Shown piece after piece: positions 1-64,000 of a DNA stretch of 64,000 bases. Source of the stretch: Xanthostigma xanthostigma (taxonomy: Eukaryota > Arthropoda > Insecta > Raphidioptera > Raphidiidae). A model generated the notes under the pieces. It saw nothing but the letters and a program-made list of their open reading frames with translations. It did not search any database and was not told the origin of the DNA. Within the stretch, counting starts at the first letter, position 1. The number at the start of each line of letters is the position of its first letter. Made by a program: the position numbers and the translations under genes. The stretch covers positions 6,922,001 through 6,986,000 of the forward strand of contig OY754466.1 of the NCBI GenBank assembly GCA_963575645.1. Reading direction: 5' to 3'.

Positions 1-103
1 CCGTGGTATAAGGATCGAAAATGAAGCAATACTGAAACGTTAGTACTAAATGCAAGTTTAAAAAAATCTCAGTATTGCTGCATTTTCGATCCTTATACCA
101 CGG
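1..103. mobile_element. Palindromic MITE (103 bp)
   Basis: The two ends are near-perfect inverted repeats of about 33 bp. The left end starts CCGTGGTATAAGGATCG and the right end is its reverse complement, leaving a loop of about 35 bp. It is a small non-coding hairpin element. It begins exactly at the window edge, so the target duplication cannot be checked and the true element may be longer. Superfamily not recognised. Confidence 0.7.
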
Positions 104-1123
104 AATTCTTTCCAAATACTCATCATTAACTTCAACGGATCACAGTTACTCTACTTATTGAATAGAGTCAATCTTCATATAAAATTACATCAGTTTTCCT
201 TATTACTTTTTTTGACACATTTAAATTTTTTATTAAAAATAGCTATGCCAAGAAATTGAATTGCAACCAAATCAATTTTTCTTTATTAATACATTATATT
301 ATCAAATTTCAAACATTAGACATCTCGATTGGTGAAGATCGAGCCAAGTCGAGATCTTTGATTAATAGAAGCATATTAGAAATGAAATTAATACTTTTTT
401 GGTTCCGGATTTATCTGTTTCAACCACTAATTTTTTTTGTGCATAAGCCACTTTGGTGTTCGGTTACAAGAGATGCAAAGATACTACAAATTACTAACAT
501 CAAACATTAACAAAAGAGTAAGACCAATTACGTAAAAGCTTCAGGGAACAATGAAAATTACTAAATAAGAAATTTCAAATTCCATTATTTCTCACATAAG
601 AAATTTTTTCCCATATTTACTCTACATAATACGTTTAAACAGAGAAAAGTGGAAAAATAAGAAATTTGCCTTGCATTATTTTAAAGAAAATTATATTTAA
701 ACATAAAATTTTACGGTTCCTTTCTGTGCATCCATCTTATCGTTGCTTCATTATATTATAAAGCGGCGTTTACACTTTTTTGTATACATTTTTTCACGAC
801 CCATTATAAAATTGCTGCTTTTCATGTCTGCATAGCGACCCATTTCGAACAAAAGAAATACAATTTTACTACAAATTAATAAATAAGTCTAAAGACGTTT
901 CACTTCCCCAGTGTACTTATGTAGGTGAGACATACGTTTTTAAAAATCTAATAAACGAAATATTTAATATTTTAATTTTCAAAAAAATTACGAATAGGCA
1001 AATTTTCCCAAGGCTCTGAAATAAGGAGAGTAGTTTACAAATTAAAAATAATGATATTTATTTTGAATTATTTAATTAGTTTTAAAAATCTGATAATATA
1101 GAAATATTTTTCAAAATTAGAGA
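104..1123. other. AT-rich interval, nothing recognised
   Basis: No repeat partner, RNA gene or convincing coding signal was seen. An 84-codon open frame (256-510, +) has no recognisable domain and is low-complexity in composition. Confidence 0.5.
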
Positions 1124-1644
1124 AGAACCTCGCACAAATCTTATAGGATTTGATTCTCGGTTAAATTGATCGACAATGGTTTTATTTTATAGTTTAAAGG
1201 TCATTAAGAAAAAGTGTCCATGGGCGCATAGCCTAAAAAACCAATAGATTGTTAGCTACAGATATGTTTAGCGAAATTTTAGATATAGGGATATCCATTG
1301 ATTTCACAAACATATTCCATGTTCAACTTTTGTGCTTTTTTTGAGAAATAGAAAAATAGTCGAAAACTAGGTAATGTTGGAAGGTGTCACATTGTATAAA
1401 ATAATAAGTCATGTTCGGATTCAGCGCACTCAAAAACATATTTCTAGAGCTTACGATTTTTTAAGATTGTGAATTCAATGGATATCCTTATATTTAAAGT
1501 CTCGCTAAGCATATCTGTAACTAAAAATCTATTGGTTTTTAGGCTATGCGCTCACTTTTCTTAGCGACCGTTGAACTATAAAATAAAACCATTTTCGATC
1601 AATTTAACCGAAAACCAAATCCCATAAGGTTTGTGCGGGGTCCT
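1124..1644. mobile_element. Foldback MITE with ~190-bp inverted arms
   Basis: The left arm (about 1124-1315) starts AGAACCTCGCACAAATC. The right arm (about 1460-1644) is its imperfect reverse complement, ending TTGTGCGGGGTCCT. Matching blocks in order include the ATTTGATTCTCGGTTAAATT region, the TATAGTTTAAAGGTCATTA region and the CAGATATGTTTAGCGA region. No coding is visible. Target duplication and superfamily were not resolved. Confidence 0.7.
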
Positions 1645-2293
1645 TTGTAGTGTAGTGGATACATCAGTAAGTAGGCTATAGTTACGTATATCAGTTGCAA
1701 TGTAAAATGCGAACGTAGTATTTCACTATAACACTTACTTAAGTGGTCTAGTTAAATGCGCATGAGTTTGCATTGCAAATTGATATAGACATTTCAATAG
1801 TGTAGTTGCTTATTTCATAAGAGCAAATAGTGTAAGCGCAGCCCTACAATTGACACGGCATACATGGATGGGGCCCATGTTAATGTTTTATTAATATTTA
1901 AGAGGCAGCGTCTTCATGTCGAGAGATTAATATTTAACAAGTCTACTTAAGAGCTCCACCCCAACAGGGTCCCCTCGCCTATGGCAGGTATGGACAGTGG
2001 CGCTGCAAAATTATCTCAATTACATTTTTATTACGTTGGATGCATTGCTATTATTAATAATAATCTAATAATAATTTATTGACTAAAGCTACTTCGAACA
2101 TAAATGGTGCAGACGATATAATATATGGAGAGAAAATGCAGTGGTATAGTTAACATATCGCGTTGTAATACTACCGAGTTTATTGTTCATATTATTACAA
2201 AGTAATCAATGGACACATTTCGCTCTCCATGTTATTGAATAGTTCATATTTTCATAATATATTCTCCATAACGTGAGTTTACTGTAAAAAAAT
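1645..2293. other. Interval with no recognised feature
   Basis: AT-rich sequence. No gene, RNA or repeat copy was recognised. Confidence 0.4.
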
Positions 2294-3236
2294 GTAGTTT
2301 AAAAAAAACTAAAAAACACGCTTTATATCGAACTAAAAAGTAAAAAATATTTTTTTTAAATGAGCTTAAAACAATAATGAAAAAAATTGGTTTTCTGTAA
2401 AGTCGGTTTACGGACGATAGTTTTACGTGATAACGTATTCCGTAATACATAACCTAAACCTCCCAAAATTTGGTTTCAATCCGCTTATCCTTGGTGTCGG
2501 AATGATAAGAAATGTCAAAAGTGACGTTTGCAACTTACAAAGTAGGTATTATGTTCTAATAATAATTAGTTATTCCAATACTTAACTTAGAAGGCGTTGC
2601 ATTTCACAATATACTAATGTCAAAAAATTGAATTAAACATTAGAAATGCAGCCGTTTTCATGTTAAGACAAGACATACGTTTGCTTCTAATTTCCATGTA
2701 CGGCAAACAAAGACGACCGACCGCGTCGCGCCATGCATTAGACAACATTGCATTTATACAGCTATTTTTCTATATAAATTTGTATAAAAAAACTGTTTAG
2801 GCAAATTCTGTTATACGAAATCTATGTAAAAAGTTCTCCTCTTTCGTTTAAGACTGGTTTCAAACCGATCTGATTTAAATTGAGCGAGAAATTAGCAAAA
2901 AGCACGCACAGGGTCAGGCGGAACGTTACGCGTTACGAACGTTATGATTTAGGAACGTTACACTTTTTCGTGCAAGCAGCCGGTGTTTTATCAATTTATA
3001 AGATTGGTGATTCATCAATTTATAAGACGTTATCACGTCAAAAAAATACAAGTATTATTGTGAAAAAAGCGTGGGGCGCTTTGTTCCACATTTTCGTACA
3101 TCGAGCGCCCCACGCTTTTTTCACAATAATATTTGTATTTTTTATTCATTATTGTTTTAAGCTTATTTTAAAAAAAAATTTTTTTAGTTTTTAGTTCGAT
3201 ATAAAGCGTGTTTTTTAGTTTTTTTTAAAACTATAT
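2294..3236. mobile_element. Hairpin element family A, copy 1 (split by family B)
   Basis: Long foldback element. The left arm (2294-2386) reads TAGTTTAAAAAAAACTAAAA, then CACGCTTTATATCGAAC. The right part (3042-3236) holds the central hairpin GCGTGGGGCGC / GCGCCCCACGC and the complementary outer arm. Family B (2387-3041) interrupts the left arm in an A-run, and the unbroken arm is readable at 13978-14170. On the minus strand this copy follows a tRNA-like module (3285-3373), the same order as in two other copies. Confidence 0.75.
2387..3041 (-). mobile_element. Family B non-autonomous element, copy 1
   Basis: 655-bp element. On its own strand the family starts TTGACGTGATAACGTC and ends ACTTTACAGACAACCA; here it lies reversed. 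The two ends are not full inverted repeats, but both carry an ACGTGATAACGT block. It contains the family hallmarks GGGTCAGGCGGAACGTTACG and CCGGTGTTTTATC. It shares nearly its full length with copy 2 (14171-14837). No open frame of note. Superfamily unknown. Confidence 0.75.
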
Positions 3237-3284
3237 TTAGTTCGATTTATTGTCAAAAATTTGCCGAAAAAAATATTTTTTTTT

Positions 3285-3373
3285 GGGCGTGGACGGGATT
3301 AGAACCCACGGCCCGTGATTCCGAGAGTTGGCGTCAGCGAAGACCCGTGCCTTAGACCGCACGGTTACCACTG
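3285..3373 (-). repeat. tRNA-like module of the composite element, copy 1
   Basis: On the minus strand this is about 88 nt with an A-box-like stretch (GTGGTTACCGTGCGGTCTAA) and a B box (GGGTTCTAATCCC), the spacing of a long variable-arm tRNA (Leu/Ser type). The acceptor halves do not pair well, so it is a tRNA-derived sequence and not a functional tRNA. The same module sits beside family A hairpins at 15000-15089 and 51109-51199. Confidence 0.65.
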
Positions 3374-3461
3374 TAGTTACAGTGCTGGCATATTATACTA
3401 CAGTAATAACATACATACATACGTATAAACTTACAAGTGAAGGTAATATAAAACGTGTAAA

Positions 3462-3631
3462 AAACCGGTCAAGTGTGAGTCAGACTTGTGCACCGAGGGT
3501 TCCGTACAAACTTATAGGTATGTAAATAGTTCGTCCATCACAGGAATCAATTCTGGAAGATTTTTCCCGTTTAGCCGTAAGAAAACTGTTGTCCCGTACA
3601 TCGACAAACGTCGAGGTCAGTTTGCCAACTA
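3462..3631 (-). mobile_element. Fragment of a lepidopteran-type retroelement 3' tail
   Basis: Reading minus, the segment ends with GTACGGAACCCTCGGTGCAC, then a decayed AAGTCTGACTCACACTTGACC tail, the same tail that closes the longer copy at 30610-31140. Upstream parts (TTCTTACGGCTAAACGGG, TCCTGTGATGGACGA) also align with that copy. No coding remains. The tail type is common in Lepidoptera; I cannot assign the exact LINE or SINE family. Confidence 0.55.
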
Positions 3632-3940
3632 TAGTACGCGCTACGAATTTAAAACGCTCGGAAGTTAGATGCGAATGCAGGCTTGCGCTTGTACAATCTG
3701 TTGAAAAACTACAAACTCGCATCTCAACAAAAATAACATATAGCAATAACAACTTGACAATAGCGTACTCGAGTGTACTTTAAAGCAGGAAAGCGACAAG
3801 TGACAAAGGCAACGAGCGATCACGGCCAATCACCGTGCGGTTAGCTGGGAGGTGGTGGGAGTATCAACGGCTCTAAAATGTGCCTTTGCGACGCTGTTTG
3901 TGACTAATTTCCGAACCTTTTAGATTCGTGGCGCGTACTA
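3632..3940. mobile_element. TIR element family E, copy 1
   Basis: Ends are imperfect inverted repeats of about 37 bp: TAGTACGCGCTACGAATTTA at the left and the complement of TAGTACGCGCCACGAATCTA at the right, followed inward by a CGGAA block. The interior is non-coding and somewhat GC-richer (CGATCACGGCCAATCACCG). A second copy at 26295-26599 lacks the right end. The size suggests a MITE; superfamily unresolved. Confidence 0.65.
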
Positions 3941-4246
3941 AATATAAGCGTGTAGTTGCAATGAGTTCAGATAGACTACTGAACTGCATTGTGTGTCGTG
4001 GCTATATCTGATAGCCTAGTTGTCGTACCGTGCTGAATGCGAGAGTTCTCATATTGTGCTGTAGCGGACGCTTGTTTTGTATTAGAGTTGTGTACGTGCG
4101 TAGCATGTTGATGCGGTTTAAAAATATTATTTTTTTTGTGATGTAACTACAAATTTACGGTTTTCGGATTTTTCCTATAAGGGTTTCTTTTTTCCGTTTG
4201 AGGTAGGGAAGCCTAATAAAAAGTAACCAACCGAAATATATAAATA
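3941..4246. other. Interval with no recognised feature
   Basis: About 300 bp. Nothing recognised. Confidence 0.4.
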
Positions 4247-4814
4247 GGCCCGATTCACACTATAGTGCCGGTCACGGTTCGCTCTCGGTCCAGTCTCGGT
4301 TCGGTAAAATCTTACTGTATTCACACTATCAATCTGGAAGTCTGATGTATTTTCTTTGCAAAACATTTTACTTTCTTTCATAAGTACAATTTTTCTAGTT
4401 GTCTGACAATGTCGTTCGATTTTTCAATTGAAGAATTAGCTGTTATAGCTATTCTTCTTGATAAAGATACGGCAAAATAAGAAAAGAGTGAAACGCAAGA
4501 CAACGAAGAGAAGAATGTGGGTGCATCCAAGCTTATTAGCGAGTAAAAACGGAAGGCGAATACTACACCCTGTACCGTCATTTAATAGACGAATACTGCA
4601 TTTGAAACAAAAACCTATTCATAAGTCAGGCAAAGTCCGATCACGCTCCAGCAAAATATTCTTCTAAACGGATCGGTGCCGGAGCGTGATTGATCCGAAC
4701 TTGAGCGGTGCTGATAGTATGAATACGCTCATTGTTTCTTGTGTAAGAATCGTTTACCGAACCGAGGCTGGACCGAGAGCGAACCGTGACCGGCACTATA
4801 GTGTGAATCGGGCC
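4247..4814 (+). mobile_element. PIF/Harbinger non-autonomous element, copy 1
   Basis: 568-bp element with inverted ends of about 65 bp starting GGCCCGATTCACACTATAG. The right end is followed by TTA, and the left flank reads ATA. The sister copy at 24273-24846 has clean TTA on both sides, the 3-bp target size of PIF/Harbinger. The interior keeps a broken transposase N-terminus on the plus strand (4409-4665). Confidence 0.75.
4409..4665 (+). pseudogene. Harbinger-like transposase N-terminal relic
   Basis: An ATG at 4409 opens a short frame (MSFDFSIEELAVIAIL) that soon stops. After a frame change the sequence encodes KRRMWVHPSLLASK, matching the conserved basic + W-V-H-P block near the N-terminus of Harbinger transposases. 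The DDE catalytic part is absent. It lies wholly inside the TIRs of the element at 4247-4814. Identification rests on the WVHP motif plus the TTA target and TIRs of the family. Confidence 0.55.
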
Positions 4815-5779
4815 TTAATGTTCGCTTACGCCTTTTTTGACGAGACGCCACTGATCGGGACCTGCTATAAAGAAATGAGAGACACAATTTAAAGGGCTTT
4901 AACGGCAATGTTATTTATTAGTAGGCACTTAGTAAAAGTTACATTTTTATTTTGTTGACAAAGGAATTTTTTTTGTAATCCTTGTTGAGGAGCCCTTTTA
5001 TTTTCAGTCTTATGGGCGTTTCGATAAATAATTACAAAAATTTACAAGTTATACAAAATGTTTTTAATGAATAATGGCAGCATCATTATAACTTAAATAT
5101 AATCACGGCTTCTTAATGATCCCGCCACGTAGTTGCCAAATTTTATAAAAAGCGAATTTTGCGTTAGTCACAACGCGTTGTAGCCAGGGACGGGTCTACA
5201 TAGGATCTAATAAGGCTTAGGCCCCAAGTATCAAGAACAAAATTGAATTGAATTGAAATCATTACTGCATTACAAAACATCGTTCCATATAAAATGAATA
5301 CGGACCTCCCTTGGGCGTCCGGCCTATATGTTGCATTTTATGTGGAACAATATTCTGTAATATGTTAATGATTTACAGAGCTACCATATCAACTAACGCC
5401 ATAAATAAAATTCACTGTATAAAATATCTTCGTTTTAAAAATGATTTTCAAACGTGGACTACTTGTACGGTAGTCGGTATAGGTACCAATATGTTAATAA
5501 TATATTAAAGAGAGAATTCTCGATGGTGATGCTAGCGTCTTTGTGTAGACGTTCCAAGAAAAACGTTTATTTTTGAATGTAAGCTCTTTCGAGAAGTCAT
5601 TTTGTTTTGTCGTCAATTTAAAAATTAAAAGTGTTTGTCGCTAACAGAGCTATTACGCGGTACCTACAGAATTCGCTGTGTCGAAGTTTTAGGAAAAATC
5701 TCGTTATACATAGTCTAAGATCTAGAAATTACCCTCATTTATTGATTGACGATGACAAAGATTATATATAAAATTCCCG
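4815..5779. other. Interval with only a small inverted repeat
   Basis: About 960 bp without a gene. The only structure noted is a loose inverted repeat at 5282-5344 (TTCCATATAAAATG versus CATTTTATGTGGAA), possibly a degraded MITE. Confidence 0.4.
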
Positions 5780-6090
5780 TGTCTGACACCTCGAATATGT
5801 TCGACATATTCGAGGTGTCAGACATTTTAAAATGGTGCATGTTATTTGTCAGAGAACATTATTTTAGCGTTTTGGTCGAAGTTTTTAAGTTATCCAATTA
5901 AAAAAACAAACAGTATCTATAAATTTTTACATGCTGTCAAAACGACATCTTTCGAACAATTCAGAGGGAAAACGCCCCAAAATCAAGAAAAGTCATAGAG
6001 GAAATATGTGTCAGACTAGGTCTAATGAAGCCACATACAAAGTTTGGGGAGAGTATGTGTCAGTAAAATTTTTGCCGACGGGCACTCCAA
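5780..6090 (+). repeat. Palindrome-headed repeat, copy 1
   Basis: Starts with a 45-bp palindrome (21-bp arms TGTCTGACACCTCGAATATG + T, loop TCG), then about 265 bp shared with 7542-7880. Shared blocks include GAGAACATTATTTTAGCG, ACGCCCCAAAATCAAGAAAA and GAGTATGTGTCAGTAAAATT, ending near GCCGACGGGCACTC. No coding recognised. It may be one end of a larger DNA transposon; the family is unknown. Confidence 0.6.
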
Positions 6091-6862
6091 CAGTATTAGG
6101 TTGCCTTAGCAAAAGTTTGTTGTTGCCTAGGTTTTAGAGTTCTTCTGAAAGGAGATTTTTTCAATTGTGATTATTTCATCTGACTTGAATCTAGTATTTG
6201 ATCTATGGAGCGCGCTTACTCAAACGGAAAAATCTTCTTTCAGAAGAAATCTAAAATGATCTGCAGCCTTGTATCTCTTTCAGTTTCAGAGATATGAGCG
6301 TTTATATGTATATATAACTGTGCAAACAGTTAATACGACAAATGTGACATTACCTTTTACAAAATAGAATGACATAAAATATTTGATTAAAGAACGAACA
6401 AGCCACGTTTTCAAAACGCGTCACTAATACAAACCAAAAAATAATGAGCGCGATTATAATAATGATATTGCGAAAACCATTAAATCCGGAACATAAAGGA
6501 GATATGGTCTCGAATTTGACAATCCTACATGTCCTTTTATATCTCCACTTGTCAGTAGCGTCACCGAATATTTTACCCATAAATAAAACATCAACGTAGC
6601 ATTCAAACTTGCCATAATTGTATACGATAAGTTTTTTGCGTTTTTTAATTTTTCTTTAAAATAATAATCTCAACTCATTTTATAATTTTCATTTTCTTTA
6701 CCAAGATAACCAAACAAAATCAAATGGAAAATATTGATTTCATAATTTTTGGTACATTCAAGAGCTCATAAAGTGGTAACATTGAATAATTCGTGTATCC
6801 TATACTAGATACAAAAAAGTTTAAATAGTTTTTTTTTCAACTCGAGATCTACTATCGGACTA
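6091..6862. other. Interval with no recognised feature
   Basis: About 770 bp of AT-rich sequence. A 76-codon minus frame (6350-6580) has no recognisable domain. Confidence 0.4.
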
Positions 6863-7142
6863 CTGAGTAGTGATGTGTCCTCATGACTCTTTATTAGGAG
6901 CTGGCTCCGTGCGCTCCGCTCACTAAAAAAAGTCGCTCAGAGCGAGTCGTTCAAAGGAGCAACACTAGACAGTACGCACTACACAAGAGTGCAGACTGCA
7001 GAGGTGTGAACTGTCATCATACATGGTCAAGAGTCATGTAGCATTGCACAATGCACAGCCTGTGCATGTGCTGTGTGCGCTCTGTAAATGTGCGAATGCA
7101 ACAGTACAGACTAGCTCAGCACAGAGCAATAGCGCTCGGAGG
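6863..7142 (+). mobile_element. hAT-like element, left part
   Basis: Starts CTGAGTAGTGATGTGTC, the inverted partner of GACACATTACTACTCAG that ends the copy at 18345-18605. The two share an interior block (GTGCTGTGTGCGCTCTGTAA through GCTCAGCACAGAGCAAT). This copy keeps the left end and breaks off after GCGCTCGGA; the other keeps the right end. Subterminal GGAGC/GAGCG motifs fit hAT ends, but the target duplication cannot be read on truncated copies. Confidence 0.5.
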
Positions 7143-7272
7143 TATATTTTTTTGTACTTCAAACTCAACCGCAAGTGTACATGTATTTTTTTTTCAAATA
7201 GTAACATATATTTTTTTATACATTTTCGAAATTTTTATTTTTTCTCTATATTAATTCATATTAACTTTTTAT

Positions 7273-7440
7273 AAGGTTACATAAGAAAATATTCGAGAAA
7301 AACACTGTCAATTTATTAATTAAATACACAATAATAATTATTTTTCATAGCGTATGTTAAATAAATTAAAAATAATTAATACTGTGTATTTTATTAGTAA
7401 ATTGATAAAGTTTTTCTCCAATATTTTCTTATGTAACCTT
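7273..7440. mobile_element. 168-bp palindromic MITE
   Basis: Inverted ends of about 32 bp, starting AAGGTTACATAAGAAAATAT, with further complementary AT-rich blocks inside (ATACACAGTATTAATTATTT-type). The whole unit can fold into one hairpin. Non-coding, family not recognised. It lies between the two palindrome-headed repeats, about 100 bp from the second. Confidence 0.65.
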
Positions 7441-7527
7441 CTGAAAATGTCATATGAATTCATAGAGAAAAAGGATAAGGATATTTCATAGGAAAAATGA
7501 TATTTCGAAACTGTAAAACAAATAACA

Positions 7528-7880
7528 TGAACCATTTAAAATGTCTGACACCTCGAATATGTTCGACATATTCGAGGTGTCAGACATTTTAAATGGCGAA
7601 CATATTCGAGGTGTCAGACATTTTAAATGGTTCATATTATTTGTCAGAGAACATTATTTTAGCGTTTTGGTTGAAGTTTTTAAGCTATCCAATTAAAAAA
7701 ACAAATAGTATCTATAAATTTTTACATATCGTTAAAACGGCATCTTTCGGAAAATTTAGAGGGAAAACGCCCCAAAATCAAGAAAAGTCATAGAGGAAAT
7801 AGGTGTCAGACTAGGCCTAGTGAAGCCATATACAAAGTTTGGGGAGAGTATGTGTCAGTAAAATTTTTGCCGACGGGCAC
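7528..7880 (+). repeat. Palindrome-headed repeat, copy 2
   Basis: Same 45-bp palindrome (7542-7586), and here the arms extend outward through CCATTTAAAATGTCTGAC. The right arm is then repeated directly (7597-7633), giving left arm, right arm, right arm. The following ~250 bp match 5825-6090 with scattered substitutions and end near GCCGACGGGCACTC. No coding recognised. Confidence 0.6.
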
Positions 7881-8205
7881 TCTGACTATATCATGTTCAC
7901 TTTAAAAGCCAGTTTAATGAGACTTTAAGAACTCAAATTTGTTGAATATAATTTGTTGAATAACAGAATATTTTACAGAGCGATATCAATATCTATGTGT
8001 AATCGTGGACGTTCAGCTTTAATAAAAGGGATATAACACGGCTATAAACAATACATGACTTATACATATTATACTTTGTACCTTCGTTTACTTTTTGATA
8101 TTTTGTATGATGTATAAAAACGGGTTTGTAATGTTTACAAATTTAAAATTCCGAAACTCGAAAGAGCGCATATATACCTTTGAACATTTACTTATGAACA
8201 GGGAA
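7881..8205. other. Interval with no recognised feature
   Basis: About 325 bp. Nothing recognised. Confidence 0.4.
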
Positions 8206-8308
8206 TCCATATACTAATATATAAAGCTGAAGAGTTTGTTTGTTTGTTTGGTTGAACGCGCTAATCTCAGAAACTACTGGTTTGAATTGAAGAGTTTTTT
8301 TTTGTTCC
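8206..8308 (+). mobile_element. Helitron family H1, 5' end only
   Basis: Matches the 5' ends of the H1 copies at 23022, 30043 and 32903: TACTAATATATAAAGC, GAGTTTGTTTGTTTG, GAACGCGCTAATCTCAG. The match stops at about 8308, where an unrelated tandem duplication begins. No CTAG-type 3' end was found downstream, so this is a truncated or internally replaced copy. Confidence 0.6.
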
Positions 8309-8734
8309 GAGACTACAGAGAGAAAAAATGCAAAAGACTAAGGCTTGGTTCATCAGAACACTATAGAGCTGTTCTGGCTTTGCTACAGAAATGTCATGTG
8401 TATAGAGAGAATGCGTGTCTGTATTAAATGTAACTAATCCGTTGGGCCGTTCGGCTTCCAAAGATCTTCAGTCGGAGTCGAAACTTTGAGCCCGTTCAGA
8501 ACTGAGTTACCCAACCACAGTGCTGTACTGTATCTGAGACTAGAGAGAAAAATGCAAAAAACTAAGGCTTGGTTCATCAGAACACTATAGAGCTGTTCTG
8601 GCTCTGCTACAGAAATGTCATGAGAATGCGTCTCTCTGTATTAAATGTAACTAATCCGTTGAGCCGTTCGGCTTCCATAGATCTTCAGTCCGAGTCGAAA
8701 CTTTGACCCCGTTCAGAACTGAGTTACCCAATCC
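8309..8734 (+). repeat. Two-unit tandem duplication (~206 bp units)
   Basis: Unit 1 (8309-8514) and unit 2 (8535-8734) are near-identical direct repeats joined by about 20 bp. Shared blocks include GGCTTGGTTCATCAGAACAC, TAAATGTAACTAATCCGTTG and CCCGTTCAGAACTGAGTTAC. Unit 2 has short deletions around the GTGTATAGAGAGA stretch. Apparently non-coding. It directly follows a Helitron 5' end, so it could be Helitron interior sequence. Confidence 0.8.
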
Positions 8735-8966
8735 TACTACAGTTTGAGCAACCTGTTTTCACGTTCCATAGATAAATATTCTAAGGAGTGTACAAATGCG
8801 TATGAAACCGAGGACTTTACTTTGACAGAGTGATGATATTGTGTGTTAGTACTTATAATATAAAAAAAACATTTATGAGGCATACAAACCAACAAAAAAG
8901 TGTTTACAAGTTTAACTCATTCATTCAGTATTTACACTGGCACTCAAGGCTAGTAGATGAGTAGTT

Positions 8967-9170
8967 GGTTTGTTCCGTTGGATAGTAGTGGGGGATGACG
9001 TCATCCGGCGGATTTGTCAAATGATTGCGAGGCGACGGCTGTTGTTTATCCATATTCTATGTTTTGATTTCAATGACATTTGTTAATTGACGTGTTATAC
9101 GCAACTGACGTTGCTTCGCAATAATTTGACAGGTCCACCGGATGACGTCATCCAACGGAACGAGGCAACC
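8967..9170. mobile_element. 204-bp inverted-repeat element
   Basis: The outer ends pair (GGTTTGTTCCGTTGGAT versus the complement of ATCCAACGGAACGAGGCAACC). Inside, both arms carry the self-complementary GGATGACGTCATCC followed by GTCAAAT-ATTGCGA. The left arm has a ~9-bp insert (AGTAGTGGG) absent from the right. Non-coding MITE; TSD not clear. Confidence 0.65.
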
Positions 9171-9246
9171 TCTGCTCAACTAACCTTATTATTTTGTCAA
9201 TACTGTTCGTTCTTGATTACACACATTGTTTTCCTATGTCATAGAG

Positions 9247-9458
9247 CAGGGGTGGGCAAATCTTTTGATCGTCGGGCCACATTGCTGATGAAAATTTGAC
9301 CGTGGACCAAAAATTTGGAAAGCAAAAAAAAGGTCCTTTCCGCAACAAAAAGGTCTTTTTTCGCTCTTAGTAATCACTTATAAAATGTTTCGCGAGCCGG
9401 AGAAAATTCTACTGCGGGCCGAATCCGGCCCGCGGGCTGCCGTTTGCCCAGGCCTGCT
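9247..9458. mobile_element. hAT-type MITE (212 bp) with 8-bp target duplication
   Basis: Left end CAGGGGTGGGCAAA and right end TTTGCCCAGGCCTG are inverted. Inside lie GGGCCACATTGC and GGGCCGAATCCGGCCCGCGG, the layout of the widespread CAGGGGTGGGCAAAC hAT MITEs. Flanks are near-identical 8-mers, TCATAGAG (9239-9246) and TTATAGAG (9459-9466). No coding capacity. Confidence 0.8.
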
Positions 9459-9560
9459 TTATAGAGAGACTAAATTATATTGTTCTTCTGCCAAACTTTC
9501 CTTCAACATACAGAGTAAAGAGATGGATGAGAGATTTGCGACTTTCGATGCTCTGCAAAA

Positions 9561-9983
9561 CCGAGCGGTGTAGAGTAGTGGTGAGAGCACTAGACTCGCA
9601 TTCGAGAAGTACCGGGTTCGAGTCCCGGCGGGGGCAGACGTGGCTGGGTCTTTTTCCTGTTGCCTCTCGCTGAGAAACGATAATTCCAGCACCGGTCATC
9701 TTGTTGAGGTTTTCCATGATTTCCTTCAATAATTCCAGATAAATATTGAGATGGTTCCTTATTCAAGGCCATAGCCGATTACCTTTCAAACTCCTATGCT
9801 CAAAATTTGCCTACCTTATCCTAATGTCCTAAAATTCCTTTATTCGCCATTGCTATTAATTCAGTGAAAGTTTAAAAATGTAGAAGATAACGGGAAGTGT
9901 GATAGTAGAAAATAGTAATGGTATGAATGGCGTCTTTTATGACATAAAGTCGAGAAACGGACGTTGAACGGATTATTATTTCG
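9561..9983 (+). mobile_element. tRNA-derived SINE, copy 1
   Basis: The head carries an A box (GTAGAGTAGTGGTGAGAGC) and a B box (GGGTTCGAGTCCC) about 35 bp apart, as in a tRNA gene. The body carries ACCGGTCATCTTGTTGAGG, GGTTTTCCATGATTTCC, and GATGGTTCCTTATTCAAGGC, a type of central domain seen in many insect SINEs. The tail ends GAACGGATTATTATT. Perfect direct repeats CTGCAAAACC flank it (9553-9562, 9984-9993), overlapping the element start by 2 bp. Pol III transcription and LINE-driven insertion are inferred. Confidence 0.85.
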
Positions 9984-10066
9984 CTGCAAAACCAAAATCT
10001 GAAGTCCGATTGAAAAGCTAGTATGCTAATATCTTAAAATTTAATTTTAGAGTAACTTATATTAAA

Positions 10067-10639
10067 CTAGTGTGACCTGTGCGAATTATTCGCACTAAAT
10101 AAGTATAATAATTATCACTTTACAAAATTATTTTTTTAAATATGATTGCAGGTATTCAATTCGTTTCTAATTTTGCACACTGCTTATAACGTTCTTTTTT
10201 TTGTTGTATTACAATATCAAGCTCAGATGACAGATCGAAGAAATATTTTACTAAAATTGTCATATAGAGGCGCAAGTCAGATGGCATCATGCAGCATTGC
10301 TGTGACGTTGTTCAGCGTTGCTCGCTGTTTCAAAATTAAAGCCGTCAGATGGCAGGATGCAGTATTGTGTCTGTTGTATTACAATATGAAGGTCAGATGA
10401 CAGATCGAAGTGTTGACGTTGTTTCAAAATTAAAGCCGTCAGATGGCAGACGTTGTTCAGCGTTGCTGTATTTTAATTAATTTACAAAAACAAAAGCAAT
10501 AATAAATTTTTTAGTTGTCGATGTCAGTAGAGCAAGCAATTATCTGTAAAATGATATATAATTTATGTGGAGAAATTGTGACGTTTTTTTCTAAAAAGGG
10601 AGGCAAACATCGTAAACCTTAGCGTATTAATATATATGA
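10067..10639 (-). mobile_element. Helitron family H3, copy 1
   Basis: On the minus strand the element ends with a perfect hairpin GTGCGAATAATTCGCAC, then AGGTCACACTAG; a subterminal hairpin before a CTAG-type end is the Helitron hallmark. The 5' end is TCATATATATTAATACGC. The interior has repeated CCGTCAGATGGCAG and CGTTGTTCAGCGTTGCT motifs. No Rep or helicase coding, so it is non-autonomous. Three more copies lie at 12083, 20296 and 52909, all on the same strand. Confidence 0.75.
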
Positions 10640-11290
10640 TGCATTGATTTTAATTTTGGTTATTGGGAAATGTATCTACGTCACTGAGAAAGAAAAAGAA
10701 GGAAAGAGATAAAGGAAGACAAAATATCTTTCTATTGTCGACGTTTCATTAAGCACTTAGCTTAATGAACGATTTAAAGATTTAATAATTAAAGCTTGTT
10801 CCCTGCCCCTCTCTTTCTCCAACACTCCCCTTCATAAAGAAGCTAAAGAATAGGAATTTCGTTGGCATTTCTTTCATTTCGATATTTTCTTTTCTTCTCA
10901 TTTCATTTTAAAAGAACGATGTAATCGCTGTGGTTGCATTTGTCGATGGAACATAAAAAACGAATCGTCGTGTTTGATGGTAGGTTTATAATAGACAGGC
11001 GTAGTACCAAAATAATGATTTTCTTTATATTTGAATGTCACTAACCATACCAATACTCAGGGCCGTCTCTGAAACATGCCAGACCTTGGGCCGAAAAAAG
11101 CTTGTAGGCTCCCAAAGAATTCGAAATGAGTCAATAGAAGATCAATGTTCAGGAATGTTTTTTGGGTCCAGTATGATCACTCGATGTGCCCAAATTTTGA
11201 CTTGTTTGTTTTTTACTGTCATTTTTTTTTAATCTAACCAATCAGAAATAATATATATACGTCATAACAACTAGTGTAGAATTACTGTAT
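10640..11290. other. Interval with no recognised feature
   Basis: About 650 bp, including a purine-rich patch near 10685-10720. No gene recognised. Confidence 0.4.
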
Positions 11291-11299
11291 TACTATCTC

Positions 11300-11562
11300 A
11301 CTTTGACGACCCCGTAATTGTTTTTTAAAGAGCTCCCCTCAACGCCTTCCCTTTTTCACTGCACAAAAAAAATATTTTTTAAAAATAAATAATAATTGTG
11401 AATTTTCAATGTATATTTTGTTATCGTACTCTAACCGGTTTTTTTATCAAACATTTTAATTTTTTATTTTATTTTATTTAAAAATTATGTTACAATTCTT
11501 TATTTCTCCATTCAATTTAGCATAATATTTTCGACGCGGACGAAGTCGCGGGTAAAAGCTAG
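11300..11562 (+). mobile_element. Helitron-like 3' end, start unresolved
   Basis: Closes with CGCGGACGAAGTCGCGGG then TAAAAGCTAG: a small hairpin (CGCG...CGCG) just before CTAG (11559-11562). Upstream, 11305-11370 resembles a unit at 41630-41820 (AATTGTTTTTTAAA-GCTCC...CCTTCCC-TTTCACTGC). The 5' border could not be found, so the start given is approximate. Confidence 0.45.
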
Positions 11563-12082
11563 TAGTTTATAATTGTTAGAAATAATGGAATGGACTTGCG
11601 GTTAGGTGTGTGCCGACGACTTAATGGCAATCTACTGTACCAAAATACGAGCTCTATATTTATACTTTGGGTTATGTTTTGACTTGATTACAAAATTATA
11701 TTCAAACAAAAACAGATTCGTTGAACGTAAATAACAATAAGGAAAAGTATAGTTTGAGCAGGATGCACGATAACTTTTCTCTAATAGCATAAACTATTAA
11801 AGTTGGCACATTATAATAACAACAAACAGCTTGTTCTCAGATTAACTAAAGTCCAATATTAACCTTCCAGTTAAGTGGCGTACTTACTACTTGAGTTAAA
11901 GTTGTTAATGTCAACTTTAGAAATGTGTTACAGCTGTTTAGATTGTGTATTATTATACAGGCTGGAACAAAACTCTATATTTTGCGATCGCAACGCACAT
12001 TTATGATTCTAGTTAACTCGCAGCTAAAGGAAGCCAAACTATTTTTACTACTAAGTACCTACTTTTAAGAAAATATTTAATG
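11563..12082. other. Interval with no recognised feature
   Basis: About 520 bp. Nothing recognised. Confidence 0.4.
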
Positions 12083-12654
12083 CTAGTGTGCAATTATTCG
12101 CACTAAATAAGTATAATAATAATTATCACTTTACGAAATTATTTTTTAAATATGATTGCAGTTATTCAATTCGTTTCTAATTTTGTACACTGCTTATAAC
12201 GTTCTTCTTTTTGTTGTATTACAATATGAAGCTCAGATGACAGATCGAAGAAATATTTTACTAAAATTGTCATATAAGGCGCAAATAGCAAAAGCTTTGA
12301 GCTAAGCCAGATGCCATCATGTAGCATTGCTGTGACGTTGTTCAGCGTTGCTCGCCGTTTCAAAATTAAAGCCGTCAGATGGCAGTATGTAGTATTTACA
12401 ATATGAAGGTCAGATGACAGATCGAAGTGTTGACGTTGTTTCAAAATTAAAGCCGTTAGATGGCAGACGTTGTTCAGCGTTGCTGTATTTTAATTAATTT
12501 ACAAAAACAAAAGCAATAATAAATTTTTTAGTTGTCGTGGAGCAAGCAATTATCTGTAAAATGATATAGAGGTAATTTCTGTGGAGAAATTGTGAGGTTT
12601 TTTCTAAAAAGGGAGGCAAACATCTTTAACTTTAGCGTATTAATAATTATATGA
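12083..12654 (-). mobile_element. Helitron family H3, copy 2
   Basis: 572 bp, colinear with copy 1 and only 1.4 kb away on the same strand. The 3' hairpin is damaged (GTGCAATTATTCGCAC as written on the plus strand) but the terminal CTAG is kept at 12083-12086. The 5' end reads TCATATAATTATTAATACGC on the minus strand. Non-coding. Confidence 0.75.
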
Positions 12655-12891
12655 TATGATAAATCATATCATTAAGTAAATTTACATACCTATCTATGAA
12701 ATACCTCTTCATTACAGCTCTACAACCATAAATACAACATCGATGTCAGTTGTCACTAAGGCGTGACGTCACAAGCGGACGCCATGACACCTACGAACGT
12801 TTTATGCTCTTAACGGGGTTATCCCATGTGACGGCTAGGTTTTTTGACATTTTTTAGGAATTTATTTCTCTCAACATGCCTATTGACTCTA

Positions 12892-13463
12892 CAGTATGTA
12901 AACACGTGAGGTGCACATACGGAAATTAGCATTGGGAAAAAATGACTGGATCAGAGTGAGCCTTGAAATCTTGTTTTTCAATTTGACAGATAATATTCTT
13001 TTGCAAAATGAATGTGTATACTACCGAAGAAAATATTCAAATGATTAGAACATAATCGGACTTTTTTTTATTAATGTGACACAAAATTCCCAAAAATACT
13101 TAAATATGGCGCGAGATCAAATATCTTCGCCTATTCGTGTTGAACCTAAAGACATTGGGCCACTGATTTACCAACACGCATACGTCATACAAGTCAGACA
13201 ATTTTTGAATGTAATGTTTCCAAACAGATGGAATTGTGTTTTTGTTTTATTTTTGTACAAAAAATTAAAATAATGATTTATAAGAGCTTTTTATTATAAA
13301 AAAGCCAAGTAAAATAAAAATAAATCAAAATAAAATAGAAATCCTCAAGATTATCACGATAATTCAATAGAAATAACAATTAATGCAGTCATGGCTAACT
13401 CTGATCCAAGTATCTTTTCCCAATGCTAATTTCCCTATGTGCACCTTACGCGTTTACATACTG
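12892..13463 (+). mobile_element. Mariner-type element, copy 1 (TA target)
   Basis: 572 bp with imperfect ~71-bp TIRs starting CAGTATGTAAAC and continuing GAAATTAGCATTGGGAAAA, flanked by TA on both sides (12890-12891, 13464-13465), the Tc1/mariner target. A short transposase-like frame survives inside. The sister copy (43242-43812) lies in the opposite orientation with the same ends and target. Confidence 0.8.
13079..13273 (+). pseudogene. Mariner transposase fragment
   Basis: The frame encodes AYVIQVRQFLNVMFPNRW, resembling the V-R-Q-F-L-n-x-x-F-P-x-R-W segment that precedes the last catalytic region of insect mariner transposases. It ends in a lysine-rich tail and stop instead of continuing to the expected W-P-P-R-S-P-D-L block, so catalysis is lost. 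The same stretch is readable in the sister copy at 43430-43610. Confidence 0.5.
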
Positions 13464-13573
13464 TATGTATACGCAGCAGACGGATGATTATTTAGAGTAA
13501 TTTTAGAGTTGTTTAGATAAAAGTGATTGCACTTTTTGGTTTCTTCTTTGAATGAAGTATCAGCCTTATGTGA

Positions 13574-13912
13574 TTAAGAGATATGGTCTTTGCATAAATG
13601 ACCTACCAATACGGATACGGGAACACTTTGTTCTATGTAAATGAACGGGTTCCAACCACAAACAACCGTCCTCCTTAATATTCCACTGACGGCACAGGGA
13701 AGCTTGTTTTGTTTGGTCGGTTGACATCTGGAACATATCCTGACCGCACCACCTTCGTCCTTCGTCACCTTACCATTGAACCATTGACAAACAGACGGCA
13801 ATCTTATCTCAAAGTCGTTGCGAACAATAATAATGCCCTCAATTAAAATACAAACCCGCATCACACCGCACAGACTGGCACAAAACATTACTCCCAATTT
13901 GCCACACAGCAT
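13574..13912 (-). CDS. Unassigned 112-codon open frame
   Basis: I do not recognise this protein. The frame starts with a hydrophobic stretch (LGVMFCASLCGVMRVCILI) that could act as a signal or membrane segment, followed by a charged, cysteine-containing region (ICSRCQPTKQNKLPCAVSG). Local GC is higher than in the flanks. It lies between two transposable elements with no neighbouring exon or splice context I can defend. It may be a chance frame. Confidence 0.2.
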   Translation of the reverse strand: MLCGKLGVMFCASLCGVMRVCILIEGIIIVRNDFEIRLPSVCQWFNGKVTKDEGGAVRICSRCQPTKQNKLPCAVSGILRRTVVCGWNPFIYIEQSVPVSVLVGHLCKDHIS

Positions 13913-13977
13913 TAAACTTTAAAACTCAATCTATTAAAACGAGATGATGCAAAGATTAATGCATCTACATAAAAAAA

Positions 13978-14935
13978 TATAGTTTAAATAAAACTAAAAA
14001 AACACGCTTTATATCGAACTAAAAAGTAAAAAATATTTTTTTTTAAATAAGCTTAAAACAATAATGAATAAAAAATACTAGTATTATTGTGAAAAAAGCG
14101 TGGGGCGCTTTGTTCCACATTTTCGTACATCGAGCGCCCCACGCTTTTTTCACAATAATACTAGTATTTTTTGACGTGATAACGTCTTATAAATTGATGA
14201 ATCACCAATATTATAAATTGATAAAACACCGGCTGCATGTTCGAAAAAGTGTAACGTAACGTTCCTAACGTTCCTAACGTTCCGCCTGACCCTGTGCGTG
14301 CTTTTTGCTAATTTCTCGCTCAATTTAAATCAGATCGGTTTGAAACCAGTCTTAAACGAAAGAGGAGAACATTTTACATAGATTTCGTATAACAGAATTT
14401 GCCTAAACAGTTTTTTTATACAAATTTATATAGAAAAATATTTTATACAAATTTATATAGAAAAATAGCTGTATAAATGCAATGTTGGTAATGCATGGCG
14501 CGACGCGGTCGGTTGTCTTTGTTTGCCGTACATGGAAATTAGAAGCAAACGTATGTCTTGTCTTAACATGAAAACAGCTGCATTTCTAATGTTTAATTCA
14601 ATTTTTTGACATTAGTATATTGTGAAATGCAAAGCCTGCTAAGTTAAGTATTGGAATAACTAATTATTATTAGAACATAATACTTTGTAAGTTGCAAACG
14701 TCACTTTTGACATTTCTTATCATTCCGACACCAAGGATAAGCGGATTGAAACCAAATTTTGGGAGGTTTAGGTTATGTATTACGGAATACGTTATCACGT
14801 AAAACTATCGTCCGTAAACCGACTTTACAGACAACCATTTTTTTTTATTCATTATTGTTTTAAGCTTATTTTAAAAAAATATTTTTTACTTTTTAGTTCG
14901 ATATAAAGCGTGTATTTTAGTTTTTTTAAACTATA
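13978..14935. mobile_element. Hairpin element family A, copy 2 (split by family B)
   Basis: The left arm, the central hairpin (GCGTGGGGCGCTTTGTTCC, then GAGCGCCCCACGC) and the beginning of the right arm run uninterrupted to 14170. Family B then separates off the rest of the right arm (14838-14935). The whole arrangement mirrors 2294-3236 in opposite orientation. The tRNA-like module follows at 15000-15089. Confidence 0.75.
14171..14837 (+). mobile_element. Family B element, copy 2
   Basis: 667 bp, nearly full-length match to copy 1 in reverse orientation. Starts TTGACGTGATAACGTC and ends AAACCGACTTTACAGACAACCA-type sequence. It sits in the T-run of ACTAGTATTTTTTATTC, which is the complement of the insertion site used by copy 1. 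A short internal duplication (TATACAAATTTATATAGAAA twice) is specific to this copy. Confidence 0.75.
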
Positions 14936-14999
14936 TTTTTTTTCCACTTTTTAGTTCGATTTATTGTCAAAAATTTGCAGAAAAAAAACATTTTTTTTT

Positions 15000-15089
15000 C
15001 GGCGTGGACGGGATTAGAACTCAAGACCCGTGATTCCGAGAGTTGACGTCAGCGAAGACCCGTGCTTTAGACCGCCCGGTTAAACACTG
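15000..15089 (-). repeat. tRNA-like module of the composite element, copy 2
   Basis: Minus strand: an A-box-like GTTTAACCGGGCGGTCTAA and a B-box-like GAGTTCTAATCCC. The module and its flank (GCTGGCATATTATACTAC-TGTAATAA) are shared with copies 1 and 3. Followed outward by short ATAC repeats. Confidence 0.65.
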
Positions 15090-15199
15090 TTGTTACATTG
15101 CTGGCATATTATACTACTGTAATAAACCACTTGCTGTAGTCCAAACGAGTTTACAAACAAACATACATACATACAAACTTACAAGTGAAACTAATATAA

Positions 15200-15982
15200 A
15201 GCGTGTAAAAACACAGACTACGGTTCTAAAACTTCTCATCTAAGCATGCTTCGCGCTTTTACGTACTTATTCCCACCGAAACGCATTCCAGATGAATCGT
15301 TTTTGGAGCACTTTGTATACTATAGACACCTATATTATAGCTGACGTGGGTACAAACTTTACTAATCAAAACAATAATATTTAGTTCCTCCCGAAATTCA
15401 GTTAACATTCTACAAAATGGTAAGAAACGGTCGATGTTTATTTTGGAAATATATTTGCGTAACGACAAACTAATACCATCAAAATGTTAAAATACCTATA
15501 AACTAAAAGTGCTAAGTTGCTTTACCAGAAATCTAATTTTCTGACTACATGAATATAATTTCAATCTACAAAGAGTAGGTTCACCGGATTTGTCTGAAAA
15601 AAATTAAACACCATGCGAGCAAAAAGGCATATTTGATTTTCGTCAATTTACTGTTTGTAAGTAATCATCAAATTAACAAAGTAAGTCTCATAAATTACCT
15701 GCTCCCTTATAAAATTAAAGGTTTATTTCAGTACACAAAAAAGTGATTATTTTCTATTCAAAAATCTTTAGAATATAATTGAAAATAAAATAAATGTAGT
15801 CTTCTTTGAAATTAAAACAGAAGACATTGAAAAGCAGAACTGTCCGAATGAAGACCAAACATCTGGCCATACTTCACGATCCAGAAAACTATCTGAAATA
15901 GTAAAATTCTTACATAATTTTTAAATTTGCTTTTAATGTTACGACAAAAAAATTATTTTTTTCAACAAAAAAAAAGGATAAG
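15200..15982. other. Interval with no recognised feature
   Basis: About 780 bp, strongly AT-rich, nothing recognised. Confidence 0.4.
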
Positions 15983-16536
15983 TATGGCACGCCGTTTTAC
16001 TATTTAATAGTAGAAGAAAAATTATCTGAAATTTAAAACGTCAAAACAGAAATAATTTTTTAATAAATTTTTTAATAAAAATTTTTGAATTAAAATTATG
16101 TAGGTACACAATAAAAATGTTTGAATTAAAATTATGTACATGATAAAAATGTTTGAATTAAAATGATGTACATAATAAAAATGTTTGAATTAAAATTATG
16201 GACATAATAAAAATGTTTGAATTAAAATTATATGCCAACATAAAATGCATTATTATTATGTCATGACATAATAAAAATACATTATTATTATATGTCTTGA
16301 CATAATAAAAATACATTATTTTTATGTCATGACATAATTATAATTCGTCGTTTTTCCTATCTCTTCCTATGTATAAGCATTTAATTTTATGTCATGACAT
16401 AATAATATTGTATTTTTTTATTGCCACCACATAAAAAAATTCACTCAAATTTTTTTTTCTGAAATTAAAATTGTTAAATATTTTTATAATTTTTGGAAAA
16501 ATATTTTACTATTAAATAGTAAAACGGCGTGCCATA
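15983..16536. mobile_element. TIR element with internal tandem repeats
   Basis: Perfect or near-perfect ~28-bp TIRs: TATGGCACGCCGTTTTACTA at the left and its complement at the right. The interior holds about five copies of a ~32-bp unit (AATAAAAATGTTTGAATTAA...) at 16105-16240, then several ATGTCATGACAT palindromes spaced by ATTATT runs. Terminal TA would fit a Tc1/mariner-like target, but no transposase trace is visible. Confidence 0.75.
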
Positions 16537-18344
16537 GATAAGTGCACAAAAACCATAAAACACATATTTAAAATTTTGTAAAGAATTAGAAAATTGGATA
16601 AAAAGAACTATTTGCTAATATTCAAAATATGATTGAAAACAATGTATTGCAGATAATTTATTGGCTCTATACTTACGTAGCAGAGCACAAGTATATTTTT
16701 TTTGTACATTATGTCAAAATTTATTGAATAAAACTGCTCTTTTCATATCTCCAAAATGTCAAATCCATACATTTCATATTTCTTTTGTGAATAAATGTAG
16801 GTAACGTAAAATATATTTTTTTTCAAATACCTACTTCTTTTTATCTGAGCCCAAAGGCGACTCGGTTAAAATTAGACAAGTCATAATAATGAGTTAAAAA
16901 ATGTCAGGTTTCATACAATTTTTTTATAGAATACGTTAATATCCATTATATAATCATAAGCTAATACTGGTTGCAAAAGTGGAACAATAGAGTAAAATGG
17001 GTGAACAAATTCCACGAACTCGCACACAACAGGAGTTCGAAAAGTCTTCTTTTAACTAAATTGAGCACAGATAACCCTCGTATAACATGGAACTTCTATA
17101 ACACGGGTTTCAATTAACACAGCTAGAAAATTGCGACAAACCTCGCACTACAATCTTACTATTATGTTTGAAAACTAACTTTTAACGTAATATTCATTTT
17201 TGTGAGTCCACTTTATGCTCAATAACCGTGTCTGTCTGTTCGCACAATATTCTATACAATGAATTTTAATGTGGTTATCTATATATTTAAAACACAAGCC
17301 CTATTTCTCAAGCCAATCCGCCAGCAATCCCTACTCAACCGAATGACACATTTTTTTTTAAACTAAAGCCTTTAGTCCACAGATCTGTTATCACTAATTT
17401 TTTTTTGGTGAAATTACTTTAAAAGGGCTTCTTTCAACCAATAATAGTAAAAAAGACGAGGGGGTAGCGGCGTGAAGAGGAACGTAAAGAGAGAAAATCC
17501 TTCGATGTTCACGAGACATTAGTGTGAGAGAAATGCAAATATGTACGTATGTCGGAGATTTTATAAACAGTTTGACAAGTCGACTTTGACAATTGAAGTG
17601 TCTATTTAAATTAATTAGTTTTTTAGCGCAAATATTCCGAATATTAATAGGTACACAAATAAATTTTATTTTATTTTCCAAATAATTTAAGAACGTGTAA
17701 TTTTATGTTAATTTAATGCCAAAATAGAGTTTTTAAATATTACATGGACTGTACCAAGTCTAAAATTTGGTCTCAGATCAGAAAAATATAGTGAAAATCG
17801 TAAATGTATCAAACGAGGTTAGATTTTCTAAAAATGAATTGTGACAGCTCTTACGGGGTAACCATGACAACGATGAACAGATCTCATACATTTTCTTTAA
17901 ATTTATAACCAATTAAATATAGAGACAACTTGATGGATCAAGCTAAATCAAAAGAAAAATAACTGTAAATGGAAACTAATGCAAGAGCAATAAAATTATT
18001 GTCGTAGGTCTGTATCAAAATATCGATTTTTGAAAACAATATGAAAATACATGCAAAAGGTTTTTCACGGGTACACTAGTCACTATTATTTAGAGAATTT
18101 CTTCTGGAAGGCTTATGTGTATAAATTAAATTAAATATTATTCGCATTTCGGATAAAGTACCTATAAAGTATAATAAAAGCTTAACAATAATAATGTTTA
18201 TTGTTACAATATTATATCTTTGTCAACGACGTCAATGTGAATGGTTTAAGTCAATGTAAGCTTAGTACTATTCGACTTACAGTGTGTCATTCAACATTAA
18301 ATAACTCAGCTAAGATAACTTCGTACGTGCAAAGTTCACTAGTG
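16537..18344. other. Long interval with no recognised feature
   Basis: About 1.8 kb. Open frames such as 17394-17681 (-) have no recognisable domain. No repeat partner was identified in the window. Confidence 0.4.
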
Positions 18345-18605
18345 CCACCGTGGCCTGTGCTGTGTGCGCTCTGTAAATGTGCGAATGCAACAGTACAGAA
18401 CAGCTCAGCACAGAGCAATGGCGCTCGGAGTGAGTCATTCACAAAAAAAGAGCGACTCGCTCCGTTCCGGGAAAGGAGCCGTTCATTATGAACGACTCGC
18501 TCCGTTCCGGGAAAGGAGCCGTTCATTATGAACGACTCGCTCCGTTCCGGGAAAGGAGCCGTTCATTATGAACGACTCGCTCTGGAGCGACACATTACTA
18601 CTCAG
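18345..18605 (+). mobile_element. hAT-like element, right part with 40-bp tandem units
   Basis: Shares the GTGCTGTGTGCGCTCTGTAA block with 6863-7142, then carries three near-identical 40-bp units (18451-18490, 18491-18530, 18531-18570; TCCGTTCCGGGAAAGGAGCC core) plus a partial fourth, and ends GACACATTACTACTCAG. Such repeated subterminal motifs in hAT elements can bind transposase; that role is inferred here. Confidence 0.55.
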
Positions 18606-18979
18606 GTCTTAGTTCACGATTCTGCAGCACATGACGTATTCTAGGATTTTATGCGGTTGATATTGCCACCCTGTGCTTTGAAAATAGTTTGTTTCTCGTT
18701 CCGCCTCTGATGAAACGTGTATTATCTTTGTCACGACACACTCGATCGTGTCGTAAATTGGAAGCTAGTTGAAATGAGATTTTAAGTGGGGCTATTCGCT
18801 GCCAACTCAGAATCTCTTCTTTTATATGCATTTTCTTCACCTACGAACAAACATGTTTGATTCATCTGCCAATGTCAAATAGTGACGTAAGTATGAACCA
18901 TTTCCAATACGTTTCATAAAATATTTATTAGAGAAAGCAAAAACAAATAAGTAAAAAAACTTTTAATTTAAACGTTTTT
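18606..18979. other. Interval with no recognised feature
   Basis: About 370 bp. Nothing recognised. Confidence 0.4.
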
Positions 18980-19321
18980 GAAGTAAAACTTCTTTAGGCA
19001 CGCTTGACTTGGGGAGTAAGCTGGTAAATGCCTGACGAAAGCGTTTACGGAAGTGCATCATCGGACGAGGCGAACGGTGCGTGATCGTTCGAGGCGAACG
19101 GTAGTTGAGAGGGAGATATAAGTTAGTGAAGATAGTAAGAGAGAGAGAGTTACGTTTCGTACATTGGAAGTTGAGAGGGAGATATAAGTTAGTGAGTGCG
19201 ACAAAGATGGAGCATTAATCGAAATTCTTTTTTTTGACAACTATTTGACGTTTAAAATGAAAGCAATTGTTTTTGTATCAAAAATACATTTCATCGAATT
19301 TTGCTGCATTTTGTAACGGGA
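18980..19321 (+). repeat. Repeat family R, copy 1
   Basis: Direct repeat partner at 22739-22986. Shared blocks: AAACTTCTTTAGGCACGC, TTGACTTGGGGAGTAAGCTG, GAGGGAGATATAAGTTAGTG, TTTTGCTGCATTTTGTAACG. This copy is about 90 bp longer because the GAGGGAGATATAAGTTAGTG segment occurs twice (near 19110 and 19174). No coding, TIR or TSD seen; class unknown. Confidence 0.65.
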
Positions 19322-19424
19322 AGCGTACTCTACTTAATAATGGTTATACCACATCATGTACCGATTAGTTCTAGTATGTTGTGAAATAACAGTTACAAAT
19401 ATAATTATTGCTTGTTGTGTCACT

Positions 19425-19475
19425 GTAAGGATAGTGGGTTCGTATCCCGACGGTGACAGTGTTTGAAAAATAAAT
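19425..19475 (+). repeat. tRNA-like fragment (family T2)
   Basis: Contains a B box (GGGTTCGTATCCC) followed by CGACGGTGACAGTGTTTGAA. The same B box and trailer (GTGTCCCGACAGTGACATTG) occur on the minus strand at 21451-21580, so both belong to one tRNA-derived repeat family. The A-box half is not visible here. Confidence 0.45.
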
Positions 19476-19542
19476 TAATAGCGATGTAACAATGGTAACA
19501 ATTATAGCAAACAATAGCTATATCTAGTGTCATTTCTTATCT

Positions 19543-19892
19543 TCTCTATATATATAAAATTCTCGTGTCACAGTTTTCGTTGCCATACTCCTCCGAAACG
19601 GCTTGACCGATTTTGATGAAATTTTTTGTGCTTATCCGGTATCTATGAGAATCGGCCAACATCTATTTTTCATCCCCCTAAATGTTAGGGGTAGTCCACC
19701 CCTAAATTTTTTTTCTTCCTTCCCCATTCGTTCTTTTGCACCGAGGGCACGACGGCGCAGCCGGAGTGCTCGACATACACACATATACGTCCATGTATAT
19801 TTTAAAATAAATAAAATAGATAGATAGATGTTCCAATTAAATTGTTTTATTATTTCACTTTATACGTAGCGAAGCACGTACAGGGCCGCTAG
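19543..19892 (+). mobile_element. Helitron family H2, copy 1
   Basis: Starts TCTCTATATATATAAAATTC, then CGGCTTGACCGATTTTGATG, and ends GCACGTACAGGGCCGCTAG, giving the TC...CTAG borders of Helitrons. The interior contains CACGACGGCGCAGCCGGAGT, shared with the minus-strand copy at 61962-62632. Non-coding. Confidence 0.7.
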
Positions 19893-20295
19893 TAATCGTA
19901 TAGATCTCCTTATTAGTAAATACTAAATGAAATCTATTCAATTATTGATACGAGTAATTCCAATCGCAATTGGGAAAAGAGCAAAAGTAAGGAAATTTTG
20001 CAGAAAACGGTGTAGGAGAAATAATCACGGATATCTTGATCAAAGCAACGTCAACTAAAAGCAATGCCGGTCTTAGTTGGGTATTAAACAGTGGAGCAGT
20101 AGACTATCCTCCTACGAATTTATTCTGATAGAATCCCGGGAATCCCCTCTGAAGAGCTCTTCATGCCAGTATTGACAACCATTCGAAAGTCGGTTCAATA
20201 TTTTATATCATTTATACTACAAAAAGCATTATAATTAGACTTTTTAAGATAACGTGCGATAATTATTGTGTAGTTTCAACAGTTATATAAAAATA
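19893..20295. other. Interval with no recognised feature
   Basis: About 400 bp. Nothing recognised. Confidence 0.4.
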
Positions 20296-20860
20296 CTAGA
20301 GTACCCTGTGCGAATTACTCGCACTAAATAAGTATAATAATTATCACTTTACAAAATTATTTTTTAAATATGATTGCAGGTATTCAATTCGTTTCTAATT
20401 TTGCACACTGCTTATAACGTTCTTCTTTTTGTTTTATTACAATATGAAGCTCAGATGACAGATTGAAGAAATATTTTACTAAAATTGTCATATAGATGCG
20501 CAAGTAGCAAAAGCGTTGAGCTAAGCCGTCAGATGGCATCATGCAGCATTGCTGTGATGTTGTTCAGCGTTGCTCGCTGTTTCAAAATTATAGCCGGCAG
20601 ATGGCAGTATACAGTATTTACAATATGAAGGTCAGATGACAGATCGAAGTGTTGACGTTGTTTCAAAGTTAAAGCCGTCAGATGGCAGACGTTGTTCAGC
20701 GTTGCTGTTAATTAATTAATTTACAAAAACAAAAGCAATAATAAATTTTTTAGTTGTCGATGTCAGTAGAGCAAGCAATTATCTGTAAAATGATATATAA
20801 TTTATGTGGAGAAATTGTGTGGTTTTTTCTAAAAAGGGAGGCAAACATCTTAACCTTAAG
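20296..20860 (-). mobile_element. Helitron family H3, copy 3 (5' end altered)
   Basis: Colinear with the other H3 copies from CTAG (20296-20299) through the subterminal GTGCGAATTACTCGCAC hairpin, here with one mismatch. The match stops at about 20860, just before the TTAGCGTATTAATATA end. It continues instead into TCTCTCTCCGAAGCCACTGA, which resembles the 5' part of a different Helitron, suggesting a chimeric or overwritten 5' end. Confidence 0.65.
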
Positions 20861-21009
20861 TTCTCTCTCTCCGAAGCCACTGAACCGATTTTAATGAAAT
20901 TTTGTTAATGCGTCTTGTTTGATCCAACTTAGATTATAGGATAGTTTTTATAATCTTTTGTACAAAATTACGGTGTTTTGAGAAAAAAAACTCTTTTAGT
21001 AACATATAG

Positions 21010-21395
21010 CGACATCTGATAGCATTTACTCACAGCTATTAGTTCAGAAGCAAACAAAAAATACTGTTTGAGTACCAAGTAGCGTCATCTGTTAGAATTC
21101 GCTTAAAACAATTAGTTCAGAAGCAAATCTGGTAGAATTTGCTTAAAGGTATTAGTTCAGAAACAAATCTGGTAGAGTTTGCTCAAAGCTATTTGTTCAA
21201 AAGCATATCTGGTAGAATTTGCTCAAAGCTATTAGTTCAGAAGCAAACAAAAAATACTGTTTGAGAACCAAGTAGGGGAATCTGATAGAATTCGAAAACA
21301 ATTAGTTCAGAAGCAAATCTGGTAGACTTTGCTCAAAGGTATTAGTTCAGAAACAAATCTGGTAGAATTTGCTCAGAGCTACCAGTTCAGACGCC
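21010..21395 (+). repeat. 40-bp minisatellite with higher-order structure
   Basis: About eight to nine tandem units built on ATTAGTTCAGAAGCAAATCT then GGTAGAATTTGCTCAAAGCT, period about 40 bp. A longer variant containing AAAAAATACTGTTTGAG and ACCAAGTAG appears twice about 190 bp apart (about 21053 and 21243), indicating duplication of multi-unit blocks. The unit is not a simple codon repeat and no frame spans it. Confidence 0.8.
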
Positions 21396-21450
21396 GGGTC
21401 GCAAACGAAATACACTTTGCAGAATTATATCTATCGCACCCGGGTGAAAA

Positions 21451-21580
21451 AATGTATTTTTCAAACAATGTCACTGTCGGGACACGAACCCGGATTTTTT
21501 TTTTTCGATTGGAATGTTTGAGAGACCCTCGCACATGTCGCCAGCAGGTTCTCTCAAACACACTGCTATCCCATGAGCTT
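21451..21580 (-). repeat. tRNA-like repeat (family T2)
   Basis: Minus strand: an A-box-like GGGATAGCAGTGTGTTTGAG and, about 75 bp on, a B box (GGGTTCGTGTCCC) followed by GACAGTGACATTGTTTGAAA. Between them is a hairpin with arms GTTTGAGAGA / TCTCTCAAAC plus an A11 run. The B-box side matches 19425-19475. The long A-to-B distance and A-run point to a tRNA-derived repeat, not a working tRNA. Confidence 0.4.
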
Positions 21581-21861
21581 TGAAGTATAAAATGTCTAGT
21601 CATCTTCTTTCGATCCAGTGGGCTCGGTCTTAAAGTAGTACGAGAAAAAAAGCCGTCCGCGAGAGTATTGAAAAGTTGGCATTTTTCCGTCTTCAATTGA
21701 ATTATCTATTTTATGTGTCTCTAATAATACTAAACGGTTTTGACATGTTTCACTTAAATCTGTCTTGTTGACGATATTGCTGAACGAAAAGCCTTCTCTT
21801 GCATTTTCTCTCTTGTATTCTAATATTTCTTTTCAATTGTTGTTAAGGTCCGCACTAGGAT

Positions 21862-21935
21862 TTTTCAATTTCCCGCTACTGAAAATTTTCAATAAACGGG
21901 AAGTTATTAAATTCGAATTTATTTTCGAAAATAGA
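21862..21935 (+). repeat. Fragment related to the 54.2-55.3 kb element
   Basis: TTTCCCGCT at the left, then ACGGGAAGTTATT, and TTTTCGAAAATAGA at the right parallel the start of the element at 54169-55256 (CTTCCCGCT, CGGGAAGTTATTGG, TTTTCGAAAATCGA). Only this terminal piece is present. Confidence 0.45.
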
Positions 21936-22024
21936 CTTTTTTATCGCGCGAGTTACGTGATGACACGTGAATAATTAAACAAATTAATAAGCTTCAGTAA
22001 CTATTATTATATTTGAATTAAATT

Positions 22025-22453
22025 ACCGAGCGGGGTGGCGTAGCGGTGAGAGCACTAGACTCGCATTCGGGAGGTACCGGGTTCGAATCCCGGCGGGGGC
22101 AGATGTGACTGGGAGTTTTTCCCACTGCCTCTCGCCGAGAAACGGTAATTCCTGTACCGGCCATCTTGTTGAGGTTTTCCATGGTTTCCCTCAACAATTC
22201 CAGATAAATATCGAGATGGTTCCTTATTCAAGGCCATGGCCGATTACCTGTCTAGCTCCTATGCTCAAAATTTGCCTACCTTATCCTAATTTCTTAAAAA
22301 TTCCTTCATTCGCCCATTGCTATTAATTAAGTTGGAGTTTAAAAATTGTAGAATATAACGGGAAGTGTGGTAGAAAAAAAAATAGTAATGGTGCGAATGG
22401 CGTCTGTTATGATATAAAGTCGAGAAACGGACGTTAAACGCATTATTATTATT
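22025..22453 (+). mobile_element. tRNA-derived SINE, copy 2, with 29-bp TSD
   Basis: Same family as 9561-9983 and closer to an intact tRNA head: A box GGCGTAGCGGTGAGAGC and B box GGGTTCGAATCCC. The central domain (ACCGGCCATCTTGTTGAGG, GATGGTTCCTTATTCAAGGC) and tail ending ACGCATTATTATTATT are preserved. Perfect 29-bp direct repeats flank it (21996-22024 and 22454-22482, starting AGTAACTATTATTATATTTG), longer than typical but consistent with LINE-type target-primed insertion. Confidence 0.9.
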
Positions 22454-22738
22454 AGTAACTATTATTATATTTGAATTAAATTTATAAATTGGAGAATTTA
22501 GTTTACAAGAATAATATCGCTGATATTCGCTCTACGATACTAACTGTCCCCTTACAGACAGAAGTCACCCGCATATTTATCAAATTAGCATTCTTACACT
22601 CTGACTGCTTTCCCATGAGAAATCGTGTTCTTGCAAAGATAGTCAGGAGTGCAAGAATGCGTAATATGATGATCCAACGTAATATAAATGATGGTCCATA
22701 AGATGGTACGTAACTCGCGCGCACGCGCGTGTGTGTGA

Positions 22739-22986
22739 AGTGAAACTTCTTTAGGCACGCTTGACTTGGGGAGTAAGCTGGTAAATGCCTGACGAAATCG
22801 TTTACGGAAGTGCATCATCGCGACGTTGCGTGATCGTTCGAGGCGAACGGAGTTGAGAGGGAGATATAAGTTAGTGAGTGCGACAAAGACGGAGCATTAA
22901 TACAACCATTTGACGTTTAAAATGGAAACAACTGTTCTTTTGTATCAAAAATACATTTAATCGAATTTTGCTGCATTTTGTAACGG
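22739..22986 (+). repeat. Repeat family R, copy 2
   Basis: Partner of 18980-19321, sharing AACTTCTTTAGGCACGCTTG through TTTTGCTGCATTTTGTAACG, with a single GAGGGAGATATAAGTTAGTG segment. It begins right after a CG/TG-rich patch (GCGCGCACGCGCGTGTGTG). Class unknown. Confidence 0.65.
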
Positions 22987-23021
22987 GAAATAATGTAGGT
23001 TAGTTAATAAATCCTTTTAAA

Positions 23022-23371
23022 TCTATACTAATAAATAAAGCTGAAAAGTTTGTTTGTTTGTTTGGTTGAACGCGCTAATCTCAGGAATTCGAATTGAAAA
23101 TTTGTTTTTTTGTTGGATAGCCCATTTATCGAGGAAGGCTATAGGCTATCTAATATCACGCTACGACCAATAGAAGCGGAGCATCAATGAAAAATGTTGC
23201 AAAATGTAACTCAAAATTTGTCCGTCCGACAAAAACTTCTGAACGGTAAGGGTAACTCCGATCATTATGAATTTTGGACACAACATTCATCTCGGTAAAC
23301 TAAGATGAATGTGCGTACTCATGTCCCTCCCACCTCATTCGTTCTTTTGTGAAACCGGGCGGGACAGCTAT
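23022..23371 (+). mobile_element. Helitron family H1, copy 2
   Basis: Starts TCTATACTAATAAATAAAGC and continues with GAACGCGCTAATCTCAGG, CCCATTTATCGAGGAAGGCT, GAGCATCAATGAAAAATGTT, ending GTGAAACCGGGCGGGACAGC then TAT. This is the full-length short form (about 350 bp) without the insert seen at 30043. Non-coding. The 3' end has lost the usual CACCCGGGTG hairpin and final G. Confidence 0.7.
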
Positions 23372-23936
23372 GTATTATAAATTATGCCAATAAATATATG
23401 TACATATTTTGTCTATTAATTAATCAAAAATTATATTTTGTAGATATGTGCCACAGAGTGAGGTTATATTGTGTTCGATAAAGTTTGAGACGAACCGACT
23501 GCATATTATTGTTCGTTTATGAATTTAACATGAGCAAATTTGAGGTATTTACGAATTATTCTTAATAAATATATTTAAAATAATTATGGCAGGAAGAAGT
23601 TTTACTTCAGTCGTGTGGTCTAAAGCACACTCGCTTTTTTTGTCGCACGATCTTTAGAACGAATCGACCGATTGAGATCGGGTTTGCGGCACTCGAAAGG
23701 GTTTATAGAGACTTAGATCTGATTAGATTTTGGAGTCAATCGGACAAACAGGTTTAAAGTTATTGAAAAAATAATATTTTTTCACGTTTTTCTCGCATAA
23801 CTCCCAATCTAGGTACTTGTTTTATACAATGATCAGTAAAGTTCATTAGAACTTTAATTAGCTTAAATATATAGGCCTTTTAAAAATCGGTAATCTTTTC
23901 ATAGCTTCTTTAATAACCTTTTTTAATCTGTACTAA
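23372..23936. other. Interval with no recognised feature
   Basis: About 565 bp. A phrase near 23690 (ATCGGGTTTGCGGCACTCGA) resembles text inside the 54 kb element, but no borders were found. Confidence 0.35.
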
Positions 23937-24135
23937 TATTATAAAGAGAGAGTGCGAATTTTTGTGTGTATGCGGAGGGTAATCTCAGAAACTACTCATC
24001 CAATTTCAGAATTTTTTTCACCAATATTCAGAATGAACCTTCAGGATGAACATAGGCTAAATATTATCGCGTTAAATAAAATCGCTTTTCGTGGAGACCA
24101 ATTTTGCAACGTAAGTCGACGAAAAAAAATGTAGA
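23937..24135 (+). mobile_element. Helitron-like family H4, 5' part
   Basis: Starts TCTGTACTAATATTATAAAG and matches the minus-strand element at 62997-63237 in order: GGAGGTAATCTCAGAAACTA (GGAGGTAATCTTCGAAACTA there), GAATGAACCTTCAGGATGAA, GACCAATTTTGCAACGTAAG, GTCGACGAAAAAA. The CTAG 3' end is not found here. Confidence 0.55.
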
Positions 24136-24272
24136 CTTTAAAATAAAAATATTTTTATTATACTTGCAATTGTAATTGTATAGGAGTGTATCTGTATATT
24201 AAAGCTTATAGATGTGTTGGGTACAGTCTCTTACAAAAACGCACGGTGAATATTTTACTGTTGGCACTATTA

Positions 24273-24846
24273 GGCTGGATTCACACTATAGTGCCGGTCA
24301 CGGTTCGCTCTCGGTCCAGTTTCGGTTGGGTAAACGATTCTTACACAAGAAACAATGAGCGTACTCATCAGCACCGCTCAAGTTCGGATCCAATCACGCT
24401 CCGGCACCGATCCGTTTAGAAGAATATTTTGCTGGAGCGTGATCGGACTTTGCTTGACTTATGAATAGATTTTTGTTTCAAATGCAGTATTCGTCTATTA
24501 AATGACGGTACAAGGTGTAGTATTCGCCTTCCGTTTTCCTCGCTAATAAGCTTGGATGCACCCACATTCTTCTCTTCGTTGTCTTGCGTTTCACTCTTTT
24601 TTTATTTGCCTTATCTTCATCAAGAAGAATAGCTAAACAATTCAATTGAAAAATCGAACGACATTGTCAGACAACTAGAAAAATTGTACTTATGAAATAA
24701 AGTAAAATGTATTGCAAAGGAAATATATCAGACTTCTTGCAAATCGAGATTGTACCGTGATCGAACCCAGAATGATAGTGTGAATACAGTAAGATTTTAC
24801 TGGACCGAGAGCGAACCGTGACCGGCACTATAGTGTGAATCGGGCC
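24273..24846 (-). mobile_element. PIF/Harbinger element, copy 2, with TTA target
   Basis: 574 bp, inverted relative to 4247-4814. TIRs (GGCTGGATTCACACTATAG and the complement of GGCCCGATTCACACTATAG) are flanked by TTA at 24270-24272 and 24847-24849, the expected target. The interior carries the same transposase N-terminal relic on the minus strand. Confidence 0.8.
24430..24690 (-). pseudogene. Harbinger-like transposase N-terminal relic, copy 2
   Basis: Minus-strand counterpart of 4409-4665: the region encoding the start (MSFDFSIE) and the W-V-H-P block (from GAATGTGGGTGCATCCAAG) are both present, with the frame again broken between them. Because both copies lack the catalytic domain, they derive from a common deleted element. 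Confidence 0.5.
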
Positions 24847-25785
24847 TTAAGCTGTAATTTTATTTACTGTGCGATCGGCGAAAGAAGACTGGTGGGGAAA
24901 GGGCAAGAAGTCGTTGATGTGTTCCCAAATTATCGGAATTCATAGGCGGCGCATAGCAAGGCATGCAAACAATGTATAGCTTTAAATTTTAAGGCATTAT
25001 TTTGAGCCTCTAACTCGCACATTTTAATTACATTCGCTATGACCTCCCTAGCGCCACTTCTGTTTTTCCCTTTTTACTTTCCATTTTGATGATATTCAGA
25101 CAACACCCCTCAACTTAGTCCGTGAACGCACACACCTATGTACTGTCTGGTGTATGATTTTTTTGTACTGTTAGCAAGTGTCGCTGTGTAGTCGTACAGC
25201 TATGGCAATAGTACAATTATCGCGATACGACAATTGCGACACGTTTGGCCGACTGGACTCCCTTATTGCATAGAAGCGGTTCCAGGATCATTACCTTTTA
25301 CCAATATAAAATACATGTGTGCTCTACTGCAATAAGGTCATAGGACTACATTCCATAGACCGGTCTTCTTTTAAAAATCCAACAGTACAGCTGATGTGAA
25401 TGAGCTACCTTAAAAGAAAATTTACTGTTTTGGTTTCTTAATCAAAAATGTTCTCAAACATAAAATATAATAAATAGCGCGACGGGTATAGGTGAAATCA
25501 ATGATGTGTGTTGGTGTCATTGTTTTCAATAAATAGCCGAGCAAATAACGATAAAGTCTTTCAAATCAAATCGAACGTCACGCGCCAGCTGGTGCAGAGA
25601 AGTCTGAGTTGTCGACATTTGCAACTTCGTTGCCTTTTGTGTTGGTCGGATCAAAACGGAAGTCGGCATATCTAGTGGCTGACAGATGATTGGCCGTTAA
25701 ATATATATAAAGACTGTAAAACAAATTCCAATTGGGCAACGGGACATGTCCAACTTCCAAAATGTAGACGTTTGATTATAATAAA
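24847..25785. other. Interval with no recognised gene
   Basis: About 940 bp. A 60-codon minus frame (25578-25760) has no recognisable domain. The last part may be interior of the Helitron whose end is at 25833. Confidence 0.35.
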
Positions 25786-25789
25786 GAAA

Positions 25790-25833
25790 ATAAAATTTCT
25801 GATATCGCGTGAAGTGACGCGGGTAATGGCTAG
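25790..25833 (+). mobile_element. Helitron-like 3' end
   Basis: Hairpin CGCGTGAAGTGACGCG followed by GGTAATGGCTAG at 25830-25833, the subterminal hairpin plus CTAG layout of Helitrons. The 5' border was not located. Confidence 0.5.
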
Positions 25834-25924
25834 TATTCAATATGATGTTTGATATTCGTTACCGTGGTTACCTAATAATATGTTCCACGTCATGTAACAA
25901 TTAATCAAAGCATGCTTAACTAGT

Positions 25925-26294
25925 TTATTTCTGACAGATCTATAAAACAAAAGAACAGCTGACATTTTTTTTTTGTTTTCAAAATATTTCCGAAACTATA
26001 AAGTTTAGAAAAAAAATGTTTTAACAAAACTTTCTTGAATAAAACAAATTGAATAATATATACCGTTATGAAAAGTATACCATTATTACATTTTCCCCAA
26101 AAACAATAGGGCTTTTCATATTTGCGTAACAATTATCGCTTCCAAAATTTGGTTTCTAATCCGTTTGATATGTATCATGCTCATAGACTAACAGACAAAC
26201 AGACGCACAAATTTTACCAAAAATATGTTTTTTTGTTTCGGAATCCCTCAAAACGAACAGATATTGTAAAAGTGATTTTTGACCTAAACTAGTT
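25925..26294 (+). repeat. Repeat family D, uninterrupted copy
   Basis: Matches 27805-28140 plus 28740-28800. Blocks: TTCTGACAGATCTA, ATATTTCCGAAACTATAAAG, CCGTTATGAAAA-TATACC, ATTTGGTTTCTAATCCG, GACAAACAGACGCACA, TCAAAACGAACAGATATTGT. This copy has no insertion at the point where the other is split by family B, so it serves as an empty site. Possibly a retroelement 3' region; class not certain. Confidence 0.6.
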
Positions 26295-26599
26295 TAGTAC
26301 GCACTGCGAATCTAAAAGGCTCGGAAGTAATACGCGAATGCAGGCTTGCGCTTGTACAGTCTGTTGAAAAACTACAAACTCACAACTCAACAAAACTAAC
26401 ATAGCAATAACAACTTGACAATAGCGTACTCGACTGTACTTTAAAGCAGGAAAGCGACAAGTGACAAAGGCAACGAGCGATCACGGCCAATCACCGACGA
26501 GCGCACGTTCCGTGCAGGTAGCTGGGTGGTGGTGGGAGTATCAACGGCTCTGAATGTGCCTCTGCGACGCTGTTTGTTACTAACTTCCGAACCTTTTTT
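26295..26599 (+). mobile_element. TIR element family E, copy 2 (right end lost)
   Basis: Left TIR TAGTACGCACTGCGAATCTA and body match 3632-3940 closely (GCAGGCTTGCGCTTGTACAG, AACTTGACAATAGCGTACTC, AAAGCAGGAAAGCGACAAGT). A 16-bp GACGAGCGCACGTTCC stretch present here is missing in copy 1. The right TIR stops after CTTCCGAACC. Confidence 0.65.
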
Positions 26600-26803
26600 T
26601 CTGGTGGTATTTGATACCTTTAATTATCACCCAGATAATTTATATAATATATTTTATTAATCAATATTGAACATACTGGGAAGTTGGTCTTATAAGACCT
26701 CAGGGGTTGCACTTGTAGAGTTCTACTACACGGGACACCTCACGGCTTGTTTTGTTTTGTTATTGTAAAATACGTATTTTAAAACAAAAAGACAGAGAGA
26801 AAA

Positions 26804-27211
26804 AATTTTATTCAACTCATGCGCGTTATTCATGTTTTATCATGCCTAAAAACCGAACCCTAAATAGCCATTTACCGACTGGTGACAATTACTTGTCATA
26901 ACTCAATGAAGATTCCTACTAGCTCGGCCATTGTGGAGTAATGAAAATAAACGTAACTATTTTCTGAGTCGTAACGAAATAGTCGGTAACAACAACTCTG
27001 TTGTTACCCATTGAGGCTAAAATTGAGAGGCCGAATGTTTTCGACATGGAGTTTATTCATAACCGGCTAACCTCAAACCAAAACATTGAATCGTGCTGTT
27101 TGGTGCTGTTAGTATTGACAGTTTTTTTATAAAGAAATAAATAGATATTTACAACATCTCATTAATAACAATAAATAAAACATGAATAACGCGCAATTGT
27201 TGAATAAAATT
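26804..27211. mobile_element. 408-bp TIR element
   Basis: Inverted ends of about 37 bp: AATTTTATTCAAC, a short variable spacer, then TGCGCGTTATTCATGTTTTA at the left, and the complement at the right. The interior has a perfect small hairpin GGTAACAACA / TGTTGTTACC (26986-27009) and no coding. TSD and family unresolved. Confidence 0.65.
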
Positions 27212-27804
27212 ATGGGCGTAACTTGTAGGCTAAGTCATGACTCATGACCTTTCAGCGCGATGAATGACTTAGAGTTTAGACTACTAGTTACGCCAATAAC
27301 TATTGCAGTACAATTCATAAAAACGTATATAAAATTATCTTCACATAAAACAGTCTGTATAGGTACCTCTACTGATGACGTAAATAAAGAACATGTCGGA
27401 ATATTTTCTTTCCTTTCAAATTTAATTGAAAAGTGACAAGCATTCACAGCCTACTACTCGGAAATAAACAAATGCCTTCACAATATCTGCTACAGTCATA
27501 CGTTTCTCTGTAATGATTTAAATGTGACACGTATGGCGTTAAAATAAATGTTTTGTTTGCAAGAATGAAATCAACAATTCACAGATGTCGCGCATTTAGC
27601 TGTCACTAAAAACAATTTCTAATCTGCTTTGTTGAAACACTTTGTAACGTTGACCATTGTTTACCTACTTTATTATTATTAATATTTTATTATTTGTACT
27701 GCGCGAACAAAGCCTATTTGTGAATCAAATCAATCTTTAACGTCAATAAAAAAGAGACCGTATTTTACACTACAGAATTAACAGACCTTTTTTTATATAA
27801 AATC
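27212..27804. other. Interval with no recognised feature
   Basis: About 590 bp. Nothing recognised. Confidence 0.4.
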
Positions 27805-28800
27805 TTCTGACAGATCTACAGAACAAAATAACAGCTGATTTTTTTTATTTTCAAAATATTTCCGAAACTATAAAGTTTAGAAAAAAATTTTTTTAACAAA
27901 AATTTCTTGAAAATATAAATGGGATAACAAGCCGTTATGAAAAATATACCATTATTATATAAAAAAACACCGTTATAGCATATATGTCTTTTGCGCATGC
28001 GCCGATTTCTTCCAAAAACAGCAGAGCTCTTCATATTTGCTTTTCAAACATCTACCTAAAATTTGGTTTCAATCCGTCTATCCGTTTGACCTGTATCGTG
28101 TTCAAAGACAAACAGACGCACAGAGGTTTACAAAAAAAAAATTGGTTGTCTGTAAAGTCGGTTTACGGACGATAGTTTTACGTGATAACGTATTCCGTAA
28201 TACATAACCTAAATTCTACATAAAATAATTATAATAATTCGAATCTATGATATTGCATCTTTCGCTTCAAATTTAGGTTAATTTTATTTATTTAAATTAC
28301 TCACCATATAATATAATTGTTTTTTTTAACTTTCTTTCTTTCGTATTTATTTTAAGTCTCAAAGATTAGCTGTCATAATATTTATAAAACAATTGTTTCA
28401 CTGTTTATAATATAAAATTCCAAAACCTACTTACAATATTTAAGTATTTTCATACGTCAAAAAATTGATTTTTATAATGATAAAATTTGTAAGATAACGA
28501 TTTTTTCGAGAGATGAGACCTAGCTAAAACGATTTTTTGCCCCCCAAAATCCCTTTTCAGTAAATTTCATCCAAATCGTTAGGGCCGTTTTCGAGAAAAG
28601 CACGCACAGGGTCAGGCGGAACGTTACGCGTTACGCGTTACGAACGTTAGGAACGTTACACTTTTTCGTGCATGCAGCCGGTGTTTTATCAATTTATAAG
28701 ATTGGTGATTCATCAATTTATAAGACGTTATCACGTCAATATGTTTTTTTGGATTCGGGTGACCTCAAAACGAACAGATATTGTACAATTTTTACTTAAA
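27805..28800 (+). repeat. Repeat family D, copy split by family B
   Basis: 27805-28140 and 28740-28800 together correspond to the continuous copy at 25925-26294. The break falls in the A-run after ACAGACGCACAGAGG, and the text resumes with TATGTTTTTTTGG and CAAAACGAACAGATATTG. It has a short extra AT-rich stretch near 27955 compared with the other copy. Confidence 0.6.
28141..28739 (-). mobile_element. Family B element, copy 3 (different interior)
   Basis: Both family B ends are present (TTGGTTGTCTGTAAAGTCGG at the left; GACGTTATCACGTCAA at the right, with GGGTCAGGCGGAACGTTACG before it). The middle (28215-28595) is unrelated to copies 1 and 2. Family D at 25925 gives the empty site. The conserved ends with a replaced interior are typical of non-autonomous elements mobilised in trans. 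Confidence 0.7.
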
Positions 28801-29291
28801 TTAGTACCATTCCCCACTTATGATGTTGAAATAGTAAAATATGATTTTTATAGCAAAACATAACGATACCTACGCGGAAAGAGAATGGGATAGACATGGT
28901 TATTATTGTTTTTGGAATTGTTATTAACATTAATCAGATACAAACAAGGGACAATCTGTAATTAAAATCCTCAATGATGCTATTAATCCAAATTGAAACC
29001 AACAAATAAATTATTAATGACAAACAAAACACTATCTATTGTTGAATAATTTCGACCCCAAAGTCAATATTGCCACCGGCGAACAAATGTAATAATTATA
29101 AATGTAGGTACATTATTTTATGTAAACTGATATTTAATTAAGTTTTTATGTACACAAATAAATTATGTTATGTTAATGCATCCATAAAATATAATGAGTA
29201 GTGGAAGCTTTTTAAAAATAACATAAAATAGCGTTTTAAAAATTGCACCGAATTCAAAAATTTTTGAAATACAGAGTGAGACGGTGCCATT
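28801..29291. other. Interval with no recognised feature
   Basis: About 490 bp. Nothing recognised. Confidence 0.4.
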
Positions 29292-29996
29292 TAGTGCAGC
29301 GAAAGTGTCACGAGAGGCAGCACTAGTAGTAGGGACAAACATAAAATATTTACATGCCAACCAATGTTATTTACGTGATATTATTTTATTATTTAAAAAT
29401 ATAAATCTGAAATAAAAAAAATTTTGAACTGATAAACTTATCACTGAGAGTCATCATTTACATATTATGTTATCGAAATTATTTTTAAAATTAATTAAGT
29501 AAATGAATAAAAAATGAATAGTAAATTTTTGACAGTTTATTACCATTGATTAGAATGAGATATAACCTCGATCTTTTATTAAATTATATTCATTTATTAT
29601 ATTTAATTAAATTTATTTTATTACCATATATTTTTGAATCATATTTCATTTGGAAATAAATCTGAAATTCATAATTATTTTCAATTTCTCTTATTACAGT
29701 TTGAATTTATCGCTAATATTTTACTAGAGTCTGCATACTAACCTGTCTATTAATTCATTTTTTTGCAGATACTTTTAAATTACGACACGCAAGCCAACGT
29801 TTTAATGTTACTACATTGTTATCTTTTACAGTTGCAAATTTTAGTTTTGTTCCAGGAACATCATCTTCTGTTAAAAACATTTTTTTTCAAGTACACTTTA
29901 ATGTGTGTTTATATGGGGATTTGACAGTGTTTGTCCCTACCGAACTACTAGCGCTACTAGTGAGTGATTTTTCGTACTTCATGAAAAAGGCTCATT
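29292..29996 (+). mobile_element. Element family K, copy 1 (left end truncated)
   Basis: Reverse-orientation partner of 56396-57273, highly similar over about 700 bp (CAGCGAAAGTGTCACGAG, GCACTAGTAGTAGGGACAAA ... GTTTGTCCCTACCGAACTAC, GAAAAAGGCTCATT). It lacks the outermost left ~20 bp and a ~150-bp block present in copy 2. Splice-acceptor-like TTTTTTTGCAG and TCTTTTACAG occur, but no coding frame supports an intron. Confidence 0.65.
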
Positions 29997-30042
29997 TTAT
30001 CGAAACATTTTTTTAAGTTCCGTACCTCAAAAGGAAGCCCTA

Positions 30043-30600
30043 TCTATACTAATATATAAAGCTGAAGAGTTTGTTTGTTTGAACGCGCTAATCTCAGGAA
30101 CTACTGGTTCAAATTGAAAAAAAAAAATTTTTGTTGGATAGCCCATTTATCGAGGAAGGCTATAGGCTATATAAAATCAGGCTACGACTATTAGGAGCGG
30201 AGCATTAATGAAAAATGTTCCAAATGTATCTAAAAAATAAGCTTCTATTCAGGTGAAATGCATTAATACTCATATTAGCGATGTCAATACCAGGGTCGTG
30301 GGTTCGAGCCCTACGTTGAGCGAATGCATTTTTATTTTTTTTTATTTTCTACATTGCTTTCTTCTAAGGCTTACATTAAAATTTACTTTAATTTTATTTA
30401 ATTAATTAAAAAAAAATATTAATTAAAAAAAGTATAAATACTGCTTTTTATCGACAAAAAAATTTTGAACGGTAACTCCGATCATCATGAAATTTGGACA
30501 CAACATTCATCTCGGTATACTAATATGAATGTGTGTACTCATGTTCCTCCCTTCTACATTCGTTCTTTTACACCCGGGTGAAACCGGACGGGACCGCTAG
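30043..30600 (+). mobile_element. Helitron family H1, copy 3, with extra internal segment
   Basis: Starts TCTATACTAATATATAAAGC and ends with the hairpin CACCCGGGTG, AAACCGGACGGGACCGCTAG (CTAG 30597-30600). The short copies at 23022 and 32903 run straight from the AAAATGTT(G/C)CAAA block to the ACAAAAA-TTTTGAACGGTAA block. Here about 225 bp intervene (30232-30457), including a tRNA-like B box. 558 bp, no Rep/helicase coding. Confidence 0.75.
30280..30325 (+). repeat. tRNA 3'-half-like insert inside a Helitron
   Basis: Contains GTGGGTTCGAGCCCTAC, a good T-arm (5-bp stem, TTCGAGC loop) with B box GGTTCGAGCCC, soon followed by T-rich runs that could stop Pol III. No matching A box is clear upstream. 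It lies in the segment unique to this H1 copy. Confidence 0.45.
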
Positions 30601-30609
30601 TACTCTATA

Positions 30610-31140
30610 GGATCAGTTCGTTGTCCAACCGTCCGTCTGTCTGTCAAGACCCTTTTTCTCAGGAACGCGTGGAGGTATCAAGTTGAAATTAATAGCAAAT
30701 ACTCAGGTCTGCAATCCCTTGGAGCTGCGCCAAAATCAAACTTCTAAATCACCGCAATCAAAAGATACGGCCGTTTATACCGCATATTTTGACACTCGCA
30801 AGGGACTCAAAACGTATAGGGTACTTCCCGATGACCCAGAATCATGAAATTTAGCAAGAAGCAATGTCTTACAGCACATGTAAAGGGAAAAATCCGAAAA
30901 CCGTAAATTTGTAGTTGCATCACAAAAAAAAAAATATTTTGCGAATTTAAACTCATTTGCCATTGGTAAACTGACCGCAGCCGATATTGCTGTATGGGGA
31001 CAACAATGTTCCAACGGCAAAACAGAAAAAATCTTCGAGACTCGATTCCCGTGATGAACGGATTATTTACACACCTACAGCTTCTTACAGAACCCTCGGT
31101 GCGCGAGTCCAACTCGCGCTTGACCGAGTTTTTTTAGTAA
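30610..31140 (+). mobile_element. Lepidopteran-type retroelement 3' region
   Basis: Opens CCGTCCGTCTGTCTGTCAAG, continues with GTATAGGGTACTTCCCGATG and TTGTAGTTGCATCAC, and closes ACCCTCGGTGCGCGAGTCC, then GCTTGACCGAGTTTTTTTAG. This tail is familiar from many lepidopteran introns and intergenic regions. Conserved text but no intact frame. A partial copy lies at 3462-3631 (-). LINE versus SINE status uncertain. Confidence 0.6.
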
Positions 31141-32328
31141 ATTTCAATTATTATTTGACTGCTGTGCAAAACACATTCCAAATACGTTTTTTTAAGGAGA
31201 GCTACCCTTGCACCCCCCCTTTTCGTCTTGCCATCGCACCAACACCCCCTCGCGAGAAACAACCCCCCCCCCAGCGAATATTCAAATAAGTACAAATAAG
31301 CCTCGATATTACGAGGCTTGTTTAGTGTTTATTCATGTGTGTGTGTGTGTGTGTGTCGTGTGTTCATACAGGTATATGTGTGTTTACTACAAGTCTGACG
31401 TCACACGTCACCATAATAGTGAGAAGCGTCTTTTGAGATGTCACAAAAATGGAATTTTAAAATTGAAATAATGAATGAACATCGCGCTTTTGTGATAATA
31501 AACCGATTATTTATTCATATAATTTAATCAGTTATTTTTTATAGTGCCAAATAGAGTATTTGTCACTATAAAGAATAAATAATAAAATTATGTGAATATT
31601 TGATATGCAACGGTTCCCTGCGTGTGAACAAATGTAACCTTTTGCAAGCATTGTTCTTAATTTTCAATTTTTGCGCCGTTTTTTGTCAGTTCCGAAATAT
31701 GTTATGTTAAATAACTCTTAAAATTGTTAGAGATATGTTATAAAATTCATTGTAAAATCCCACCGAAAATAAAACACCTTGTAAATAATATATATAAATG
31801 CAGTATTATGATTACAATAATTCCAGTAGCTTTTCCTTAATTGCTTTCCAATAATTTAGCATCAATTAATTATATTATACAATATGTTACATAAAAATAC
31901 TTACATAAATTAATGTCCCAAATTGGTTTTTAAAAATCACCTTCTGTACTGGATTTATGTTCGATAATTACAATTATCACTTTTTTTACGTTAATACATT
32001 TTAGTTTAAAATAACAACAGTTTTTTTAACCTAAATCGGATTCAAATAAAAATCATTGTGTTATCAACAATGAGCTAATGAGTTAAATAAAGGTTCGGGA
32101 GTCGTATGTGGCCCTTGAAATGCACGCATGGGTCAAATTGGGCACTTGACCCCCGGCTATTGTTAATTAGTACCGAGAACAGATTAAACGATATTTTTAT
32201 GCTCTACGTGAACGGGTGCTTGAAAATAAATGCCAATTTGAAAATGCGACAGTTTTAAAAAAAATCGTGAAAGATCTAAGACGATTGTTTTTCATCTAAA
32301 TTTTGCAAAATTTTATTTTTATATAAAA
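31141..32328. other. Interval with a GT microsatellite only
   Basis: About 1.2 kb. A (GT)n run lies at about 31337-31356, and C-rich runs at 31212 and 31263. No gene recognised. Confidence 0.5.
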
Positions 32329-32365
32329 CTAGCCGTTACCCGCGGCTTCGCATGCGATTGAAACG
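32329..32365 (-). mobile_element. Helitron-like 3' end (minus strand)
   Basis: Minus strand: a GC-rich subterminal region GCATGCGAAGCCGCGGGTAA, then CGGCTAG. About 950 bp to the right on the same strand lies the helicase relic (33285-33727). This could therefore be the 3' end of the once-autonomous Helitron that carried that helicase; the link is inferred. Confidence 0.4.
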
Positions 32366-32715
32366 AAACAGGGAATCATTCCCATTATTTGGCGTAGTTA
32401 CTCCTTTCGCATGTACTGTATTACTATGTGTTAATTAAATCTGAACGATTTAATTTTAGTTTAAATAATTTCGAAGCGATTTCTAAAATCATGACTGATA
32501 TTGATAGGTATCTACTAAAATATTAATATGAAATAAATTATTAAAATTTGATTTCCATTTAGGTAAAGCATAAACTAGGTTAAAAGTTCATCGTCATCAA
32601 TAAATTATTGGTTATTTGAAAGAAATAGAACATTAGCAATGAAAATATAGTAACGTAATGTTCAAAAATATTGCATGGAGGGTGAACTAGAAACGCTGGT
32701 CTCAAATGAATATAT
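32366..32715. other. Interval with no recognised feature
   Basis: About 350 bp, possibly the 3' untranslated part of a minus-strand Helitron. Nothing else seen. Confidence 0.35.
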
Positions 32716-32890
32716 TTATTGATTCGTCAATAAATAATATTATCGACCAATTTTTCAGACAATTATATTGACAAAAATTTATAATTATAATTCAATTGAA
32801 CAATAATTGTATATTTTTGTCAATATTGTCTAAAAAAATTGGTCGATAATTTTATTTATTGAAGAGTTCTAATCAGACGTTAATCAAAGA
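32716..32890. mobile_element. Hairpin family C, copy 1
   Basis: Inverted arms of about 65 bp: CAATAAATAATATTATCGAC, CAATTTTTCAGACAAT at the left and the complement at the right, around a short AT loop. The right flank GAGTTCTAATCAGACGTTAA is shared in reverse at 52550-52570 beside another family C hairpin, so it belongs to the repeat. Confidence 0.6.
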
Positions 32891-32902
32891 TTTGTCTATC
32901 TA

Positions 32903-33246
32903 TCTATACTAATATATTATACAGCTGAAGAGTTTGTTTGTTTGGTTGAACGAGCTAATCTCAGGAGCTACTAGTTCGATTTGAGAATTTTTTTTTTGTT
33001 GTGTAGCCCATTTATCGAGGAAGGCTATAGGCTATATAATATCAGGCTACGACAAATAAGAGCGGAGCATCAAATGTTGCAAAATATAATTCAAAATTTG
33101 TCCGTCCGACAAAAACTTTTGAACGGTAACTTCGATAATCATGTTTGGGCACAACATTTATCTCGGTAAACTAAGATGAACGTGCGTACTCATGTAGCCC
33201 CCCATTCGTCCTTTTGCACCCTGGTGAAACCGAACGGGACCGTTAG
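32903..33246 (+). mobile_element. Helitron family H1, copy 4
   Basis: Starts TCTATACTAATATATTATAC and ends CACCCTGGTG (weakened hairpin), AAACCGAACGGGACCGTTAG. 344 bp, the same short form as 23022-23371. It is inserted within or next to the older minus-strand Helitron that holds the helicase relic. Confidence 0.7.
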
Positions 33247-33284
33247 TCTATAATATAATTGAATAAAAAATTCATAAATTCCAG

Positions 33285-33727
33285 CACGACTCTGATTTAA
33301 GAAGGTCTTATTAATAATGTCTTTTGTTCTACCATCTTTTGCAAAAACATAAGAGATTTTGTGGATTCGATACACGTAAGGAAGGCCGTGCGAAAAACAT
33401 GGTTTGTTCTAAATGAATGCCAGCTACTTTAAGTGTTTGCCCCTGGGCTTTGTTTATGATTATTCCAAAAAGACTTTTTAATGGAAAATGTAATCTTTTA
33501 AATTGAAAAGACAAATCCGTTGGTATAATTGGTATTCGTGGTATTAAAACACTGCCTCCTTTAGATTTGCCACTAAATATAATTGCCCTAACAATATTTC
33601 GACCCAGATGGGAAACTTGTAAACGTTTTCCGTTACACAATTTAGGCGCATCAAGAATTCGCATTAAAAGTACCGGAACATCCACTTTTAACCTTAATTT
33701 ATGAGAATTTATTTTAATTTTTATCAA
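33285..33727 (-). pseudogene. Helitron helicase C-terminal relic (PIF1-like)
   Basis: A 132-codon minus frame encodes the C-terminal end of a Helitron Rep/helicase. Visible conserved stretches are LDAPKLCNGKRL, VRAIIFSGKSKGG, PRIPIIPTDLSFQFKR and GIIINKAQGQTLKVAGI, the last holding a late superfamily-1 helicase motif. The frame then shifts near 33350, and the expected tail (FAKDGRTKDIINK) continues in another frame. Rep, the Walker motifs and everything upstream are missing. A small Helitron end (33728) abuts its upstream side. Confidence 0.8.
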
Positions 33728-33950
33728 CTAGCTGCTGCCCGCGGCTCCGTCCGCGCTTGAGTTGAAACACGACAAAATTTTGTTCAGTTCGCAGAGTTAA
33801 CGAAAATAATTATTCCCTGTTTAAAATCTTTTTTCACCATTCAGGCGACTTCATAAGTACAAAAAAAATTTCATCAAAATCGGTCAAGCCGTTTAGGGGG
33901 CGAAGAATATTACAAACACACGGACACACGAATTTTATATAATATATAAA
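33728..33950 (-). mobile_element. Small Helitron (H2-related)
   Basis: Minus strand: TATATAAAATTCGTGTGTCC, then ACGGCTTGACCGATTTTGATG-type text shared with 19543-19892, ending GACGGAGCCGCGGGCAGCAG then CTAG (33728-33731). The 5' border is approximate. It sits flush against the truncated end of the helicase frame. Confidence 0.6.
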
Positions 33951-34839
33951 AATGGAGGTACCATTTTTTTTGACATGTCATATTTGCATTAATATTTTTT
34001 GACGTCATAACCAAAAATTAGTTGACTGATCTAACCATGGGTAAAAAAAAATTTTCAGTTAGGTATTCTCTGTTAATTTTGATGCCACAATTTAAAATTC
34101 AATTAGTTATACAAAATGCCACAAAATTATTTTTCTATTTTATTTGAAATAATTTAAAAAAAAAAATTTTACTTATATTTCATTTTTGAGAATTATTTCA
34201 AAGAATGGAAAACTCAAAACCCGTCGCTTAAAACTTTTAAATTTTTCTTTTCAAAGAACATTTTCTATCAGAAAAACTTGCCCATACCTTATGAAAATGT
34301 CAAAAACTACCGGGCTTAAAAAAAATTGAGATCACCAACCGTCAGGATTATATAGGCCTAGCACCCATTCGTATTTCAATTTATTATTTTTAATAATAAA
34401 GTAAAAATCCAATTTATAGTTTTATCAGTTCTCGGTTTATATTTCGGTGTTATTTTATAATTAAAAACACGAAAAATTAATTAAGAAAAATAAGCGCGTG
34501 ATATAAGAAACGAAAACTTAAAAACATTAACAAGAAATGTTTAAAAAAAATCATAGTAAAATTAAATTGTAACGTTTTAATTTAGAATTAAATAATTATT
34601 CAAAATACTTTTTAAAATAGCACTGCAACATTATAATAAAAGTAAAAAAAGTATATTAAAATAACAATCCAACAAGTGAAATAAAAACAAAAGTCAAACT
34701 AGAACAAACTTAATTTAAATACTTAAAAAACTAACCCAAACAAAAATTAAAAGTTAGTTCCCAACAATTTTAATTCAGATCCAATAAAACCACGCGCTTT
34801 TTTTTAACTTTTAAAACAAGCGACAGCCGCAACAATGCA
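33951..34839. other. AT-rich interval, nothing recognised
   Basis: About 890 bp, very AT-rich. No repeat partner or gene seen. Confidence 0.45.
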
Positions 34840-35110
34840 CAAACAAACGAACGACGCGCGAATAAAACAGTCGAATAACGAGTCGACGTGACGTCTGACG
34901 CAGCGACAAATCTGTACTGCGGTACACCCGGAACGAAGCGCCGGAATAATCCGGCAAGCGATACGAACTTTCAATGTGTACCTGCGCAATCTAAACTATT
35001 GTAAAGTCGAGCACTACGGCGATGTTGAACGGTTCAGAATGTTGAACGGAACGGTTTGAACTGGCCACTGGTCATTCGAGAGATCGTCGGACAGATAAAA
35101 AACATGATTT
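34840..35110. other. GC- and CpG-richer island
   Basis: A sharp change of composition with many CG dinucleotides (for example GACGTGACGTCTGACGCAGC and GGAACGAAGCGCCGG). A 61-codon minus frame is not recognisable. It could be a promoter or first exon, or the 5' region of a retroelement; nothing in the sequence decides between these. Confidence 0.35.
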
Positions 35111-35146
35111 TTCAGCGAATCCTCTAATTGCAACTCCACATTGAAG

Positions 35147-36185
35147 GCCGGTTTTATAAATGTCAGTTTAAATTTAATTGATGATAAAAAAAATGCAGAG
35201 TTAACTGCATCGAAAAAATTGAAAATGTTTTTGACGTGATAACGTCTTATAAATTAATGAAACACCAGCTGCACGCACGAAAAAGTGTAACGCCGTAACG
35301 TTCCGCCTGACCCTGTGCGTGCAAGCGAGAGCGCAGTATAAGCGATAGAGAAGCACGATCGGCCCAAGTTTGACAGCTACTAAAATTTAGGTTATGTATT
35401 ATTAAATATGATATTCGAGCGGAATACGTTATCACGTAAAACTATCGTCCGTAAACCGACTTTACAGACAATCAATTTTTTTTTTTCGATTTACTTATTT
35501 GGGATTAAAAATATTTTATTAGTCGGGTTTTATAAGCGCTAGTTAACTTTTAATTGATGATAAAAAAATGCTGAGTTTACCATCGACAAAATTAAAAATG
35601 TTTTTTGCGATTTATTTAAGCTTAAAAAATATTCTATTGGTCGGGTTTTATAAAGGTTAGTTAACATTTAATTGATGATAAAAAAAATGCCGAGTTGACG
35701 ATCGACAAAATTAAAAATGTTTTTTTGCGATTTATTTGAGTTTAAAAATCATTCTACTGGCCGGTTTTATAAACGTTAGTAAAAATTTAACTGATAAGTA
35801 ACTAAAATAATCGCTTAACTGGACAGTTTACAACCCTTAGAACAGCGCACTGGTGACTTATTTTATAATCCTTTGTTAAAATATAGGTGATACAGTTTAT
35901 CTTCGACAAATTAAAAATGTTTTTGCCATTTAGTTTGAGCTTAACACAAACTAAACGGTTTTATAAACCTCCTGTTACAATTTAATTGTAAGTTTATGAT
36001 CGAGTAACGATTGGAACATTATGTTTATTGTCTAGAAAAGCGCATTAAAAATAATAGCCTGTTTTGTAAAACTCAGTTAAATTTTAATTGGCAACTAAAT
36101 TTAGTGCTTTTGGAAAAACATCCAAAAGAATGCAATAATATACTATAAGGACTGATTTTATAAACATCACTTAAAATTTAACTGG
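35147..36185 (+). repeat. Diverged ~120-bp tandem array, split by family B
   Basis: Seven occurrences of a GGTTTTATAAACGTTAGTTA-like motif start near 35149, 35525, 35643, 35763, 35956, 36060 and 36164. Between them recur AATTTAATTGATGATAAAAA, ATCGACAAAATTAAAAATGT and TTGCGATTTATTTGAG-like segments. Spacing is about 104-120 bp, except where family B (35231-35474) is inserted and one longer interval. No frame runs through the array. Confidence 0.65.
35231..35474 (+). mobile_element. Family B element, copy 4 (244 bp)
   Basis: Starts TTGACGTGATAACGTC and ends AAACCGACTTTACAGACAATCA-type text. It keeps CGTTCCGCCTGACCCTGTGC and the GCAAGCGAGAGCGCAGTAT stretch shared with copy 6. It is inserted in the T-run of the array unit AAAATGTTTTTTGCGATTTA, which is readable intact in the next unit. 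Confidence 0.75.
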
Positions 36186-37258
36186 CCAAAATATTGAAGC
36201 TACGCTTCTTAGCGTAACGAAATTTTTTTTATTTCTTATCCATAAATAATAAATAAAAATATAAAATTTAATAAGTTTGTTGTTTTATATTTGTAACTTT
36301 TAAAGAAACATTTAAAACAAGGGTATCAGACTGATTTTTCTAAAGGGTGAGTTAGCGGGTCAGGCTCTAAATTAATAACTAAAACACATACTAAAGTAAA
36401 ATCTTTATTTATTTAGTTTAAATCTATTTTTATATAAAAGTAATAATAAAAAGGGTTAATTATCTTAAGCTCGAGGATCCAGACACCTGAGGTCTCTTGT
36501 TTTTGATAAGCGCATTGATATCAGGAGTCATATTTGAGGTCGTTATTTTCAGAATAGGTTGGAATCCTTACTGGATAGATTCTGGTCGCGGGCCGTATTG
36601 AGATAACTTGCCCACGGGCCGTATCTTTTACATGATTGATACGGTTCACTTAATAGAGCGGCAAATCAATGATACAATGTAAAGCTTACGATGCCGCTTA
36701 TATAACTACTTATCGAATACGTTAGGAAAGTATCTTTGACATGCGATCTTTGCGCCATCTCGTGTTTGATTTTTTAAAATCTGGTTCACTCAAAACTACA
36801 AATCCATGGAAACCAGCGTTATTCTTAATCATAAAAAAATATTTACGCACAATGTCAGTAAAAAAACTACATAAATGATATACATTTTTATTTCAAAATT
36901 TTTTCAATCTTATTTTTGTTAACAAAATAACAATTATGATATTTTTCATGTATTTAATAATGAATACATAATGATTACAGACGTAAAATAAAATTTAATA
37001 GTTGGCAAGACCAAAAGTGTACATCCCGCTAGTTTTCCATTGTATGATAAAAAAATAACAATTAAAAAATATTTTTAATAAATTTAAAAAGATTTAAAAA
37101 TTTAAAGAAATAAATAATTAAAAATTGAAAAAATATTTTTTTTAAGTTTGCAAAAATAAAAAAAATTAAGAACTATACATAATATAATATATAATTAATA
37201 TCAAGTGGGATAAAATAAAACAAAATAAAAAGAAAAAAAAAGAAAAAAAAATCAATGA
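36186..37258. other. Interval with no recognised feature
   Basis: About 1.07 kb. A GGGCCGTATTGAG / CGGGCCGTATC pair near 36595-36630 recalls hAT MITE interior text but no ends were found. Confidence 0.35.
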
Positions 37259-37330
37259 TTTCGTAAGGAATCGAACCCAGGACCTTGCCCTTGGGGATCC
37301 AACGGCATAACCATTACGCCACGGCGGCCT
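37259..37330 (-). repeat. tRNA-like sequence with T-run trailer
   Basis: Minus strand: an A-box-like GTGGCGTAATGGTTATGCC and a B box (GGGTTCGATTCC) at tRNA spacing, followed within about 20 bp by T9 and further T-runs that would end Pol III transcription. The acceptor arms (GGCCGCC and the 3' side) do not pair, so it is a tRNA-derived relic or SINE head, not a confident tRNA gene. Confidence 0.5.
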
Positions 37331-38666
37331 AATACGTGTAGTGGTGTTATCACGGTATACAAGTGTAGCACTTGTTTTATGGATTACACTATATTTACAC
37401 AGCAATTATTATATTGTTTTTTAAACTATTAGCTGTCAAAAATAATAAAATAAAACTGTTTATAAAAATTAAACTACTGAACACATTTAGTGAATTTAAA
37501 TAGGGTTCTGGTCTGATAGTAAACAAAGTGAATAAAATATAACCCAAGGCAATCCGACCAAAATTGCGATCTGTAGAGTCGTGACGTACATACGTACAGA
37601 CCAACCGACAACTGCTGTTTGAGATTTTCAATTACAATTTTAATAGTATTTATGAACTCGAATTGATTGAAAAATGGTTCTGTTTTATAGATTAGAATCT
37701 CCTCTTTTCAAAAAGCTTCAATTTGAATGGATTTCGTGTGAAATTAACTTAGATATAACTTCTTATATGAACGAAAGTCAGCTCTGACGCACAAAGCGAT
37801 AATAAAGCACATACCGCTAGTTTAGCGGTATGTGCAATTACCCTTCATAACGAACTGCTGCAGTCCATTTTTTCCCTCTCTGATTCATAAGAAAATCCAG
37901 GAAAACGGTGGAAATGTAATTCTGGATGTTTAGTAATTGGTGTATCTTTACAATCAACAACACAGCACTTCCGATTTTATAGCTTTTTACCCATTTTATT
38001 CAACAATGAATCCTTTTTAAAATGCACGTATAACATATGACACTAAGGTTTTGGCTGAACCAAAATTAAAAAAAAAAAGCAGGAGAGGGCGCAAATGTTG
38101 CTTGTCAAAAGATACTTTCCTAGCCTGTAAGCGAATCTTACTATAAAACGTGTGATGCTAATTTCTAATCTTGGCAACAACATTTTGATAACCACTTTAC
38201 CGTGTTTCCCCTTTTATACGTATTTTTGCGTTACATTGTAACAAAATTTAAAATACCACACACATATTAAAAAACTCTGGTCTATAATCATTGCAGTGTT
38301 TGAAGCTGGGAATATAGATTTTTATAAGCTTCTGTGCTAATAACGTTAAATTTACTTTGAAGGTTATGTTTTTACAACAAAAAATATGTTTTGTTAATCC
38401 TGAAACAGAGTTTCCAAATTTACTTATTTTAAGTTAAATTTCAATATGTTTCACTAGATAATATTGCTGTACAAAAAATGTTTCGAATAATTCAAAAAAT
38501 ATGAAAAAAATAATTTTTAGATACGAGATACTCCCACGCTCTGTTTATATCTATTACACAACTCTTAGCAACTAAATGAAATAAAATCACGACGTAAAAT
38601 AGATATTTTAACAAATCATTGCGGTGTTTATATCATCCGAGACAATAAAGCGGGAAAATGGAAGCC
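37331..38666. other. Interval with one small perfect hairpin
   Basis: About 1.3 kb without a recognisable gene. The perfect 13-bp hairpin GCACATACCGCTA / TAGCGGTATGTGC lies at 37807-37835 (3-nt loop). Confidence 0.45.
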
Positions 38667-38888
38667 ATATTGTATTTCTATAGCCTATGACACTTCTGAC
38701 ATTCAGATAAATGCAACGACAGCTCGGAGTGCTCGCATTTTGTCCGGGAAGGACAGGGGATTTTTTTAAGCCAATAAAAAGAAAATCGATTCTTTTTTAT
38801 TCTCGACTGCACTCCCCCCTTATTTTGATCGAAAACAATTTGAAGTTCACATAATAAAGCCACACTATCTGTAATAGCAAATACACTA
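38667..38888. mobile_element. TIR element family G, short copy
   Basis: Right end reads GCAAATACACTA on the plus strand and the left end ATATTGTATTTCTATAG is a degraded complement. The end sequence (TAGTGTATTTGC, then AGTGTGGC) is shared with 51677-52362. The interior has CCTGTCCTTCCCGGACAAAA-type text but no coding. Confidence 0.5.
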
Positions 38889-39186
38889 TTGTTTCGCGCT
38901 CCTTGTTGGGACGACTATGGTTTCTGTGGAATATTCTCGCAACATCAACAATGGAAAACAGGTAGCCAAAAAAACCCCACCTTCATGGAATTGCCTGGAG
39001 AAACCAATGCAGGCAAAGAGAGGTTCTCGGCCTTTCTAGAAGATTCGGCAGGCGGGATCGAAGCTGTAAAATGCGAGCGGGTCAGTTGTTCGTGAGGCGT
39101 TCATGTGTTGATACAGTGCCAGTGCGTTGTGACATAAAGTGCAGTTACATAAATAACTTTTTGTAAATAATCGTGTGTATATAGTT
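38889..39186. other. Interval before the large palindrome
   Basis: About 300 bp, GC-richer than its surroundings, with no recognised gene. It could hold the promoter of a transcript running into the hairpin, or part of an LTR. Neither is demonstrated. Confidence 0.3.
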
Positions 39187-39744
39187 AATCTTAAAAAAAA
39201 ACTTCGGAGAAGTAAAAACTTCGTTCTGTGCTAAATTCAAAAACTTGAGGCGACTGAATCTTAAGATTATAACTAAAAAAAAAAGAATTTCGAGGCAGAC
39301 AAGAAATTGAAATCAAGCTCGAAATTCTGTGCGTAAGACGTCGAAAAAAAATGAATTTCGAGGCAGACAAGGAATTGAAATCCAACCTTGAAATTCTGTG
39401 CTTATAAAAGCTACAGGAGCAACAGCAAAAAAAAATGCAAAGACGGTGTTCGCATAACTCCTTTAGTTACCACTAAAAAAACGCCGTCTGTGCACTTTTT
39501 TTTGCTGTTGCTCTTGTAGCTTTTATAAGCACAGAATTTCAAGGTTGGATTTCAATTCCTTGTCTGCCTCGAAATTCATTTTTTTTCGACGTCTTACGCA
39601 CAGAATTTCGAGCTTGATTTCAATTTCTTGTCTGCCTCGAAATTCTTTTTTTTTTAGTTATAATCTTAAGATTCAGTCGCCTCAAGTTTTTGAATTTAGC
39701 ACAGAACGAAGTTTTTACTTCTCCGAAGTTTTTTTTTTAAGATT
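39187..39744. repeat. Near-perfect 558-bp palindrome (~245-bp arms)
   Basis: Left arm 39187-39435 and right arm 39500-39744 are almost exact reverse complements; the same 64-residue translation appears from both arms. Each arm contains a direct duplication of a ~70-bp unit (GAATTTCGAGGCAGACAA ... GAAATTCTGTGC). The loop itself holds a second hairpin (GACGGTGTT / AACGCCGTC-like). RNA from either strand would form a ~245-bp duplex. It could be a foldback element or a hairpin-RNA locus. Confidence 0.9.
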
Positions 39745-40660
39745 TCACGTCTTTTTCCAAAGTGTGAGACATTATTTTTATTTTTCCTTCAAAATAAACA
39801 TATGTGCATTTTTTATATTGTTGTATTTAAATGCAATAAAAGTGTTCATATTGTTGTATTTAAATGCAATGAATCTCCGAAATTAGAATATGTATTGTAA
39901 AAAACAACACGATCCTTACTCCATGCAACTATGGTTTCGAGCGCGTCTCTCATGTATTTTGTTAAATAAGAAGTAACAATCAAAAGTCGGTTATAGAAAT
40001 TGCAATAATCGACTTTTGATTTTTACTTCTCATTTAACAAACAGTACTACAAAAGTGCATTTATATTATATAAATAAAATTATATAAATAAAAATGAGCT
40101 ATAACAAGTCTATGCTCTGTGATACATGATTCTTTTTTATTAACCGACTAAAAACAAAAACGGAGGAGGTTCTCAAGTCGACGCGTATATTATTTTTTTT
40201 TAGTTTTTTTTTTTTATTTATATTCATTTGAAATATGGATATTCTTGAAGATTCCATGAAGGCACATTTTGAAGGCATGAAAAAAAAAATCAATGAACAA
40301 GGCCCACCATTAAAAATACAAATTTTTTTTCATATCATTTGTAAAATACTTATTTTGCATTAAAAAAAGAAGTTTCACTTCGTAATCTTTTCACTTTTTA
40401 ATTTTTGTTGCACTTTTTATGATAAATATGTTTTTTAATAAATTAATTTATTTAAATCTAACTTCAATCATATATTTTGTTATTTTTTAATAAAAGATTT
40501 GACGAAAGTGAATTTTTCAAAAAACAAGAAAATAATAAAAATTAAAAATTAAAAAGGAAACAAAAATATAATGAGAAAAAAATTGAGAAAATAAATTAAA
40601 ACTAAAAAAACAATTAAAAACATAAAAAAAAAATTAAAAATTGAAAAATAAATTTTCCAA
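39745..40660. other. Interval with a 78-bp hairpin
   Basis: Contains an inverted repeat at 39961-40038 (GTTAAATAAGAAGTAACAAT and ATCAAAAGTCG arms) and a small direct repeat TTGTTGTATTTAAATGCAA near 39819 and 39851. Otherwise AT-rich with nothing recognised. Confidence 0.55.
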
Positions 40661-40740
40661 TGATGCTGGCGGGAATCGAACTCAAGACCCTGTTATTAGT
40701 TATTACTAGCCTAACGTCGTAACCGCTCGTCCACGCGCAC
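40661..40740 (-). repeat. tRNA-like sequence with T-rich trailer
   Basis: Minus strand: an A-box-like GTGGACGAGCGGTTACGACG and a B box (GAGTTCGATTCCC) about 40 bp apart, followed by long T-runs. The acceptor arms do not pair convincingly. Same design and strand as 37259-37330. Confidence 0.5.
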
Positions 40741-40779
40741 TCTCACAATATAAGCTCTTATTGTGGTACAGAAGTATAT

Positions 40780-41180
40780 ATGGGTGATACGAAAAATCGG
40801 TCCTATGAAAGTCACGTGGTCACAGAACTATAAAACTTGGAAACTTGCTTCATATACACGGCGTTATATGGGACAAAGGCAAAATCAATGTATAAGAATA
40901 CGCTAGAGATTCGTTGGCATTTAGCACAGAAAAGAATCTCTAGCGAGATTCTTCGATAGACCAATGTGCTAATAAACTTTGGTGTGTTCCTGTATTGTAA
41001 ATATTTTGTGTACATAATTAGTGACTCTATATTCTCTGTTACTTAGCCTTTCATTTTATTAGTTATAACTGTTATTTTGTTTCTGTTACGTTAAAGAAGT
41101 ACTTTCGTTTGTGTGTTTAACGACTTTATTATTGTAAATAAATAATTTCCACCACGGAGTAGAACAGTTTTGTTACACTA
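40780..41180 (+). other. Possible solo LTR
   Basis: The right border TTTTGTTACACTATATTGTC, then GACGGGATTTGACAC recalls an LTR-to-primer-binding-site junction of Ty3/Gypsy elements (TTACA followed by a TGG-CGACGGGA-like site). Inside is a perfect 12-bp hairpin CGCTAGAGATTC / GAATCTCTAGCG (40901-40946). No second LTR or gag-pol frame was found, so this is weak. Confidence 0.2.
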
Positions 41181-41394
41181 TATTGTCGACGGGATTTGAC
41201 ACTGCGATACTGCAGTAGCTACGCTACTGATATTAATGTCAGTAAAGCCAATGTGAAGTCACGTTAATGTCAGATTTAAATCAAATAGCATCTTGTCAAA
41301 TGCACAGCTATATCTTGAGGGAATTTGTTGAGTAAGACACTTGACGTATACCTGTCATAATTTTACCAATAAAATTATGATATTTTAAAAGGGT

Positions 41395-42115
41395 AGTATT
41401 TAAACGAGTGACTGTAAATTACAATTTTGGGTGACAAAAATAATCAATTTGGGTTACTGTATTACTAAGTGAGCGACTGACTGCGCGTGACGAGAAATCG
41501 AATTTTGGGTGACAAAAATAATCAATTTGGGTTACTGTATTACTAAGTGAGCGACTGTCAATTAAATATACATTTTTTAGAAAACGCAGTTCTATTCAAA
41601 CAATTAACTATTTAATTCGCATACCCCGTTATCATTCACCCCGGAATTGTTTTTTTAAAAACTCCACATTTGCCCCTTCCCGTTTCACTGCGAGACAATT
41701 CGCATACTCCTTTATCGTTCACCCCGGAATTACAATTCGCATACCCGTTTATCGTTCACCCCGGAATTATTTTTTTAAAAACTCCACCTTTGCCCCATCT
41801 CGTTGCACTGCGAGACAATTCGCATACCCCTTTATCAAAAAAAGCGGTGGTTTTAAATCTTCATGAAAATGTGAGTTTTAAGTTGTAGTCTCAAAGTGAA
41901 AAAAAAATAAAAAGTAAAAACAAAAGAAGATATCTGCTTCAAAATTACCGAAGGCATTCTAGTCACTCACTTAGTAATTTAGTCGCTCATTTAGTAATTT
42001 AGTCGCTCACTTAGTAATTTAGTCGCTCACTTAGTAATTTAGTCACTCAACTATTATTTTAATATCTCAAGTTATTAAAACAGTATTTCATCATCAGTCA
42101 CCAGGTTTTTTTTTT
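41395..42115. mobile_element. Foldback-like element with tandem-repeat arms
   Basis: Left arm: two copies of a ~62-bp unit (AATTTTGGGTGACAAAAATA ... ACTAAGTGAGCGACTG) at about 41421 and 41502. Right arm: five ~21-bp units (TAGTCGCTCACTTAGTAATT) at 41960-42050, the inverted form of the left unit's end. Middle: the block ATTCGCATACCC-TTTATCGTTCACCCCGGAATT recurs three to four times around CTCCAC-TTTGCCCC. This resembles FB-type foldback design. No coding. Confidence 0.6.
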
Positions 42116-42552
42116 ATTCGACCGTTTTATAATTCCCCCTTTTAAAATTAATTTGTTGACAACTTTATTTTCTAGTTAACCAATTTTGGAAACATCTTGT
42201 AAAATAAACGAAAATCGTAATTTTTTATGTAGGTACGCGAAGTTTGAAAAAGTTGTAACTAAACAAATTATGAGAATATTTACGGCATTTTTAATAACAG
42301 TAATAAAATAACAAAAATATGTTTATTAATGAATATTTACCGAGCAAACAGTGAAAATGGAAAAGAGGAGATTTTTAATTAAATCATCAAAGTTTTCATC
42401 TTTTAAATCTGATGGCTTTGTGAGGTTATACAGCTAATTGTGGCGCATAAGCGTATTAATTTATTTTTTGCACAACCCCCACAAAACGGTTGCTATTCAT
42501 GTTCGTATAGCGATTGTAAAATAATCCACTTCACACTAGCGTGTAAAGTAAA
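42116..42552. other. Interval with no recognised feature
   Basis: About 440 bp. Nothing recognised. Confidence 0.4.
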
Positions 42553-42845
42553 AAATTATAGTTAAAAAAAAACTAAAAAAAACACGCTTTAATATAGCAA
42601 ATCGAACTAAAAAGTAGAAAATAATTATTAACAAAATAATTCAATTATAGTAAAAAAGCGTGGGGTGCTTGATATTAAATGTTCAATTATTTTATTGGTC
42701 ACTATTTTAGATGAAAATATATAGTAGTTTGCACCCCACACTTTTTTACTGTAATTGAATTATTTTATTAATAATTATTTTCTACTTTTTAGTTCGGTTT
42801 GCTATTTACAGCGTGTTTTTTAAAATTTTTTTTAACTATAATTTC
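42553..42845. mobile_element. Hairpin element family A, divergent copy
   Basis: Arms of about 115 bp: ATAGTTAAAAAAAAACTAAA, CACGCTTTAATATAGC, CGAACTAAAAAGTAGAAAAT, AAAGCGTGGGGTGC at the left and the complement at the right. It differs from other A copies by the central GGGGTGC and an AT-rich loop, and has no tRNA-like module beside it. Confidence 0.7.
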
Positions 42846-42847
42846 TT

Positions 42848-42982
42848 TTATAAAAAATAAAGAAAAGAAACTTCTTACCACAACAGTTTTATTGGCGGAT
42901 GTACATTTCGGGAGCTATGCTCTCATCTTCAGCAAACACTGATCTGGTAAGAAGTTTCTATTCTTTATTTTTTATTTTAATT
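42848..42982 (-). repeat. Inverted repeat enclosing a hammerhead-like core
   Basis: Outer arms AAAAATAAAG-AAAGAAACTTCTTACCA pair with the complement ending at 42982. On the minus strand the centre reads GCTGAAGATGAGAGCATAGC, then TCCCGAAATGTACATCC. This has a CTGA-n-GA-stem-CGAAA order like hammerhead ribozymes of Penelope-type retroelements, but CTGAAGATGA departs from the strict CTGATGA core. Confidence 0.45.
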
Positions 42983-43241
42983 CAACCACAGTGCTCTTAA
43001 TATTTGTATTATAATTTCTTTTCTTAATTTTTAGTCTCAAAACGACATCAAAAGTAATTTTTTTCAAAATTTTCAAAATCAAATTTTTTCAAAATTTTTA
43101 AATTCAATTTTTTTTTTTAAATAATTGTATTGTCATCGGCCCTTGACACGTGTGCAAATTTTCAAGTTAATCAGACTTCTTGAAATTGGTGAAAATTACG
43201 CTGAAAGATTCGGTTACATACATACAGATATCAAGCTAATA

Positions 43242-43812
43242 CAGTATGTAAACGCGAACATAGAGAAATTAGCATTGGGAAAAAATACTTGGATCAGAGT
43301 TAGCCAATGACTGCATTAATTGTTATTTCTATTGAATTATCGTGGTAATCTTGAGGATTTCTATTTTATTTTGATTTAGGTATTTTTATTTTACTTGGTT
43401 TTTTTAATAGTAAAAAGCTCTTATAAATCATTATTTAATTTTTTTTTGTACAAAAATAAAACAAAAAAACAACTCCATCTGTTTGGAAACATTTCATTCA
43501 AAAATTGTCTGACTGGTATGACGTATGCGCGTTGGTAAATCAGTGACCCAATGTCTTTCGGTTCAACACGAATAGGCGGAGATATTTAATCTCGCACCAT
43601 ATTTAAGTATTTTTGGTAATTTAATGTCCCATTAATAAAAAAGTCCGATTATGTTGTAATCATTTGAATATTTTCTTCGGTAGTATACACATTCAGTTTG
43701 CAAAAGAATATTATCTGTCAAATTGAAAAACAAGATTTCAAGGCTCACTCTGATCCTGTCATTTTTTCCCAATGTTAATTTCCCTATGTGCATTTTACGT
43801 GTTTACATACTG
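43242..43812 (-). mobile_element. Mariner-type element, copy 2 (TA target)
   Basis: 571 bp, opposite orientation to 12892-13463, with ~71-bp TIRs (CAGTATGTAAACGCG, GAAATTAGCATTGGGAAAAA) and TA on both sides (43240-43241, 43813-43814). The interior carries the same transposase fragment on the minus strand. Confidence 0.8.
43430..43610 (-). pseudogene. Mariner transposase fragment, copy 2
   Basis: Minus strand encodes AYVIPVRQFLNEMFPNRW, nearer than copy 1 to the usual mariner consensus (P-V-R-Q-F-L-n-E). As in copy 1 the frame ends in a lysine/asparagine tail soon after, so both copies descend from the same internally deleted element. Confidence 0.5.
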
Positions 43813-43979
43813 TATAATATTTTTTTACTACAACAGAATATCTATAAAACCATTTTCAACTACTCTAATAAATTTTGAAATCTTCATGGACGCCACTGAT
43901 CTCGACAGTGTAATATTGAAACAGTGCTTCGTCCCTTGCCTTATTTATATAATAACGAGAACGTTTTATTAACTTGTTG

Positions 43980-44312
43980 CAGCTGTAAAACCGCTTCGCA
44001 ATATTTATACCGCCCCCACCACTGCTATTATAATATTAATTATATAAACATTATAATGTTGGTAACGTTAGGGCCATTATTATTTTTATTACTTGTCCCT
44101 TAATGTTGGTAACAATATGTTCGGTCCAGACGTTTTAACTTCACTAAAATATTTAATGAACCCGCTGGGCGGAGCGGCGTGCAGCTCTTGATAAGTTCTA
44201 ACAACGTTTAGAACAAAAATAATTATGGAATGTTTATATTTTTTATATGTTTTGACGTCACATGTACAAACTGTACTATTATGTGCTAAATAAAATCTAT
44301 CTATCTATCATT
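43980..44312 (+). mobile_element. Possible LINE 3' tail
   Basis: Ends GTGCTAAATAAAATCTATCT, then short CTAT repeats at 44290-44310, a 3' end style of several insect LINEs, preceded by GC-richer text (CCCGCTGGGCGGAGCGGCGT). No reverse transcriptase frame is attached and the 5' border is unknown. Confidence 0.4.
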
Positions 44313-44388
44313 ATTACTCATGTCGAATCACGTTGAAGTACAAAACGATTAACAAATAAATTAGACGCAGGCGACCTCAGCTGTTGAG

Positions 44389-44770
44389 TAATATTATAAG
44401 CCTATATTTAAGATGGCAGACATTTCCTCCGGTTGTAACATCCCGGCAGACACAATAAAAGGTCCGCTGTTTGAGCTCGATGATATTATGCGAACATATG
44501 AGTGTGAGTGAGAACGTCCGATGGCTTTTTTTGACAGTTTTGTGAAATTTATTTGTTTGCACACACGCAGAGTTTAAGAAAGAAAAACTCCATGGAAAAA
44601 AACAACCCAAATTTCATGAAGCTTTTAAAAAAAGCCATCGAACGCTCTCACTCCCACTCATATGTTTGCATAATATCATTGCGCTCATACAGCTGACCTT
44701 TTATTGTGTCTGCCGGGACGTTATAACCGGAAGAAATGTCTGCCATCATAAATATAGGCTTGCAATATTA
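44389..44770. mobile_element. 382-bp foldback MITE
   Basis: Arms of about 150 bp: TAATATTATAAGCCTATATT, GGCAGACATTTCCTCCGGTT, GGCAGACACAATAAAAGGTC, then CGATGGCTTTTTTTGACA at the left, and the complements in order at the right. Non-coding. The outer TAATATTA is itself palindromic, so the target duplication is ambiguous. Confidence 0.8.
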
Positions 44771-45248
44771 CAATAAATAATATATAAAAATTTAATGTTT
44801 GTTAAAATATGTGTTGTCTGCTACTGGCTCTTCAGATAAGTGGAATATTAAAAATGATCTTTTGTGTCTTGTAATTTTTAAATTACTTGCAGACGCCAAA
44901 AACTTTTTAATAACAAACTGAACAATCAGTCTACGCCTATTCCGACTTTAAATTGCGAAAACAAATCACGATTGTCATAATTGTCGACATACTCTGTGAA
45001 CTATATAATTAAATAGTTGATAGTTCAAAAGAAGGAGCAGGGCAGGCAACATTAATTTGTGAAATCAAATCACGATGACTATTATTACCGGGAACCTTTA
45101 TTCAACAAACGTAAAGGTACAAAATAATAGTTGGACTGTAATCAGATAATATCTGAGGTCAAAAAGTCAAGTGGTTTATGTCGCATTTTAAGTATACTTT
45201 AAACTACTACAAACCAAATGATATGACAGCTACAGGAAATCGTTCCAC
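44771..45248. other. Interval with no recognised feature
   Basis: About 480 bp. Nothing recognised. Confidence 0.4.
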
Positions 45249-45253
45249 ATAAA

Positions 45254-45763
45254 GGTGGCACTTCACATGGGTATTTGTGTTCGCTATTGGGTGTTTGTTG
45301 TATTTGGCAAAATATATGACGTTCAAGACAAACATGCAAATAGAGGCAAATACGACCATCCACACATGGTAGTCAAATAACAAACCCACAAACATTTGGC
45401 AGCAGAACGCAAAGTTCTAAATTCCAGGAATTTTAGCACTGTTTGATTGTCCCAATTCATTTTCAATAGTAATTGTTCCAGTTCTCGCTCACAGCACAGA
45501 CACAAAAATACTGCACGCCCGTACAGGTTCACGGGGCGTGCGCTTCTGAATATGGCCATTGTGTGGACGGTTTATTTGCGTATTTGCCTATTTGAGTAAT
45601 TTGATGTGCCTCGAAAAACCGACAAGCGCACGGTAACGCGTATTTGGTATTGGCCTTATTTGTCAAATAGGAAAATAAGGCCAATAGTTTGTCAAATAGA
45701 CCCTCCACACTTGGTAATTGTTTGCCAAATACACAAATACAAATAGCCATGTGAAGTGCCGGC
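45254..45763. mobile_element. 510-bp TIR element with ATAAA flanks
   Basis: Ends GGTGGCACTTCACATGGGTA and the complement of GCCGGCACTTCACATGGCTA are inverted. The same 5-mer ATAAA lies on both sides (45249-45253, 45764-45768), a possible target duplication. An inner hairpin TATTGGCCTTATTT / AAATAAGGCCAATA lies near 45647-45690. Short open frames crossing it have no known domain. Confidence 0.65.
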
Positions 45764-45768
45764 ATAAA

Positions 45769-46462
45769 ATAGACTAGGCAATCCTGAAGACCGCATTCTG
45801 GAGTCAATTATACAGAGTTCTTAAATACTGCTTTTCCTCAACGGTCGATTGATACTGGAAGAGAAATACAATTGCCACAGTCTTGTCTCTCAATGATTTT
45901 TAAATTAGGGTTTTATAAAAACAATAATATCTATTTAGTGATGAATTGGAAAATATTGACCAACTTAAAAGAACAATAATGCAAGTTTCTCAAACGTTTT
46001 CCCCGTAAATGGTTAATTCTATTTTAAATAAAAAACTGATTAGGATATTGTTTATGTATTTGAATACTTGGAATTTTTGTCTTTAATTAAAATTTTATTT
46101 GTCAAGTATGTGCTTTTTCGGTGTATGTTGCATTTTAAGTGGAACGATTTTTAGTAGTGCATTAGTGATTTCCATAGTTACATCAACATCAAGTATATGT
46201 ATGTTACGGTCTATAACCGAATTCGGTCAATGACCGAAATAAATGCGCAAAACTAGGTTTCACCAACTAATATTGCCCAAACCCGAAATCTTACATTTAA
46301 GCGGGTATTGAGTGTTATAAAATGAGCAAAACGCATTTTCAATTGAACAAAACTAGTTCTGTCCATTTTTGAAAGGACAGTATTAGTATGGCATCGGAAT
46401 CTTCTTTGCGTTTTATAATTAACTTTTCCACATCAATGATACTTATTATATCAACAGCTCTG
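45769..46462. other. Interval with no recognised feature
   Basis: About 690 bp. The part next to 46463 would have been the 3' flank of the open frame at 46969-47524 before the hAT insertion. Confidence 0.4.
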
Positions 46463-46470
46463 AGCACAAC

Positions 46471-46968
46471 TAGGATTACCAGATTGGCGGGACTTGGCTG
46501 GATTGTCCAGCAATTTTACACGTTGTCCAGTGTCCCGGTTTTAGGCAAAATATCCAGCTAAAAATAAAAAACATGCACCGCCAGAGCTAATAATTAGATT
46601 AAACTTTGAAGAAAACTGTACTAATTTTAAATCTTTTCTAAATAGGTACAGAGAAAGGTTCTAAAATGATAAAGGCGGCTAAGGGAAATACTAAATATAC
46701 CTATGTGGCAAAAAAGTGACGTGAAAGGTACCATTGACTGTTAGATTAAGCTACCTCTGTTTTTGTACCAATTTCAGCTGTTCAGCTCAATAGTTTGTAC
46801 TTTCGTTTTTCTTATAACAATAATACCTAAGTAAGTGCATATTACTTAATTATATGTCGTGTTTCGGTTGATTAATGCAGATTTTTATTTTGTCCAGCCT
46901 AAAATCTTTTGGTCCAGATATTTTAGAATATTGTCCAGAAATTTTTATTTCCCAATCTGGAAACCCTA
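46471..46968. mobile_element. hAT-type element with perfect 8-bp TSD
   Basis: 498 bp. The ends are TAGGATTACCAGATTGG and the complement of TAGGGTTTCCAGATTGG, flanked by identical AGCACAAC at 46463-46470 and 46969-46976, the target length of hAT elements. Repeated TGTCCAG motifs lie near both ends. Non-coding. It is inserted at the 3' end of the minus-strand frame 46850-47524. Confidence 0.85.
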
Positions 46969-47524
46969 AGCACAACAGATCCGACTGTAAAACGTCGACC
47001 TGAACTACTTTGTCTTGAGAGTACAGATATTGTGGCTCGGAAGAGAAGAAAGCGGGCCGCCTTGTCTCGATGTAGCGGGTTTGTAGATAGGTAGAGGCAG
47101 TTGGTTGGTAGCTACCAATGTAGCCAAGCTCTGTAAAATCAACATCACACAAGGTACCTTTGTTCTGTGTGCAGATATCATTTACATGACAAAGGAAGTG
47201 GTCCCATCTATCCCAGTGCTTACACGGGAAACCCTCACGTGTGTAAATTGTACAGGATAACCTACGGGATGCTACACGAATATTGCACAGGATGTCTCCT
47301 ACTAATTCAGGATTGGGAGAAAAAAAAACCAAAACATTATTGTATTGCGATGCACAAAAACAAACAACAATTTTCTTCCCAGGGTTTGAGAATTGCAAGT
47401 GTTTTGCCAAGGTTAGTAGACTACGAAAGTTGCTTCGTTCCATCAGCGTAAGCGCGAGAATGGCGTCAACTAGCGGAGCGTTCATATTTTTAACAAGAAA
47501 TAAATTGATTTGGTTGTCATCCAA
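46850..47524 (-). CDS. Unknown 224-codon open frame, 3' end overwritten by hAT
   Basis: Longest frame in the window. I do not recognise the family. The first ATG is about 13 residues in; the frame opens with TTG. The stretch LSCTIYTREGFPCKHWDRW resembles a SWIM-type zinc-binding signature (C...G-x-P-C-K-H), though only one cysteine of the usual C-x-C pair is clear. The last ~40 residues (from 46968 down) are read from the hAT element and are not native; across one copy of the target duplication the older frame would stop within about five codons. A decayed similar segment lies just upstream (47630-47710). It could be a host exon or retrogene, or part of a large transposon. Confidence 0.35.
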   Translation of the reverse strand: MDDNQINLFLVKNMNAPLVDAILALTLMERSNFRSLLTLAKHLQFSNPGKKIVVCFCASQYNNVLVFFSPNPELVGDILCNIRVASRRLSCTIYTREGFPCKHWDRWDHFLCHVNDICTQNKGTLCDVDFTELGYIGSYQPTASTYLQTRYIETRRPAFFSSEPQYLYSQDKVVQVDVLQSDLLCLGFPDWEIKISGQYSKISGPKDFRLDKIKICINQPKHDI

Positions 47525-47629
47525 TTTCTTGGCACAGTTATTTTTTAATAAAAAAAATGTGTTCGCAATAAAATTATGTACATATACTACCTAACGAAAC
47601 AAGGCAACCTCTACAAATCTTGATTGCAG

Positions 47630-47710
47630 AGGGGGTCTACTACTAATTCTGGATAGAAAAAAACTGGGAACAATTATTGTATTACGTTGGGCACCTAAAA
47701 GGCAATAAGA
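47630..47710 (-). pseudogene. Decayed partial duplicate of the 46.9-47.5 kb frame
   Basis: Aligns with 47281-47365 (CTACTAATTC-GGAT, GAAAAAAA-C, TTATTGTATT-CG). On the minus strand a C-x-x-Q-Y-N-N piece parallels CASQYNNVLVFF of the main frame, but stops and indels break it. Confidence 0.4.
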
Positions 47711-47940
47711 TCGTTTTTACCAGTCGTCTAAAAATTATGCAATTTATTTGATTAATAAGAAACAACAACTAATGTAAATCGTATTGAGAACAAGCGTTAT
47801 TTATATTTGAGTTCAGAATTGCACTTACCTTAATTGGCATTTACAATATCAGCTTTTGTTCCAGATTTCTATTTCTCACATTCATATTTCTCCTGCAACA
47901 AAAACAAATACATAAATAAATTACAAAATGTTCTGTGTTT

Positions 47941-48390
47941 AAAGGCCACTGCACACGAGGCTAGAAACGCTGCTAGATTCCTTGCTAGATTTGCCTACTA
48001 GTTTTCTAGCGCTAGTTTTCTTGATTGCTGTTAAGTGCTCGCTTCACACGAGATTATTTTTCAAGCGTGTTTTGTGGATAGATCTGGTGCGCGCGCAGTG
48101 ACAGTTCGAATATAAACACAAAGCAAAACGTGTCTGTTGTCTGGCAGAATGACGCCATGTGTGTGTTCAAGTGCCCACGTGAAGATACTGCTTCCTGATT
48201 GGTTCTTGCTCACACCTAGCAACAAATCTAGCAGGGAAAATAGCCCCTGTTCTAATTTTAAAACCTATGTTCTGAGCTAGCAAGGCAGCCCGCAGTGACG
48301 TCATTTCCAGCTTCGTACCCAACCTACCGGCTAGCAGAACTCCTAGCAGCATCTCTAGCAGCGTTTCTAGCCTCGTGTGTAGCGGCCTTT
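47941..48390. mobile_element. 450-bp TIR element
   Basis: Ends AAAGGCCACTGCACACGAGG, then CTAGAAACGCTGCTAGA, pair with the complement at the right (GCAGCGTTTCTAGCCTCG, then TGTGTAGCGGCCTTT). CTAG motifs recur along both arms. Non-coding. The flanks TTTA/TTTA are compatible with a short AT target but are ambiguous with the ends. Confidence 0.7.
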
Positions 48391-48493
48391 ACTGAAATGA
48401 AATTAAAACTACTGTTTGACCGAGGAAAGAAAGTCTGCTAAGAGAATGTGCATGGGATAACTGTATGAAAACAGACTAATGATTTATAGCTAA

Positions 48494-48530
48494 CTAGCTT
48501 TTGTCCGCGACTTTGTCCGCGTGAAATCTG
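48494..48530 (-). mobile_element. Helitron-like 3' end (minus strand)
   Basis: Minus strand: CACGCGGACAAAGTCGCGGA, then CAAAAGCTAG, matching the hairpin + CTAG layout and close to the end at 11530-11562. Upstream sequence is cut by the pogo/Tigger element starting at 48546. Confidence 0.5.
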
Positions 48531-48545
48531 TGTGTACAATTGATA

Positions 48546-49235
48546 TACAGTGTAAACTCCATTTAACGTCACTCGATATAACGACAAACTCCTTAAAACG
48601 TCGAAATTACTTAACTCTAGATGGTTTACCTTGTTGCTCATGCAATGATACACTCTAAATAACCACAATAATACGTCATCATTAAGCAATAAACGGTACT
48701 TGTTTGTTATTTTGTTGCTTTGTTGTCGGCATCATGCGTACCGAAGATTCCAAGAAATGCGTTCTTTTGTTTATTGGGATTATCTTTCATATGTTTAGCT
48801 CAGCTGTAATTTGTGATAGTATTGTAAGCACTTATAAAGTTCTTACTTTAAAATAAATAAAACCCCTAGACTTGAATTATTAAAAATTCGTGATGATCTG
48901 TTTTCTCAGATGAAAATAATTCAATTGATTTTTTCCAAAATTAATAACAACATTCATTTTTCCAGCGTAGCTAAGGAAAACCAATTTTGACAATATTACA
49001 AAAAAGAGAGAGAGAGTTAATGTAACAAAGCTTGCTGTTTTGTAATATTGTCAAAATTGAGAGAGAGAGTTAATGTAACAAAGCTTGCTACAGTATGAAC
49101 GTTTGTTGGTCAGTTGTAAATTTTATATACTTATTATGAGTAAATACATATTATAGTAAAAAAATATTAATGGATTATTTCTTCTCTCCGTTTAACGACA
49201 ACTCTCAATAACGCTACAAAGTGACAATAGGTTCG
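48546..49235 (+). mobile_element. pogo/Tigger-type element, degraded
   Basis: Left end CAGTGTAAACTCCATTTAAC with TCGATATAACGACAAACTCC, after a TA. The right part has CTCCGTTTAACGACAACTCT, CAATAACG and GGTTCGGTGCC, paralleling the better copy at 60847-61358. The exact right border is not clear. A duplicated GAGAGAGAGTTAATGTAACA segment lies inside (49003-49090). Confidence 0.55.
49003..49090 (+). repeat. Short direct duplication with inverted spacer
   Basis: The block GAGAGAGAGTTAATGTAACA, then AAGCTTGCT, occurs twice about 55 bp apart. ATTTTGACAATATTACAAAA before the first copy and TTTTGTAATATTGTCAAAAT before the second are inverted, so the duplication also flipped or captured this spacer. 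Confidence 0.6.
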
Positions 49236-49405
49236 GTGCCTAACTGCTCAACTGACCGCTCCGAACACCTCCTCTTCTAACAGCTGTATTTTTCCAATAA
49301 CTTTGAATATTATAAAATCATTTTACCAACTCACTCTAAACATGTTTAGGAATTTTGTGCAAAAAAATAATTCGACTTTTTCAACCTATCACATGAGGTG
49401 ACCCC

Positions 49406-49496
49406 CTTAAGTGTTTGCCCCTCCGTTTTGTTTATAGTTATTTTTAATGGAAATTGTAATTTTTTGAATTAAAAGGCAAATCCGTTGAAATAATTG
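49406..49496 (-). pseudogene. Second Helitron helicase fragment
   Basis: AAGTGTTTGCCCCTCCGTTT and TTTTTAATGGAAATTGTAAT, GGCAAATCCGTTGAAATAAT match the helicase relic around 33430-33523 at the DNA level, same strand, with a ~12-bp deletion. Only about 90 bp remain. Confidence 0.6.
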
Positions 49497-50034
49497 AGCG
49501 CACACTGCACAGTAATAGATTTTGCCCGGCTACTTTCTACACTGAATATTTGTCTTATACTGTCGTTTTAACATTTTTTGATAATTTTTTTTCAAACGTG
49601 TTTTAAATATTAATATTTAAATTTTACATAAAATAATAATTTCCGAATTTTTGAGACAATTCGTATAAAAAATGAATATGGTAGCCATGCAGACTTTATT
49701 AACAGAAGAAGTTCATAGGCCAAAAGGTCGTTATCTTAAATTATATATTTTGATAGGTTATTTGTTTCGCCAAGCTCCTGTTTCCAATTTCAATATTTTA
49801 AATGCAATTAAAATGTTTTAACCCGAATGAGAAAATGCAGTCTATTGTTTAACAGCGTTCCAAAAATAGCTTCGTACGGTAGACTTGATTGAAATCTATC
49901 ACAAATTACTATTCTCTTTGTCATAAAATGCTTTTTCTATATTAATAACAAGCCAGTACCTATATACACTTTAACGTTCTGCAATTTATATATTGGCACA
50001 TAACTCGACTCGAACGATGCTAGTATAAAAAAAT
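49497..50034. other. Interval with no recognised feature
   Basis: About 540 bp. Nothing recognised. Confidence 0.4.
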
Positions 50035-50035
50035 A

Positions 50036-50110
50036 TAGTTTAAAAAAAACACGCTTTAATAGCAATGTGCACTAAAAAGAAAAAAATATTTTTTTTTAAA
50101 TTGCTTAACT
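50036..50110. repeat. Family A hairpin, left-arm fragment
   Basis: TATAGTTTAAAAAAAACACG and CTTTAATAGC, then AAAATATTTTTTTTTAAATT, match the outer arm of family A. The hairpin core and right arm are absent. Confidence 0.5.
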
Positions 50111-50224
50111 TGAAAAAATCACTGTAAGCCTGCTAACGAGCCGAGCTGTACGTTGCATTGCCTACTTATAGGCATAGTTTTTAGTGAGACAATTAAAATT
50201 ATGCTTTTCGCTTTTAGGCTTAAT

Positions 50225-50520
50225 CGATTCAGCGTACTTTTTTCTTTAAGACACGTTAATATTAAGCATATCTGAGATATTTACATATTTTTCAATTCTC
50301 GTAATTGTTTTCATGCGTTTCGCAAATCTGCAACTTTTGAAGACTGCACTAAACGGTTTTTGGCCTGTTTTATATTAACCAAACTTATAGAAAACGTCAA
50401 GCTAAATCAATTCTGATAATTCGTAATCCTGTATCACTTTTAGTTTCAGAGATATAATTATTTATATTATTTGAGAAAGTTTTAAAGACGTCATAACTTC
50501 TAAACGATTAAATGATACAT
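50225..50520 (+). repeat. Fragment related to the 58 kb repeat
   Basis: TCGATTCAGCGTACTTTTTT, TTCGCAAATCTGCAACTTTT and ATAACTTCTAAACGATTAAA parallel TTCGATTCAGCGCACTTTTT, TTCGCAAATCGGCGGCTTTT and ATAACTTCGAAACC at 58.46-58.64 kb. Diverged, with no coding. Confidence 0.4.
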
Positions 50521-50969
50521 AGGTGGGAATGGTCGGAAGATTACGCGCGATTTTTTCTATAAGAATAACCTCAGTTGTAACTGGTTCGTAAACAATGTGT
50601 CACAGATTTCTGGGTAAAAAACGGAAAAAGTAAGAAGGGGGTTGTGTGCAAAGTTTTAAATTATACTGACGTGTGGAAGTGGGTAAAAATTAATTTAAAA
50701 GATTCCATTAGATAGACAGATACCTACATACACACATACATACAAAATAAAAGCATATCAATATTACTTACGGGTTGTAATAATAGATGAGAAAATAATG
50801 GCAACACATTTTCAATTTGAAACTGAAGTAGGTATATTAACAGTATCTAAATAAAACATTTCAGTTCTTGAAAAAAAAACTACAACACGTTGTACACATT
50901 TAAGATTAACAAAAGACTGACGACTTTTTACACGCTTTATTAACTTCACTTGTAAGTTTGTATGTGTGT

Positions 50970-51045
50970 ATACATGTATGTATGTATGTATGTATGTATG
51001 TATGTATGTATGTATGTAGGTAGGTATGTATGTATGTTTGTTTGT
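50970..51045 (+). repeat. GTAT tetranucleotide microsatellite
   Basis: About 15 units of TATG/GTAT with a few substitutions. Short versions (ATAC on the other strand) occur at the same relative position beside the tRNA-like modules at 3410 and 15160, so it belongs to the composite element. Confidence 0.75.
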
Positions 51046-51108
51046 AACCTTCGTTTGGACTACAGCAAGTGGTTTATTACTGTAGTATAATATGCCAGCA
51101 CTGTAACT

Positions 51109-51199
51109 ACAGTGGTTAGACGTGTGGTCTAAGGCACGGGTCTTCGCTAACGTCAACTCTCGGAATCACGGGTCGTGGGTTCTAATCCCGTCCACGCCG
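51109..51199 (+). repeat. tRNA-like module of the composite element, copy 3
   Basis: A-box-like GTGGTTAGACGTGTGGTCTA and B box GGGTTCTAATCCC, about 50 bp apart, with a long variable region as in Leu/Ser tRNAs. The 3' side ends GTCCACGCC; the 5' side pairs at only about four of seven acceptor positions. Followed by A8 TTG T9, then the family A arm. Copies 1 and 2 show the same order. Confidence 0.65.
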
Positions 51200-51445
51200 A
51201 AAAAAAATTGTTTTTTTTTCGGCAAATTTTTGACAATAAATCGAACTAAAAAGTGGAAAATAAATATAGTTTAAAAAAAACTAAAAAGCACGCTTTATAT
51301 AAAAAAAAAAGTGAAAAATACCTATATATAGTTTAAAAAAAACTAAAAAATACGCTTTATATCGAACTAAAAAGTAAAAAATATTTTTTTTTAATAAGCT
51401 TAAAACAATAATGAATAAAAAACACTAGTATTATTGTGAAAAAAA

Positions 51446-51636
51446 TGGTTGTCTGTAAAGTCGGTTTACGGACGATAGTTTTACGTGATAACGTATTCCG
51501 CTCGAATATCATATTTAATAATCACGCACAGGATCAGGCGGAACGTTAGGTAGGTTACACTTTTTCGTGCATGCAGCCGGTGTTTCATCTTTTTATATTG
51601 ACGTGATTCATCAATTTATAAGACGTTATCACGTCA
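51446..51636 (-). mobile_element. Family B element, copy 5 (191 bp)
   Basis: TGGTTGTCTGTAAAGTCGG at the left and GACGTTATCACGTCAA at the right, with CACGCACAGGATCAGGCGG and CCGGTGTTTCATC between. It is inserted in the A-run of GTGAAAAAAGCG in family A. One of the shortest forms of the family. Confidence 0.75.
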
Positions 51637-51676
51637 AAAAAAAACTCGGGTCGCAGTGCGAAACCCTGCCGACAAT

Positions 51677-52154
51677 ATAGTGTATTTGCTTTTATAAGCA
51701 GTGTGGCTCTATAGTATGAACTTAACTTTGTTTTTGGACAAAATAAAAAGAATTACTCCCTAATACACCCCTTAAAACAACATTTTTTTACTTAATTTCA
51801 ATACTACATAAAAATTCAACATCTGTACCAAATTATATACAACCTTCAGTATGTAAATCCATATCAGTAAACTTGCGTTTTCATAAAATTTGTAAGTCCG
51901 GTCCTGTCGGGCCGATTTTATTTAAATTTTAGCAGCACATTTCAATAATTACTAAAGGGTTAAATTTCAAATTTGAAGTGATTCTGAGAATTTTTTCCGT
52001 ATTTTTGGGCCCAAAAACATTTTTCAACCCCTAAATACCCCCCTTAAAATGGCCCGATCGGGCCCATTTTAAATAGGCTTCTTGCGATGATGGATTCCAA
52101 CATGTGGACCAAATTTCGTTTAAATCGATTAAGTCTGTCGAGAGTTATCGTGGT

Positions 52155-52230
<76 letters not shown>

Positions 52231-52362
52231 TATATAAACATTTCCAAAAATGGTGCCAAACTTCTTAGAAACTTATGAAACGTCGAGAAATTTTGGTCCG
52301 ACCTCTAGGTCCCGCCATCCGACCGACGCCAATAGTGTAAGTGCCTTATGGCAAATACACTA
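51677..52362. mobile_element. TIR element family G, long copy
   Basis: TAGTGTATTTGC at the left and GCAAATACACTA at the right are exact inverted 12-mers; the left end continues into an AGTGTGGC stretch also found at the end of the 38.7-38.9 kb copy. Interior: AT-rich text, the palindrome-like ATGGCCCGATCGGGCCCATT (52049), and a (TA)n run at 52156-52235. No coding. Confidence 0.55.
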
Positions 52363-52569
52363 AAAAGCGTGGGGCGCTTTGTTCCACATTTTCGTACATC
52401 GAGCGCCCACGCTTTTTTCACAATAATACTAGTATTTTTGATTCATTATTGTTTTTGAGCTTATTTTAAAAAAAATATTTTTTACTTTTTAGTTCAATAT
52501 AAAGCGTGATTTTTAGTTTTTTTTAAAACTATATTTATTTAAATCTTTGATTAACGTCTGAATAGAACT

Positions 52570-52626
52570 CTTCAAGTAAATAAAATTGTCTGGGAAAAAT
52601 TGGTCGACAATTTTATTTACTTGAAG
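52570..52626. repeat. Hairpin family C, copy 2
   Basis: Perfect 21-bp arms (CTTCAAGTAAATAAAATTGT + C) around a 15-nt loop. The left flank TTTGATTAACGTCTGA matches, inverted, the right flank of family C copy 1 (32864-32890). It begins right after the family A right arm. Confidence 0.65.
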
Positions 52627-52908
52627 TATATTTATTTAAAAATGGCTTTTATCCCTTGACATTAGATATTTAGTGATATTTACAACAAGATTACGCAACC
52701 CATTTAGTAAGCTATATAATATGAGCAGCCATTTCTGTCTGTATTGGTCGTTCTCTATAAATCGTACCTGCGATTCTAATGAGTGGATTATGTAATCACT
52801 AATGCAGTTAAATGATTTACAGTACTGTGCAAACTATTAAGGCCGGATTTATTGCGCGGCTACAGATTTAAACGCGTGTAATTTGTCAGGCTAATTAAAT
52901 ATCAAATA
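52627..52908. other. Interval with no recognised feature
   Basis: About 280 bp. Nothing recognised. Confidence 0.4.
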
Positions 52909-53503
52909 CTAGTGTGACCTGTGCGAATTATTCGCACTAAATAAGTATAATAATTATCACTTTACAAAATTATTTTTTGAATATGATTGCAGGTATTCAA
53001 TTCGTTTCTAATTTTGCACACTGCTTATAACGTTCTTCTTTTTGTTGTATTACAATATGAAGCTCAGATGACAGATCAAAGAAATATTTTACTAAAAATG
53101 TCATATAGAGGCGCAAGTAGCGTTGAGCTAAGCCGTCAGATGGCATTATGCAGCATTGCTGTGACGTTGTTCAGCGTTGCTCGCTGTTTCAAAATTAAAG
53201 CCGTCAGATGGCAGTGTGCAGTATTGTGTTTGTTGTATTACAATATGAAGGTCAGATGACAGATCGAAGTGTTGACGTTGTTTCAAAACTTAAAGCCGTC
53301 AGTTGGCAGACGTTGTTCAGCGTTGCTGTATTTTAATTAATTTACAAAAACAAAAGCAATAATAAATTTTTTAGTTGTCGATGTCAGTAGAGCAAGCAAT
53401 CATCTGTAAAATATGGTATATAATTTATGTGGAGAAATTGTGAGGTTTTTTCTAAAAAGGGAGGCAAACATCTTTAACCTTAGCATATTAATATATAATA
53501 TGA
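52909..53503 (-). mobile_element. Helitron family H3, copy 4
   Basis: 595 bp. CTAG (52909-52912), TGTGACCTGTGCGAATTATT, then CGCAC gives the perfect subterminal hairpin. The 5' end on the minus strand reads TCATATTATATATTAATATGC. Interior CCGTCAGATGGCA and CAGCGTTGCT repeats match copies 1-3. Open frames inside are chance products of the repeated motifs. Confidence 0.75.
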
Positions 53504-53952
53504 TAAACATTTCATTGTGCTTGGGACTTACCTGAGATGTGCGCATGCCAAACAAAACAAAGAAATACTATGTGTGCAGATCGAAATATCGAGTCAAGTG
53601 TTGACCGCAGTCATGGATTTACGCAAAGATGGTAAAAGTGTACATTCTGATTATGTATTACTCAATATAACTTACGCATTTTCATGATGCAATCTGTTTT
53701 TCTTGTGCGGATCTTTATTTTAATTGTATGATTTTAATTTTACTAATTAGGTATACTTAAAAAGTAATTAAAAAAATAAAAATTTTTTTTGACCTGTTGT
53801 CTATTTCAATGGACATACGATTTTCCAAAATTTTGAAAATGATAAATTTAGTTTTTTACTGAATATACCTTAAATACACCCTAAAACAATTGTAAAAAAT
53901 ATTTTGTGTTTTAAAAATATAAAATTCAGGTCCGAAGGGGTTAATAAAGTTT
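53504..53952. other. Interval with no recognised feature
   Basis: About 450 bp. Nothing recognised. Confidence 0.4.
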
Positions 53953-54163
53953 TTGACGTGATAACGTCTTATAAATTGATGAAACACCAGCTGCACGCAC
54001 GAAAAAATGTAACGTTCGTAACGTTCCGCCTGACCCTGTGCGTGCAAGCGAGAGCGCAGTATGCTTCGGCCCAAGTTTGACAGCTACTAAAATTTAAGTT
54101 ATGTATTACGGAATACGTTATCACGTAAAACTATCGTCCGTAAACCGACTTTACAGACAACCA
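53953..54163 (+). mobile_element. Family B element, copy 6 (211 bp)
   Basis: Starts TTGACGTGATAACGTC and ends ACTTTACAGACAACCA, with CGTTCCGCCTGACCCTGTGC and GCAAGCGAGAGCGCAGTAT inside as in copy 4. T-runs lie on both sides. Five bases further on, the element at 54169 begins. Confidence 0.75.
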
Positions 54164-54168
54164 TTTTT

Positions 54169-54351
54169 AACTTCCCGCTTAAAAAAAAAAAAAAATTTTT
54201 TTTTCAAAAATCGGGAAGTTATTGGTTTCACCCCGATTTTCGAAAATCGAGTTTTCGCCAGATATCGACGTTTTGAGGTCCTAGGAAGCTATTGAAACTA
54301 TTTTGGCGATGATGTCCGTAGGGCTGTATGTGTGTGTGTGTGTGTGGGGGG

Positions 54352-54382
<31 letters not shown>

Positions 54383-55256
54383 AACCTTTTATATCTTTTG
54401 AATGGAGTGTCCGACTGAAACGCGGTTTGCGGCATCTGACGTGAACTTGGTGAACTTAGACTTCCTGAAAATTTGAAACGATTCGGCCCAAAAAATTTTG
54501 AGAAATCTTAAAAAAACAAGTTTCAAAAATTTTTTAAAATTTGTTTTTGTAAAATATTTTCTAAACTACTAAACCGATAAATTCCAAAATCTAATCAGCT
54601 CTTCTCCTTAACAAACTGCGTCGATTTCCGCAAACCGCATCAAAATGGGTTCATTTGTTCACGAGATACCGTGAACGAAAAAATCGTAAAAAAGTGTTTT
54701 TTAAAATGACTCTTAAAATTGTTATCAGATCGATTTTTTTGTAATAAATTACTTTCTTAGGCTAAAAAAACTGCGTCGATCGCCGCAAACCAGATCAAAA
54801 TTGGTTCATTTGTTCATGAGATAACGTGAACGAAAAATTAGGAAAAAAGTAATTTTTTATAATTACTCGTGAAATTCTTATCAAATCGATTTTTTTGTAA
54901 TAATTTACTTTCTTAGGTTAAAAAACTGCGTCGATCGCCGCAAACCGCATCAAAATCGGCTCATTTGTTCACGAGATATCATGAACGAAAAATTTGTAAA
55001 AAAGTGTTTTTTTTTTAAATTGCTCGTAAAATTCCTATGAGATCGATTTTTCTGTAATAAATTACTTTTTTAGGTTAAAAAATTGCGTCGACTACCGCAA
55101 ATCGCATCAAAATCGGTTCATTTGTTCATGACATATCGTGAACGAAAATTTCGTAACAAAGTGTTTTTTTTTTTGGGCTCGAAGAGCTAAAAAATAAACT
55201 TCTTGCTATATTTTATATATTTTTGAGCGTTTTGAACTCGAAAATAGCGGGAAGTT
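54169..55256 (+). mobile_element. TIR element carrying ~154-bp tandem units
   Basis: Ends AACTTCCCGCT and AGCGGGAAGTT are inverted 11-mers. Inside: CGGGAAGTTATTGGTTTCAC, a GT microsatellite (54330-54370), then four tandem units starting GCGTCGAT-CCGCAAACC at about 54618, 54772, 54927 and 55085, each with ATCAAAATCGGTTCATTTGT and GTGAACGAAAAA. No long frame. The short fragment at 21862-21935 is related. Confidence 0.65.
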
Positions 55257-55925
55257 ACAGGGATGGCCTGCAGGGTCAAACTTCTTTTCAAATTTTTTTT
55301 ATTGATCTATGACTGCCACCAAGCAAGGATGTAGAAGAAGTTGAAAATACATAAGTTCCACTGTACCTACATGAATAATGTACTTTCCAGACTGCTGTAC
55401 ACACAAAGGCCGCATTCACGATAGACTACCGCATTACTCCCATTGCAACCAAAATGGCGTGCAAACAATTATTTATAATATAAAATACAGTGTGCTCCGG
55501 AACCGATTCTTGTTCTTCTTACCGTCAGGAGAACAGACAAATAGACGGAGAGCTGGCTACGGAGGGGTAGGTGTGACTCATTGAAAATTTTATCGATTAC
55601 AGGTTCGAGTGTTACCGACATAGCGTGAGGCGAGCCGCCAGAAGGCACCCTGGAAGAATAACGCGAGGGTAGAGGGTTAAATATGCATTTTTTTTACGTA
55701 AATTAATTGATAAGGTGCAATGCTGAAAATTTGCAGAATAATAGGAGATAGTATAAGTAAGTAGGGAAAAAATTGCCAAAGACTAGGCGGAAGATAAAGA
55801 GCCGCTAGAAGGCGCTAATGTTGCGAAAAATTTTGCAATAATTATGTGACTCACTGCACTTCTGGCAATTTCTATACTTATTTTGTAACTCAAAACTAGA
55901 TTACCTGCAAAACGCAGAAGACTAA
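55257..55925. other. Interval with no recognised feature
   Basis: About 670 bp, somewhat GC-richer around 55480-55670. No repeat partner or domain recognised. Confidence 0.4.
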
Positions 55926-56308
55926 GGGAGCGTTCAAGTGTTACGTAACGCATTTTTTGTAGATTTTAGAACCTCCCTCCCACCCATGTAACGCATCGTA
56001 ACGTTTTTCTGTGCCCCCCTCAAATGTTAACATTTTTACCTACAAAGTTTTTGCAGTGAAGGAATACTGACAATGAAAAAAACAAAATAAAAATCACGTA
56101 CAATACAATCGAGGGATTCCCCGTAAAACATAAACGAAAAAAGGGTTGTCAACTTGGGACATTTTAATTTCCTAGTTTTTTATAAAAATAAAAAAAAGTT
56201 ACGTAACGCGTTGTTCCAAATCACCCCTCCCACCCCTGTAATGCACCGTAACGTTTTACAAGACCCCCCGCCCCCTAATTTGCGTTACGTAATACTTGAA
56301 CGTTCCCC
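55926..56308. mobile_element. 383-bp TIR element (GTTACGTAACGC type)
   Basis: Ends GGGAGCGTTCAAGTGTTACG and the complement of GGGGAACGTTCAAGTATTAC are inverted over about 28 bp. Subterminal C-rich direct repeats (CCTCCCACCC-TGTAA-GCA-CGTAACGTTTT) occur near both ends. Non-coding MITE; the same end type is common in insect genomes. Confidence 0.7.
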
Positions 56309-56395
56309 AAGTAGAAGAATAACAGAGATATTTTAGGTACCTACTTACAATTATATCCATGACTACTTATTATAAATTGTTTGTTATTATTTAAA

Positions 56396-57273
56396 TGAGC
56401 CTTTTTCATGAAGTACGAAAAATCACTCACTAGTAGCGCTAGTAGTTCGGTAGGGACAAACACTGTCAAATCCCCATATAAACACACATTAAAGTGTACT
56501 TGAAAAAAAATGTTTTTAACAGAAGATGATGTTCCTGGAGCAAAAATAAATTTGCAACTGTAAAAGATAACAATGTAGTAACATTAAAACGTTGGCTTGC
56601 GTGTCGTAATTTAAAAGTATCTGGAAAAAAATGAATTAATAGACAGGTTAGTATGCAGACTCTAGTAAAATATTAGCGATAAATTCAAACTGTAATAAGA
56701 GAAATTGAAAATAATTATGAATTTCAGATTTATTTCCAAATGAAATATGAATCAAAAATATATGGTAATAAAATAAATTTAATTAAATATAATAAATGAA
56801 TATAATTTAATAAAAGATTGAGGTTATATCTCATTCTAATCAATGGTAATAAACTGTCAAAAATTTACTATTCATTTTTTATTCATTTAATTAATTTTAA
56901 AAATAATTTCCATAACATATGTAAATAATGACTCTCAGTGATAAGTTTATCAGTTAGTTTAGTATTTAATATTTTGGAAATCTTTTATTGGTATACATCT
57001 AACCTCATCAATATGAGGTTTTATAAATGGTATAAAAAACACGTTCTCTTCTGGATATCGATTATCCGACGTACAATTAGCAAAACTGCAATGCTTCGTT
57101 GGCATTGTACAAGTTCAAAAATTTTTTTTTATTTCAGATTTATATTTTTAAATAATAAAATAATATCACGTAAATAACATTGGTTTGCATGTAAATATTT
57201 TATGTTTGTCCCTACTACTAGTGCTGCCCCTCGTGACACTTTCGCTGCACTATTCTCAGGAAAAAGGCTCATT
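56396..57273 (-). mobile_element. Element family K, copy 2 (complete)
   Basis: Both ends carry AATGAGCCTTTTTC in inverted form, with GTAGGGACAAACA further in on each side. It is the reverse-orientation partner of 29292-29996. It contains an additional ~150-bp block (about 56957-57112) absent from the other copy. Coding not recognised. Confidence 0.65.
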
Positions 57274-57353
57274 GTTTTTTATTATTTAAAAACTTGAAGC
57301 GAATTTTTATCAATAACCAATTAGAAACTAATTATTAATTAATTTTTATATTT

Positions 57354-57475
57354 TTAGATCAGTTCTGAAGAAGATCCAAATCCGGACCGAAACGTTAATG
57401 TAATAATTATATATTTTTTTGTTAATATATTTGTCTGAAAAACTGATCGATAATTGTATTTATTGAAGTAATTAT
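57354..57475 (+). repeat. Penelope/retrozyme-like 3' phrase plus family C piece
   Basis: TTAGATCAGTTCTGAAGAAG, ATCCAAATCCGGACCGAAAC, then GTTAATG has the CTGAAGA-stem-CGAAAC order typical of hammerhead-derived tails of Penelope-like elements. It is followed by TGTCTGAAAAACTGATCGAT, similar to the family C arm. No reverse transcriptase or GIY-YIG coding is present. Confidence 0.35.
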
Positions 57476-58060
57476 TATATATATATGAGGTCACCAAATA
57501 ACTTGAGAAACTTTGGAAAATTGTCCAAAACTTGCGGATCAGCCCTAGCCCACCAATCGCACAGGCGTATTTCAATAACATAATAGGTTCGAGATTAATC
57601 AGTTCGATAGAATTCCATTGAGGCGTGTGAACAGTGTCACACACCGAATAACACCTACAAGAAAATAATATAATTAGTCAATTATTATATCGATCACACA
57701 GATATTGAGCGAATCAGAAACGTCTTTGATGCGGCGCATTCACTCGACGAATTTGGAACAATCAAAACGGCTCACCCGACAGAATAATGCCGCGAATTAT
57801 TCAACTGTTTTCTTATCTCAGTTACAGTTTAAGTTAACCTTAAAATTTAAAATGAACAATAATTATAAAGTATTTATATAGGTATTATTATTAAAAAAAA
57901 AAATTTGTTAAATTAAAATGTATTAATTATTTTAAGAAGGGAGAAGTAATGATTTGTATCAATATTCATTTTATATAATGTACAATTACGTTATATAATT
58001 AATGTAAGAATTCATTTAATTTGATTTTAAATAAAACAGTCTAAAAGCCTACGTTGTTTG
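57476..58060. other. Interval with no recognised feature
   Basis: About 585 bp. Nothing recognised. Confidence 0.4.
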
Positions 58061-58069
58061 ATCATGACA

Positions 58070-58819
58070 AATCCAATGAGACTACGCCCAACTCTGTATC
58101 TCCTTTGGTTTAGGAGTTAGACGCGTTTTTATAATTTTTTCATGAAAAAATTAAAAACGCTATAACTTGAAAACTACAATAGCTACAGACTTCTTGATAC
58201 GCTCATTCGATTCAGCATAATTTTTTGCATAGGACCAAGTCATTTCCAACCATATATTATATAAATTTCCGGTCGATACTGCACTTTATTTAAAATGCGA
58301 AAAAAATCGTCGGCCCCCCCCTGTAAAAATTTTCAAATTTCGAAGTCTCCCAGAACTGGTCGATATTAAGGTTACCCGGTAGATTTTGACACGCTGAATC
58401 CAATAAGCACAGGCGCAGCTCTGTATTTTGTCTAGTTTCGGAGATAATCGATTTGAAATTTTCAAACTTTAAATGCTCATAACTTCGAAACCAGAAGAGA
58501 TACAGTTCTGCGCTTGTGCTCATTCGATTCAGCGCACTTTTTCTATAAGGTCAAGTAAATTCAGGCATATCCGTGACACTTTTATATTTTCCAAAAAATT
58601 GAAAAAATTGAAGTTTTTCGATGTTTTCGCAAATCGGCGGCTTTTTGAGGCACTAAGAGCCTTCCGATGCGGTTAATATTATGTGTACTTATGGAAAAAA
58701 TCAAGCTGAATCCAATGAAACCACGCCCAACTCTGTATCTCCTTTGGTTTAGGAGTTAGACGCGTTTTTATAAATTTTTCTTGAAGAAATTAAAAACGCT
58801 ATAACTTGAAAACTACAAT
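58070..58819 (+). repeat. Repeat with a duplicated 110-bp block
   Basis: The block AATCCAATGA-ACTACGCCC through ACGCTATAACTTGAAAACTA occurs at 58070-58180 and 58709-58819, nearly identical, with about 530 bp between. The interior includes two TCATTCGATTCAGC lines and ATAACTTCGAAACCAGAAGA, related to 50225-50520. Non-coding; it could be a terminal-repeat element or a duplicated unit. Confidence 0.6.
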
Positions 58820-59138
58820 TGAAAAAGCTACTGTCAATACTCGTGACGCTACTTGTTTCAGTCACGACTGACTGGATTAGTCTTGATGAGCGTTCATCGT
58901 GATGTCGAGATCAGTCCAGAGATCGTTGTCCCGCGCTTTATTTCTGGTGACAATCTGCGTCGGTTGCCTTTTAATTAAATTTTTTATTTATGTTAAATTA
59001 TACTACAATAAGCATATTTTATAATCTTACCTATTGTCTCTGGTCTAGAGCTTCAAATGTCAAGGACCCATAAAAATTAAATATCATAAATTAATACTTT
59101 TTTATTAATAATAAGCACTTATTGTATACTAAAATATA
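58820..59138. other. Interval with no recognised feature
   Basis: About 320 bp. Nothing recognised. Confidence 0.4.
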
Positions 59139-59314
59139 CAGTAAAACCTACACTGACCACTTTATGGTTCTTGAAAATAGTGGTCATAGTATACAGGTGG
59201 TCATTGTAGAGAGAATATTGTGTAAGGTAAGAGTAATTAGACTGGTTCCTAGAAATATTAGTCAATGTAGAGAGGTGGTCATGTTACAGGTGGCCATTTT
59301 TGCAGGTTTCACTG
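59139..59314. mobile_element. pogo/Tigger-like MITE (176 bp, TA target)
   Basis: CAGTAAAACCTACACTGACC at the left and GTGGCCATTTTTGCAGGTTT, then CACTG at the right form TIRs, with TA on both sides. GTGGTCAT-GTA-AGAG phrases recur inside. A 74-codon frame across it is incidental. Confidence 0.7.
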
Positions 59315-59337
59315 TAGTTAATATTAATGATTATTAT

Positions 59338-59495
59338 CATGGGTGAATTTTGACAATTTTTAGATGAATTTTAACATTTCTTGTATGAAATTTTACAATT
59401 TTTTAGGTGAATTTTTACATTTTTTTGGGGTAGGTAGGTATATTTTAAAATATTTTTATTGAATTTTGACATTTTTTCCGGTGAATTTTAACAAT
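59338..59495 (+). repeat. Degenerate GAATTTTGACATTTTT tandem repeat
   Basis: About six loose units of GGTGAATTTT(G/A)ACA(A)TTTTT with a period of roughly 27 bp, interrupted near 59430. Low complexity; no coding. Confidence 0.55.
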
Positions 59496-60846
59496 TTTAA
59501 TTTTTTTTTTTAATATTTACCATCTTTAGCATCCAGCAACCCTTATTTTCGGCCAAATTTAATTAGACACCCTTATATCATAATAACGAGAAAAAAATTA
59601 GCTTTAATTTGATATATAAATAATAAATGTACGTTATGAACGTAAAAATGTATCACAATCATACCTGTTTACACCTGGCTGCGAAGAGGTGCGGCCAAGT
59701 GCGCAACGGCAACCGTGATTTTTCAGAATATTGCCGTGAAGTGGACTATATTTTATTAAACAAGTCAATTAAATTTTTTGCGAAAAAATAATTAAAAATA
59801 ATTTAATTAAAAATACTAGCGGCCACATTTTGATAGGCAACCTAGTAGATATATATTCTCCTGATGATAAATATGCGTAAAAATTAGGTATTTAGCATAT
59901 ACTCGATGAGTACACTATTTCTGCAGTGGAATCTCGTACTATTATTATAATAGTAATAATAATAATAATAATTCTTTATTCGAAATTATTTGTTTGGTCA
60001 GGTCAACAAATTTCAACTCTGACGTTGATGCTAATAAAAATTACTTTTACACCCAAAACCGATTCAACATAGATCGTTCTCGCTCATTAATGAAGCAAAA
60101 TTCAATTGGGACAACACCGAGTACAGTACCAAACTGACGGCTGCATTGTTAAGGCATATATGAGTTAGTTGTTTGCCCTTATATTAGAGCTTTTGTTTTG
60201 TCTTGCAAGCACAAAGAAGCTTGATCCGTTCGGCAAACATTTGAATTGTAATAAATAAAATAAAGAACACGTAGTCTAACAATGCACAACGATGGATACC
60301 GGGTACTAATAACAGAAATAACTGTACATGCTTTCAGGCGCTAAGTGTGTCGTCAAAGGATTGTACCACTGGCGGCGATTTTTTTGACGAAAGTCGAATT
60401 ACTTCATCCAGTTCATCTTAAACTCGGTTATATGGGTGAGGGGGCATAGTGGTGTAGCGGGGAATTCCTCATGTGGCTCGAATGAAACGCCGTGCAACGT
60501 GTTAAATGGTTCGCTTTGATTGGTCATCAGTGCGTGACCTTCATGAGCGATCCACGGCATTTCGACAGCCGAAATAAGTTAAAATAACACGCTAAATTAA
60601 ACAGCGTTTGTTTTTCTTACCTGTTTATGTATTGTGGTGGTTTGTTCTTGTGTTTATTTAGCTTGAAAAGAGAAGTTTATGATGATTGAAAATAAGAACT
60701 ATTAGGGTATCCCACTTTACCTCCATATACGGGGCATATCGGAGCAAATGCTATTTTTCATTTATGTATTCACATATCGTAGCTATGTCTATCTAGAAAA
60801 ATATATCCATAGTCAAACCATGGTATTGAGTTGTTTAATCATAATA
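59496..60846. other. Interval with a trinucleotide microsatellite
   Basis: About 1.35 kb. A (TAA)n run lies at 59945-59975. GGCATAGTGGTGTAGCGGGG near 60450 looks A-box-like, but no B box follows. No gene recognised. Confidence 0.4.
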
Positions 60847-61358
60847 CAGTGTAAACTCTTTATAACGTCCTTCGTTATAACGAAAAACTCCCTATAACGT
60901 TGAAATTTTTACGATTTGGTTGGTTTACCTTAAAACCTATACATTAATACCCTCTTTATAACGCAACAGCCATTCTCTATTACGAAGAAATATGTTCATA
61001 TTTAGGCATCAGCAAATGTTTACAGACATAAAGAGGACCATTTTGAACCATCACCATCTATTCAACAAGCACTTGATGACGCCAAACTATAGGTACCTAT
61101 ATGTGTTTGTATATGTGTTTGGAATAAATTAATTTTGTGAAAATTGGTTATTTTTCTTTCTTCCCTCCATATAACGAAAATTCTTTATAACGAAAAAAAT
61201 GTTCGGTCCCTTAAAATTCGTTATAAAGAGATTATACAGTACATTGAAGATTATTGTTAATTTGGTTGTTTTTCTTTCTTCACTCCATATAACGGTAACT
61301 CTCTATAACGATAAAAAATGCTCGGTCCCTTGAGTTTCGTTATAAAGAGTTTACACTG
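60847..61358 (+). mobile_element. pogo/Tigger-type element (512 bp, TA target)
   Basis: CAGTGTAAACTCTTTATAAC at the left and the complement at the right, TA flanks at 60845-60846 and 61359-61360. ATAACG-AAAACTCC-TATAACG subterminal repeats are typical of the family. The right ~100 bp are present twice (61141-61236 and 61258-61360). A small transposase C-terminal trace lies at 61025-61092. Confidence 0.8.
61025..61092 (+). pseudogene. Possible pogo/Tigger transposase C-terminal trace
   Basis: The frame encodes KEDHFEPSPSIQQALDDAKL and then stops. An acidic stretch plus an alanine/leucine helix near the C-terminus fits jerky/Tigger-type transposases. It lies inside the element's TIRs. Too short to prove. 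Confidence 0.3.
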
Positions 61359-61388
61359 TATTTTATCTAGTAGGTATGCTTACATAGT

Positions 61389-61643
61389 GTGCGACCGAAG
61401 ATCGATTTCTGGCCGAAGCTATCATCACAATCTTCGGCTGAAACCGAAGACTTAAAAATCGTCAGAAATTGTTTTGATTGGCGATGGCGTCGATCAGCTG
61501 AAGCAAGAGCTGAAAGGTTCCATTCTTTGGATATAGAATCCGAAAAATCAGTTTGCCAGATGATATTTTTAGAATTTTTCATGCCAGAAAAAACTGTTAT
61601 GCCTGCCACTGAACAATCATCCCAGGAGTATAAAATAATATAA
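61389..61643 (+). CDS. Unassigned 84-codon open frame
   Basis: I do not recognise this protein. The frame (SAETEDLKIVRNCFDWRW, ESEKSVCQMIFLEFFMPEKT) has balanced, non-repetitive composition and higher GC than its surroundings. An 80-codon frame also exists on the minus strand over the same DNA. It begins 30 bp after a Tigger element. It could be a retrogene piece, an exon, or chance. Confidence 0.2.
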   Translation: MRPKIDFWPKLSSQSSAETEDLKIVRNCFDWRWRRSAEARAERFHSLDIESEKSVCQMIFLEFFMPEKTVMPATEQSSQEYKII

Positions 61644-61650
61644 CTATAAT

Positions 61651-61961
61651 ATGAGAAGAAAAAACACGCTGTCTTCTTTATAAACTTATTTCATAGATAT
61701 CTGAAGGATAGATGCAAAGAAGTAAAACAATATACTGGGTGAACAAGACTTATTTATATTTATTTTGTAAATTTCTTTAACATATAGATTTCTCGCATTG
61801 AATGTGTCTCGTATAATGATAGATTAATTAGCTTTAAATAATAGTGGCAGTACAAAGGTAAGAATTTAGAGGGCTCCATTCAGAGAAGGATATTGACGCC
61901 ATTATTCGAACAACTAAAGTGAGTTTCAATCGCACACAAAAACAAACTATTTATATTTTAA
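61651..61961. other. Interval with no recognised feature
   Basis: About 310 bp. Nothing recognised. Confidence 0.4.
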
Positions 61962-62632
61962 CTAGCGGCCCTGTACGTGCTTCGCTACGTATAAAGTGAA
62001 ATAATAAAACAATTTAATTGGAACATCTATCTATCTATCTATTTTATTAATTGCTAGCTATTTTAAAATATACATGGGCGTATATGTGTGTATGTCGAGC
62101 ACTCCGGCTGCGCCGTCGTGCTCGAAAAAAAATAGCGTAAAGTATTCGTGGATAACTGGTCTTTAAAACACTTGCTCTATTTCGAGGGTTCACTCCGGCT
62201 GCGCCGTCGTGCTCGATGAAACGTTGCGCCATCTATTGAATATTTACTCAATCCAGTCAACAGGTATCGCCATCTGTTAGAATCTTTTGGAGCTAAGCTC
62301 TATTTCGAGGGTTCACTCCGGCTGCGCCGTCGTGCTCGATGAAACGTTGCGCCATCTATTGAATATTTACTCAATCCAGTCAACAGGTATCGCCATCTGT
62401 TAGAATCCTTTGGAGCTAACAGATAATTATGACTGTCAATGAATAGACAAATAATTTGCAATAAAATAATATTGCGACTATAAATTGAAATGTAAGCTAT
62501 CCTATCTTTCAAGTTGGGTCGAATTGCACACGGTGTGCAAATAAAAATTTAAAATCGGTTCAGTAGTTTAGGAGTTCATCGCGGACAAACAACCGGACAA
62601 ACAACGTGACACGTAATTTTTATATATAAAGA
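61962..62632 (-). mobile_element. Helitron family H2, copy 2, with tandem duplication
   Basis: Minus strand: starts TCTTTATATATAAAAATTACGTG-type text and ends GCACGTACAGGGCCGCTAG (CTAG 61962-61965). It shares the end and CACGACGGCGCAGCCGGAGT with 19543-19892. The interior carries a 123-bp segment in two tandem copies. Non-coding. Confidence 0.7.
62174..62419. repeat. 123-bp tandem duplication inside a Helitron
   Basis: Units 62174-62296 and 62297-62419 differ at about one position (TCTTTTGG versus TCCTTTGG). Each holds GGCTGCGCCGTCGTGCTCGA and CAACAGGTATCGCCATCTGT. A third partial ACTCCGGCTGCGCCGTCGTG lies at 62100-62125. Near-identity implies a recent duplication. Confidence 0.85.
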
Positions 62633-62996
62633 TAATTTATAATAAATTACTGACACTTTTACGTATGCCAGTTTTTATCAAGAAAGTAAAAGACATTTTA
62701 TTAATAGACGCATTTTATATAGCCTGAATGAATATTTTTCACATGTTTTTTAAGAAAGTTATAATGACGTATCTATACATTTTGTTATGTTTTTAAGATG
62801 ATATTAAAATTCTATTTTATTCTATTCATTTGTATTTATTCTACCCGTGAAGGGGTAGCTTGAAAAGTTATGAAAGTTCCAAATACGATTATTTTTGGCA
62901 TAAATATTTTTAATACATATGTATTATATTGTACCACTGATGGTTTCTATTACCAATTTTTGTGAAATTTAGATTTTTCTCACATTTTATCACGCA
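62633..62996. other. Interval with no recognised feature
   Basis: About 360 bp. Nothing recognised. Confidence 0.4.
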
Positions 62997-63237
62997 CTAG
63001 CGGCCCGGTCTGGCTTCGCCCGAGTATGTATATTGTCACCATTTTTTCGTCGACTTAAGTTGCAAAATTGGTCTTCACGTAAAAGCGCTTTGATTTTAAA
63101 GCAATAATATATAGCCTACGTCTATCCCGAAGGTTCATTCTAAATATTGATGGAAAAAAATTGAAATCGGATGAGTAGTTTCGAAGATTACCTCCTACAT
63201 CCAAACTTTACTTCTAGCTAATATACAGTCATATAGA
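62997..63237 (-). mobile_element. Helitron-like family H4, complete short copy
   Basis: Minus strand: starts TCTATATGACTGTATATTAG, continues GGAGGTAATCTTCGAAACTA, GAATGAACCTTCGGGATAGA, GACCAATTTTGCAACTTAAG, and ends GAAGCCAGACCGGGCCGCTAG (CTAG 62997-63000). 241 bp, non-coding. It shares its 5' two thirds with 23937-24135. Confidence 0.65.
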
Positions 63238-63408
63238 TAAACGGCCATACTGATTACAACCGAACTTTGTACACCAGTAAATACGGAACACTGCGCTGAA
63301 ATAGGGTTTCTGTTAAAATCAACCTTAACATTGAGCGACTCTTTGTGAAGGATCGACGTTTACGTGAGCGAAGAAGCGCACAAACGCTAGTATATTATAA
63401 ATTACAAA

Positions 63409-63480
63409 CTTGGCGTGCCGCAAGACTCTCCACTGGGACCCGTGCTATTTTCATATACAATATTATGTGGAAGTCCTAAT
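63409..63480 (+). pseudogene. Non-LTR reverse transcriptase fragment
   Basis: The frame encodes LGVPQDSPLGPVLFSYTI, matching the G-V-P-Q-G-S-P-L-G-P-x-L-F block of LINE reverse transcriptases with G changed to D in the PQGS core. The upstream Y-A-D-D partner region and the rest of the ORF are not found, and the frame stops about 15 codons later. A short, dead piece. Confidence 0.6.
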
Positions 63481-64000
63481 ATCTTCGTACAGATTACATA
63501 GGTATTACATTCCATTAACAGCTCAACAAAATGTTTACCCGCTCCCCTTGCGGCCCCGCCGCTCCCCACGTTATAGCAGCAGCCGGCAGCAGATGCCAAC
63601 AGTGTCCGGTTTCACATATCCCCAGTACTTAAATATCATCCTCGCGATTTAACTTTAACTTGCAAAAGTTATCCAGAACTGCAATCAACATTTATTAACA
63701 TCGAGTCGAAAATAGAATTTGCAAAAAATATTCACTTTTTTCAAAACAAGAATACAACATGCGTTTTCTAAAATAAATTCATACAGGAAAATCTTGTGAC
63801 GAGCTTTTATATCATATAAATTGTATAATGTAATAAATGAATGGGTTTGATTTAATTTAAAGTTTATTTTCTTCTTTTTAGAGCATTTAAATAAAAGCTT
63901 GTTTATATAAAAATGTTTTTTTTTACTTTATAACTTTTGCTAAGCAATTTTACTAATAATCGTCTTCTCTAGTGCTGTAGTATCACCGATTAAAAAGAAA
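63481..64000. other. Interval with no recognised feature
   Basis: About 520 bp. A GC-rich patch at 63537-63600 (CCGCTCCCCTTGCGGCCCCG) is unexplained. Confidence 0.4.

Follow-up and report, generated by a model that had tools for sequence, protein, structure and literature searches.

A T-run-inserted repeat of Xanthostigma xanthostigma with the anatomy of a non-autonomous Helentron and a broken coding relative

Introduction

Canonical Helitrons begin with TC, end in CTRR and insert between A and T. The A|T target also appears in a passage of PMC5148889, a paper on FoHeli of Fusarium oxysporum, an element placed there in the Helitron2 group, which includes the Helentrons. Non-autonomous Helentrons (HINEs) are characterised, in the relevant sections of PMC4067079 (Thomas, Vadnagara and Pritham 2014), by palindromic sub-terminal repeats of 12-15 bp, at distances of 2-4 nt (5' end) and 38-60 nt (3' end), by a 3' palindrome, and by insertion into T-rich targets with at least 2 T at each end, a variable number of T's and no target modification. 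The same sections give the S in the Rep motif RG(S)PHxH as diagnostic of Helentrons, and call the origin of the T's and their split between the two ends unclear.

The window analysed here is a stretch of 64,000 nt of X. xanthostigma (GCA_963575645.1, contig OY754466.1, positions 6,922,001 to 6,986,000), in which a first-pass annotation had described "family B", six copies of a mobile repeat with asymmetric ends that lie in T-runs in one orientation, and had left the family unplaced. The ends, the target and a coding relative (locus L053) now identify family B, very probably, as a HINE, that is, a non-autonomous, DINE-1-like Helentron of the Helitron2 group mobilised in trans by a Rep-PIF1 helicase-endonuclease. 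This places a repeat that is very abundant in the genome and ties it to a coding relative; because so many of its copies are similar, with T's that can be counted on each side, the repeat forms a good natural data set on the choice of T-runs and the source of the extra T's.

Results and Discussion

Copies in the window and anatomy of their ends

BLAST within the window, together with end motifs, recovered all six copies where the annotation had put them, in size classes of about 190-250, 600 and 655 bp. Each is listed below as a probable HINE copy; the first was also delimited by inspection of the sequence.

28142 to 28737 (title coordinates 28141-28739), minus strand: copy under study (title copy), about 600-bp class, T-runs excluded; 42 genomic matches with the 599-bp copy as query
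2387 to 3041, minus strand: copy of the about 655-bp class, within family A
14171 to 14840, plus strand: copy of the about 660-bp class, within family A; end approximate, a few A/T of the run included
35231 to 35479, plus strand: copy of the 240-bp class, within a 119-bp array unit
51446 to 51637, minus strand: copy of the short class
53953 to 54165, plus strand: copy of the short class

The motif TTGACGTG occurs eight times in the window, against 1.4 expected, and six of these occurrences are family B ends; the other two, at 9087 and 51598, are not element ends, the latter falling inside the 51446 copy. Read on the TTGACGTG strand, the title copy consists of T's, then GACGTGATAACGTC..., ...ACGTTATCACGTAAAACTATCGTCCGTAAACCGACTTTACAGACAACCAA and then a T-run, and the ends of the family are GACGTG...CCAA. 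The features of these ends, from the sequence together with folding prediction or, for the last, a T count, are as follows.

28725 to 28736, minus strand: 5' sub-terminal inverted repeat ACGTGATAACGT, a near-palindrome
28180 to 28191, minus strand: 3' counterpart of this repeat, reading ACGTTATCACGT on this strand, with 38 nt to the end of CCAA
28148 to 28170, minus strand: predicted 3' stem-loop GTCCGTAAA-CCGAC-TTTACAGAC
28132 to 28141, minus strand: 3' flanking T-run, 10 T after CCAA on the element strand

The 12-bp ACGTGATAACGT is palindromic at 10 of its 12 positions, and its 5' copy lies one base inside the G of GACGT, so that a single base, together with the T's, separates it from the 5' end. 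The stem-loop pairs 9-bp arms, with one mismatch, around a loop of 5 nt. It follows the second repeat on the way to the 3' end and stops 6 nt short of the T-run. Folding prediction shows both hairpins, and the energy of the whole stem-loop segment is no better than that of its shuffles (z about -0.5). The ends are asymmetric and are not terminal inverted repeats or LTRs, as first described, but they do carry a 12-bp inverted repeat, which is sub-terminal and asymmetric in position.

Compared by description, family B resembles the HINE-Mo families of Metaseiulus, as these are presented in PMC4067079, in its near-palindromic 12-bp sub-terminal repeats at matching distances, its 3' palindrome, its T-rich target with variable T number and no other target modification reported, its lack of coding capacity and its high copy number. 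The stem-loop is slightly closer to the T-run (6 nt) than the 8-35 stated there for HINEs, and the T's on the 3' side are more numerous (median 8) than the 2-5 given for Culex elements. DINE-1/INE-1 of Drosophila shares sub-terminal repeats, a 3' stem-loop, a preference for TT and very high copy number with family B; unlike family B, it is described in the same source as having non-palindromic sub-terminal repeats, with a core block plus an additional inverted repeat. FoHeli, by the account in PMC5148889, has similarly asymmetric terminal inverted repeats, whereas FoHeli1 and FoHeli2 prefer TNAT|A, with no variation in T number observed in that study at their 3' ends. T-run preference and asymmetric ends are already described features of HINEs.

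Target and orientation across the genome

On the strand starting with TTGACGTG, both ends of all six window copies are flanked by T's, which agrees with the annotation. The genome (623 Mb in 28 contigs) was then represented by loci picked for similarity to the window copies, a non-random sample that gave a first set of 48 paired copies, of which 46 were scored (two being too close to the end of the locus), and an enlarged set of 87 paired copies, of which 85 were scored; L087 and a copy nested in L053 failed the boundary rule, and both of these are also preceded by TTTTT. A T-run of 5-14 (median 8) follows the 3' end in all 85 scored copies, in one of which two letters separate CCAA from the run, and at least 4 T precede the 5' end in 81, with exactly 5 T in 40. 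At 200,000 random window positions, the probability of finding 4 or more T 5' of the position was 0.027, and that of 5 or more T 3' of it was 0.013. At least 2 T stand at each end in 84 of the 85, the exception being L037 (1 T on the 5' side), and seven unpaired ends likewise abut T-runs of 4-10. The single orientation that had been claimed holds in that the run is on the same element strand in all 85 copies, but the 5' side shows just 1-2 T in four of them (L007, L020, L037 and the title copy itself). Direct duplication past the 5' T-run was seen in 0 of the 46 scored copies of the first set. Together with the anatomy of the ends, the 85 of 85 copies bear out a mobile family with asymmetric ends, T-run targeting and fixed orientation.

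For the first 46 copies, the numbers of T's at the 5' and 3' ends were anticorrelated (Spearman -0.49, P = 0.0005), and for all 85 they were more weakly so (-0.22, P = 0.04); by class, the correlation was -0.33 (P = 0.03) among 43 copies of the 240-bp class and absent (-0.04) among 38 of the long class. As the anticorrelation weakened from 46 to 85 copies, we gave it no weight.

A coding relative with the same ends

The Helitron Rep domain, used as a query against the genome, gave 89 matches, 15 of which were examined as eight short loci (L039-L046) and seven ten-kilobase stretches (L047, L048, L049, L050, L053, L054 and L055). L053 (C5:10934400-10944390, minus strand) holds both family B ends about 7.1 kb apart:

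C5:10936342-10943474, minus strand: 7.1-kb element with family B ends, from end-sequence comparison

This element is flanked by 5 T and 6 T, and it matches the 240-bp class at 88% over 138 bp of the 5' end and at 98% over 54 bp of the 3' end. Between its ends lie a 1162-aa frame with DUF6570 and Helitron_like_N (Rep) domains, a 152-aa PIF1 piece and, at L053:2660-2910, a nested family B copy in the opposite orientation. The Rep motif is RGSPH, IEFQHRGSPHAH, and thus has the S diagnostic of Helentrons. Two endonuclease pieces were recognised by blastp alone, against L047 and L048; for the 89-aa remnant, blastp without composition correction gave E values of 6e-6 and 4e-5 to L047 and L048, and no Pfam domain was found in that remnant as it stands. 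Compared with L047-L049, the element has lost a portion of the helicase and the central part of the endonuclease by internal deletion, and L053 is therefore a broken relative of the source rather than the source; given the 88% over its 5' end, it is also not the direct parent of the 240-bp class. The annotation had suggested looking for a long copy that codes for the mobilising enzyme, and such a copy with the same ends exists, although in broken form; an intact partner with family B ends was not found among the 15 of 89 Rep matches examined.

L047-L050 contain long frames with DUF6570, Rep and PIF1; L047, L048 and L049 carry RGSPH as well as endonuclease-family matches, all under the Pfam curated cut-off, and a search of L050 for an RG(S)PH-type motif gave no match. 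Family B ends were not found in the stretches of roughly 10 kb examined for L047-L050, inverted repeats flanking their frames gave no convincing ends, and a weak match to the 5' motif in L050 falls inside its frame. RGLPH is found in L039-L046, L054 and L055.

Empty sites and the added T's

The annotation had treated uninterrupted repeats in the window as empty sites. Paralogous empty sites were compared either with the flanks joined or, better, with each flank aligned separately. Among the window copies, an empty site could be assigned to 28141 in family D (about 74% identical), to 2387 and 14171 in family A and to 35231 in the array units; none was established for 51446 or 53953.

26200 to 26240, no strand assigned: family D site without the 28141 insertion, reading CATATTTTTGG on the element strand, from flank comparison

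Under a strict rule, by which both flank alignments must reach the run, eight copies qualify, with paralogues that are 72-99% identical on either flank and T-runs that are prone to slip. Four of these sites are pure T. Giving the empty run and then the 5'|3' counts of the filled site, they read T6 to 5|6 in L062 (three paralogues agree), T5 to 5|5 in L090 (two paralogues, the run exactly doubled), T7 to 5|8 in L015 and T6 to 6|9 in the window copy at 14171, for which a third paralogue reads TTTTTG. The gains are 5, 5, 6 and 9; the 5' count is never above the empty run, and the gain is larger than the 5' count in two of the four, so that duplication of the run alone would be insufficient without slippage. 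The four other strict sites, L056 (ATTTTT), L085, L016 and window 2387, are not pure T, and some paralogues of L056 have longer runs. A looser list points the same way: T5 to 2|10 in the title copy, T6 or T7 to 5|11 in 35231, T6 to 5|7 in L031, T5 to 5|8 in L036 and T8 to 7|9 in L073. In this small sample, with exceptions, the sites suggest that insertion adds about 5-10 T's, chiefly on the 3' side.

At L085, L016 and window 2387, the filled site lacks a few bases that the paralogues have between the T's and the 3' flank, and L079 is similar under the looser rule; at the three strict sites these could be small deletions at the 3' junction or differences among the paralogues.

Identity of family B and competing explanations

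The sub-terminal repeats and their distances, the T-rich target and the lack of non-T duplication (0 of 46, with a few target bases missing at some empty sites) are those of HINEs, and an autonomous partner with Rep, PIF1 and AP endonuclease and the same ends is represented, among the 15 Rep matches examined, by the broken L053. A SINE or other retroposon that ends in T's when read from TTGACGTG, and that uses target-primed reverse transcription to enter A/T runs, would likewise have a variable-length T tail and lie in T-runs, but this is very unlikely when none of 46 copies has a duplication beyond the T-run and when the same two ends bound the 7.1-kb Rep/helicase element. The content of that element is also at odds with a MITE that moves by cut and paste and duplicates a short T-run as its target. 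One clean empty site, L090, with its run of five doubled in comparison with two paralogues, is what such a MITE would leave; however, the added T's outnumber the 5' run at two of the four pure-T sites under the strict rule and at all five given above from the looser list. Terminal inverted repeats and a fixed-length duplication, as looked for in family B, are both absent, the very ends lacking an inverted repeat, the repeat being sub-terminal at the 3' side and the gain varying, and we regard a MITE as extremely improbable.

Derivation from a canonical Helitron has in its favour that 34 of the 89 Rep matches lie in long frames of 1498-1620 aa and that RGLPH occurs in the eight such loci examined, L039-L046. 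Against it, the TC and CTRR ends and the A|T target were looked for in family B and not found, its ends being GACGTG...CCAA and its target a T-run, and L053, which shares these ends, has RGSPH and endonuclease remnants; a canonical origin is accordingly scarcely credible. The content of L053, the end letters, the T-run target and the T gains thus led us to reject all three of these explanations. The annotation had named, as evidence against its own reading, a match to some catalogued family of known mechanism. Such a match was found for the kind of element, but the mechanism set out in PMC4067079 is in those sections itself a hypothesis.

For family B as a HINE, the sequences themselves show the anatomy of the ends, the T-run target and its orientation, the extra T's without duplication past the run, and a broken coding element that shares the ends; we infer the enzymatic steps, circularity and which copy would have supplied the enzyme. 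Rep would recognise the sub-terminal repeat and the 3' stem-loop and detach one strand, from which a single-stranded or circular copy would arise; the endonuclease would nick within a T-run, and the copy, with its own T's, would be joined at the nicked run. The expected outcome would be no duplication except for extra T's, and an orientation to the run that is always the same. A more specific and rather doubtful proposal is tail-primed joining, in which the 5' end would be joined inside the target T-run without new T's and the 3' end would bring its own tract of about 5-10 T, sometimes with loss of a few 3' target bases. Two sites run counter to this proposal, with 7 T on the 5' side of window 2387 against an empty run of 6 and 6 T on the 5' side of L079 against 5 in two paralogues. 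The longer runs in paralogues of L056, an unreadable site at L006, the divergence of the strict-site paralogues and the slippage of T-runs weigh against it as well. If true, tail-primed joining would answer the question, raised in the sections of PMC4067079 on HINEs, of which end owns the T's, and the endonuclease together with the T tail would amount to a targeting device.

Interiors, copy number and neighbouring Rep elements

That interiors differ between copies, as the annotation had said, holds. The interior of the 600-bp class (title-copy positions 103-459) occurs without the ends in L051 (88%) and partly in L052 (94%), the shared sequence reaching as far as the edge of the conserved 5' module, and for the 655-bp class the interior has a 77% identical match in L048, in sequence downstream of the L048 frame. 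We read the interiors as sequences that the element may have captured. L051:3018-3735 and L052:3043-3328 form a separate repeat, which comprises the 600-bp-class interior and a further 51 bp and has no HINE ends.

A first look with the 249-bp copy (271-base query) gave 2167 candidates in the genome; the best 40 of these 2167, chosen by score and including the window's own copy, are 97-100% identical, which suggests that the 240-bp class may have spread recently. When the last 146 bases of the window copy were used to query the genome, no candidates came back, as is possible with very common words. The two end sequences had no match in viral contigs, and four end motifs, searched for letter by letter in papers, likewise had none.

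The 34 Rep matches in frames of 1498-1620 aa are stop-free, and many have identical scores (e.g., L039-L046); this suggests that a canonical Helitron family was probably active recently in the same genome. In L047, a 2376-aa Helentron frame (L047:1460-8587) ends in a ubiquitin hydrolase domain, which lies C-terminal to the weak endonuclease match, and L050 has an OTU protease match in place of that hydrolase. Between two Rep pieces of a canonical Helitron, L054:3560-8357 (minus strand) holds frames of 986 and 339 aa; the 986-aa frame, which we take by impression to be a non-LTR retrotransposon, may for that reason be an insertion into the Helitron. Finally, a 132-aa frame with a Pif1 2B domain lies in the window itself (33329-33727, minus strand). 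It is 42% identical over 106 aa to the canonical Helitron L055, versus 31-42% over 24-49 aa to the Helentrons L047-L050; being closest to L055 among the proteins compared, it was set aside as a partner of family B and is, on this similarity, a decayed Helitron helicase fragment.
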